From the NCBI GenBank assembly GCA_944325105.1, contig CALUYW010000018.1:1-40626 (forward strand): 40,626 bases of DNA. Reading direction: 5' to 3'. Positions 1-40,626 of the stretch are shown here, piece by piece (the stretch's first letter is position 1; each line of letters starts with the position of its first letter). Below the pieces are notes generated by a model, which saw only the letters and a list, made by a program, of their open reading frames with translations, had not been told where the DNA came from and made no database searches. This DNA comes from Candidatus Gastranaerophilales bacterium. GTDB taxonomy: Bacteria; Cyanobacteriota; Vampirovibrionia; Gastranaerophilales; Gastranaerophilaceae. The position numbers and the translations under genes are program-made.

Positions 1-2
1 CC

Positions 3-77
3 TTTGAACAAGGTATGGGAGGTAACGGCTCAAGTGGTTATTTGAGGATAAGGTGGGATGCAAGTGAGCAGGAGTAG
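3..77 (+). CDS. C-terminal end of a glycine-rich prepilin-like protein (5' truncated)
   Basis: Only the last 24 codons are inside the window, ending at TAG 75-77. They encode a Gly/Ser-rich stretch, then GYLRIRWDASEQE. A glycine-rich run followed by a short beta-strand ending in R-W resembles the C-terminus of the glycine-rich modules used in surface and pilin-like proteins. The prepilin gene at the other end of the window is entering a comparable segment where it is cut off. The other two forward frames hit stops early. The prepilin assignment is inferred from this resemblance because the N-terminus is outside the window. Confidence 0.5.
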   Translation, partial: FEQGMGGNGSSGYLRIRWDASEQE

Positions 78-118
78 CGAACAATTAGTGCACTTGTGTG
101 CATATCCTTATGCCTCCT

Positions 119-366
119 CGTAAATTTTAACGGGGCACAAGCCCCGTAGAAAATTTACTACGCTAAGTCTCTTGGATTATTGGCGCTCCTCACTTTTTGA
201 CTTCGTTTGAAAATTTCATAGAAATTTTGTCACTTCGTCAAAGTGACTCGCATGGGCGCACGCTAATGCTATCGCGCCTGTGTAAAATCCGTTTCGTATC
301 TTAATTCTATGAGGCACGCTCCAGGTAGTTAGATTAAATTCTATACAACATAGTGCCTCTTTTTTT
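119..366 (+). other. Hairpin-rich intergenic region; possible structured 3' UTR or small RNA
   Basis: No open frame or known RNA family is recognised between the truncated prepilin and the tRNAs, but five inverted repeats occur in series. They are ACGGGGC/GCCCCGT with loop ACAA (130-147), extended outward by TAAATTTT/AAAATTTA (121-157); AAAATTTC/GAAATTTT (210-228); GTCACTT/AAGTGAC (229-247); GGCGC/GCGCC (255-278); and GAGGCAC/GTGCCTC (311-359) followed by seven T. tmRNA, SRP RNA, RNase P RNA and 6S hallmarks were looked for by eye and not seen. It could be the 3' UTR of the upstream gene, an independent RNA, or a cluster of intergenic repeats. Confidence 0.4.
311..366 (+). terminator. Rho-independent terminator with a long loop
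   Basis: The arms GAGGCAC (311-317) and GTGCCTC (353-359) are followed by a run of seven T (360-366). The loop is 35 bases, longer than usual. It probably ends transcription of the upstream prepilin-like gene or of the hairpin-rich region. Confidence 0.5.
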
Positions 367-419
367 AAAAAGTATTGTTATTTAATTTTTTTTCGTGATA
401 TTATTATAAGTGAACTTAG

Positions 420-496
420 GCGCCTGTAGCTCAGCTGGATAGAGTGTTTGGCTACGAACCAAAAGGTCAGGGGTTCGAATCCCTTCAGGCGCGCCA
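420..496 (+). tRNA. tRNA-Arg (anticodon ACG)
   Basis: A full cloverleaf is visible. The acceptor arm GCGCCTG pairs with CAGGCGC, the discriminator is G, and CCA is encoded. The anticodon stem TTTGG/CCAAA encloses the loop CTACGAA, and the T-loop is GTTCGAATC. Anticodon ACG is read as ICG after deamination and decodes CGU/CGC/CGA arginine. Confidence 0.95.
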
Positions 497-525
497 TAAA
501 AGAGCTCCTATGAGGGCTCTTTTAT
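496..525 (+). terminator. Terminator hairpin between the two tRNAs
   Basis: The arms ATAAAAGAGC (496-505) and GCTCTTTTAT (516-525) form a perfect 10-bp stem starting at the last base of tRNA-Arg. The T-rich 3' arm makes this a plausible terminator or 3'-processing hairpin. Confidence 0.6.
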
Positions 526-534
526 TATAAATTT

Positions 535-607
535 GCCGATGTGGCTCAGATGGTAGAGCAGTCGATTCGTAATCGACAGGTCAGGGGTTCGAGTCCCCTC
601 ATCGGCA
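535..607 (+). tRNA. tRNA-Thr (anticodon CGT)
   Basis: The acceptor arm GCCGATG pairs with CATCGGC, and the discriminator is A. The anticodon stem GTCGA/TCGAC holds loop TTCGTAA, giving anticodon CGT, which decodes ACG threonine. The T-arm is GGGGTTCGAGTCCCC. Unlike the neighbouring tRNA-Arg, the 3' CCA is not encoded, so it must be added by a nucleotidyltransferase. Confidence 0.95.
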
Positions 608-609
608 GT

Positions 610-1149
610 TTATTTACATTTTGGATTTTTAAGAGTATAGATTAAGTGTTTCATCAGTTTTGTGTTTACTTGCTTTGTAAAGCTTCCTGTTTCAATTGCA
701 CCAAGTCTTTTTGCTACTTTAATTGATGATATGTTTTGCGGTCTTATTTCAAATATTACTTCTTCAAGATTGAGTTTATCAAAAGCAAATTGTGCCATAA
801 AGCTTGCCGCTTCTGTTGCATAACCTTTTTTGGTGTATTTTTCATGTAATATGTAACCTATTTCATAAAAAATATTCCCGTCGATTGTATCGTCACTTAA
901 GGACACTTGTCCTATAACATTGCCACTTGTTTTTTCTTGCGCTATATAAAATCCTAATCCCTTGCTACAGTACGATTTTTTGCACTTTTTTATCCAGTTT
1001 GTTATATCTTTTTTGCTAAAGTCTTGTTCCCAGATTTCTTTTACTGACTTTGTATTCATCATTTTATATATTTCATCAAAGTCATCAAGTGAAATTTTTC
1101 TGTATATAAGTCTTTGCGATTCTCCAAAAATATTATTTTGCTTTAGCAT
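610..1149 (-). CDS. GNAT-family N-acetyltransferase (RimJ/RimL type)
   Basis: This 179-residue protein matches the single-domain GNAT fold that transfers acetyl from acetyl-CoA to an amine. The acetyl-CoA loop appears as YTKKGYATEAA (about 105-115). It is followed by the LEEVIFEIRPQNISSIKVAK stretch and a late RLGA, typical of the RimJ/RimL subgroup that acetylates protein N-termini or small amines. The substrate cannot be told. Its start lies 17 bases inside the 3' end of the upstream membrane-protein gene, so translation is probably coupled. Its stop lies next to tRNA-Thr on the other strand. Confidence 0.85.
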   Translation of the reverse strand: MLKQNNIFGESQRLIYRKISLDDFDEIYKMMNTKSVKEIWEQDFSKKDITNWIKKCKKSYCSKGLGFYIAQEKTSGNVIGQVSLSDDTIDGNIFYEIGYILHEKYTKKGYATEAASFMAQFAFDKLNLEEVIFEIRPQNISSIKVAKRLGAIETGSFTKQVNTKLMKHLIYTLKNPKCK

Positions 1150-1750
1150 ATTCCATTTCTTTTTTAATATATATCAAGTTGCTTTCATGTACACTTTCAT
1201 ATGCGCTTGTAAGAACTTTTTTGGCTGTGTTGTAGTAGAAAGTGTTTATCTCGTATATTACATATGGTTTATCGCTTGTCTTAAAGTCAATTATAAGTTT
1301 CTTCCCCAAAATTGTCCATTTTTCTCTGCATTTGGTTATGTTACAGTAGTGATATTTTCTTTTATTCTCTTTTTTAACAAGAGGAAAAAATCCCGGCTCG
1401 CTGATTATTCTTTTGCTGGATATGAATGTTTTGGGCGAAGCTAAAACCATGAGTAAAAATGCTCCCCCTGCAATAAAAAGAACTGATAAAATCGTACACA
1501 GGAATTCGCCCGCATTAATATTGAAAAATATTTTTTCAAAATTAAAACCATATACAAAAGACAACAGATAATCAAAGAAAAAAACAGGAGTTATGTCGCA
1601 AATGAGATACTCGTCATTATCCAGTCTTTTTTGGATTTTTGATACGGTATCTTTTCTGAGGAATATTTTTATAAAAATGTATAGCAAAAGACACGCAAGC
1701 GCGCTATTTAGCTCCGGTGACACAACAAGTGATTGCAAATAGTTTTCCAT
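1133..1750 (-). CDS. Small membrane protein with a possible PH-like C-terminal domain
   Basis: A 205-residue protein of unknown function. Hydrophobic segments lie near residues 16-31, 57-70 and 83-105. After these comes a soluble tail with alternating charged beta-strands, starting at SSKRII and containing KRKYHYCNITKC and GKKLIIDFKT. This layout resembles bacterial PH (bPH) membrane proteins, but the match is by eye only. An AGGAAAC ribosome binding site precedes the ATG. The gene overlaps the acetyltransferase downstream by 17 bases, so the two form a small operon. Confidence 0.6.
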   Translation of the reverse strand: MENYLQSLVVSPELNSALACLLLYIFIKIFLRKDTVSKIQKRLDNDEYLICDITPVFFFDYLLSFVYGFNFEKIFFNINAGEFLCTILSVLFIAGGAFLLMVLASPKTFISSKRIISEPGFFPLVKKENKRKYHYCNITKCREKWTILGKKLIIDFKTSDKPYVIYEINTFYYNTAKKVLTSAYESVHESNLIYIKKEMEYAKAK

Positions 1751-1895
1751 GTTTATGTTTCCTATCTGTATATCTTTTTGTATGTAAAGGTGATAACAAT
1801 GGGATAATTTTAAAAAAACAAATTAATAATCTTAAATTACTATTAAAATGCATTTGTTACAAAATGATACACATGTATAAAACATATTTGTATTA

Positions 1896-1924
1896 TTGAC
1901 CTTTAAAAAATAAGATATTTTAAT
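1896..1924 (+). promoter_or_regulatory. Predicted promoter of the U32 gene
   Basis: TTGACC (1896-1901), a 17-base spacer and TTTAAT (1919-1924) give a good sigma-70 match. The expected transcript start is about 1931-1932. This either makes GTG 1932 a leaderless start or gives ATG 1944 a 12-base leader. Confidence 0.5.
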
Positions 1925-1943
1925 AGTATTTGTGGACTATAAA

Positions 1944-3743
1944 ATGAATAAACTGGAATTACTTTCTCCCGCTAAAGATAAAAAATGTGCGATATCAGCC
2001 ATTGAATATGGCGCAGACGCTCTGTATATCGGCGCTCCATCATATGGCGCAAGGAAAAATGCCTCAAATAGTCTTGAAGATATAGCGCAAGTTGTAGAGT
2101 ATGCGCATAGGTTTTTCGCAAGAGTGTATGTGACGCTAAATACAATCCTTGATGACAGTGAAATAAATCAGGTGCAAAAAATGCTTAATGACCTTTATAA
2201 AATCGGAGTAGACGGCATAATTGTTCAAGATTTTGGTATTTTTAAGCTAAAATTACCCCCTTTTTTAATCTCGGCAAGCACTCAATGTGACACAAGGAAT
2301 TTGGACAAGGTAAAATTTTTTGAGCAAATAGGGCTTGATAGGGCAATTTTAGCCAGAGAGTTGTCACTGGATGAGATAAAAGAAATATGTGAAAACTCAA
2401 AAATAGAAGTAGAAACTTTTATCCACGGTGCACTTTGTGTTTCTTACAGCGGTCAGTGTTACCTGAGTCGCTCTCAGGGTGCTCGCTCGGCTAATCGGGG
2501 CGAATGTGCGCAGCCTTGCAGAAAAAAATATACCATTATTAACGATAAGGGTAAAATTTATGCAAAAGATAAACATCTGCTTAATCTTAAAGATTTTTGC
2601 GCAAAAGATTATATAGACGATTTAGTAAAAGCAGGTGTTGTGTCTTTTAAAATTGAGGGACGCTTAAAAGATGAAAATTATGTAAAAAACGTCACTGCTT
2701 TTTATAATTTGAAACTTAAAAACTATAAAAGAATATCGTCAGGTAAGGTGTTTTACGACTTTGTGCCGGATTTAGATAAAAGCTTTAATCGCGAGTATAC
2801 TTCATATTTTTTGTGCGGTAAAAATGATGATATTTTTAATCTTGATACTCCAAAAAACAGGGGTGAATTTATAGGTAGGGTTGAATTTAAGAACAATAAA
2901 TATTTTAAAGTGAAAACAAAAATTCAAATTAACCCGCAGGATGGTTTGAGCGGATTTTTTGCAGGTGAGCTATCGGGAATGCTTGTGAATAAGGTTGAAA
3001 AAACGCAAGGCGGGTATTTTATATACCCCAATAAAATGCCTGAATTAAAGTCAGGACAGGAAATTTACAGGAATTTAGATTTTGAATTTGAAAAAAAACT
3101 AAAAAATTCAAAAACAAAAAGAAAAATAGCCCTAAATATAACTGTTTTTCAGGATAAAATCATTTCTGTTGATGAAGATGGTATTTTAACAAGTATGCAG
3201 ATTAAAGACGCACAAAGTGCAACTAACCCTGATGTTGTTAAAAAAACCTATATATCACAACTTCAAAAATCCGGCGAGAGCGATTTTTATGTTGAAAATA
3301 TAGAATTTAAAGATGAAAATAACCTTGCCTTTCTAAAAGTTGCACAGATTAATGCACTTAGAAGAGAGCTTTTTGATAGGGCTATGAAAAATAGGCTTAG
3401 TGAATATGAAAAAAAACGTGCAAGTCGCAAAAATAAAGTTATTACTCCAGCAAAATTTCCGCTTAAAAATAATGACTACAGGCTGAATGTTCACAACGCA
3501 AAAGCGCTCGAATTTTATAAGGACTGCGGAGTTGATGTAAAAGAAAAATCATACGAAACAAAAAAAGCGCAAAATGCTGAACTTATGAGGACAAAGCACT
3601 GTATAAGGCGAGCTTTGAATATGTGCCTTAAAAAAGGTGTAAATGAAAAAGAAAAGCTATTTTTGCTGGATGAAAATTCAAAGAAATTCAAGCTTGAGTT
3701 TGACTGCAAAAACTGTGAGATGATTATAAAAGAAGAAAATTAG
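1944..3743 (+). CDS. Peptidase U32 family protein (RlhA/YrrO-like)
   Basis: From ATG 1944 this is 599 residues. The N-terminus has the family signature (LELLSPAKD, YGADALYIG). The core motif HGALCVSYSGQC (about 161-172) leads into GARSANRGECAQPCR. Four cysteines (about 165, 172, 188 and 192) fall where several U32 proteins bind an iron-sulfur cluster. KIEGRLKDENYV follows, then a long C-terminal extension. Characterised members hydroxylate 23S rRNA C2501 (RlhA) or act in ubiquinone or tRNA hydroxylation; older annotations call them collagenases. The exact substrate is uncertain. A GTG at 1932 is in frame and possible. The stop overlaps that of the convergent TPR gene. Confidence 0.85.
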   Translation: MNKLELLSPAKDKKCAISAIEYGADALYIGAPSYGARKNASNSLEDIAQVVEYAHRFFARVYVTLNTILDDSEINQVQKMLNDLYKIGVDGIIVQDFGIFKLKLPPFLISASTQCDTRNLDKVKFFEQIGLDRAILARELSLDEIKEICENSKIEVETFIHGALCVSYSGQCYLSRSQGARSANRGECAQPCRKKYTIINDKGKIYAKDKHLLNLKDFCAKDYIDDLVKAGVVSFKIEGRLKDENYVKNVTAFYNLKLKNYKRISSGKVFYDFVPDLDKSFNREYTSYFLCGKNDDIFNLDTPKNRGEFIGRVEFKNNKYFKVKTKIQINPQDGLSGFFAGELSGMLVNKVEKTQGGYFIYPNKMPELKSGQEIYRNLDFEFEKKLKNSKTKRKIALNITVFQDKIISVDEDGILTSMQIKDAQSATNPDVVKKTYISQLQKSGESDFYVENIEFKDENNLAFLKVAQINALRRELFDRAMKNRLSEYEKKRASRKNKVITPAKFPLKNNDYRLNVHNAKALEFYKDCGVDVKEKSYETKKAQNAELMRTKHCIRRALNMCLKKGVNEKEKLFLLDENSKKFKLEFDCKNCEMIIKEEN

Positions 3744-5422
3744 CCCCTTTGTCTTAAAAGCTGCTCAAGGCGTGCGATTTGCGAAGAATAAAAGTCGACT
3801 TTTTCTTTGTCGTTCATTTTTTGAGCTATGTCTTTTGCTTGTCTTTTGTAATTAATCTCTTCAGGCGCTATTTCAATTGCTTCTTTAATGTAGAGCATGG
3901 CATTTTCATAGTCACCCAGAGTTTCATATGCTCTTGCAGCTTGAGCGTAGTATTTTGCAGGCATTGGATTAAGCGTAAGGGCGATTTTAAAGTTCTCAAG
4001 TGCTGCTTGGGCTTGGCAGGTGTCATTTTGCACAAGTCCTAAGAAATAAAATCCCTCTGCGTTGTTTATATCAAGTTGATTGAGGATTTTTAAGTTTTCA
4101 ATAGCTGCGTCATAATTTTTTAGTCTGTAGTATATTCTTGCAAAAGAATTGTAGGTACTTGGACACTTAGGTGCTTGATGTTCAAGTTTTTTTGCAAGTT
4201 CAAGTGCTTTATCATATTGCTTGTCATCAATTAATATATCAACCAGCTCAAGTGCGTAAAAAAGAGAATTCGGGAAAAATTCAAGCGCTTTTTCGTAAAG
4301 ATTTATGGCTTCTTTATAGAGTTTAAGGTTTTTATATATTTTACCCAGTGATTCTATTAAAATCGGGTTTTTTGAATCATCGGGGTTGTTGTTGTAATAA
4401 TTTTCCAAAACTTCTTTTGCTTTTATATGGTTATCACTTGTTAAATTAAGGGTATTTTTAAGAATTTGAGCATTAGGATACATTTTTGAATCTTTATCTA
4501 TTAAATCAAGATACAAAAGTGCGCCTTTTATATCATCTTGCTTGGATAAAATCCAGGCAAGTAAAAAATGATGCTCGTCAAGCTTTGGAGAGTTTTCGTC
4601 TTTTAGTTTTAAAATTCCTATAGAACCTTTAATTGCGATTTGTGCCTCTTCAAGCCAGTTAATATCAATGTATGCTTTTGCAAGCTCAAAGCAGCATTTG
4701 TCATTTGTTTTATCAAGCTTTATGCACTCAAGGTAATTATCAATGGCATCAAAGAAATTGCCCTCAATGTGCTCAATCATTCCAAGGTAAAAATATGCGT
4801 TCGAATTTTTTTCTAATTCAATTACATGCTTAAAGAGCGGTTTTGCCTCATTGAATTTTTCTTCGTTAAAGTACTCTATGGCAAGTTCAAAATAAGCGCA
4901 GGCAAGATTGCTGTCACCTTCTGTTGCTCTTTTTAAAAATTCTGTCTTTGGATACAGTCCTGTTTTTGACATAAGGTAGAGTATATGGGGGTGATTTTTT
5001 AAGTTTTCGCTTATTGATTCATACAACTCGCGCATTTTGTCAAAGTATTTAAGTTTGTATAAAATCTGAAAATGATTTATGTAATACTTTGCCTCACTTG
5101 TTGATTCAAGGAGCTTTTTTGATGCCTCAAGAGCCTTTGAATAGTTACCTGTCAAAAAGTATATTTTTGACATTTCTTCAAGCGAGTGAATGTGTTTTTT
5201 GTCAATATCCAAGACTTTTTCATACTCTTCAATTGCGCGTTCATAATTTTTTAAAAGCACATACAAGTCGCCAATTTGAGAGATAATTTCAGTATTTGCT
5301 CTGCCCTCTTCAAGCTCAAGTGCTTTATAGAGCATTTCAATTGCTTCTTTATACAACTTTGAATTTTTTAGTTCAAAGGACTTTTTTATATAATCTACGG
5401 AATTTTCTTCTTGCGGGTTCAT
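3740..5422 (-). CDS. Large TPR-repeat protein
   Basis: A 560-residue protein built almost wholly of tetratricopeptide repeats, for example YERAIEEYEKVLDIDKKHIH, YKEAINLYEKALEFFPN, YDAAIENLKILNQLDINNAE and YENAMLYIKEAIEIAPEE. There is no signal peptide and no transmembrane segment, so it is probably a cytoplasmic scaffold. Its partners are unknown. On the minus strand TATAAT (5435-5430) lies 7 bases before the ATG and no Shine-Dalgarno is seen, which suggests a leaderless mRNA. Its stop shares the bases TTAG with the U32 stop on the other strand. Confidence 0.85.
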   Translation of the reverse strand: MNPQEENSVDYIKKSFELKNSKLYKEAIEMLYKALELEEGRANTEIISQIGDLYVLLKNYERAIEEYEKVLDIDKKHIHSLEEMSKIYFLTGNYSKALEASKKLLESTSEAKYYINHFQILYKLKYFDKMRELYESISENLKNHPHILYLMSKTGLYPKTEFLKRATEGDSNLACAYFELAIEYFNEEKFNEAKPLFKHVIELEKNSNAYFYLGMIEHIEGNFFDAIDNYLECIKLDKTNDKCCFELAKAYIDINWLEEAQIAIKGSIGILKLKDENSPKLDEHHFLLAWILSKQDDIKGALLYLDLIDKDSKMYPNAQILKNTLNLTSDNHIKAKEVLENYYNNNPDDSKNPILIESLGKIYKNLKLYKEAINLYEKALEFFPNSLFYALELVDILIDDKQYDKALELAKKLEHQAPKCPSTYNSFARIYYRLKNYDAAIENLKILNQLDINNAEGFYFLGLVQNDTCQAQAALENFKIALTLNPMPAKYYAQAARAYETLGDYENAMLYIKEAIEIAPEEINYKRQAKDIAQKMNDKEKVDFYSSQIARLEQLLRQRG

Positions 5423-5429
5423 AGATATT

Positions 5430-5435
5430 ATTATA
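5430..5435 (-). promoter_or_regulatory. -10 box of the TPR gene (leaderless candidate)
   Basis: TATAAT on the minus strand ends 7 bases before ATG 5422. The transcript should begin at or next to the start codon, and no purine-rich ribosome binding site is present. Confidence 0.5.
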
Positions 5436-5452
5436 TTTTTTTATTTAATCAT

Positions 5453-5481
5453 TTGCAACTAATTAAGATTGCAACTAAAAT
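5453..5481 (+). promoter_or_regulatory. Promoter of the glycosyltransferase gene (leaderless candidate) with a direct repeat
   Basis: TTGCAA (5453-5458), a 17-base spacer and TAAAAT (5476-5481) lie so that transcription should begin at about ATG 5488. The ten bases TTGCAACTAA occur twice, at 5453-5462 and 5469-5478, with a 16-base period. One copy covers the -35 box and the other overlaps the -10 box. No Shine-Dalgarno is present. Confidence 0.5.
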
Positions 5482-5487
5482 ATATGT

Positions 5488-6276
5488 ATGATAAACAACA
5501 AAAAAGTCGTAGTTATAATGCCTGCATACAATGCGGAAAAGACTCTTGAAAAGACATTTTCCGAGATATATAAGAAAATTGTTGATTCGGTAATTCTTGT
5601 TGATGATAATTCGATTGACAATACTAAAGAAATAGCAAAAAACCTTGGTATTACAACAATTGTTCATAAAAATAACTTGGGCTACGGCGCTAATCAAAAA
5701 TCATGTTACATAGCCGCCCTCAGGGAAAATGCCGATATCGTGGTTATGTTGCATCCTGATTATCAATATACACCAAAATTAATTCCTGCTATGGCGTCTA
5801 TGATTGCCTTTGGCGAGTATGATGCAGTTGTAGCCTCAAGAATGTTAACGGGCTCAGCAAGACAAGGCGGTATGCCTTTGTATAAGTATATTTCAAATAA
5901 ATTCTTAACCGCTTTTCAAAATATTTTGTCAGGCAAAAGTTTATCAGAGTATCATACGGGCTTTAGAGCTTTTAGTGCTGAAGTTTTAAAAACTCTTCCT
6001 TTGGGCGAGTGTGATAATGATTTTATTTTTGACAATGAAATGCTTGCGCTTTGTTTTTACTACGGATTTAAAATAGGTGAAATATCTTGCCCGACAAAAT
6101 ATTTCCCTGATGCAAGCTCAATAAACTTTAAACGCTCGCTAAAGTATGGCTTTGGTGTACTAAAAGTAAGCATTGATTATTTTCTTGCAAGTACAGGTAT
6201 TTATAAGTCAAAAATATTTGAAAAGGGTGCAAAAAAGCTAAATCTTGACGAAGAGCTTGAGTATTATCACATCTAA
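5488..6276 (+). CDS. Family 2 glycosyltransferase (dolichol-phosphate mannosyltransferase-like)
   Basis: A 262-residue GT-A fold enzyme. It shows the nucleotide-sugar binding start VVVIMPAYNAEKTL, the DDNS motif (39-42), LGYGANQKSCYIAA, the metal-binding HPDYQY (89-94) and SEYHTGFRAF (153-162), the usual pattern of polyprenyl-phosphate or cell-surface glycan GT2 enzymes. No membrane helices are seen, so it is soluble or peripheral. Sugar and acceptor are unknown. No other glycan gene lies next to it. It converges with the GGDEF gene, overlapping by four bases. Confidence 0.85.
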   Translation: MINNKKVVVIMPAYNAEKTLEKTFSEIYKKIVDSVILVDDNSIDNTKEIAKNLGITTIVHKNNLGYGANQKSCYIAALRENADIVVMLHPDYQYTPKLIPAMASMIAFGEYDAVVASRMLTGSARQGGMPLYKYISNKFLTAFQNILSGKSLSEYHTGFRAFSAEVLKTLPLGECDNDFIFDNEMLALCFYYGFKIGEISCPTKYFPDASSINFKRSLKYGFGVLKVSIDYFLASTGIYKSKIFEKGAKKLNLDEELEYYHI

Positions 6277-8135
6277 ACTGTAGTAGATAAACTTGGTGCA
6301 ATTACAATAAATTGTCTTACAAGTTCTTTATCCCACTGTACGCCCGCTCCGAGTTTAAGTATTTCGCAAGCTTTTTCTACGCTTAAGCCTTTTCTGTATG
6401 GTCTGTCTGATACAAGAGCATGGTAAGCATCTGCAATAGATACAATTCTTGCATTAAGCGGTATTTCATCTCCTTTTAAACCGCAAGGATAGCCTGTGCC
6501 GTCCCAGTGCTCGTGGTGATATTTAACCATAGGTATTAAGTCGCGAAGTGATTCGTTTGGAGCAAGAACTTTTTCTGCACCGATTACAGGGTGTTGTTTC
6601 ATAATTTCCCACTCCTCATCATCAAGCATAGCGGGTTTTCTAAGCACATTTTCAGGAATACCTATTTTTCCTATATCATGAAGCAATGCGCCCAGTTTAA
6701 TGCGCTCAACTTCTGCCTCAGGCAGATTGATAGCTCTTGCCAGAGCTTCACTGTAGCGCGATACAAGCGTGGAGTGACCTTTTGTATATGGGTCTTTAGC
6801 ATCGATTGTACCCGCTAAAGAAGTTACAACTTCAAGCATGTGTTTGCTTGATAAAATCTGTTCATTGTGGAATTTATGTATAAGTTCTTCTTCAAAATCT
6901 ACACCGATTTGTGCGTGTTTTTTGGTTAATACTTCTGCAAAGCACTTAAGAGCCTCATCGTCCCAGAAGTTGTAGTCTTCTGATGTGACAATTACGCACT
7001 CTCCGCTTTCATAGCATTTGCTTTTTGAAATATACATTGCCTGTTCTGCAAGAAGTACGAGTTTTTCGTGATTTTTTGAAGTTTGCGGATATGTTGCTAT
7101 ACCGCAGCTTAACTTAACAGGGCCTACATCATCTATAAGTACGCAAGAAAGAGCGTAAGATAAGTACTCTGCAATGTATTTTGCTTCATCGGTAGATGTG
7201 TTTGGCATAATTATACTTATTTCATCTCCGCCGTAACGGCCTGCAAAGTCAGTGTTTCTAATATTTTGCTTGATTTTCTTTGCAACTGTTTTTATTATCT
7301 CATCACCCTTAGCGTGGCCAAATTCTCTGTTTATTTGAGAAATATTTAATACGTCAAATATACAAACCGAAAGTGGTGAGTTTGATTTATTACAGCTGTC
7401 AATTTGTCTTATAAGTTCTTCTTGGAAGCACTTGTGGTTAGCAAGACCTGTAAGCGAGTCAATGTCTGTATTTTTATCCACAAGCTCGGCAAGATTTCTA
7501 TTGTGAGCAAAAATTGCAATGTAGTTTGCCAAGAACTGATATAATTCCGTACAGGTGTTTAGGTGATTATCGCCTACAATATATACTCCTAAGCATTCTC
7601 CAAAAGATACAAGGGGTAAAATTATGCAAGGAGAGCTGCTAAGATAGTTTGCTCTTAAAAATTTATTGTCCTGACAAGTTTGTATAGTTTTTGTTAAATA
7701 CGACTTAATTAGAGGGTTTGTGTCATCATTTAACATAATTTTTGTATTGTATATTGAGCCTATTTTATCAATCAATTTTACATTAACACAGTTTGATTGA
7801 GCATTTAGAAGCCCTAAAGCACTAAAGTTTGCCTGCATATTTGCTGATAACACGTTATGCAGCATATAAAAGAGTTGACCAATGTCAGACTTTTGCATTA
7901 GTACTTCGTTTATAATCTTAAGAGTTTGTTTGTAGTTAATATTAAGATTTTTTGTATTTAAGTTGGAAGAATAGCCGCCATATAGCCTGTTGGCACTGGT
8001 TCTGTTATTCTGCGGCATAACTTTTTGTGCGGTAATGGGGTTTGAAAATAGCACACTGAGTTTGGAATCTTCCGATTTTATATCTGTTTCGCCCGTCTGA
8101 TTGGTCGGATTATGGGGATTTTTGTAAAAATTCAC
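6273..8135 (-). CDS. GAF-GGDEF-HD-GYP cyclic di-GMP enzyme
   Basis: A 620-residue signalling protein. After an unstructured N-terminus come a GAF-like sensor (about 70-215), a diguanylate cyclase domain with GGDEI (302-306) and an HD-GYP phosphodiesterase with HDIGK (486-490) and HHEHWDGTGYP (540-550). An RNTD sequence sits exactly five residues before GGDEI and matches the RxxD inhibitory site, so product feedback is likely. The protein could both make and break c-di-GMP depending on the GAF ligand. The start is GTG with GGAAGG five bases upstream. Confidence 0.9.
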   Translation of the reverse strand: MNFYKNPHNPTNQTGETDIKSEDSKLSVLFSNPITAQKVMPQNNRTSANRLYGGYSSNLNTKNLNINYKQTLKIINEVLMQKSDIGQLFYMLHNVLSANMQANFSALGLLNAQSNCVNVKLIDKIGSIYNTKIMLNDDTNPLIKSYLTKTIQTCQDNKFLRANYLSSSPCIILPLVSFGECLGVYIVGDNHLNTCTELYQFLANYIAIFAHNRNLAELVDKNTDIDSLTGLANHKCFQEELIRQIDSCNKSNSPLSVCIFDVLNISQINREFGHAKGDEIIKTVAKKIKQNIRNTDFAGRYGGDEISIIMPNTSTDEAKYIAEYLSYALSCVLIDDVGPVKLSCGIATYPQTSKNHEKLVLLAEQAMYISKSKCYESGECVIVTSEDYNFWDDEALKCFAEVLTKKHAQIGVDFEEELIHKFHNEQILSSKHMLEVVTSLAGTIDAKDPYTKGHSTLVSRYSEALARAINLPEAEVERIKLGALLHDIGKIGIPENVLRKPAMLDDEEWEIMKQHPVIGAEKVLAPNESLRDLIPMVKYHHEHWDGTGYPCGLKGDEIPLNARIVSIADAYHALVSDRPYRKGLSVEKACEILKLGAGVQWDKELVRQFIVIAPSLSTTV

Positions 8136-8250
8136 GTCAACCTTCCGAAAAAATCTTCACTTGCTATTTATAAATCAAATACAGATTAATAATTGCTCTT
8201 TTGTAACGAATTATAACACAACTTTCTTAAAATATGAAGTGTATTTGTTA

Positions 8251-8562
8251 CTATTGTAAAGTTTTGGGCGTAAAAAGTAACATTTTAAGAGATGATTTTT
8301 CTCCGTTAAGAATTTTAATATTATTTTTAGGTAAATTTAAAATGTCGCTTAAAAAATTTATTATCTCTTTATTTGCTTTGCCGTCGACTGCGGGTTTTGA
8401 TATTTTGAGCTTTATATAATTTTCGCTAAATTCAATAGAATTTTTCTTTGAATTAGCACAAACTTTAATTTGAAACCTTATCCCGTTAGGATTTTTACCG
8501 ATTACACTTATCATTTGCTCTAAGTCTTTCGGGATATTATTTTCATTTACATCATTTAGCAT
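8251..8562 (-). CDS. DUF167 (YggU/UPF0235) family protein
   Basis: A small protein of 103 residues from ATG 8562; a TTG at 8577 would add five more. The family core KISKPAVDGKANKEIINFLS and the following ILNLPKNNIKILNGEKSSLK are clear. The family's function is unknown. It is a small alpha/beta fold found in most bacteria. The N-terminal 30 residues are not part of the usual domain. It lies upstream of the GGDEF gene on the same strand (115-base gap) and divergent from the rel gene. Confidence 0.85.
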   Translation of the reverse strand: MLNDVNENNIPKDLEQMISVIGKNPNGIRFQIKVCANSKKNSIEFSENYIKLKISKPAVDGKANKEIINFLSDILNLPKNNIKILNGEKSSLKMLLFTPKTLQ

Positions 8563-8610
8563 ATGGTAAAATCTCAATCAAAGTTGTAAAATTCATATAT
8601 TATATAATTA

Positions 8611-8616
8611 TATAAC
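8611..8616 (+). promoter_or_regulatory. -10 box of the rel gene (leaderless candidate)
   Basis: TATAAC lies 5 bases before ATG 8622. The surrounding sequence holds several overlapping TATATAAT-like boxes, so the exact start is uncertain. There is no Shine-Dalgarno sequence. Confidence 0.35.
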
Positions 8617-8621
8617 AAACT

Positions 8622-10862
8622 ATGTCCTATCTTGTAATTTTTGAAGAACTAAAAGAACTTCTGCACAGCCAAAATCGCTCCGAGAGTGATATTGCAGATA
8701 TTGTGCGCGCTTTTGAATTTGCAAGAAGGCTGCATGAAGGACAATATAGAATTTCAGAAGAGCCCTATATAGTCCACCCTGTCGAAGTAGCAAAGATTTT
8801 AACCGAACTAAAGGCGGATAAAGACAGTATAATAGCTGCCTTTTTGCATGATATTTTAGAGGACACTGATACAAAGCCCGAAGAAATTGAGCAAAACTTC
8901 GGCGCAGATGTCCTAAAGCTTGTTCAAGGTGTTACAAAGCTTGGAAAATATCAGTTTAAATCTAAAGAAGAGCGTCAGGCGGAAAACTTTAGAAGAATGT
9001 TTATCGCCATGGCGCAGGATATTCGTATAATCTTTCTAAAGTTGGCAGATAGGCTGCATAATATGCGAACACTCGGGTATATGGCAGCAAATAAACAAAA
9101 AAGAATTGCACAGGAAACGCTCGATATTTTTGCTCCGCTTGCAAACAGATTGGGTATCGGGAAAATAAAAGCAGAGCTTGAAGATTTGTCTCTAAGGTAT
9201 ATAAATCCGGAGAAATATTATGAAATAGCAAAACTTGTAGCCCAGACAAAAAACGACCGTGACGCTGCAATTTCCGTTTTTATTGATAATATCAGAGCAA
9301 GTCTGGAGGAAAATGGCATACATGCTCAAATTAACGGCAGGGCAAAGCATTATTACAGTATTTATAAAAAAATGGAACGCTTAAATGTTACGTTTGACCA
9401 GCTCTATGATGTAAGCGCCATAAGGGTCATAGTTGATGATGAAAAAACCTGTTACGAGGTTTTAGGTATAATTCACTCGCACTTTAAGCCAATCCCGGGC
9501 AGATTTAAAGACTATATTGCAATGCCAAAAGGCAATATGTACCGCTCATTGCACACATCTGTCATAGGCTCAAAAAATAAACCCGTTGAAATTCAGATAA
9601 GAACAAAAGAAATGCACGAGGTAGCAGAATATGGTGTTGCGGCTCATTGGCGTTACAAAGAGTCGGGCTCTGTTAAATCTGACAACAAGTACGACCTGCA
9701 ATTTTCTTGGATGAGAAAAATGATGGAAATAGATAAGGACTCATCCGATGCTAAAGATTTTGTCGAAAGTGTTAAAATAGACCTTTTTTCAGACCAGGTA
9801 TTTGCCTTTACCCCTGCAGGGGACGTCATAGACCTTCCTGCAAACTCAACCCCTGTTGATTTTGCATATCGTATTCACACGGAAGTCGGACACAGAACAG
9901 TCGGTGCGCTAATTAACGGCAGAATAGCGCAACTTGATACAAAACTTAAAAACGGCGATATCGTTGAGATTTTAACATCTAAGCAATTTATGCCAAAAAT
10001 TGACTGGCTGAACTTTGTTGTTACAAAAAGCGCTATTTCAAAAATCAGACTCTGGTTCAAAAAATATAACAGAGAAGAAAATATTGAAATAGGAAGGGCA
10101 AACCTTGAAATATATGTCACAAAACCCGTTTTTGACGAGCTTTTAAAATCAGGCGAAATTGAGCGTGCTGCACGTGAAATGAACTATAAAAGCCAGGATG
10201 ACTTATTCGCGGCTATAGGTTATGGTGAAACAACCCTGCATAAAGTTTCAAATAAACTTAAAAGACCGCAAATTATTGCACCTGATGTGACTTCAATTCC
10301 CGATAAAACACAACAAGAAACGCAAAAGAAGAAAAAAGACTCTAAAAAATATGATATTGTGGGGCTTGAGGATATGCTCTGGAGTCTTGCAAAGTGTTGC
10401 ACTCCAATCCCCGGTGAACCTATAGTTGGTGTAATTACCCGCTCTAAGGGTGTTTCTGTTCACAGGCTTGATTGTAAATGCCTCTATGATGTTGAACCAG
10501 AGAGGATGATGGACATAAGATGGGCGGATAAAGTATCTAAGGGTACTTATGTTGCTCATATCAGAATAGAAACTCAAGACAGAGTCGGGCTTTTAAGGGA
10601 TGTATTGCTAAAAATAGCCGATACAAATATTACTTATGCAAACAGTTATTCAAAAAATAAAAAATTCGGTATAATTGACTTGGGAATTGAGCTTGATAAC
10701 ATAGAAACCCTAAAAAAGGTCATTGCAAATATTCAATCTATTCCTGATGTATATTCGGTTAGAAGATTGCAGCAAAAAGACCAAAACTTTGGCCCTAAGC
10801 CAAAAAAACACCAACATAAACACAAATCTGTTAACAGAGAAAAGAAAAATGAAAGTATTTAA
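8622..10862 (+). CDS. spoT: Bifunctional (p)ppGpp synthetase/hydrolase (Rel/SpoT)
   Basis: A 746-residue long RSH enzyme that makes and degrades the stringent-response alarmone. The hydrolase HD domain has HDILED (76-81). The synthetase domain has RFKD (294-297) and EIQIRTKEMHEVAEYG (323-338). TGS (about 390-450) and a C-terminal ACT domain starting near HIRIETQDRVGLLRDVL follow. RFKD, rather than an acidic variant, fits a bifunctional enzyme. KCCTPIPGEPIVG marks the zinc-finger region. Its last 14 bases overlap the start of ribF. Confidence 0.95.
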   Translation: MSYLVIFEELKELLHSQNRSESDIADIVRAFEFARRLHEGQYRISEEPYIVHPVEVAKILTELKADKDSIIAAFLHDILEDTDTKPEEIEQNFGADVLKLVQGVTKLGKYQFKSKEERQAENFRRMFIAMAQDIRIIFLKLADRLHNMRTLGYMAANKQKRIAQETLDIFAPLANRLGIGKIKAELEDLSLRYINPEKYYEIAKLVAQTKNDRDAAISVFIDNIRASLEENGIHAQINGRAKHYYSIYKKMERLNVTFDQLYDVSAIRVIVDDEKTCYEVLGIIHSHFKPIPGRFKDYIAMPKGNMYRSLHTSVIGSKNKPVEIQIRTKEMHEVAEYGVAAHWRYKESGSVKSDNKYDLQFSWMRKMMEIDKDSSDAKDFVESVKIDLFSDQVFAFTPAGDVIDLPANSTPVDFAYRIHTEVGHRTVGALINGRIAQLDTKLKNGDIVEILTSKQFMPKIDWLNFVVTKSAISKIRLWFKKYNREENIEIGRANLEIYVTKPVFDELLKSGEIERAAREMNYKSQDDLFAAIGYGETTLHKVSNKLKRPQIIAPDVTSIPDKTQQETQKKKKDSKKYDIVGLEDMLWSLAKCCTPIPGEPIVGVITRSKGVSVHRLDCKCLYDVEPERMMDIRWADKVSKGTYVAHIRIETQDRVGLLRDVLLKIADTNITYANSYSKNKKFGIIDLGIELDNIETLKKVIANIQSIPDVYSVRRLQQKDQNFGPKPKKHQHKHKSVNREKKNESI

Positions 10863-11760
10863 AAGTATAAATCATAATCCTGATTTAGCTCTTGCATTAG
10901 GGTTTTTTGACGGTGTTCATTTGGCACATCAAAAACTTATCTCGAAAGCTGTTGAGTTTGCGCAGCAGAACGGAAAAAAAACTGCAGTAATAACTTTTGA
11001 AACAAATCCGTCAAATTATTTTAGAAAAGACAAAACACAGAACATCTCGGCAAACGAGGAGCGCCTTGAGAGAATTGAAGCTCTTGGTGTGGATTTTGTT
11101 TATATGTTAGATTTTGAAGAGTTTATGCATATGGAGGCTCTTGAATATCTTCAGGACGTGATTGTAAAATCTTTCTCCCCATGCTGCATTGTAACAGGGT
11201 TTAATCATAAGTTTGGGCGAGGCAGACAAGGTGATACTAATCTTTTATCAAAATATTCCGAAAGATTTAATTATAAGTTTGTAGAACTTTCAGCACAAAA
11301 AATTCAAAATTGTCTTGTTAGCAGTTCAAATATAAGAGAAATGATTACAAACGGGCACATAAGAAATGCAAATTTGCTTTTAGGGCATTCTTTTTCTTTG
11401 AAAAATAATGTTGTTAAGGGTAATCAAATAGCTAATACCTTAGGCTTTCCAACTGCAAATATTTATTGGCCAAATAATATTGTACATTTGCCCCATGGGG
11501 TATACTTTGGCTATGTTGTTGTAGACAAAACTTATCCTGCAGTTATCAACTGGGGTGTGAAGCCGACCTTTGACGATGGCAATGAGGAAGTTGTAGAAGC
11601 GCATATTCTGAATTTTGATTCAAAAATTTATGGCAAAATAATAAAAGTAATGTTTCTTATGAAAATAAGGGAAGAGATTAAGTTTCCTGATGTAGAGGCT
11701 CTAAAGAAGCAGATTCAAGAAGATGTTGAAACTGTTAGAAAGCTTGCAAGATTATCTTAA
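10849..11760 (+). CDS. ribF: Bifunctional riboflavin kinase / FAD synthetase
   Basis: 303 residues from ATG 10849. It converts riboflavin to FMN and then FAD. The N-terminal adenylyltransferase has GFFDGVHLAH (18-27) and VTGFNHKFGRGRQGD. The C-terminal flavokinase has TLGFPTANI (about 197-205), INWGVKPTF and EAHILNFDSKIYG. A longer in-frame start at 10723 would lie deep inside the rel gene and adds residues unlike the family, so it is rejected. The start overlaps the 3' end of rel by 14 bases, so translation is probably coupled. No FMN riboswitch is visible. Confidence 0.93.
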   Translation: MKVFKSINHNPDLALALGFFDGVHLAHQKLISKAVEFAQQNGKKTAVITFETNPSNYFRKDKTQNISANEERLERIEALGVDFVYMLDFEEFMHMEALEYLQDVIVKSFSPCCIVTGFNHKFGRGRQGDTNLLSKYSERFNYKFVELSAQKIQNCLVSSSNIREMITNGHIRNANLLLGHSFSLKNNVVKGNQIANTLGFPTANIYWPNNIVHLPHGVYFGYVVVDKTYPAVINWGVKPTFDDGNEEVVEAHILNFDSKIYGKIIKVMFLMKIREEIKFPDVEALKKQIQEDVETVRKLARLS

Positions 11761-11835
11761 AATTAAATTCGTAAGCACGAAAAATAATATATAGCAGTAT
11801 AAAATATACGCACCGCAAAATTTAGAAATGCTCAT
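11752..11835 (-). CDS. Possible 27-residue hydrophobic small protein
   Basis: The short frame begins MSISKFCGAY and continues with a mostly aromatic and aliphatic stretch ending TNLILR, which could form one membrane helix. A strong AAAGGAG ribosome binding site lies five to six bases before the ATG. Its last 9 bases overlap the end of ribF on the opposite strand. There is no homology evidence, and the case rests on the ribosome binding site and composition. It may be chance. Confidence 0.35.
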   Translation of the reverse strand: MSISKFCGAYILYCYILFFVLTNLILR

Positions 11836-12128
11836 TTTTTCTCCTTTTTGACTGTTGTTAATAATCTATAAATAAAATATGCTTTAAAAAAATTATGTGA
11901 AGTGCCCAAACGGGCTATAAGAAAGCAAAATTAACATAAGTTAACAATTCTTGCAAAGTTTTAGTGTAAATGCTACAATACTTTCCGCTCTGTTACTTGA
12001 GAGCTAGAAAAGCCCATCACAATATCACTTATTTTGTAAAAAAACTAAATAAAATGGTGTCAAATAAGCAATTTTTATTTTATTTGATTTTTTTAAAAGG
12101 TATCTGATGTGTGGCAGATAGAGGTTAA
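11836..12128. other. Intergenic region before the 677-residue protein gene
   Basis: It contains a GCCC/GGGC mini-hairpin at about 11903-11914, TTAAC-ATAA-GTTAA (11931-11944) just before the promoter, the promoter at 11951-11979 and a leader of about 140 bases. Within the leader, TCAAATAA (12060-12067) pairs with TTATTTGA (12080-12087) and is followed by seven T (12088-12094), like a weak attenuator. No further gene is seen. Confidence 0.5.
11951..11979 (+). promoter_or_regulatory. Promoter of the 677-residue protein gene
   Basis: TTGCAA (11951-11956), exactly 17 bases, then TACAAT (11974-11979) form a good sigma-70 promoter. The predicted start near 11986 leaves an unusually long leader for this window. 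Confidence 0.6.
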
Positions 12129-14162
12129 ATGAAAGTTAGAAACATTGAAACTTCGGCACAAGGAGCCGTAAAAAGCAAAAACAACAAGTATTTAAGCACC
12201 AAAAATTCAGATACTTCCTTTAAGGGGGTAACGGATGGCCTTATTAAATTTTGGGAAGGTGTAGATAGAGGCGGGCTTGCGGCAAGTTTTACCGTTCAGG
12301 ATATGCTTGGTACAAATATACCGAGAACTTGGGCTGCAAGGAATGTAGGAAAAGAATACACCGGAAAAAATAACTGGGTTGCAGTGTGGGAAAACGGCCT
12401 TAGAGAATTTTTAACAGGTCCCAGTATGTTTGTCGTGCCGGGTGCAGTTTTGTACGGTACTATGAAATTTGGCGGTAAGGCTAACGGCGTACCTGTTCAA
12501 ACCATTAAAGACTTTAGCAATATTATTTCTGATAACATTGATAAAATTGACACAAGTTCCATAGAAAAATTCAAAGAAACATTCTACAAGGGTGTTTTAG
12601 ACAAGGCATTTACAAAGTTTGATGCACCAAGTAAAGAAATTGATGTTGCAGATTATGTTTCAAGAATTTTAAAAATGGAAAATGCCCCCAAAAAAGGGCT
12701 TATAAATAATATTGCAGGTAAGTCCATGCCTGATAGCAAGGAAGAGATACTGCAAGGTATTGTTAATACTTTTGTAAAAGATAAAAAGGCAAATACAAAG
12801 GGATACCCTAACTTTCTAAGTGCACTTATAACGGATGTGGCAGATGTAAAAACCGCAGCAAAACATGAAATACCTATTGATGACTTAATAGACAGAATGG
12901 GTAAATATTCTGACGATTTGTATAATATGCTCAAAAAGTCGGGTTCAGAGTTAAATGCTGAATTTTTAAATAATTTTACCAATAAAAGAATGGGTGGCAG
13001 ATTTGCAACAAATATTGCAATGGGGATATTTACCGCTCTTGCAATGTGGTTTATCCCAAAAATCTATACAATAGGCAAAACTAACCCTGAAACTGACCCT
13101 GTAAGGCAAAAAGCAAGCGAGCTCAAGGGTGAAGTCAAGCAAGATGGCACGGATAAAAAAGATGTAAGTTTTTCTGGCGGCGGGATATCTAAATTGGTGG
13201 CAGATTTGGGACAGAAAGTTTCTCCGGATGCTACAGGTAAGTTATCTAAGCTTGCACCCAATCTTGAAAGTGATTGGATAAACGTGGCGCGCCCTATGTT
13301 TTATGTACTTATTTCAGGTTTTACTCTAATACCGCGTTTAATTCAATCAACAAAGCGTGATATTGAAAGTTCAAAGAAAAACGGCGGCCCTATACAGTGG
13401 GATGAAACCGCAAATAACTTAAGACGTGATGTTACAACAATTCTTACAATACTTTTTGCCATGAAAGGTCTCGGTGCTGTTATGGCGCACAAAGCCTCAA
13501 AGAGCAGCGGTATTGTTTTGACAAATAAAATTTTACCTGACAATGCAGGTTTTATCCAAAAGTTCAAAGAATTTATAAACCCTGACCATGGCGTTCAGGT
13601 GTTGTCAAAAAAGCAAAATACTGCTCAAATGTCATCTTTTGCAAATATGGATGAATTAATGAGATTTTTCAAAGATACAGAAGAAAAACAGGGAAATCTT
13701 CATAAGTTACTGCATATTGATGCAAAGCCTCAAAAGGGTACAGAACCATTGTTATATAATGCTGCTAAAAAAGTCTTTGGTGATGTGATTGAGAAAAAAG
13801 ATTTAAGAGTGGATGATTTAGCTAAAGTCCTCGCTGATTCTTCTGACAAGATTGATAAAAATGCGGTTGACGAGTTGCTTAATGTATTGAATGATACGAA
13901 AAAGAACCCGCTCCTTAAGTTCGGCAACAAGATTAATGCCATATTTGAAACAGTATCTTTGGCTATTGTTACAGCGTTCTTAGGCTTTGGCTTGCCAAAA
14001 ATAAACGAACTTATTATTAAAAGAAAATACTTAAAGGATAATAATACTCTTCAAAAGAAATATCAAAATCCTGATGTACAAATACCTGATTACAGTATAT
14101 TAAACAATCTTAAACCTATAGAAAAACAAACTTATCAGTATTTCCTGGGAAGAATGAAATAA
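12129..14162 (+). CDS. Unrecognised 677-residue protein with several hydrophobic segments
   Basis: No family is recognised. Hydrophobic segments lie near 95-113, 292-313, 387-405, 434-454 and 606-625, separated by long lysine-rich helical stretches. SFKG (30-33) and SFSG (347-350) are two similar short motifs, each following an Asp-rich or Thr-rich linker. There is no signal peptide, so the protein may be a membrane protein whose N-terminus is cytoplasmic. A GAGG ribosome binding site precedes the ATG. The gene converges on an Ala/Gly-rich membrane-type protein across a shared terminator, which may reflect a common role. Confidence 0.75.
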   Translation: MKVRNIETSAQGAVKSKNNKYLSTKNSDTSFKGVTDGLIKFWEGVDRGGLAASFTVQDMLGTNIPRTWAARNVGKEYTGKNNWVAVWENGLREFLTGPSMFVVPGAVLYGTMKFGGKANGVPVQTIKDFSNIISDNIDKIDTSSIEKFKETFYKGVLDKAFTKFDAPSKEIDVADYVSRILKMENAPKKGLINNIAGKSMPDSKEEILQGIVNTFVKDKKANTKGYPNFLSALITDVADVKTAAKHEIPIDDLIDRMGKYSDDLYNMLKKSGSELNAEFLNNFTNKRMGGRFATNIAMGIFTALAMWFIPKIYTIGKTNPETDPVRQKASELKGEVKQDGTDKKDVSFSGGGISKLVADLGQKVSPDATGKLSKLAPNLESDWINVARPMFYVLISGFTLIPRLIQSTKRDIESSKKNGGPIQWDETANNLRRDVTTILTILFAMKGLGAVMAHKASKSSGIVLTNKILPDNAGFIQKFKEFINPDHGVQVLSKKQNTAQMSSFANMDELMRFFKDTEEKQGNLHKLLHIDAKPQKGTEPLLYNAAKKVFGDVIEKKDLRVDDLAKVLADSSDKIDKNAVDELLNVLNDTKKNPLLKFGNKINAIFETVSLAIVTAFLGFGLPKINELIIKRKYLKDNNTLQKKYQNPDVQIPDYSILNNLKPIEKQTYQYFLGRMK

Positions 14163-14199
14163 CCCCCCAAAATGCATACGCATGTTATTAAGTGTTAAA

Positions 14200-14228
14200 A
14201 AATGCGGGCTTTACTTAAGCCCGCATTT
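14200..14228. terminator. Bidirectional terminator
   Basis: The arms AAATGCGGGCTT (14200-14211) and AAGCCCGCATTT (14217-14228) give a perfect 12-bp stem with a 5-base loop. It sits between two convergent genes and is A-rich on one side and T-rich on the other, so it can end transcription in both directions. Confidence 0.85.
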
Positions 14229-14243
14229 ATATTTTAATTGTAT

Positions 14244-14717
14244 CTACACTTCAAGTGTTTGCTGCAGTTGTGCTTTATCTGTGTATTTTTGGTCAATTTG
14301 ACCCGCTCTGAACGAATGGCTTTTATCAAGAACATATCCTGTAAGTGCTGCAAGACCTACGCCAATTCCTGCGATTATTTTTGTTGTGCCGGGTAGCTTT
14401 TTAAATGCTTCCACTCCTTCTTTTGCCAAGTTTGTGATATCTGGTGCGTACTTCTTGAATACTTGAGTGTTTTTAAGCGCGTTTACTCCTTTTTCTACAA
14501 GCTTGTTGATACTCTTTGAGTTAGCCGCAAGCCCTGTTGCTGCGCCAATTCCAACTGCACTTGCAGTTCCTTTTAAGGCTGTCGAGAGAGTGTTTTTTGT
14601 TTGTTCTGTCATACAGTCCATTCTGTTGCCAAGCGTACCTTTGTTTTTGTCTGTTAAGACTGCTATATTTTGCATTGGTATGGATGCGGGTGAGCTGTAA
14701 ACTTGTGCAATGTTCAT
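14244..14717 (-). CDS. Unrecognised 157-residue protein, Ala/Gly-rich with membrane-like segments
   Basis: No family is recognised. An Ala/Gly-rich stretch (about 50-65) and a hydrophobic helix (about 112-130, IIAGIGVGLAALTGYVL) flank a lysine-rich helical region. The ATG is preceded by AAGGAGA at good spacing. The 5' region contains the 12-bp palindrome AAAAGCGCTTTT (14754-14765) and TTCC-TTTT-GGAA (14783-14794). It converges with the 677-residue protein gene. Confidence 0.7.
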   Translation of the reverse strand: MNIAQVYSSPASIPMQNIAVLTDKNKGTLGNRMDCMTEQTKNTLSTALKGTASAVGIGAATGLAANSKSINKLVEKGVNALKNTQVFKKYAPDITNLAKEGVEAFKKLPGTTKIIAGIGVGLAALTGYVLDKSHSFRAGQIDQKYTDKAQLQQTLEV

Positions 14718-14839
14718 AATGATTTTCTCCTTTTCTCTATAAACTAAACTTTTAAAAGCGCTTTTGATGTATTAATAAAAACTTCCTTTTGGAATAAATT
14801 GATAAAAAACTAGAAGTTAAATATCAAAAATATTATAAA

Positions 14840-14972
14840 ATAAGATATAATAATGCATGCCAGCTTCATAAAACTTCATAATAAGCAAAATAATAAGAAA
14901 GTATAACGCTAAAAATAGTAAAAATACCAATTAAACTACGTTATAAATAAGCCAAAATAAACTTATACTTAT
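14840..14972. promoter_or_regulatory. Cluster of ATAAG/CTTAT half-sites upstream of an XRE gene
   Basis: ATAAG occurs at 14840-14844, 14881-14885, 14893-14897 and 14947-14951. Its complement CTTAT occurs at 14962-14966 and 14968-14972, the last two within a direct repeat ACTTAT-ACTTAT (14961-14972) that ends 16 bases before the start codon. Fewer than one would be expected by chance at this base composition. It may be an autoregulatory operator. Confidence 0.4.
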
Positions 14973-14988
14973 TTTAACGGTAAAATTT

Positions 14989-15315
14989 ATGGATATTAAA
15001 AGTTTATTTGGTAAAAAAATTAAGCAATACCGCATTTTAAGGGGCTATACACAGGAGCAGCTGGCCGAGATGTTAAATATCTCTCAAAGAACTTTGAGTG
15101 GTATTGAGTGTGGAAATAATTTTTTGACTGCGCAAACAATGGAGAAAATTCTTGAAGTGCTTGAAATTTCCCCTGATGAACTTTTTTATATGGAATATCT
15201 TAAGTCTAAAAAAGAAATAGTTGCCGAACTTATAGACGACATAAAGTCACAGGCGGAAAATGAAGAAAAATTGCGCACTTTATATAAGGTTGTAAAAGCT
15301 ATAATCAGAGATTAG
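14989..15315 (+). CDS. Small XRE-family HTH regulator
   Basis: A 108-residue DNA-binding protein. The helix-turn-helix (about 7-60) shows RGYTQEQLAEMLNISQRTLS, typical of the Cro/CI family. The C-terminal tail KSKKEIVAELIDDIKS...LYKVVKAII resembles that of the regulator encoded near the right end of the window, so the two are paralogues. No ligand domain is present. The gene ends immediately before the stop of the convergent TPR gene, with no terminator. The upstream half-site cluster suggests self-control. Confidence 0.85.
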   Translation: MDIKSLFGKKIKQYRILRGYTQEQLAEMLNISQRTLSGIECGNNFLTAQTMEKILEVLEISPDELFYMEYLKSKKEIVAELIDDIKSQAENEEKLRTLYKVVKAIIRD

Positions 15316-16080
15316 TTATTTTATTACTCTGAGATTTCCTTTTTTATCTCTTTTTTTGCTGTATATTTCATAAATTCTGCCTACAAGAGATTTTGTCGTG
15401 TCAGAGTGAGGCTTTCTTGCTATGTATTTTTTATAGTATCTTATAGCGCTTGAGAATTTGTTTAGTTTATCGAAACATATGCCAAGACCCAGATTTGCCC
15501 TATAGTATGCAGGGTTTATTTTTAAAATCTCATAAAAAAGTTTTGATGCTTCCCTGTATTCTTCAAGCGTTATGTGTAAACCTGCCTTGTGATTGTAGGC
15601 GGGGATGTATCTTGGGTTTTCTTCTATTACTTTTTGGTAAATACTAAGTGCCATATCGTACTCTTCCATGAGCTCATGCGATATAGCAAGTTGAATTTGC
15701 GCGTTAATGTTATCAGGGTCAAGTTTTATTGTACGGATAAAATTTTTTCTTGCCTCATCAGAGTTTGCATTTAGCAAATGATTAAGCCCGAGTTCATAGT
15801 ATATTTCAGAGTCAAATCGGCTCATGGTTTTTGCTTTCACAAGGTGGCTTATAGCCTTGTCGTAGCATTTAATTTTTTTATACGCCTTTGAAACTTCTTT
15901 GTACACTTGAGTGTCGGGTTTAGTGAAAATCATTGACATAAGGTATTCTTTGATAGCTTGCCTGTAGTTTTTTTTATTCATGAATTTTCTTGCAAGCTTA
16001 AAATGCTCACACTCGCGCGTGTAAACAGGCTGCAGGAATTTTTCCAGTTTTTCTTCACTATTTGTAAATTTAATACCCAT
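15316..16080 (-). CDS. TPR-repeat protein
   Basis: A 254-residue protein of tandem TPR units such as YRQAIKEYLMSMIFTKPDTQ, YDKAISHLVKAKTMSRFDSE and FSSAIRYYKKYIARKPHSDT, with a basic C-terminus. There is no signal peptide or membrane segment. It is likely a cytoplasmic adaptor with unknown partner. The stop abuts that of the convergent XRE gene. Confidence 0.8.
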   Translation of the reverse strand: MGIKFTNSEEKLEKFLQPVYTRECEHFKLARKFMNKKNYRQAIKEYLMSMIFTKPDTQVYKEVSKAYKKIKCYDKAISHLVKAKTMSRFDSEIYYELGLNHLLNANSDEARKNFIRTIKLDPDNINAQIQLAISHELMEEYDMALSIYQKVIEENPRYIPAYNHKAGLHITLEEYREASKLFYEILKINPAYYRANLGLGICFDKLNKFSSAIRYYKKYIARKPHSDTTKSLVGRIYEIYSKKRDKKGNLRVIK

Positions 16081-16181
16081 CTATCGCCAAATATCCCTTT
16101 AATATATTTTTAGTTTATGTTTATTTAGTAAAAAATAGATTAACCTTTTGGTTGAATTTTTATTATCTAGAGGTTTATTTT

Positions 16182-16190
16182 TGATATAAT
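16182..16190 (+). promoter_or_regulatory. Extended -10 promoter of the MscS gene
   Basis: TGATATAAT matches the extended -10 pattern TGnTATAAT. The -35 region is poor. Transcription should start near 16197, ten bases before the AAGGAGG ribosome binding site. Confidence 0.55.
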
Positions 16191-16214
16191 TTTAAAAAAT
16201 CTTATAAGGAGGCA

Positions 16215-17051
16215 ATGTTGGATATTGTTTTATTTCTTAAATCGCTCAAGTGGCCTGTAATTTTAAACATATTTTTTACCCTTATATTTTTTGTGGTTGC
16301 TCTCAAATTTATAAAGACTTTCATGACGCATCTTTTTGAGAGAATAAAAAAGCGTTCAAAAGATATTGAAGCTGCGAAAAACTTTGATACATTGAGGGTT
16401 ATCTCAATTCATATAATTAATTTTGTAATTTTTATTTTTGTAGCAATAAATATCTTAAATCTTCTTGGCGTGGATGTTCGCCCGATTATAACAGCGGCAG
16501 GGGTTTTAGGTGTTGCTATAGGCTTTGGCTCAAAAAGATTTGTTGAAGATTTAATCTCAGGTTTAATAATCCTTTTTGAAGGACAAATAAGAGTGGGGGA
16601 TGTTGTAGAAATTCAAAACGTAACAGGAACGGTTGAGAAAATGACGCTTTCAATACTTGTATTAAGAAGTATTGATGGGGCTGCGCATTTTATAAGAAAC
16701 GGCATGGTAGATATGGTCACAAACTATACAAGAGGGTATTCATATTCACTTGTCGAAATTCCTGTTGCTTATAAGGAAAATATTTCTTATGTTATGGATG
16801 TTATAAGGCAAATTGGTGAAGACCTCAGGTCTGAGTGCGAATACGGTGAGAAAATACTTGGCGATATAGAGGTTTTAGGTTTAGACAAGTTTAATGACAG
16901 TTCAATATCCATACTTGCCCGTTTTAAAACTCTTCCTCGTCACCAGTGGGAAATTAAGAGGGTGTTTAACCTTAGGATAAAAGAAAAATTTGACGAGTTA
17001 AATATTGAAATACCGTTTAATCAGCTGGTTATTACCGAAAATAAAAACTAA
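16215..17051 (+). CDS. MscS-type mechanosensitive channel
   Basis: A 278-residue inner-membrane channel that releases solutes on hypo-osmotic shock. Transmembrane segments lie near 13-33 and 61-83. The pore helix AAGVLGVAIGFGSKRFVEDL (about 94-113) is followed by ISGLIILFEGQIRVGDVVEI, the family signature leading into the beta domain. Length matches short MscS proteins. AAGGAGG lies two bases before ATG 16215 but five before the next codon, TTG 16218, which may be the true start. Confidence 0.92.
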   Translation: MLDIVLFLKSLKWPVILNIFFTLIFFVVALKFIKTFMTHLFERIKKRSKDIEAAKNFDTLRVISIHIINFVIFIFVAINILNLLGVDVRPIITAAGVLGVAIGFGSKRFVEDLISGLIILFEGQIRVGDVVEIQNVTGTVEKMTLSILVLRSIDGAAHFIRNGMVDMVTNYTRGYSYSLVEIPVAYKENISYVMDVIRQIGEDLRSECEYGEKILGDIEVLGLDKFNDSSISILARFKTLPRHQWEIKRVFNLRIKEKFDELNIEIPFNQLVITENKN

Positions 17052-17054
17052 AAA

Positions 17055-17076
17055 AGCGGGGGTTTTAGCCCCCGCT
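17055..17076. terminator. Terminator between mscS and pepA
   Basis: AGCGGGGG (17055-17062) and CCCCCGCT (17069-17076) form a stem with a 6-base loop. On the minus strand it is followed by a T-rich tract, so it serves pepA well. On the plus strand it is followed by AAAATTTT. Confidence 0.8.
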
Positions 17077-17082
17077 AAAATT

Positions 17083-18576
17083 TTATAATGACATTATGTA
17101 ATTTGTCAGAGTCCTTACCATAACGGCACTTGCGCCTTTATTAAGTTCTCTGTAGGGTTTGTCAATAAAGGCGGTTCCTGCTATATCAATATGAGCCCAG
17201 TTTTTGCTCTTTGTAAAGTTTTGCAGAAATCTTCCCGCTACGCTCGCGCCTGCAAATCTTGAGCCGGTGTTTCTCATATCTGCTATGTCACTTTTTAACA
17301 TTTCTTGCATATCATCATAAATCGGCAATTCCCAAAGGTTTTCACCTGATTCTTTACCTTTTTTGATTATTCTTTTAATCATATCGGGGTTATTGCCCAT
17401 AATGCCCGTTATGTTTTGCCCAAGTGCCACAATGCAAGCGCCAGTGAGAGTTGCAATGTCTATGACTTCATCAGCGTCAAGTTCATCAGCGTAGGTTAGG
17501 ACATCGGCAAGGGTCAGTCTTCCTTCGGCATCGGTGTTATCTACCTCAATTGTCTTGCCGTTTTTAGCCGTTAGGACATCACCTTGTTTATAAGATGTTC
17601 CGCTTGGCATATTTTCACACATTGCACTAAGTGCGTGAACTTCTATATCGGGTTTAAGGGCTGCTATTGCTTGAATAACTCCAAGAACGGTAGCACAGCC
17701 TGACATATCTGTTTTCATTGTAAGCATTGAATTAGCGGGTTTAATGTCTAAACCGCCCGAGTCAAAAGTAATGCCTTTGCCTATAAGGACAATTTTCTTT
17801 CTCGGTTTGTCCGGTTTGTATGTTAAATGAATAAACTTAGGCTCACGCTCACTACCTTGTCCTACTGCAAGGAAAGCGTTAAAGTCCATCTGTTGAAGTT
17901 GTTTTTTATTGTAAACTTTAAAAGTAAGACCCAAATCTTCACTGAAGTTTTTTGCAATTTCCGCTATAGCTTCAGGAGTTGCATTTTGCGCAGGTTCGTT
18001 GATTAGGTCTTTTGTAAAATCCATAGCTGAGCATATAATTTTAGCGTTATTTACGCCAGATTTTGCTGTTTTTTCATCTTTAATATCTTCCGTTGCTATG
18101 CGAATTTTTTTAATCTGCGGTGTGGATTTTTTACTTTTGTATTTATCATAGTCATACATGCCTATTAAGATACCGACCGCAGTCGAGTAGGCGCATTGCT
18201 CAACTGTTATGTTTTTGTTATCAGTGCCCAAAAGTTCAAAAGAAACATTTTTTGCACCAAGTGTTTTATCAAGTTGTTTAATTATTTTTGATGCAAGCTC
18301 GGTTAGTTTCGTTGAGTTAAATTCTTTCTTTTTTCCGAGCCCTACAAGCATAATCTTGTCTGAGGGGATTTTTAGTTGCGTGTGAACAGTAATGCTGTCA
18401 GCAAACTTGCCCTTAAAGCCTTCTTTTTTAATAAGCTGCTCGCTGATAAGACCATTGAGCGCCGTATCAACTTTTTTTTGTGCAGCGTTTAAGTTTTTAT
18501 CGTCTTCAAATACGCCTAAAACAAGTACGTTGCTTAAAATGCTTGTGAGTTCCTGATTTTTAACAGAAATATCCAT
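17083..18576 (-). CDS. pepA: Leucyl aminopeptidase (M17)
   Basis: A 497-residue cytosolic metallo-aminopeptidase that removes N-terminal residues from peptides. The two-metal site is visible: GKGITFDSGG (266-275) with K267 and D272, D290 in the KTDMSG stretch, and the family signature NTDAEGRL (347-354) with D349 and E351. Length is normal. It is the last gene of an HD-GYP, trmFO, pepA operon, with its start 17 bases inside trmFO. Confidence 0.95.
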   Translation of the reverse strand: MDISVKNQELTSILSNVLVLGVFEDDKNLNAAQKKVDTALNGLISEQLIKKEGFKGKFADSITVHTQLKIPSDKIMLVGLGKKKEFNSTKLTELASKIIKQLDKTLGAKNVSFELLGTDNKNITVEQCAYSTAVGILIGMYDYDKYKSKKSTPQIKKIRIATEDIKDEKTAKSGVNNAKIICSAMDFTKDLINEPAQNATPEAIAEIAKNFSEDLGLTFKVYNKKQLQQMDFNAFLAVGQGSEREPKFIHLTYKPDKPRKKIVLIGKGITFDSGGLDIKPANSMLTMKTDMSGCATVLGVIQAIAALKPDIEVHALSAMCENMPSGTSYKQGDVLTAKNGKTIEVDNTDAEGRLTLADVLTYADELDADEVIDIATLTGACIVALGQNITGIMGNNPDMIKRIIKKGKESGENLWELPIYDDMQEMLKSDIADMRNTGSRFAGASVAGRFLQNFTKSKNWAHIDIAGTAFIDKPYRELNKGASAVMVRTLTNYIMSL

Positions 18577-19891
18577 TTCTTATCTCCTTTATGTACTCAA
18601 GTGCAATGCCTGAAAGCAGAGCACTTTTCTCTTCTTTGTTTTTTCTTATCTTTTTATCAATCTCAGGCTTTTTAAGTATTCCCCAGTTGGAATTTATCGG
18701 CTGGAGAGATTTATGTCCTTCAAATGTTATATAATCAAGAAGTGCGCCCAGCATGCATATGGGCTCAAGTTCAATTAACCTTTCACCTCTCAGGTGTCTT
18801 AGCATATTAATACCCGCAAAAAGCCCTGTGGTAATACTTTCACTATATCCTTCCACACCCGTTATTTGTCCTGCAAAAAATAAATCGGGATTTGCTTTTG
18901 TTTGCAAGGTTTTATTTAGGATTTTTGGACTGTTTATAAAAGTATTAGCATGCATTACTCCGTAGCGGACAATTTCAGCGTTTTCAAGTCCGGGGATAGA
19001 TGATAACAAGCGTTTTTGTTCGCCCCATTTTAAATTTGTTTGAAAACCTACAAGGTTATATAAATCTGCCTCTTTGTCGTCCTGACGAAGCTGCACTACT
19101 GCGTAGAACTGATAGTTTTTGTGCTCGGGCTTTCTTGTTCTTGTATCAAAAAGCCCTACGGGTTTCATGGGTCCAAAGCGAAGAGTATCTTTCCCTCTTG
19201 ATGCAAGTACTTCAACAGGCATGCAACCTTCAAAATATTTTGCCTCAAAGCTTTTTAGGGGGATTTTTTCAGCCGTTGTTATTATGTTATAAAAATTTTC
19301 ATACTCTTCTTTATTCATCGGGCAGTTAATAAAATCAGCGCCCCCCTTGTCCCAGCGTGAAGCATAGAAAGCTTTTTTAAAATCTATTGATTCTTTTTTA
19401 ACAATGGGCGCTATAGCGTCAAAAAAGTGAAAGTTCTCTTCTCCTGTCATTTTTTTAATATCGCTGCACAATCCATCTGAAGTTAGAGGTCCTGTGGCAA
19501 TTATTGTAGGAGTATTTTTGGGAATTTCTTTTATTTCTTCTCTTATTACCTTGATGTTAGGGTGATTATTGATTAGCCGCGTTATTTTTGAGCTAAATCC
19601 AAATCTGTCTATTGATAAAGAGTTGCCCGAGGGAACTTTGTTGTTAAACGCTTCTTGTATTAGCTTTGAGCCAAGGATTTTAGCCTCTTCTTTAAGTAAG
19701 CCCGAGGCAGATGATGTGCCGATAGAGCCTAAACTGTTTGAGCACACAAATTCGGCAAAGTCAGAGCTTGTATGTGCTCCTGTAGTTTTGTTCGGGCGCA
19801 TTTCATAAAGTTCTACTTCTATATCATTATCTGCAAGATATAATGCTGCTTCTGAACCTGCCAGCCCCCCTCCTGCAATAATTACTCTCAA
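18560..19891 (-). CDS. trmFO: Folate-dependent tRNA (uracil-54-C5) methyltransferase
   Basis: A 443-residue flavoprotein that makes ribothymidine at tRNA position 54 using methylenetetrahydrofolate and FAD. The FAD motif GGGLAGSEAA (7-16) and the family stretch ELYEMRPNKTTGAHTSSDFA are present. Both catalytic-type cysteines are visible, in VCSNSLGS (about 50) and FEGCMPVEVLASRG (about 223). It overlaps the upstream HD-GYP gene by four bases and pepA by 17. Confidence 0.95.
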   Translation of the reverse strand: MRVIIAGGGLAGSEAALYLADNDIEVELYEMRPNKTTGAHTSSDFAEFVCSNSLGSIGTSSASGLLKEEAKILGSKLIQEAFNNKVPSGNSLSIDRFGFSSKITRLINNHPNIKVIREEIKEIPKNTPTIIATGPLTSDGLCSDIKKMTGEENFHFFDAIAPIVKKESIDFKKAFYASRWDKGGADFINCPMNKEEYENFYNIITTAEKIPLKSFEAKYFEGCMPVEVLASRGKDTLRFGPMKPVGLFDTRTRKPEHKNYQFYAVVQLRQDDKEADLYNLVGFQTNLKWGEQKRLLSSIPGLENAEIVRYGVMHANTFINSPKILNKTLQTKANPDLFFAGQITGVEGYSESITTGLFAGINMLRHLRGERLIELEPICMLGALLDYITFEGHKSLQPINSNWGILKKPEIDKKIRKNKEEKSALLSGIALEYIKEIRNGYFC

Positions 19892-20877
19892 AATTTAAGC
19901 TCCTCAAATGATGTTGTATCCCCGTAGCTTAACATATGCACAAAGGCGTAGAGAGGTTTTGGTGAAAACGCCCTGCTTCCTGCTTTAAGCAGTGCCCTCA
20001 GTGCTTCTCGGAAGTTTGATATTTCAAGGTTTGTAGCAGATGATGTCATATTATCAAAGTGATTGCAGACTGCAATAATTTGAGCATATTCGCTAATCAT
20101 TGTTGAAGATATGCCGTAAGGCCAGCCTGTGCCATCCATTCTTTCGTGATGTTGAAGAGCTACACGGGCTATGTTTTCGCTCAATTTGAGCTCTGTTTTA
20201 ATGAGTCTGTGACCGATAAGAGGATGTTTTTTATAAGCTATTTCCTCGTCTTTTGTCATTTTTGAAATATCCGTTGTTTCGCCTGTGAGTTTAATTTTGC
20301 CAATGTCATGCAAAAGTGCACTGAGTGCTATTTCCATGATCTGTGCTTCGTTGTACTCCAGCTTGTTTGCAAGAAAAACACTAAAGATAGCCGTATTTAG
20401 GGGATGAATATTTCTGTGTTCTCCAAGAAGTTTAAGTTCTGAAAAAAACTGTACATTTTTCTTAATTAGTTGCGAATCTTTTATGATTTTGTCTCGCACT
20501 TCAAGTATCATAGCTTTTGCACGGCTGACATCATTTTGATTAAACACACTAAGGGCGTTAATATAACCGGATTTTAGCTCTATTTGTGTTTCAAAATCAA
20601 TTTTTGATTTTTTATTCAAAGGGCCGTATTTTTTTACATTTTCAATTGTATCCGAACGCGGATTACCTCTTGAGGTGAGAGTTGTATTTTTTTGCGGCAG
20701 GTTTTCCTGAGGCTGCTTTTCTTCTTTTTTATATAGTACTTCATGGTTTCTGACAAGCAAAATTTTCCCGGGCGTGAGTATTTCTCCCGCTTCAAGGATT
20801 TTTATCCCTGCTTCATCGTATAAATCGTAGGGAAGTACTTTTTGTGAAATTATTTCTTCACTGGATACAACTATCAT
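19888..20877 (-). CDS. HD-GYP-type cyclic di-GMP phosphodiesterase-like protein
   Basis: 329 residues from ATG 20877. The N-terminal 60 residues (VLPYDLYDEAG, GEILTPGKILLVRNHEVLYK) resemble the region found before many HD-GYP domains. The catalytic domain has LLHDIGKI and HHERMDGTGWPYG, so the GYP triplet is GWP. The metal ligands appear intact, so hydrolysis of c-di-GMP or a related dinucleotide is likely but unproven. A longer GTG start at 20910 is rejected because it would cover the -10 box TATAAT, six bases before the ATG. It is first in the operon with trmFO and pepA. Confidence 0.8.
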   Translation of the reverse strand: MIVVSSEEIISQKVLPYDLYDEAGIKILEAGEILTPGKILLVRNHEVLYKKEEKQPQENLPQKNTTLTSRGNPRSDTIENVKKYGPLNKKSKIDFETQIELKSGYINALSVFNQNDVSRAKAMILEVRDKIIKDSQLIKKNVQFFSELKLLGEHRNIHPLNTAIFSVFLANKLEYNEAQIMEIALSALLHDIGKIKLTGETTDISKMTKDEEIAYKKHPLIGHRLIKTELKLSENIARVALQHHERMDGTGWPYGISSTMISEYAQIIAVCNHFDNMTSSATNLEISNFREALRALLKAGSRAFSPKPLYAFVHMLSYGDTTSFEELKF

Positions 20878-20883
20878 GACTAA

Positions 20884-20889
20884 ATTATA
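20884..20889 (-). promoter_or_regulatory. -10 box of the HD-GYP operon (leaderless candidate)
   Basis: TATAAT on the minus strand, six bases before ATG 20877, with no ribosome binding site between. The -35 region is weak. Confidence 0.5.
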
Positions 20890-20930
20890 CCCATATTTTT
20901 CAATTTTCACACACGTTATTTGTATGATTA

Positions 20931-20939
20931 TGCTAAAAT
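20931..20939 (+). promoter_or_regulatory. Extended -10 of rlmN (leaderless candidate)
   Basis: TGCTAAAAT is an extended -10 box. The six bases TTTACT separate it from ATG 20946, so the expected transcript start is the A of the start codon. No Shine-Dalgarno is seen. Confidence 0.5.
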
Positions 20940-20945
20940 TTTACT

Positions 20946-21962
20946 ATGGAAGCACTTGTTAAATTTAATCTTTCACAATTAGAAAATTTTGTTGAGTCAT
21001 TGGGTGAAAAAAAGTTTCGCGCCAGACAACTTTTTTCTTGGATTTATTCAAAGTCTGCCTCTGACTTTGATGAGATGACTGATATTAAAAAAGAATTTAG
21101 AGAAAAACTAAAAGCTAGTGCTGTTATTTTAGATACGAAAATTAAAAAAAAGCAGGTCTCATCAGACGGTACAATAAAATATCTTATCGAATATTCTGAC
21201 GGTAACTGTGCAGAAACAGTTCTTATGCGCTTTGATAATCGCTCAAATCTTAGCGCTTGCGTAAGTTCTCAGGTTGGCTGCTATATGGGGTGCGATTTTT
21301 GCGCTACCGCCAAAAGGGGCTTTATAAGAAATCTTGAACCTTATGAAATAATAAGCCAAATACTTACTATCCAGCAAGATACGGGGCTTAAGGTAACAAA
21401 TGTTGTTTTTATGGGGCAGGGCGAGCCCTTAAATAATTTTGACAATGTTTTTAGCGCAATAGAGGCTATTAATGTCAATTTAAATATTGGCATAAGACGG
21501 ATAACAATATCTACCTGCGGCATAGCAGATAAAATTAAAAAAATGTGCGAGTCTGATTTTGTTCCAACTCTTGCAATATCTCTCCACTGTGCTGATAGTG
21601 CAGTTAGAAAACAGATTATGCCTGTAGAGAATAAATACTCGCTTGATGAACTTAAAAAATCACTTATTTATTACAGTGATAAAACCGGCAAGAGGGTTAC
21701 TCTTGAGTATATTTTAATTGGCGGTTTGACTGATACTAAGGAAATGGCGCAGAAGTTGTGCGAATACATTAAAGACCTAAAATGCAATATAAATCTTATC
21801 CCTTATAACCCTATTGGTATAGATAAGTACAAGAAACCAAATAAAAAGGATACTATGATTTTTAAATATCTGCTAGAATCTCAGGGTAAAAAGGTCACCA
21901 TAAGACTTGAGCGAGGCGCTGATATTGATGCTGCATGCGGTCAATTGGCAGGGAAGTCATAA
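20946..21962 (+). CDS. rlmN: Dual-specificity rRNA/tRNA adenine-C2 methyltransferase
   Basis: A 338-residue radical SAM enzyme methylating A2503 of 23S rRNA and A37 of some tRNAs. The cluster cysteines C112, C116 and C119 lie in VGCYMGCDFCATAKRGF. C105, seven residues earlier, and C331 in AACGQLAGK match the two catalytic cysteines of the family. The motifs VVFMGQGEPL and ISTCG are also present. Length is normal. It is divergent from the HD-GYP operon and ends at a strong terminator. Confidence 0.95.
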   Translation: MEALVKFNLSQLENFVESLGEKKFRARQLFSWIYSKSASDFDEMTDIKKEFREKLKASAVILDTKIKKKQVSSDGTIKYLIEYSDGNCAETVLMRFDNRSNLSACVSSQVGCYMGCDFCATAKRGFIRNLEPYEIISQILTIQQDTGLKVTNVVFMGQGEPLNNFDNVFSAIEAINVNLNIGIRRITISTCGIADKIKKMCESDFVPTLAISLHCADSAVRKQIMPVENKYSLDELKKSLIYYSDKTGKRVTLEYILIGGLTDTKEMAQKLCEYIKDLKCNINLIPYNPIGIDKYKKPNKKDTMIFKYLLESQGKKVTIRLERGADIDAACGQLAGKS

Positions 21963-21968
21963 ATTTAA

Positions 21969-21992
21969 AATGCGCTCCTTTTGGAGCGCATT
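21969..21992 (+). terminator. Terminator after rlmN
   Basis: AATGCGCTCC (21969-21978) and GGAGCGCATT (21983-21992) form a perfect 10-bp stem with a TTTT loop, between the convergent rlmN and fliD. Confidence 0.8.
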
Positions 21993-22020
21993 AATGCTTT
22001 TATGGGATTGCGTAAGGTTG

Positions 22021-23769
22021 TTAGCTTAAAAACGCGGAATATTGTTGTTGCATCTTAGCTATCATTTCATCCATATGCTGAAATTGTCTTGTGAGTTGTG
22101 TTTCGTAGGCGTCAAGGCTTTCATACGCTCTTGTAATTCTATCTTCCTGAGCGCTTAGCAGTCTTGATATAGAATCGCTTTTAACGGTAAACATTCCTGT
22201 TGTTACGTCAAGAGTATTGTTTACCTTTTCTACCATTTTATCAAAAATGCCGTTTTTATTTCTGGTAGTACCGCCTGAAATTAAGTTTCTGACAGAAGTT
22301 GAATCTTTTGCCCAAGCTTCATCAAAAGCTTTTTCATCAAATTTTAAAGTAGTAGCACTATCGTCAACGGATAAGCCTGCTTCACCGGTTGAAATACCTA
22401 TTTGAGACAGCATTCCAAAGGAGCCGTTGTCACTTACAAAAGAACTCAACATATTTCTAAGTTCGTTTTGCAGACCGCGCAAATTTATATCCATTTCAAG
22501 ATAGCCGTCTTGTGCGGTTGCTTCCTTTATTTGCTCGGTTACTTTATTGTACGCATCAACAAATTCTTTTATGGCGTTTTTAACGTCAGTGAGGTCACTT
22601 TCAACATTTAAGTTAACTTCTGTGGTTTTGTTGTCGTCACTGCCGTCGGTTACTTTTTTTGCAGTAATGGTTAAGCCTGAAATACCGGATGATTCGCTTG
22701 TTATAGTGTTTGAAGATGAGACAATTTTGTTGCCGTCAACCGTTACTATTGCATTTTGTCCAAGTGTCTGAGAACCTTCGGCCAGTGCTCCGTCTTTTGT
22801 AAGCCCAAATACATCAAAGAAATTTGTGCCCTCGGCCTCAAGGCTTATGTTGAATTCACCTGTTTCTTTGGATGTAAATATAAGTTTGTTAGTTAGGGTG
22901 TCATATTTTGCACTTACTTTTGCCTCTTCTGTAGAGTTAATTTTGTTGATTAAGTCTTGAAGTGCTGTAGATTCGGTTATTTCAAACTCTACACCGTTGA
23001 TTTTTATTGTGCCTTCGCTAACGGGTTGGCTGAGTCCGCTTTGCTCACTTGTCAACGGCTTGTTTGTTAAAAACGAGGTAAGTGTATAGGCACTTTTGTA
23101 GCCTGTATCTGTAGCCTCTGTAAGCTTCATGATGCTTGCAAAATTTGAAGTATCGGAAAAACCGCCCAGAGATATTTTTTCTCCGTTTGTTGCAGCTATT
23201 TCAAACGTGCCGTCATCATTTATCTTTGCGTTAACTTTTCCACCCGAGACGTCATTTATTTTATTTGCAATGTCGCCAAGTGTGTCGTTATCTTTGTCTA
23301 TTTCTATTTCATACTTTTTGTTGTCGACGTAGAAAGAGAATGCTCCGCCTTTGGCTTGATTGTTACCGACTTCTGAATATTTTGTATCTTCATTTATTAA
23401 TTTTCCAGGCACTGTTGTACCTTGTGCAACGGTGCTTGTTGCAAGTTGTTCTACGGATATTTTAATATTTCCTGTTGCAAGTCCGCTTGAGCTTGTTGCA
23501 CTTACGTATGCATCATTACTGGAGGTAACATTGGTTTTGCCCCAGATATCATTGCTTGTTCCGCTTATAACGCTTGTAAAGTTCTTAAGTGCGCTTTGCA
23601 GTGCAGTAAAAGAAGTTTTTATTGTGCTTAGTGCGCTGCTTTGATTTTCAAGGTCGGTTTTTTTTGTTTCAAGCGGGGTTATTGTAGAGAGTTTTTTTGC
23701 TTCTACAAGTTGCTCAATCCAAGAATTAAAATCCAGCCCTGACCCCAGGCCGCTAAACTGTATACTCAT
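22021..23769 (-). CDS. fliD: Flagellar filament cap protein (HAP2)
   Basis: A 582-residue protein that caps the flagellar filament and helps flagellin fold. The N-terminus FSGLGSGLDFNSWIEQLVEA is the FliD_N signature. The C-terminal third has YNKVTEQIKEAT and the heptad-rich end ETQLTRQFQHMDEMIAKMQQ of FliD_C. The middle is Thr/Ser-rich and variable, as expected for the exposed domains. It is the last gene of the flagellar cluster, 105 bases after the CDF transporter. Confidence 0.93.
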   Translation of the reverse strand: MSIQFSGLGSGLDFNSWIEQLVEAKKLSTITPLETKKTDLENQSSALSTIKTSFTALQSALKNFTSVISGTSNDIWGKTNVTSSNDAYVSATSSSGLATGNIKISVEQLATSTVAQGTTVPGKLINEDTKYSEVGNNQAKGGAFSFYVDNKKYEIEIDKDNDTLGDIANKINDVSGGKVNAKINDDGTFEIAATNGEKISLGGFSDTSNFASIMKLTEATDTGYKSAYTLTSFLTNKPLTSEQSGLSQPVSEGTIKINGVEFEITESTALQDLINKINSTEEAKVSAKYDTLTNKLIFTSKETGEFNISLEAEGTNFFDVFGLTKDGALAEGSQTLGQNAIVTVDGNKIVSSSNTITSESSGISGLTITAKKVTDGSDDNKTTEVNLNVESDLTDVKNAIKEFVDAYNKVTEQIKEATAQDGYLEMDINLRGLQNELRNMLSSFVSDNGSFGMLSQIGISTGEAGLSVDDSATTLKFDEKAFDEAWAKDSTSVRNLISGGTTRNKNGIFDKMVEKVNNTLDVTTGMFTVKSDSISRLLSAQEDRITRAYESLDAYETQLTRQFQHMDEMIAKMQQQYSAFLS

Positions 23770-23874
23770 ATTTTGATTCCTTATCGATAAAAAACAAATA
23801 AATCCTTTTATATCTTAGTATATTCCACAATGTTTTTTTTATAATCGTATAAAAACAGGAAATGTAACTTTTTG

Positions 23875-24774
23875 TTACTTATTGGCGCATTTGCAGTATG
23901 GCTCTGCATGTATTATTATATCACAGTTTTTGAGGTTTTTTCGTATCTGTGTTTCAATTTCATCGCATATATTGTGTGCCTCAAGCAGTGTCATTCCTGA
24001 GGGTAGAAAAATTGTCATTTGAATGAGCCTTTTTGAGCCTGATTTGGATGTTCTTATTTGCTTTGCACCAATAACCCCATGGGCCCTAAAGCCGTTTAGC
24101 GCTTCGTCTATTTTTTCTTTATCTTCTTTTGGTAATGACCCGTCAAGCAAATTGTTTGAGCTTTGTTTGGTGAGCTTTATTCCTGTTCTCAGGATTATTG
24201 CCGCAACAAAAATGGCTATAATCGGGTCTAAAATATTTAGGCCGGTAATTTTTACCGCTACAAGTCCTGCAATTATACCTAAAGACGAATAAATATCTGC
24301 TCTTAGGTGTTCCGAGTCTGTTTTTAGGGCTATAGAATCTGTTTTTATGGCAATTCTGTCAAGATACGAACTTATAAGCCAGTTTACAACTACCGATAAA
24401 CACATTATTAAAATACCTATGGTAGTGTGTATTTCGTAATTTCCTCCATGGGTTATAATTTTTTCACATGCTACAAAAAGAATATATAAAGCTGTAAGTA
24501 TTATAAGAATTGCCTCGACAAAGCCTGCCAAGTCTTCGTATTTGCCATGTCCGTACGGATGGTCATCATCTGCCGGTTTTGCTGATTTTGAAACCGAAAA
24601 ATACGCAAGACACGATGCGCTTAAGTCTGCAAATGAGTGAAGCGCTTCGGACAACACGCTTATACTGCCGGATAAAATTCCTGCCAGCACTTTAATTAAA
24701 ATTAAAACCGTATTTGAAGCTATGGATACGGCCGCGCCGAATTTCTTTTCTTGTGCAAGTTCTTTTGTTATCAT
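23875..24774 (-). CDS. Cation diffusion facilitator (CDF) metal exporter
   Basis: A 299-residue membrane transporter that exports divalent metals such as Zn, Fe or Mn by proton exchange. Helix 2 carries HSFADLSAS (HxxxD), followed by DDHPYGHGKYEDLAGF, and helix 5 carries HLRADIYSS (HxxxD). Together these form the metal site, and a cytoplasmic C-terminal domain follows. The ATG shares one base with the stop of the fliT-like gene. A metal exporter translationally coupled to flagellar chaperones is an unusual position. Confidence 0.9.
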   Translation of the reverse strand: MITKELAQEKKFGAAVSIASNTVLILIKVLAGILSGSISVLSEALHSFADLSASCLAYFSVSKSAKPADDDHPYGHGKYEDLAGFVEAILIILTALYILFVACEKIITHGGNYEIHTTIGILIMCLSVVVNWLISSYLDRIAIKTDSIALKTDSEHLRADIYSSLGIIAGLVAVKITGLNILDPIIAIFVAAIILRTGIKLTKQSSNNLLDGSLPKEDKEKIDEALNGFRAHGVIGAKQIRTSKSGSKRLIQMTIFLPSGMTLLEAHNICDEIETQIRKNLKNCDIIIHAEPYCKCANK

Positions 24775-25145
24775 TATTCTAATATATCAATTGTAGAGTA
24801 TGTTTCAGGCATTTTGGAAAGGTATGCTCCTGTTATTTTTTTACCTTTGGCAACCTTTTGCAGTTCTTGTTTGAGGGCTGCTTGCTTGTTTTTTAAAAGC
24901 TCAATATTTGCTTTCTCATATTCTTCTATTTTTCTCCTCAATTCAAGCCTTTTTATTTCTTCTTCAGGACTTGTTTTTAGGGTTTTTTCAAATCTTAAAA
25001 TGCTTTTTATAAGCTCGCCTTTATTCCTCAGGATGTCGTCCAGTTCTTGAATTTTTCCGCTTTGGATTATTTCCTCTACTTGTTTGCATATTTTATATGC
25101 CCTGTCGTACAGATGCACAAGGTGGTTAAAATTATTATTCGTCAT
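24774..25145 (-). CDS. FliT/FlgN-like flagellar chaperone
   Basis: 123 residues from ATG 25145; an upstream ATG at 25175 lies inside fliS and is less likely. It is almost all alpha-helical with a charged heptad pattern (IQELDDILRNKGELIKSI, RKIEEYEKANIELLKNKQ), as in the FliT and FlgN export chaperones. Its position right after fliS and in the same operon as fliD, the usual FliT client, supports FliT. Sequence signal alone is weak. Confidence 0.6.
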   Translation of the reverse strand: MTNNNFNHLVHLYDRAYKICKQVEEIIQSGKIQELDDILRNKGELIKSILRFEKTLKTSPEEEIKRLELRRKIEEYEKANIELLKNKQAALKQELQKVAKGKKITGAYLSKMPETYSTIDILE

Positions 25146-25590
25146 CGTCTTCTTCTTCAAAATCGTCTTCGTCATCGTCGCTTGTATTTTTTACCCTTGC
25201 AATAAGCTCTGTTCTTTCTTTTTGTGCAATGACAATGGCCTTCTCCCATGTAGCCTTGAGTTCTTTAAGAAATTTTAAAACTTCGTCCACTGGTGCAATT
25301 TCATGTTTAATGTTTGCGTGAATAAGTCTTGAAATAAAGTATTCGTACAGATTGATTAAATTTGTTGCAAGTTCGGGATTTGGCTCTTTATCAATTGTGT
25401 TTATAAACTCTTCAAGAATTCTCTGTGCACCCATTAGATTATTGTGCGACTGTTCGTAGTTTTTCTCATTTAGTGCGATTTTTGCCTTGTTTAAAAATTG
25501 TATCGCGCCGTCGTAGAGCATTATGAGTATTTTTTCATTAGATGCGGTTTCAACGGTTGTTTTTTGGTATTGTTTTACATATTGATTCAT
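25135..25590 (-). CDS. fliS: Flagellin export chaperone
   Basis: A 151-residue FliS, which binds the C-terminus of flagellin and prevents early polymerisation. QYQKTTVETASNEKILIMLY and DGAIQFLNKAK at the start are the family signature, followed by the four-helix pattern with NLMGAQRILEEF. The C-terminus carries an added acidic tail (138-151) in which 13 of 14 residues are Asp or Glu. That tail is not part of the usual fold. It overlaps the fliT-like gene by 11 bases. Confidence 0.93.
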   Translation of the reverse strand: MNQYVKQYQKTTVETASNEKILIMLYDGAIQFLNKAKIALNEKNYEQSHNNLMGAQRILEEFINTIDKEPNPELATNLINLYEYFISRLIHANIKHEIAPVDEVLKFLKELKATWEKAIVIAQKERTELIARVKNTSDDDEDDFEEEDDDE

Positions 25591-25596
25591 TTGTTC

Positions 25597-26022
25597 TTAT
25601 ACCCTTTTGTTTATAAGAATCCCGCCGGGATTTTTTAAATTATCCACCAGAGAAGACAGCTCGCCGGGAGTTATTTCCTGTATCATTTTGTTTTCTTGTT
25701 TGTTATATATTGATAGACTGCTATTGTTTTCATCAATTCTTATTTCGTACACATCTTTGTTTGAAAGGTCGATTTTTGGAAAATCAAGTTTTTCTTCACT
25801 ATTTTCTTTTTGTTCCTCTTCCTCTTCGCTTGAACTTTCTCCGCCGAAAAAAGAAGTATTTTCCTTATCATCAGTGTCTATTGCGCCTTTTTTATCAAGC
25901 GAGTTTACACTTCTTGAACCGCTTCCAATGTTAGCGAGCATCTGAGAATTGAGTGTATTTTCTTTTGAAGTGTTTTCCTGTGTTATTCTAAGCTGATTAA
26001 CGGAAATTCCATCAAGTCCCAT
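25597..26022 (-). CDS. FlaG-like flagellar protein with acidic linker
   Basis: 141 residues. The last 50 (YEIRIDENNSSLSIYNKQ, then MIQEITPGELSSLVDNL) match the FlaG pattern of a beta-hairpin followed by an I-P-x-E helix. FlaG proteins influence filament length and usually lie beside fliD and fliS, as here. Residues 1-90 are low-complexity, with a run of Glu and Ser near 62-78. Probably the first gene of the flagellar operon. AGGGC precedes the ATG. Confidence 0.65.
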   Translation of the reverse strand: MGLDGISVNQLRITQENTSKENTLNSQMLANIGSGSRSVNSLDKKGAIDTDDKENTSFFGGESSSEEEEEQKENSEEKLDFPKIDLSNKDVYEIRIDENNSSLSIYNKQENKMIQEITPGELSSLVDNLKNPGGILINKRV

Positions 26023-26139
26023 ATTTTTGCCCTATGCTTATATTTTACATTATCGCATAACTTTCTTATAAATTAAATGGTGTATTTTAATTATTTTTAT
26101 TATAAACTATAATCATACTGTATTTATAGGGGTGAATTA

Positions 26140-26892
26140 GTGGAACAGCAAAAGAATTCAGAACTTTTTCTCAACAATGTTTATGCTCTTCCCTTGTGGG
26201 TTAGGCAGGTTGTTTATATAAAAACCGAACAAAAGCTCTCGGAGGAGTTGGATGATTTTCTTGATTTGCTTAATCCCAAGGAACCATTGCAGTTTGTTGT
26301 TCCAAAAATTACTTTTAAGGGCAAAAAGGAGCTTGAAGAAAGAAGCAATAATCTCAGCGACCAGTTTTACATTTTCCTTGAAAATTGCATGGAAAAATTT
26401 GACATATTTGAAATAACGCTGAGAAATTTTTGGACACTTTCCGAAACTTCGGCAATTTTTGTCCGTGCGGTTGAAAAAGAGTTCATAGAAATTCCGGACT
26501 CCGAAAGAAATTATGTAATTATACAGTTTTTGGCAAATAAAATAAGAACGGGCGAACTGTTAAAAAGGCTGGGTAAGATTGATGTTATTCAGTTGGAAAA
26601 TGCAATTAGGGAGCAGAAAAGAAAAGTTGAAGCCGGCAACAATATAAGAATTGCTGATGTTATGATAGAGCTTGGCTATATAACAGAAAGAGATATAAAG
26701 ATTATTCTCCTCTTTAAAGAAGAATCTAAAAAACGCTTTATTATGGGCTTAGGTCTTGCATCTTTAAAAATGGAAAAACAGGAAACCGTTGCTCAGGTTT
26801 ACCAAAATATGCAGCGCGAGCTAAAACGTCTTGAACATGAAAACAGAATTTTAAAATCAAGACTCAGAAAGCTCTTGAATATTAAAGGTTAA
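26140..26892 (+). CDS. MshEN-like domain protein of unknown function
   Basis: 250 residues from a GTG start with GGGGTGA five bases upstream. Residues about 135-192 (TGELLKRLGKIDVIQLENAI, then IADVMIELGYITERDIKIIL) follow the repeated L-x-x-x-G-x-I-x-x-x-Q-L pattern of the MshEN/GspE N-terminal domain, which in some proteins binds c-di-GMP. The N-terminal half is not recognised. The C-terminus (210-248) is a coiled coil. No ATPase domain is attached. It is divergent from the flagellar operon, so it may link a signal to motility or pili. That role is inference. Confidence 0.5.
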   Translation: MEQQKNSELFLNNVYALPLWVRQVVYIKTEQKLSEELDDFLDLLNPKEPLQFVVPKITFKGKKELEERSNNLSDQFYIFLENCMEKFDIFEITLRNFWTLSETSAIFVRAVEKEFIEIPDSERNYVIIQFLANKIRTGELLKRLGKIDVIQLENAIREQKRKVEAGNNIRIADVMIELGYITERDIKIILLFKEESKKRFIMGLGLASLKMEKQETVAQVYQNMQRELKRLEHENRILKSRLRKLLNIKG

Positions 26893-26894
26893 CC

Positions 26895-27839
26895 ATGCGG
26901 GAGATTTTTCCCAATTCTCTTTTATCCTCTTATAGGGAGGATGTGGTAGATGAAGAGTACTTTGGCTTTATTTTTTTGTATGAAAATTTCAAAAGATTAA
27001 AGTCTTTTGGTGTTGATAATAATGCAAGGTTTTATTTGAGGTCTCTTTCTAAACCAATTCAAGCAAGTATTATGGAGGATTTTGACCTTCATAATCTTTT
27101 GGGTTTAACACAAGAAGAAATTGCAATATGTTGTGCGTCTCACAGTGGTACAAAAATGCATTGTGAGCTTGTTAAATCTATTTTAAATAAAGCGGGTCTT
27201 GATGAATCGTGTCTAAAATGTCCAAAAGCTATAGCGCTTGATAAAAGGGATTTTGGAGATGACAAAAAAGAAATTTATCATAACTGCAGCGCGAAGCATG
27301 CACTTATGCTATGCGCATCGAAAATTAACGGCTGGAGTTTGGATAGTTATTTAGATTTTGAGCATCCGTTGCAGCAATTAATCAAGCAAAGACATTTATC
27401 TTTAAGTGAGGCGGATGACTTAAGAGTTTCTCTTGATGGTTGCGGAGCACCTGTTTTCGCGCTTAAAATTGATGAAATTACAAAAATGTTCTTTAACTTT
27501 TTTAATAATGAAAAATACTCTTTTATAAAAGAAGCAATTGTTAATAACCCATATGTTTTTGGTGGCTATGACAGGCTCGATAGTGAAATAGTTGAACTTG
27601 GTAATAAAAACCTTTTGGCTAAAGTCGGTGCGGGCGGATTTTTGCTTGTTTATAATATAAAAGAAGATAAGATTTTGATTATAAAAATGTCGCAAAATAA
27701 TAACATTCCAAGGAGAATAATAGCCTTAAATGCTCTGTATCAGCTCTCTTGGATAGATAAGAACCCCTCGCCCGATTACTATTTCAATGATTGGGGTGTA
27801 AAGGTAGGGAAATATATTTGCAATTTTTCTTTTTCGTAA
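26895..27839 (+). CDS. Asparaginase-family protein (PF06089 type)
   Basis: 314 residues with the features of the AnsA/thermolabile asparaginase group. They are RSLSKPIQAS near the start, CCASHSGTKMHCELVKSIL, YHNCSAKHALMLCAS (NCSxKH is the hallmark) and SLDGCGAPVFAL. It likely hydrolyses asparagine to aspartate and ammonia. It starts two bases after the stop of the MshEN-like gene, so the two are co-transcribed. Confidence 0.85.
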   Translation: MREIFPNSLLSSYREDVVDEEYFGFIFLYENFKRLKSFGVDNNARFYLRSLSKPIQASIMEDFDLHNLLGLTQEEIAICCASHSGTKMHCELVKSILNKAGLDESCLKCPKAIALDKRDFGDDKKEIYHNCSAKHALMLCASKINGWSLDSYLDFEHPLQQLIKQRHLSLSEADDLRVSLDGCGAPVFALKIDEITKMFFNFFNNEKYSFIKEAIVNNPYVFGGYDRLDSEIVELGNKNLLAKVGAGGFLLVYNIKEDKILIIKMSQNNNIPRRIIALNALYQLSWIDKNPSPDYYFNDWGVKVGKYICNFSFS

Positions 27840-27869
27840 CAAAGTATGGAAAAAAAACACTAACCGCGC

Positions 27870-27875
27870 TAAAAT
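27870..27875 (+). promoter_or_regulatory. -10 box of the DivIC-like gene (leaderless candidate)
   Basis: TAAAAT lies six bases before ATG 27882 and no Shine-Dalgarno is present. It supports this ATG over the in-frame ATG at 27888. Confidence 0.4.
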
Positions 27876-27881
27876 CAGTCT

Positions 27882-28340
27882 ATGCAGATGGAAAATGTAA
27901 AAACACTAAGCAAGGACAACCTTAAGCAGAAGGTTCAAAAAAATCAAAAAAAGAAGAATACAAAAGTTCGCTTTTATCATTCTTTTTTGACAATTGTTCT
28001 TATATTGTGTGTTTTCCAAATAAGCTATAGTGCTCTTTTGAATATTTCAAAAATTGTTATATATCAGGGGAAAATTATTAAATCGCGTCAGCTTTTAGAG
28101 CTTGCACAAAAGAGAAACAAGACTCTAAAACAGGAGGTCGAGAATTTCAACTCTATGAAAAAGGTTGAATCAATTGCCAGAAATAACCTTAAAATGGCTG
28201 CCAAAAACGAGGTTCTGGTTATTATTAACGAACCCGAGAAAGAAAAATTTGTGCCAAAGACTTTTAAGGAAAAGGTTGTTTACTTTTTTGAGCAAAAAGT
28301 TGCAAGCAAATTTATGCTAAACGAAAACAGTCCCCTTTAG
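27882..28340 (+). CDS. Septum formation initiator (FtsL/DivIC/FtsB-like)
   Basis: A 152-residue single-pass membrane protein. A lysine-rich cytoplasmic N-terminus is followed by one transmembrane helix (about 34-54), a coiled coil (about 60-92) and VESIARNNLKMA (95-106), the signature of DivIC/FtsB. These proteins help recruit and activate the septal peptidoglycan synthase. FtsL and FtsB/DivIC cannot be told apart here. The C-terminal 40 residues exceed the typical length. Confidence 0.8.
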   Translation: MQMENVKTLSKDNLKQKVQKNQKKKNTKVRFYHSFLTIVLILCVFQISYSALLNISKIVIYQGKIIKSRQLLELAQKRNKTLKQEVENFNSMKKVESIARNNLKMAAKNEVLVIINEPEKEKFVPKTFKEKVVYFFEQKVASKFMLNENSPL

Positions 28341-28341
28341 T

Positions 28342-28497
28342 TTATTTTACAAGCTTTATGTTTGGTGTAAAACCAAGACCTGTGTTTGTGGTGTTTATTG
28401 CTGCAGATGCCAATCTGCGGCGTTTTTTGGCGCCTTTTAGCATTAAATCAACGCACTCAAGAGAATTACTCATTGGTCTTGATAATTTTTTAAGCAT
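28342..28497 (-). CDS. Possible 51-residue basic small protein
   Basis: The frame begins MLKKLSRPMSNSLECVDLML and continues with GAKKRRRLASAA, ending TPNIKLVK. An AAGGA ribosome binding site lies seven bases before the ATG. It fills a gap that otherwise holds nothing, beginning its stop one base after the stop of the convergent DivIC-like gene. No family is recognised. It may be co-transcribed with the glutaredoxin operon upstream or have its own promoter. Confidence 0.5.
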   Translation of the reverse strand: MLKKLSRPMSNSLECVDLMLKGAKKRRRLASAAINTTNTGLGFTPNIKLVK

Positions 28498-28585
28498 AAA
28501 CACATCCTTATCCTATGCCTAAAATATCGACACATGTGCTTTTTTACTTTAGAGTGCGTTTGATTTTGTTACAAAAATTTTACAA

Positions 28586-28837
28586 TTAAAATTTAATGCA
28601 GCCGCTGTTGTATGCTTCCATTAAGTCGCTATAGCCGCCTATTCTTTTGCCGTCAATGATAATTTGCGGCACGGTAACTTCGCCTTTGATATCATACATA
28701 TGAGCAAGTTTTTCTCTCCATAGTGACTCGTCTTTGTCGATTTTGTGTTGAGTATATTCAACATTGTGCTCATTTAAAAATGCCAGTGCTTTTTTGCAGT
28801 ACGGGCAGTAATCAACGGTATAAATTTCTACATTCAT
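28586..28837 (-). CDS. Glutaredoxin
   Basis: An 83-residue glutaredoxin of the GrxC type with active-site CPYC (11-14), the cis-proline region VTVPQIIIDGKRIGGYSDL and the usual glycine pair. It reduces disulfides with glutathione or a similar thiol. It overlaps the upstream TPR gene by four bases. Confidence 0.93.
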   Translation of the reverse strand: MNVEIYTVDYCPYCKKALAFLNEHNVEYTQHKIDKDESLWREKLAHMYDIKGEVTVPQIIIDGKRIGGYSDLMEAYNSGCIKF

Positions 28838-29295
28838 TTTCCTATCCTTTTTAGAACTTTTTCTACGCTCTCTTTTTCATCTTGCGCTACGTCTAATTTC
28901 AGATAGTCTTCAAAATATTCTTTTGCGCTTTCCAGGTCGTTTCTTGCCATAAAAAGCATACCGAGTTTTTTATATGCGAAAGGAAATTTTTCATTAACCG
29001 TAAGTGCTCTAAGGTATGAGCCTATTGCTTTATCAAGCTGATTGTTGCATTCATACGCTTCACCCAAGTTATAGTAAATAATTGCACTTTGGTGATGCTC
29101 GATAAGTTCTTCATAGTTTGCAACGGCGCTTGCATAGTCACCCAGTTCAAACTGCAGTCTTGCAAATTCATAAAACAATTCCCAGTTGTCAGGCTCTTTT
29201 GCCTGTGCAACTTCAAGCGCTTCAAGCGCTTCGTCGTACCTGCAGTCTTTAATAAGCTCTCTTATGTAATCTATTCTTGAAAGTTCGTTTTTCAT
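28834..29295 (-). CDS. Small TPR-repeat protein
   Basis: 153 residues with about four TPR units (YDEALEALEVAQAKEPDNWE, YASAVANYEELIEHHQSAI, LDKAIGSYLRALTVNEKFPF, LESAKEYFEDYLKLDVAQD). No signal peptide. TATAAT (minus strand, 29309-29304) ends eight bases before the ATG, so the mRNA may be leaderless or nearly so. It forms an operon with glutaredoxin and is divergent from yebC. Confidence 0.8.
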   Translation of the reverse strand: MKNELSRIDYIRELIKDCRYDEALEALEVAQAKEPDNWELFYEFARLQFELGDYASAVANYEELIEHHQSAIIYYNLGEAYECNNQLDKAIGSYLRALTVNEKFPFAYKKLGMLFMARNDLESAKEYFEDYLKLDVAQDEKESVEKVLKRIGK

Positions 29296-29337
29296 ATGGT
29301 TTAATTATATAGCAAATAAGGAAAATAAGGAAATAGT

Positions 29338-30132
29338 ATGTCAGGACATTCTAAGTGGGCAAATATTAAACATAAAAAAGCAAAAACAGACGCGGCTAAA
29401 GGTGTTAGTTTTGCTAAGTTTTCAAGAGAAATAATTATTGCTGCTAAAATTGGCGGAGCAGATATTGCGGGTAACTTCAGATTAAGAACTGCGGTAGAGA
29501 AAGCAAAAGCAGGCGGTCTGCCTAACGACACAATTAAAAGAGCAATTGAAAAAGGTGCAGGCGGCGGCAGTAATGAAAATTATGAAGAAATCACATACGA
29601 AGGTTATGGTGCAGGCGGTGTTGCGGTATTTATTGAGGCTGCAACGGATAACCGCAACAGAACCGCGGGTGATGTCAGAAGTTATTTTACAAAGTTCGGC
29701 GGCAACTTAGGCGAAACAGGTTGTGTAGGCTGGATATTTGAACCTGTGGGTGAGATTGTTATAGAAGTTCCAAAAGAACCTGACAAAAAATCCAAAGAAG
29801 TTGTAAAAATGTTTACATTTGATGAACTTTTTGAAGATTGCATGGAATTTGACCCCAAAGACGTTGTTGAAGAAGACGGTGAGTATAAAATTACAACAAC
29901 TGTTGATAATTTTCAAAATACTGTTGAAGGGCTTGAAAAACTCGGCTATAAGCTGAAAAGTTCAGAACTTACAAGAGTTCCCTCTAACTCATGCGAGGTA
30001 ACTGACGCTGCTATAGTAAGAAAAATCTTACTTCTTTTAGATAAACTTGAAGAGCATGACGATGTTCAAAACGTCTATTCTAACTTTGAGGCTGACGATG
30101 ATTTAATTGCTGAAGTGAGTAAAAATCTGTAG
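29338..30132 (+). CDS. yebC: YebC/PmpR/TACO1 family protein
   Basis: 264 residues. The start MSGHSKWANIKHKKAKTDAA is the family signature, with GGLPNDTIKRAIEKG and YEGYGAGGVAVFIEAATDNR following. Members are described as transcription regulators or as factors that help ribosomes translate proline-rich stretches. AAGGAAA lies before the ATG. The stop abuts that of the convergent comEC. Confidence 0.93.
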   Translation: MSGHSKWANIKHKKAKTDAAKGVSFAKFSREIIIAAKIGGADIAGNFRLRTAVEKAKAGGLPNDTIKRAIEKGAGGGSNENYEEITYEGYGAGGVAVFIEAATDNRNRTAGDVRSYFTKFGGNLGETGCVGWIFEPVGEIVIEVPKEPDKKSKEVVKMFTFDELFEDCMEFDPKDVVEEDGEYKITTTVDNFQNTVEGLEKLGYKLKSSELTRVPSNSCEVTDAAIVRKILLLLDKLEEHDDVQNVYSNFEADDDLIAEVSKNL

Positions 30133-30133
30133 T

Positions 30134-32602
30134 TTACTTTAGCTCTTTAAAACCGTTATCAAAATGTTCAACCCTGTAGGTCTTGCCTATGGGGTTTGAA
30201 ATTTTTATAGCCCCGAGTTCTCTTGTAAGAAGTACCTTGGTACCTGATTTTTGAAGAAGTTTAACGGTTTCATAAGACGGATGACCGTAGGTATTGTATC
30301 CGCTTAAAATTATCGAGTACTTTGGTTTTAATATTTTAAGCATATCCTCGCTAACTGAGTATCTTGCGCCGTGGTGACCTACTTTTAGAATATCAACGCT
30401 TTTGTGCAATTCTTTAATCTTAGAAAAAGTATCTGCGCTAACATCTGCCATAAAAAGTGCACGAGTGGAGTTTGATTTTGCAAGGGTTATTATGGAATTT
30501 TCATTATCCGCTTTATTTTTTGATGTGTTATTAAGATTTGCCGTATATGTTGTTAACTCTAAATTACCCTCTTTGTAGATAATTTCATTGTTTTTGGCTA
30601 TTTTATACTCTATATTTTCCTTATTTAGCTTCTCTAAAATCCTTTTCCCTATAGGTTCGCTTGGGTTGGAGTTTTGCAGATAAACTTTTTTAACTTTAAA
30701 ATCATTTAAAATATCGACTGCTCCGCCGCAGTGGTCTGAGTCAAAGTGAGTTATGATTAAAATTTCCAGTTCTTTTATATTTTTGTCTTTGAGGTACTCG
30801 CTTGTTATGATTTTTGCATCAGATAGTCCCTTGTAGGGCATTTTGCCTGTGTCTATCATTATGTATTTGTTCTTTTGAGTTTTAATTAACGTGCAATCGG
30901 AATTTCCCGTATCAAAAGCAAGTATCTCAAAATCACCCTCAGGCAGTTTGATAAAAGTTAAACAAAGTACTAAAACACAAGCCAAAAGCCCATATAGAAC
31001 CTTTTTATTTTTGAAAGATAATTTTATATTTTGAACAATTAAAATAAGCATAATCCAAAATAAAAGCATTTGAACAATATTTGGTGAGGGTGTTGTGATT
31101 ATTGAGTATTTAAGGGTCGAGAAGAATTTTGATATTTTAACAAGTAAAACTAAAAGCGGGTTAGAAATAATATCAAAAAATGCTATAAATTTTATCCCTA
31201 TAAATGGAATAAAGCCTAAAATCGAGCTTATAAAACCAAGAAAGCTTATAATCCCTATAAAAGGTACAACGCAAAGGTTTGCAAAAAGACTCCAAGGTGT
31301 AAAAGTGTTAAAGTAATACATCTGCAAAGGACATACAAAAAACTGCGCGCATAGAGGTACTAAAACCATTGCAAACAGTGATTTTGGCGATATTATCATA
31401 AGAGGAATTTTAAAAGCTTTAGGGTAGTCTTTAATCTTTTTAATAAAATCTTTCTGCAAGGCACTTGCTTTTTGCACTATCGGTTCAATTGATGAAATAA
31501 GACCAATAGTTACGATAAATGAAAGTTGAAAACCTACGTCAAGAAACATTTTGGGGTTAAATATTAACATAATAAACCCTACAAAGAAAATAAGAGCCAC
31601 GGGTTTTGATTGTCTGTCGATTAACTTACCTAAAAGTACAAAAAGAAGCATAATAGAGGCTCTTATAACAGATGGCGGAAATCCTGTCATAAAAGTGTAT
31701 AACACTACAAAAGCTATACCGCCCCAGATAGAAATTGTGTATGGAAGTCTGAGATTTTGCGCCAAAAACCACCAGATTCCAAAAATCAGCGCAACATTCA
31801 ATCCGCTTGCCGCCAAAAGGTGTAAAAGCCCCGAGTTTATAAAGCTCTGTTTTATTTCATCGGGCGGATTTATTGCTTCATTACCAAAAACTATCCCGCC
31901 AAGTATTTCAAGCTGCGGACTTTTTACATATTTTGCGTGCTTATCTGTTATCTTTTTTCTTGCAGTGTCTGTTTTATTCAGAATATACCACCAAAACTCT
32001 TCAAGATTTTTGTAATTGTCTGCTTTGCTTAAAATCTCAAAATTTTTGCCGTTTGAATACAAAATAGAAAAAGTGTCGTGGTATTTTAGGTATTTAGCGT
32101 AGTCAAATTGAGAAGGGTTTGTTGCTGCCTTTGGTTCTCTTAAATTTCCGCAGATTTTTATTTTATCCGAAATTTGAATTTCACCAAAACTTTTACTGTT
32201 ATCATTTATTGTTACAAGGGTTTTGGAGTTATTGATTTTATACGTTTTTTGATAAACTTCTGCCCTATCAACATCAAGGTAAAATTTTGCCCTTGTACCT
32301 TCTCTTGTTTTGGTTGGGATTGATGTTACTCTGCCATAAAGGCAGACGTTATTTGCATGGGTGTTGGCAAGTTCGTTTGTTTCTTTGATTGAATGTTTTG
32401 TGTTTATAAAACCTGCTATAAAAATAAGAAAAACAAAAAGCGTGTGTTTTGGTTTTATTAACCCTAAAAATATAAAAGCACACAAAATCAGCGCGCACAA
32501 AATCGCATACACTTCGCCGTTGGTGGTAATAAAAGTGCATATTCCAAGAATATAAGATATAGTTACTATAATAATTAAAATGGTCTTGTAGTTTGATTCC
32601 AC
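30134..32602 (-). CDS. comEC: DNA uptake channel protein ComEC/Rec2
   Basis: An 822-residue integral membrane protein that passes single-stranded DNA into the cytoplasm during natural transformation. An N-terminal domain (GRVTSIPTKTREGTRAKFYL region) is followed by the multi-helix competence domain starting at HLLAASGLNVALIFGIWW. A metallo-beta-lactamase-like nuclease domain follows, with THFDSDHCGG and KVGHHGARYS. The start is GTG with no ribosome binding site and sits at the apex of a perfect hairpin. No other competence gene is in the window. Confidence 0.93.
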   Translation of the reverse strand: MESNYKTILIIIVTISYILGICTFITTNGEVYAILCALILCAFIFLGLIKPKHTLFVFLIFIAGFINTKHSIKETNELANTHANNVCLYGRVTSIPTKTREGTRAKFYLDVDRAEVYQKTYKINNSKTLVTINDNSKSFGEIQISDKIKICGNLREPKAATNPSQFDYAKYLKYHDTFSILYSNGKNFEILSKADNYKNLEEFWWYILNKTDTARKKITDKHAKYVKSPQLEILGGIVFGNEAINPPDEIKQSFINSGLLHLLAASGLNVALIFGIWWFLAQNLRLPYTISIWGGIAFVVLYTFMTGFPPSVIRASIMLLFVLLGKLIDRQSKPVALIFFVGFIMLIFNPKMFLDVGFQLSFIVTIGLISSIEPIVQKASALQKDFIKKIKDYPKAFKIPLMIISPKSLFAMVLVPLCAQFFVCPLQMYYFNTFTPWSLFANLCVVPFIGIISFLGFISSILGFIPFIGIKFIAFFDIISNPLLVLLVKISKFFSTLKYSIITTPSPNIVQMLLFWIMLILIVQNIKLSFKNKKVLYGLLACVLVLCLTFIKLPEGDFEILAFDTGNSDCTLIKTQKNKYIMIDTGKMPYKGLSDAKIITSEYLKDKNIKELEILIITHFDSDHCGGAVDILNDFKVKKVYLQNSNPSEPIGKRILEKLNKENIEYKIAKNNEIIYKEGNLELTTYTANLNNTSKNKADNENSIITLAKSNSTRALFMADVSADTFSKIKELHKSVDILKVGHHGARYSVSEDMLKILKPKYSIILSGYNTYGHPSYETVKLLQKSGTKVLLTRELGAIKISNPIGKTYRVEHFDNGFKELK

Positions 32603-32613
32603 AAGACCATTTT
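32577..32613 (-). promoter_or_regulatory. Perfect 13-bp hairpin around the comEC start codon
   Basis: On the minus strand AAAATGGTCTTGT (32613-32601) and ACAAGACCATTTT (32589-32577) flank an 11-base loop. The GTG start spans the stem-loop junction. It could hide the start codon in the mRNA or act as a terminator for the gene upstream. Confidence 0.55.
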
Positions 32614-32627
32614 AAATTTTTATTCAA

Positions 32628-32636
32628 ATTATAACA
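32628..32636 (-). promoter_or_regulatory. Extended -10 promoter for comEC
   Basis: TGTTATAAT on the minus strand matches the extended -10 pattern. Transcription would begin about 20 bases before the GTG start, just ahead of the start-codon hairpin. Confidence 0.45.
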
Positions 32637-32638
32637 AA

Positions 32639-33514
32639 TTAATTAATTATTGTTACACCGCAGCCGCCTGAAGTTGACCTTAAGTCTTTGTAGTACTGTC
32701 CGTCCGTGTAGTACATTTCATCCCCGCCGTTATCCTGAAAAATATCTCTGTAAAATGTGTTGTTTGCTCCTTGCGGATTTGCGTAAGGTTGATTTGTGTT
32801 TATATTATTCCAAGCTCTGTTATACATATTTTGTGCGGGGTTTTGATATGCACTGTAGGGCTGATAATAAGGGCTTGAAGTCACAGGAGGACTAAAGCCT
32901 GTCATTGAGCCGCCTGAGAATGGTGAGAAGAAATTTTTCACCATATTTTTTAGCCCGTTTTGCGGTCTGTATGGGTCATTTTGGAAGTTGTACCGCTGCA
33001 TGTTTGCAAGTTGTCGGGATTGGTCTTCAAGAGATGAACTTGCGGTTTTAAGAGTTGCGATTCTTGAGTTTAAATCTCCGCATTGATTTGCACCCAGTAC
33101 TGATTTTTCAAGCCTTTCAACCCTTTCTTTGGCGCTTTGATTAGAATAGGTTTGGTTAAATATTCTTTTCTCAAGTGACGCGAGGGTGTTTTTTTCTTTG
33201 TTACTTATACATTTTTCATCAAGGGTATTTTCTATGGTTTCTACCCTTTGAGCGAGTGAATTTTGCGAGTAGTCTTTTTTGTACAGTTTACTCTCGAGTC
33301 TGCTTAACCTTATTTCAATAGGTTCATCTTCAAAGGTTTTATTAAAGGTTAGCCTTTCTATTTCACTAATTTTGGGGTAGCTTGCACTGTTTGGCACAAA
33401 CTCTGTCCCATCAGGGTTTCGATACTTAAGTTCGGGCAGATTGTCAAATACAATCTCGCAAAATGCGCACTGTATGGTGCTTATGAGTGTTAAACATAAA
33501 ATTAATTTTTTCAT
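32639..33514 (-). CDS. Exported protein with Leu-Glu helical repeats
   Basis: 291 residues. A signal peptide (about 1-19, ending AFC) is followed by repeated helical units that share the pattern E-x-x-x-F-x-x-x-(Y/F)...R(L/V)-x-x-(L/I)E, such as EIERLTFNKTFEDEPIEIRL, RLESKLYKKDYSQNSLAQRV and LEKRIFNQTYSNQSAKERVE. The C-terminal half is rich in Asn, Tyr, Pro and Gln. The function is unknown; a periplasmic or surface protein is likely. The two lone cysteines in the mature part could form a disulfide. Confidence 0.7.
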   Translation of the reverse strand: MKKLILCLTLISTIQCAFCEIVFDNLPELKYRNPDGTEFVPNSASYPKISEIERLTFNKTFEDEPIEIRLSRLESKLYKKDYSQNSLAQRVETIENTLDEKCISNKEKNTLASLEKRIFNQTYSNQSAKERVERLEKSVLGANQCGDLNSRIATLKTASSSLEDQSRQLANMQRYNFQNDPYRPQNGLKNMVKNFFSPFSGGSMTGFSPPVTSSPYYQPYSAYQNPAQNMYNRAWNNINTNQPYANPQGANNTFYRDIFQDNGGDEMYYTDGQYYKDLRSTSGGCGVTIIN

Positions 33515-33553
33515 AACTCAAAAATAGAGTTATCAAAAATAATTTTCATCACC

Positions 33554-34273
33554 CTATTGGGCATTGCCTATTTCAAATATTGTTTTGTCTATTTCTTCAA
33601 GTAATGCGTTTGACTGTGCTTTTATATTTTGAGGAGTGTAGATACTATCTTGCAGGGGCATATAGCGCGAGTAGAAATTTGCATCAAATTTTAAGTTACC
33701 AAGAACTTTTGCACTGTAGTTTACATGTCTTATAGCGTAGTAACTGTTTGTCTGCGCGTATGATGTGTATTGGTATTTTCGCTCAAGATTTCTCGTCTGC
33801 AGGTCAAGTACATTGACATTTGCGTTAAAAAACTGAATAGAGGAGTTGTTGTTTATGCACTCTCTTAGCTTTTCTAGGGTTTCTTTGATTTTTACAAGGT
33901 CGTTGACATAATCCGAGTTTTTATCTTTTTTAATTATTACATCTAAAAACAGCGGGTCATCAAGAGGCGCATCAAGCAAAAGCCCGTCTTTTAAGTCTTT
34001 TTCACTGTATTGTTTTTTAGGGGCGCTTTGTATGGTTTCTTTTTTGTATTCAAAATCCCCCTCGATATCAGGCAGTGTACCATAGTAACCTTTGCCCTCA
34101 AGGTTTTGTGCGGGTTGTTTTTTCTTTCTTTTGAAAAAATCGAAAAAACTTTTTTTCACCGGTTGGTTGTATGAACCGTCAGGGTTAATGATGTTTTGCT
34201 CGGCTTGCACGCTCATAGGGGCACATAGCATAGTAAAACAAAATATTAAAAAAACTACCGCAATCTTTTTCAT
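33554..34273 (-). CDS. Exported protein of unknown function
   Basis: 239 residues with a clear signal peptide (MKKIAVVFLIFCFTMLCAP, cleavage after VQA). The basic segment KKSFFDFFKRKKKQPAQ follows, then a mixed domain and a helical C-terminal half with many Asn and Tyr residues. No family is recognised. TATAAT (minus strand, 34285-34280) lies six bases before the ATG with TTGTCT 16 bases further up, so the mRNA is probably leaderless. It lies upstream of another exported protein on the same strand. Confidence 0.7.
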   Translation of the reverse strand: MKKIAVVFLIFCFTMLCAPMSVQAEQNIINPDGSYNQPVKKSFFDFFKRKKKQPAQNLEGKGYYGTLPDIEGDFEYKKETIQSAPKKQYSEKDLKDGLLLDAPLDDPLFLDVIIKKDKNSDYVNDLVKIKETLEKLRECINNNSSIQFFNANVNVLDLQTRNLERKYQYTSYAQTNSYYAIRHVNYSAKVLGNLKFDANFYSRYMPLQDSIYTPQNIKAQSNALLEEIDKTIFEIGNAQ

Positions 34274-34279
34274 ATATAG

Positions 34280-34307
34280 ATTATACTTTTTTATAAAAAA
34301 AAGACAA
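34280..34307 (-). promoter_or_regulatory. Promoter of the exported protein gene (leaderless candidate)
   Basis: Minus-strand TTGTCT (34307-34302), a 16-base spacer and TATAAT (34285-34280). Six bases remain before ATG 34273. Confidence 0.55.
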
Positions 34308-34310
34308 AAC

Positions 34311-34865
34311 TTAGTAATGTTTTTTATTGTATTTGTTCTGCACTTGTGCGATGTCCGTTTTTAAATACTCTTCAATAGCCTCTGCTGCAAGGGATGTGAC
34401 TTTGTTGAGTTTTTCTTGTTCATCTTGTGTAAAATTACTAAGTACAAAATTTTCAATGGGGATATTCTCAGGTATTGGCCCAACACCTACTTTTAGCCTG
34501 TCAAAGTCAGATGAGCCTGTTAGATTTATTATGGACTTTAGCCCGTTATGACCGCCGTGAGAGCCGTCTTTTCTAAAGCGCAAAGTGCCAAGCTCAAGGG
34601 TAGTATCGTCGCAAATTACTATAATATCCTTAATATTGAGTTTGTAAAAATTCATAAGCTCAACAACAGCTCTGCCCGAGAGATTCATGTATGTTTTTGG
34701 CAAAAGATATAGCACATCATCTTTTTTGCCAAAGAAAGACTGAAACTTCTCGCTCAGGGCTATATTGTTTTTTTCAAGCAATTTATCTACTACCATAAAA
34801 CCTACATTGTGCCTTGTTTTAAGGTATTTAACTTCGGGATTTCCAAGCCCTATAATTGCTTTCAT
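34311..34865 (-). CDS. pth: Peptidyl-tRNA hydrolase
   Basis: A 184-residue enzyme that frees tRNA from stalled peptidyl-tRNA. The signatures IIGLGNPEVKYLKTRHNVGF (with the catalytic His), LLPKTYMNLSG, ICDDTTLELGTLRFRKDGS and GGHNGLKSI are all present. Length is normal. AAAGG lies six bases before the ATG. Confidence 0.95.
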   Translation of the reverse strand: MKAIIGLGNPEVKYLKTRHNVGFMVVDKLLEKNNIALSEKFQSFFGKKDDVLYLLPKTYMNLSGRAVVELMNFYKLNIKDIIVICDDTTLELGTLRFRKDGSHGGHNGLKSIINLTGSSDFDRLKVGVGPIPENIPIENFVLSNFTQDEQEKLNKVTSLAAEAIEEYLKTDIAQVQNKYNKKHY

Positions 34866-34969
34866 TTTTTACCTTTCTTTATATCTACCCTTTTGAGTAC
34901 TCCTTTTGCTAATTAAAAAAAAGAGCTTTGAGGTTATCTGTAAAATATCATATTAGACGGAGTTGAATT

Positions 34970-35542
34970 ATGTCAATGAAAAATAAACCTATAGTAAACG
35001 AGAAAAGTTCGCAAAAAGTAGCAAAATTCCTTGAAAAAAACAATCTTCACAAAAAAGATTTTGCGCAGATGATAGGCGTCACCCTTTCTTATGTTTACAA
35101 TTTAATTGACGAGACCATACCTTTTTCTTCCCGCGCCACAACGCTTGAGAGAATTGCAACGGTTATGGATATAAGACCTGAGGAGTTTATTGAATATCAA
35201 ATACCTCAAGACCCTGTATTATATGATGATAATCTTGAATTTTTAAAAGATGCTATAAAACATAATAATCTCACAACCGTTGAATTTTTAAAGAAATTTG
35301 AAAGAAAAAAGAGGCTTCATCTGGTGGATATTTTGCGTGGAGCAAAACCCCTGTATATAGATTTTAATGAATTGAAAACAATATCAGACGCGCTTAATTT
35401 GTCTGATGAAGAGCTCTATGAGCTATGGCAGCGCAGAATGAGCGAGTTTTTAGGTGACGGCGGTTTTAATCTTGAAAAAAACAGGGAGCTTGCTCAAGCT
35501 ATGTTTGACGGTGCAAAAAAATATCTTAAAACAGGTAATTAA
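34970..35542 (+). CDS. HTH protein with XRE-like N-terminus
   Basis: 190 residues. An N-terminal helix-turn-helix (about 16-70) shows HKKDFAQMIGVTLSYVYNLI. A second region (about 87-145) repeats the same helical spacing and may be a degenerate second HTH. There is no sensor domain. GGAG lies seven bases before the ATG. It is divergent from pth and 95 bases before the LysM gene, but has no clear target. Confidence 0.75.
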   Translation: MSMKNKPIVNEKSSQKVAKFLEKNNLHKKDFAQMIGVTLSYVYNLIDETIPFSSRATTLERIATVMDIRPEEFIEYQIPQDPVLYDDNLEFLKDAIKHNNLTTVEFLKKFERKKRLHLVDILRGAKPLYIDFNELKTISDALNLSDEELYELWQRRMSEFLGDGGFNLEKNRELAQAMFDGAKKYLKTGN

Positions 35543-35580
35543 CATTGTAAATATTTCTTAATGTTGTATTTGTTACAATC

Positions 35581-35610
35581 TTGACTTCGCGACTACTTTT
35601 CCAATAATAT
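35581..35610 (+). promoter_or_regulatory. Predicted promoter of the LysM gene
   Basis: TTGACT (35581-35586), 18 bases, then TAATAT (35605-35610). The leader is short and ends in an AGAGG ribosome binding site. Confidence 0.45.
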
Positions 35611-35637
35611 TCATATTGTAAAAGGTTAAGAGGTCTT

Positions 35638-36201
35638 ATGAAAAGTTCAACTTTACACAGAGCGGGTCTTACCCGTGAGAATATGTCAGCATTGGAGAGT
35701 TCAAGGTCTTTTGATTTGGACAGAAATGAGTACTCTCGTTACGTTAAACCGTCAAAAGCTCCCGAATTGGATGTTTTGTGGAGAAGCGTAGGTAAGACAA
35801 GTGCTGATGCAAGAACTGTGAAGCAAAAAGCTCCGGGTGTTTATCTTGCAATAGGCTTTATATGCGGCGCTTTGTTTATGGGTTTAATATCTCTTATTGC
35901 AGGGTTTTCTAACTTTTTAGGCAATCACAGGACAGAAGAAATAGTTGTTCAACAGGCTGCAAAGCCTAATGTTGCAGTGATTGGTGCTGATGCTCAGAGT
36001 GCCTCGGAAACAAGCGTAGCGGTTTCTGAAGAAAAATATGAAGTAAAAAGCGGCGATACTTTGGATAAGATTGCATACAGATTTTATGGCAAGTATGATA
36101 CGCAAAAAATTGACGAAATTCAAAAACTGAACAACATAACAGACCCGTCCTCGCTTCAGATAGGACAAGTCATTTTAATTCCCGTTGACAGTGCAAGATA
36201 A
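35638..36201 (+). CDS. Membrane-anchored LysM protein
   Basis: 187 residues. A 65-residue N-terminal part is followed by one transmembrane helix (about 67-93) and a C-terminal LysM domain (about 133-182: YEVKSGDTLDKIAYRFYG, IQKLNNITDPSSLQIGQVIL). LysM binds peptidoglycan, so the C-terminus is probably in the periplasm. It may tether the envelope or act in cell-wall remodelling. It ends at a good terminator. Confidence 0.88.
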   Translation: MKSSTLHRAGLTRENMSALESSRSFDLDRNEYSRYVKPSKAPELDVLWRSVGKTSADARTVKQKAPGVYLAIGFICGALFMGLISLIAGFSNFLGNHRTEEIVVQQAAKPNVAVIGADAQSASETSVAVSEEKYEVKSGDTLDKIAYRFYGKYDTQKIDEIQKLNNITDPSSLQIGQVILIPVDSAR

Positions 36202-36231
36202 TAACAACTTTTAAATTTATGTAACAAAATT

Positions 36232-36261
36232 GGCTCAAGAGTTTGTCATTGAGCCTTTTTT
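36232..36261 (+). terminator. Rho-independent terminator after the LysM gene
   Basis: GGCTCAA (36232-36238) and TTGAGCC (36249-36255) with a 10-base loop, followed by six T. Confidence 0.85.
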
Positions 36262-36307
36262 GTGCAATTATAGACAAGGTCTTTTTTTACAAGTAGAGAG
36301 TAGTTGA

Positions 36308-37852
36308 ATGTATAGTCGATTTTTATTGTTATTAACAACTTTATTTTTTATTCCCCAGAATGTTTACGCAATGGGTGTGAGTGAGTATGTGGATAAATAT
36401 TTTGCGCCGTTTTCCGACGCTTTTTCAAATATTATTTTTACGCCGGTGAAAATAGGCTCCGTAAGTGTGCCCATTATTATAATGTTTTTGATTGTTTCAA
36501 GTATAGTCTTTACGATATACTTGAGATTTATTGGTATATGGGGTTTTAAACACTCTCTTAAACAGCTTTTTGGAAAATATCACAAAGAGCACGACAATGA
36601 CAGAGATGGCGAAGTGAGCTCAATGGGTGCTTTTGCTACGGCACTTTCGGGCACTGTAGGACTTGGCAATATTGCGGGCGTTGCTATAGCTATTTCAATA
36701 GGCGGCCCCGGCGCTATGTTTTGGATGACATTTGGCGCTATTTGCGGCATGGCTTCTAAGTTTTTGGAATGTACCTTGGCTGTTAAATACAGAAGGTTTA
36801 ACGCAGACGGCTCAGTTTCAGGCGGTCCTATGTTCTACATTGCCCATGGTCTGACAAGAAAAGGCTTAAGATGGCTGGGGCAGCCGTTAGCGTTAATTTT
36901 TGCTCTTATGTGTGTCCCGGGTGCGCTGGGTGGTGGTAATATGCTCCAAATAAATCAAGCGACTCAGCAAGTTATAAATATAACAGGCGGCGAGAGCAGT
37001 TTTTTTGCGGCGCATAGTTGGGTTTTCGGATTGATAGTAGCAACTATTGTAGGTTTAATTATAGTTGGTGGTATTAAATCGATAGCAAACGTAACTTCTA
37101 AAATTGTTCCGGTTATGTGTGGAATATATTTGTTAGCTGCAATTGCAATTATTGTTATGAATTTTCAACATATTCCGCATGCGATTGCTACTATATTTAA
37201 AGAAGCATTTTTCCCTCAATCTGTTGCAGGGGGTATAATAGGTACAATTATAACGGGTTTTCGCCGCTCTGTTCAATCAAATGAAGCAGGCTCAGGCTCT
37301 GCTCCGATTGCTTATGCCGCAGTAAAGACAAATGAACCTGTCTCACAAGGCTTTGTTTCATTAATGGAACCTTTTTTGGATACCGTTATAATATGCTCAA
37401 TTACGGCATTTGTAATTATAATTACAGGTGAATACCTTAACTACCGAGAAGGTATAACAGGCGTACAACTTACATCTGCTGCCTTTGCGGGTACGTTTTC
37501 ATTTTTCCCGTATGTTCTTGCAATTGTTATAATTCTTTTTGCAATTTCAACAATTATAAGCTGGGCTTACTACGGACAAAAAGCGTGGAGCTATATATTT
37601 GGCGAAGGCTTTAAACGTACAAAAGTCTATCAGATAATGTTTTGTATATTTATTGTTGTTGGCTCTTGCATGAATCTTCAAAGTATTATTGATTTTACTG
37701 ATTCAACAATGCTTGCAATGGCAGCACCAAACTTAATTGCAATATTTATATTGCTTCCTGAAATAAAGCAAGATTTAATTAACTACTGTAAAAAGTATAA
37801 AATGATAAATGTCTTTAACAAACCTTGGTTCAAAGATGAAAAAGCTCTATAG
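36308..37852 (+). CDS. Sodium:alanine (AGCS-family) symporter
   Basis: A 514-residue transporter that imports alanine or glycine with sodium. Family motifs include FATALSGTVGLGNIAGVAIA, GGPGAMFWMTFGAICGMASK, DGSVSGGPMFYI and QSNEAGSGSAPIAYAA, spread over about ten membrane helices. The first 21 residues (MYSRFLLLLTTLFFIPQNVY) look like a signal peptide ending in VYA, which is unusual for this family. A start at the next Met (36371) is an alternative without a ribosome binding site. It overlaps the oxoamine synthase gene by 17 bases. Confidence 0.92.
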   Translation: MYSRFLLLLTTLFFIPQNVYAMGVSEYVDKYFAPFSDAFSNIIFTPVKIGSVSVPIIIMFLIVSSIVFTIYLRFIGIWGFKHSLKQLFGKYHKEHDNDRDGEVSSMGAFATALSGTVGLGNIAGVAIAISIGGPGAMFWMTFGAICGMASKFLECTLAVKYRRFNADGSVSGGPMFYIAHGLTRKGLRWLGQPLALIFALMCVPGALGGGNMLQINQATQQVINITGGESSFFAAHSWVFGLIVATIVGLIIVGGIKSIANVTSKIVPVMCGIYLLAAIAIIVMNFQHIPHAIATIFKEAFFPQSVAGGIIGTIITGFRRSVQSNEAGSGSAPIAYAAVKTNEPVSQGFVSLMEPFLDTVIICSITAFVIIITGEYLNYREGITGVQLTSAAFAGTFSFFPYVLAIVIILFAISTIISWAYYGQKAWSYIFGEGFKRTKVYQIMFCIFIVVGSCMNLQSIIDFTDSTMLAMAAPNLIAIFILLPEIKQDLINYCKKYKMINVFNKPWFKDEKAL

Positions 37853-38981
37853 TTTTTATCAAAATGCAATTCAGACGCAAAAAGATTCCCTTAATTTTCG
37901 TTTCTTAAAACCGCTTGAAATTAAGGGTAAGTATATTTTTCAAGACGGGAGAAAACTCCTAAATCTCTCGTCAAATGACTATCTTGGAATAAGTACAAAA
38001 AAAGAAATCTTTAGGGATTTTTTAAGTTCTTACGATAAGCCTCTTAATGTCCCGTCAGCCAGACTTTTGTGCGCAAATACAAAATCTTACACTAAGCTTG
38101 AAGAGCTTTTGTGCGAGAAGTTTTCAAAAGAGGCGGCACTTCTTTTTAACAGCGGTTATCACGCAAATGTCGGGATATATTCTTCTCTTGCAAAAAATGG
38201 CGATGTGGTTTTTTGTGACAAGTTAAACCATGCAAGTATAGTTGACGGTATCCGTCTTTCTAAAAGTGAGCTTATACCCTTTAAGCACAGTGATTATGAT
38301 GATTTGGAAAATAAGCTTAAAAAATACAGAGCAAAGTATAATAATGCAATAATTTCAACTGAAGCACTGTTTTCTATGGATGGAGATTTTTGCGATATTA
38401 AAAAACTTATCGAATTGAAAGAAAAGTATAATGCTATACTTGTGGTGGATGAGGCACATTCTTTCGGGGTTTACGGTTCAGGGTTGGGTTTTTGTGCGCA
38501 AGAAGGTGTACTTGACAAAATTGATTTATTGATGGCTACTTTTGGAAAGTCTGTCGGCTCTTACGGAGCTTTTTGTGTGGGCGATAGGGTGCTTATAGAT
38601 TATCTGATAAACTTTGCACGCTCTTTTATTTTTTCTACTGTTTTCCCTCAAATAAATGCAGAGTTTTCTTATTATGTGCTTAAAAATTATATTTTTAAGT
38701 CTGATGAGTTCTCAAAAAAATTACTTGAGCTTACAGATTTCGCACATAAAAATCTCAAGGGTTTTAATGTTTTGGGCTCAAGCTATATTGTACCAGTGGT
38801 TTTTGGAGAAAATAAAAAGGCCATTGAAGCTTCAAAAAAACTTTACGATGCAGGGTATTATTGTCTGCCTATAAGATATCCTACAGTTGCAAAAAACTCG
38901 GCAAGACTAAGAATATCCTTGAATTCTGCTATTGAAGAAAGTGATATTTTTCGGCTTATTGACTATATGAAAAAATTATAA
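37836..38981 (+). CDS. Alpha-oxoamine synthase (BioF/KBL-like)
   Basis: A 381-residue PLP enzyme from ATG 37836; ATG 37809 lies deeper in the transporter gene. It has SNDYLGI, NSGYHANVG, VVDEAHSFGVYG (the PLP-stacking Asp) and TFGKSVGSYGAF (the PLP lysine). This group joins an amino acid to an acyl-CoA or acyl-ACP: alanine plus pimeloyl for BioF, glycine plus acetyl-CoA for KBL. The overlap with an alanine-type transporter favours an alanine-using enzyme such as BioF, but no other biotin gene is present. Confidence 0.8.
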   Translation: MKKLYSFYQNAIQTQKDSLNFRFLKPLEIKGKYIFQDGRKLLNLSSNDYLGISTKKEIFRDFLSSYDKPLNVPSARLLCANTKSYTKLEELLCEKFSKEAALLFNSGYHANVGIYSSLAKNGDVVFCDKLNHASIVDGIRLSKSELIPFKHSDYDDLENKLKKYRAKYNNAIISTEALFSMDGDFCDIKKLIELKEKYNAILVVDEAHSFGVYGSGLGFCAQEGVLDKIDLLMATFGKSVGSYGAFCVGDRVLIDYLINFARSFIFSTVFPQINAEFSYYVLKNYIFKSDEFSKKLLELTDFAHKNLKGFNVLGSSYIVPVVFGENKKAIEASKKLYDAGYYCLPIRYPTVAKNSARLRISLNSAIEESDIFRLIDYMKKL

Positions 38982-39280
38982 ACAGCCTTATAGAAAGTTT
39001 GGAGCTCTTTGTCGCTAAGCTTGTCCAGTATATTTAATATATCGCTTGTAATCTCTTTTCTGGTTTTTAGTGCTTGAGTTTGGAAAAAGTCGCTTAAATT
39101 CACGTTTAGTGCGTTTGCAATTTTGTCCAAGGTTTCAAGTGTTGGCATTGTATGGCAGTTTTCAATGCGGTTTATCGTTCGATGATTCATAGAAATCATT
39201 TCGGCTAATTTTTCTTGAGAAATTTTTTTTGCTCGCCTTATTTCCTTAATTCTTTCGCCAATTAGCCCAATATTGCTCAT
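38963..39280 (-). CDS. Small XRE-family HTH regulator, divergent from the prepilin gene
   Basis: 105 residues. The HTH (about 8-62) has RAKKISQEKLAEMISMNHRT and NRIENCHTMPTLETLDKIA. The tail TRKEITSDILNILDKLSD...FYKAVYNFFI parallels that of the XRE protein at 15 kb. AAAGGGG lies before the ATG. The 3' end overlaps the oxoamine synthase gene by 19 bases. The divergent gene is the prepilin-like adhesin, and the shared intergenic region carries two palindromes, so this protein is the obvious candidate repressor of itself and of the adhesin. Confidence 0.85.
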   Translation of the reverse strand: MSNIGLIGERIKEIRRAKKISQEKLAEMISMNHRTINRIENCHTMPTLETLDKIANALNVNLSDFFQTQALKTRKEITSDILNILDKLSDKELQTFYKAVYNFFI

Positions 39281-39333
39281 TTATACCCCTTTAAAGTATT
39301 TTAGTATCTTTGTTTTTTAAAAACTATGCATAT

Positions 39334-39345
39334 ATAAGTACTTAT
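39334..39345. promoter_or_regulatory. 12-bp palindrome ATAAGTACTTAT, candidate XRE operator
   Basis: A perfect palindrome lies just before the -35 box of the prepilin promoter. On the other strand it sits between TTGTCA (39356-39351) and a TATATG-type -10 of the XRE gene, where binding would block that promoter. The half-site also occurs before the paralogous XRE gene. Confidence 0.45.
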
Positions 39346-39349
39346 TTTA

Positions 39350-39378
39350 TTGACAACATGCATAAAGATGTCTATAAT
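39350..39378 (+). promoter_or_regulatory. Perfect consensus sigma-70 promoter of the prepilin gene
   Basis: TTGACA (39350-39355), exactly 17 bases, then TATAAT (39373-39378). All twelve positions and the spacing match consensus. The predicted start is near 39385, giving a leader of about 90 bases. Confidence 0.85.
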
Positions 39379-39394
39379 GTTGACATCTTTATGC
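39360..39394. promoter_or_regulatory. Perfect 13-bp inverted repeat around the -10 box
   Basis: GCATAAAGATGTC (39360-39372) and GACATCTTTATGC (39382-39394) flank nine bases that begin with the TATAAT box. The right arm covers the predicted transcript start, so this acts as DNA rather than as an mRNA hairpin. A second nested repeat, CAACAT/ATGTTG (39354-39382), overlaps it. This is a strong candidate operator. Confidence 0.7.
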
Positions 39395-39475
39395 GAAAAA
39401 ACCTGGAAATTTATAGTTGCATGTCTAATTCTTATTAGATTTAGACACTCTATTCTAAAAAAGGAAAGATACGAA

Positions 39476-40626
39476 ATGATTAAGAAATTTGCTTGCCACA
39501 AAAGTGGTGTGCGCCGTTATGTTGCGCAAAAGGGGTTTACACTTGCAGAGCTTTTAACTGCAGTACTTGTGATATCGGTTATTATGGTGGCGTTAGCTCC
39601 TGTTATAACAAAGAGGATGAAAGATAATATTACCGTACAGACTGATAATAGAGAGGGGTTAGAGATATATACCAATCCCGGTACTTATACATTTGATGTT
39701 CCTGTCGGTATTAATACATTATTTATTCAAGGTTCGGGAGGAGCAGGAGGTGGAGGAGGTTCTACTTATGTTGATAAGAGTATAAGTATAACTAATAATA
39801 CAAGTTGGACTGTTCCTGTTGGTGTTAATCAGGTTACTCTCACTATCACAGGTTCAGGTGGTGGTGGAGGGGGAAGTAATGGGATAGAGAATACTAATCA
39901 TCCTGACACAAATCCAAAAGTATACAATAACTCATGTAGTTCAGATGAATTTCTTGCAACAAGAGGCTCAAATGATGAACTTGATTTGTGTATTACAAAA
40001 GAGAATAAGTATTATAGCGGCTATTTAAAAGATTCTGATATTCCTTGTACAAACAACTACTGCTGCTGGAAGTCATCTGATATATATGCTTGTGGCAATG
40101 GAGGTTGCGGAAGAGTTGTATGTACATATAATGCTGCAAGTGCCACTTGCGAGAATTACAAAGTATACACTGGCTCAGATGGTTTTGCAAAAGGAGTTTT
40201 TACATATTCGCTACCGACAATGAATGAATGGAACAAAATAAAAAAATATTTGGGACCTTGGAACAGAGATATTGCATACGAAAATAGCATAAAATTATGT
40301 ACACATAATGCTTTTGAGACAGCAAATAAAGAACCTGAGAATGTAGCATATTGTGCCTCAGTCGCAGGATGTGGCGGACTAGGCTGTGGTCCTGCTAACT
40401 ACTGGATATTAAGGGCGGCCACTGGAGAATATATGAGATTTGCATATGATAACAGGGTGAGTCAATACCCAGCTATCACACCTGACGGGCTATATGCGTA
40501 CTCCGTCCGTTGTGTCCGTGCCCTCAATCGCATGAACAGATATAGTGGTGCAGGTGGTTCCTCAGGTGCTGTGATGGAGAAGACAATTAATGTTCTGCCT
40601 AAGGATGTGTTTGAGATAACGATAGG
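39476..40626 (+). CDS. Type IV prepilin-like protein with glycine-rich and FISUMP/lectin-like domains (3' truncated)
   Basis: 383 codons run open to the window end. AAGGAAAG lies seven bases before the ATG. The N-terminus has a basic leader and the prepilin peptidase site KG|FTLAELLTAV, followed by a hydrophobic helix. Then come two copies of a module, T-x-T-(F/V)-x-VPVG(I/V)N ending in glycine runs. A cysteine-rich domain follows (YSLPTMNEWNKIKKYLG, ANYWILRAATGEYMRF, YSVRCVRAL), which resembles FISUMP domains of the C-type lectin/FGE-like fold. A third glycine-rich part begins at the cut. It is likely a surface adhesin displayed through pilus machinery. Confidence 0.8.
   Translation, partial: MIKKFACHKSGVRRYVAQKGFTLAELLTAVLVISVIMVALAPVITKRMKDNITVQTDNREGLEIYTNPGTYTFDVPVGINTLFIQGSGGAGGGGGSTYVDKSISITNNTSWTVPVGVNQVTLTITGSGGGGGGSNGIENTNHPDTNPKVYNNSCSSDEFLATRGSNDELDLCITKENKYYSGYLKDSDIPCTNNYCCWKSSDIYACGNGGCGRVVCTYNAASATCENYKVYTGSDGFAKGVFTYSLPTMNEWNKIKKYLGPWNRDIAYENSIKLCTHNAFETANKEPENVAYCASVAGCGGLGCGPANYWILRAATGEYMRFAYDNRVSQYPAITPDGLYAYSVRCVRALNRMNRYSGAGGSSGAVMEKTINVLPKDVFEITI

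Follow-up and report, generated by a model that had tools for sequence, protein, structure and literature searches.

A full-consensus promoter with its -10 box enclosed in a palindrome suggests XRE-controlled expression of a prepilin-type adhesin in a Gastranaerophilales bacterium

Why is a promoter matching the consensus at every position placed in front of an adhesin gene, with its -10 box enclosed between the arms of an inverted repeat, and which protein would act on it? The window, i.e. the whole stretch of 40,626 nucleotides that was analysed, contains this promoter between two divergent genes, one encoding a small XRE protein and the other a prepilin-type adhesin. The features of the locus are as follows.

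38963 to 39280, minus strand: XRE (HTH_3) regulator of 105 aa, proposed repressor (Pfam HTH_3, E 8.8e-17)
39301 to 39349, no strand assigned: conserved stretch on the XRE side (43/49 positions the same in three species)
39350 to 39355, plus strand: -35 box TTGACA, read directly, the same in three species
39360 to 39372, no strand assigned: left palindrome arm GCATAAAGATGTC, core half-site ATGTC at 39368-39372
39373 to 39378, plus strand: -10 box TATAAT within the palindrome loop (loop 39373-39381 the same in three species)
39382 to 39394, no strand assigned: right palindrome arm GACATCTTTATGC, core half-site GACAT at 39382-39386, spanning the expected transcript start
39395 to 39412, plus strand: early leader (18/18 positions the same in three species)
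39476 to 40626, plus strand: prepilin-type adhesin gene, truncated by the contig end (N_methyl / GFxxxE motif)
39536 to 39760, plus strand: constant N-terminal segment of 75 aa, the same in each of the 14 near-copies of the genome
39860 to 40543, plus strand: hypervariable domain, predicted to be C-type-lectin-like (copy comparison and fold prediction)
40544 to 40626, plus strand: start of the shared downstream segment and site of the assembly break (copy comparison)

The promoter is as perfect as the preliminary description had read it, TTGACA and TATAAT matching the consensus at 12 of 12 positions with a 17-bp spacer (39350-39378) and representing the only full match with a spacer of 16-18 bp in the window. 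Judged from the -10 box, the transcript is expected to start at about 39385. Both arms of the palindrome are 100% complementary and enclose the -10 box in a 9-nt loop (TATAATGTT). Perfect 13-bp inverted repeats whose arms are no more than 20 nt apart occur twice in the window, at 39360-39394 and near 32575, against 0.07 on average when the window was shuffled 60 times with dinucleotides preserved, and the whole palindrome is single-copy in the 1.76-Mb genome with up to three mismatches allowed. Genome-wide, there are nine perfect TTGACA-17-TATAAT promoters and two in the reversed control, confirming that such promoters are rare. Promoter and palindrome are not chance products. The window's other perfect repeat of at least 13 bp (32575-32615) probably forms a long AATGGTCTTGT hairpin and lies at the start of a ComEC-like gene.

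The full-consensus promoters of this genome tend to adjoin small regulator genes: five of the nine have a divergent XRE gene next to them, and a short ORF downstream of a sixth presumably encodes a TrpR-type protein, which it resembles by eye. This fits the idea that promoters of such strength are tolerable as long as they can be silenced. The other full-consensus promoters divergent to small XRE genes (contig and position C1:166996, C2:45917, C3:54509 and C10:23661) each precede short ORFs.

Within the genus, the palindrome is present in 3 of 15 members, and the identical three hold an orthologue of the XRE gene (100, 94 and 87% identity, the next best match in the 15 genomes reaching 40%), while none of the 12 members without orthologue has it. 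Loss of the repeat in front of orthologues, which had been named as evidence that would speak against an operator, is therefore not observed. A search with the whole palindrome among relatives gave matches confined to the window's own clade. The promoter block is much better kept than the third codon positions of the XRE gene, with 57 of 63 positions (39350-39412) against 37 of 103 (36%) being identical in the three species. The perfection of the 13-bp repeat, stressed in the preliminary description, applies to this genome and is absent from both sister species, in which the arms pair at 11 of 13 positions in one and, over 14 bp, at 13 of 14 in the other; at arm position 2, T-A replaces C-G with pairing retained in one of them (G004), and at position 8 pairing is lost in both. 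Invariant in all three species is the core ATGTC-tataatgtt-GACAT, the sister species keeping ATGTC-N9-GACAT flanked outside by TAAA/TTTA, and the conserved block extends to about 39412. The conserved stretch on the XRE side, containing AAAACTATGCA which recurs in other genera, probably includes the XRE gene's own promoter.

The protein encoded at 38963-39280 belongs to the XRE family, scoring 61.3 bits against HTH_3 (curated cutoff 23), and the genome contains 21 XRE matches (paralogues). Its structure model (pLDDT 89) shows an HTH domain and two additional C-terminal helices. The best NCBIfam match is RstR (NF041951, E 4e-14), its 52.7 bits being under the cutoff of 80, and we do not assign the protein to RstR. 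The scan of neighbouring genes showed an aminotransferase-like gene and a Na/Ala symporter besides the prepilin; the bioF/kbl-like gene converges on the XRE gene, the two sharing 19 bases (38963-38981).

Homologues of this XRE clade in other genera are 46-61% identical, and the genes divergent to them encode glycosyltransferases or prepilins. Their divergent regions contain ATGTC-N9..11-GACAT around the -10 box, with a distance of about 75-90 nt to the XRE start in all but a few cases. The exact core is present in 21 of 31 full-length clade members compared to 0 of 61 other XRE or HTH-only matches, and with at most one mismatch in 24 of 31 compared to 3 of 61, counts that are descriptive as clade members are related and some loci represent one genome under two names; among 19 distinct clade promoters, 15 have at most one core mismatch and the other four have two. 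The pattern ATGTC-TATAAT-GACAT with fixed limits gave 13 matches in 288 genomes, eight being the divergent promoter of a clade XRE and five not lying beside one, and 12 matches in the reversed controls, so that a -10 box within a palindrome is not diagnostic by itself. In most relatives the loop measures 10 nt and the spacer, behind a TTGAYT-like -35 box, 18 bp; the window's clade is one base shorter there, so that its loop has 9 nt and its spacer the ideal 17 bp, a shortening being the presumed order of events. Relatives thus have the repeat core before prepilins and, in other genera, also before glycosyltransferase genes, so that its partner is the XRE gene more than the prepilin. At the loci in other genera in which XRE gene and operator lie opposite glycosyltransferase genes (L034-L043), the control unit seems to have been re-used before different surface-related genes.

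These data support a model, to which we assign a probability of roughly three in four, according to which promoter and palindrome make up the operator-promoter of a regulator gene and an adhesin gene in divergent orientation and the adjacent XRE protein is predicted to bind and repress it. As the core travels with the XRE clade, it is most likely the adjacent XRE protein that binds it and shuts the promoter. The protein would occupy the ATGTC and GACAT half-sites, which flank the -10 box and overlap the expected start; since the repeat spans the -10 box and the expected start, a bound protein would exclude RNA polymerase from the full-consensus promoter, making repression the natural reading. 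If the repressor were lost, sequestered or diluted, the promoter would fire strongly, resulting in production of the presumably lectin-tipped prepilin, and the XRE protein may also regulate its own gene. Several relatives have a right arm that forms a short palindrome by itself (GACAT-N2-ATGTC) and a left arm close to palindromic, and the arm centres are about 22 bp apart, i.e. two helical turns, favouring two XRE dimers that would clamp the -10 box at this distance; two dimers are assumed because the 14-15 bp between the core half-sites are long for a single XRE dimer. The palindrome being single-copy in the genome suggests a local rather than a global regulator. The on/off switch for the adhesin proposed in the preliminary description gains support from these observations as a predicted property of the locus.

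The fold of the XRE protein allows a different reading, in which it acts like the controller (C) proteins of restriction-modification systems on both divergent promoters, activating one of them, so that the adhesin would not simply be repressed. C.BclI and C.AhdI are among its closest folds, the HTH part is folded as in these and in C.Esp1396I and C.Csp231I, and the protein is similar in size and in its two extra C-terminal helices to C.Csp231I, which has about 100 aa and paired operator sites of 5-bp half-sites (PMC4321490); the palindromic arms of several relatives would also fit two dimer sites. We nevertheless consider such a controller unlikely, as the half-sites flank the -10 box and cover the start, a full-consensus promoter has no need of an activator, and no restriction or methyltransferase gene is present among the neighbours scanned, the corresponding position in other genera being taken by a glycosyltransferase or prepilin gene. 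With 21 XRE matches in the genome and binding by the adjacent protein being a prediction, another DNA-binding protein might use the palindrome instead; this is improbable given that the core follows this XRE clade across genera and is missing before other XRE genes, and that the palindrome occurs once in the genome.

The imperfect outer arms of the sister species would be expected if the palindrome were incidental and the promoter just strong and constitutive, a very improbable explanation in view of the chance rate of 0.07 per window and of a core that stays the same in three species and reappears in other genera. Inverted repeats this long can also serve as invertible or recombination sites or form RNA hairpins at the 5'-end, and switching would suit a surface protein, but we give hardly any credence to either use here. 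An invertible promoter was rejected, since the arms are just 9 nt apart and a single orientation is found in the genomes of the three species. For a hairpin, the left arm is located upstream of the expected start so that the RNA would not carry both arms, folding of the leader RNA barely beats shuffled sequences (z -1.69), and no Rfam family reaches its threshold.

The adhesin gene under this proposed XRE control is one of a family. The prepilin assignment is supported by TIGR02532 (22.6 bits, cutoff 16.3) and Pfam N_methyl (21.5 bits, cutoff 21.2). Together with 13 near-copies (55-63% identity over the sequenced part) the window gene forms a set of 14, and two divergent copies add to these; the DNA of the 14 is near-identical at both ends and highly divergent in the middle. 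Most copies are found at contig ends (C3, C4, C7, C9, C11-C16, C18, C20, C22, C23; the window is C18), and about half of the genome's contigs end inside prepilin-family copies, showing that the assembly gaps mark the shared downstream repeat. Three genomes of the genus (G002, G004 and G011) have 15, 14 and 15 copies and three further members 2 to 4; outside the genus, one or two copies per genome are found in three genomes only. The N-terminal segments are identical within the window's genome and the copies of other species are mostly 83-95% identical to them, which suggests concerted evolution of this segment. Two pairs of loci (L167/L168 and L160/L165) have a common leader and signal segment and unrelated upstream regions, as if different control regions had been joined to one leader by recombination. 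A leader element shared by several copies, GATACGAA, was discarded for lack of enrichment, the genome having 54 sites against 77 in the control.

For the variable domain, modelled with a pLDDT of 83.5, VIA-align returned many C-type-lectin and FGE-type chains with Z values of 7-9, including the C-terminal domain of Legionella Lcl, Treponema TvpA and the phage tropism protein Mtd. Foldseek by itself gave weak matches for this domain in the PDB (best E 0.01, none below 0.001), and Pfam Fib_succ_major matched below its cutoff (E 0.033). Judged by the predicted fold, the adhesin may be lectin-tipped.

At 15 of the 16 prepilin loci of the window's genome, a small divergent ORF is located close upstream, the remaining copy following a gene in the same direction. 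Clear HTH regulators are encoded at 12 of the 16, comprising ten plain XRE proteins, one MerR and one HTH protein with an S24 peptidase domain as in LexA/CI; among the other divergent ORFs, that of the 168 locus has an HTH match below cutoff, and Pfam gives no HTH match for those at the 162 and 163 loci. The copy opposite the HTH and Peptidase_S24 regulator of LexA/CI type (L174, C6, near 30087) may respond to DNA damage. Sister species keep the same regulators at the same loci with a median identity of 92%, the lectin domains at the same locus having a median identity of 25% and finding their best match between species at the same locus in 13 of 91 comparisons, these domain comparisons excluding the two divergent loci. 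At the window's locus, regulators are 87-94% and variable domains 32-35% identical across species, and the best match of its variable domain (59%) is at a different locus. At several loci a separate palindrome is conserved, e.g. TCTATCACGTTC-ac-GAACGTGATAGA in three species with 11-bp arms in a fourth, or ATATCAATATTGATATAATTATATCGATATTGATAT at another locus; upstream of the MerR-type, 166- and 169-type loci there is no notable palindrome. Putative private operators are, on this evidence, common at prepilin loci and not universal.

Whether these loci together form an adhesin switchboard we regard as an even bet. It would comprise about fifteen pilin copies whose ends are constant and whose lectin domains can be interchanged, nearly all connected to different regulators and many to separate palindromic operators, and regulators and promoters would remain in place as lectin domains are exchanged between loci. 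The cell could then choose its adhesins singly and evolution could re-pair specificity with control. No published account of this layout was found among open-licence papers, and we know of no described system having it.

By itself, the promoter-operator is of the familiar divergent XRE repressor-operator kind. RstR (the CTX phage repressor), DicA and P22 c2 are likewise small XRE proteins next to a divergent strong promoter with operator; in contrast to these phage-type repressors, a surface pilin and not phage genes would be controlled here. Different RstR types have their own operators, which parallels the private regulators. CIRCE, the HrcA operator, is also a promoter-proximal inverted repeat whose loop has 9 nt; its consensus is TTAGCACTC-N9-GAGTGCTAA, which the palindrome does not resemble, and a heat-shock gene is absent, so that we rejected this assignment. 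Membership among the restriction-modification controllers was rejected as well, the C-protein operator sequences GACTTATAGTC or CTAAGN5CTTAG (PMC4321490) being absent from the operator and no restriction-modification genes being present among the neighbours scanned.

The Neisseria pilE/pilS and Opa repertoires have, as here, multiple copies with constant and variable parts and gene-conversion-like homogenisation. The copies described here differ in that each has a promoter and a start codon of its own and most have a separate regulator. An arrangement of the pilE/pilS type, with one expressed gene and silent promoterless cassettes, does not apply to copies with own upstream regions and starts, nor does slipping of coding repeats as in Opa, the scan of the window's locus revealing just a weak 23-bp GGA run (score 32). 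Mtd, TvpA and the Legionella adhesin Lcl share the predicted fold of the variable domain; here, unlike in these, the entire domain varies between copies. Variable surface repertoires are usually governed by recombination at one expression site, slipping repeats or invertible promoters, whereas nearly every adhesin copy of this genome seems to be served by a DNA-binding regulator dedicated to it. Should this hold, the loci would supply a natural collection of repressor-operator pairs that possibly do not cross-react and would hint at how an uncultured gut lineage related to cyanobacteria might change what it sticks to, and the clear prediction made here could be examined in E. coli, with no need to grow the organism itself. 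Most copies of one sister species (G004, L192-L204) carry an in-frame palindromic insertion in the leader peptide, TGTCACCCTGAA...TTCAGGGTCTTATAA, encoding HPELVSGSYK, which we take to resemble the Rickettsia palindromic elements.
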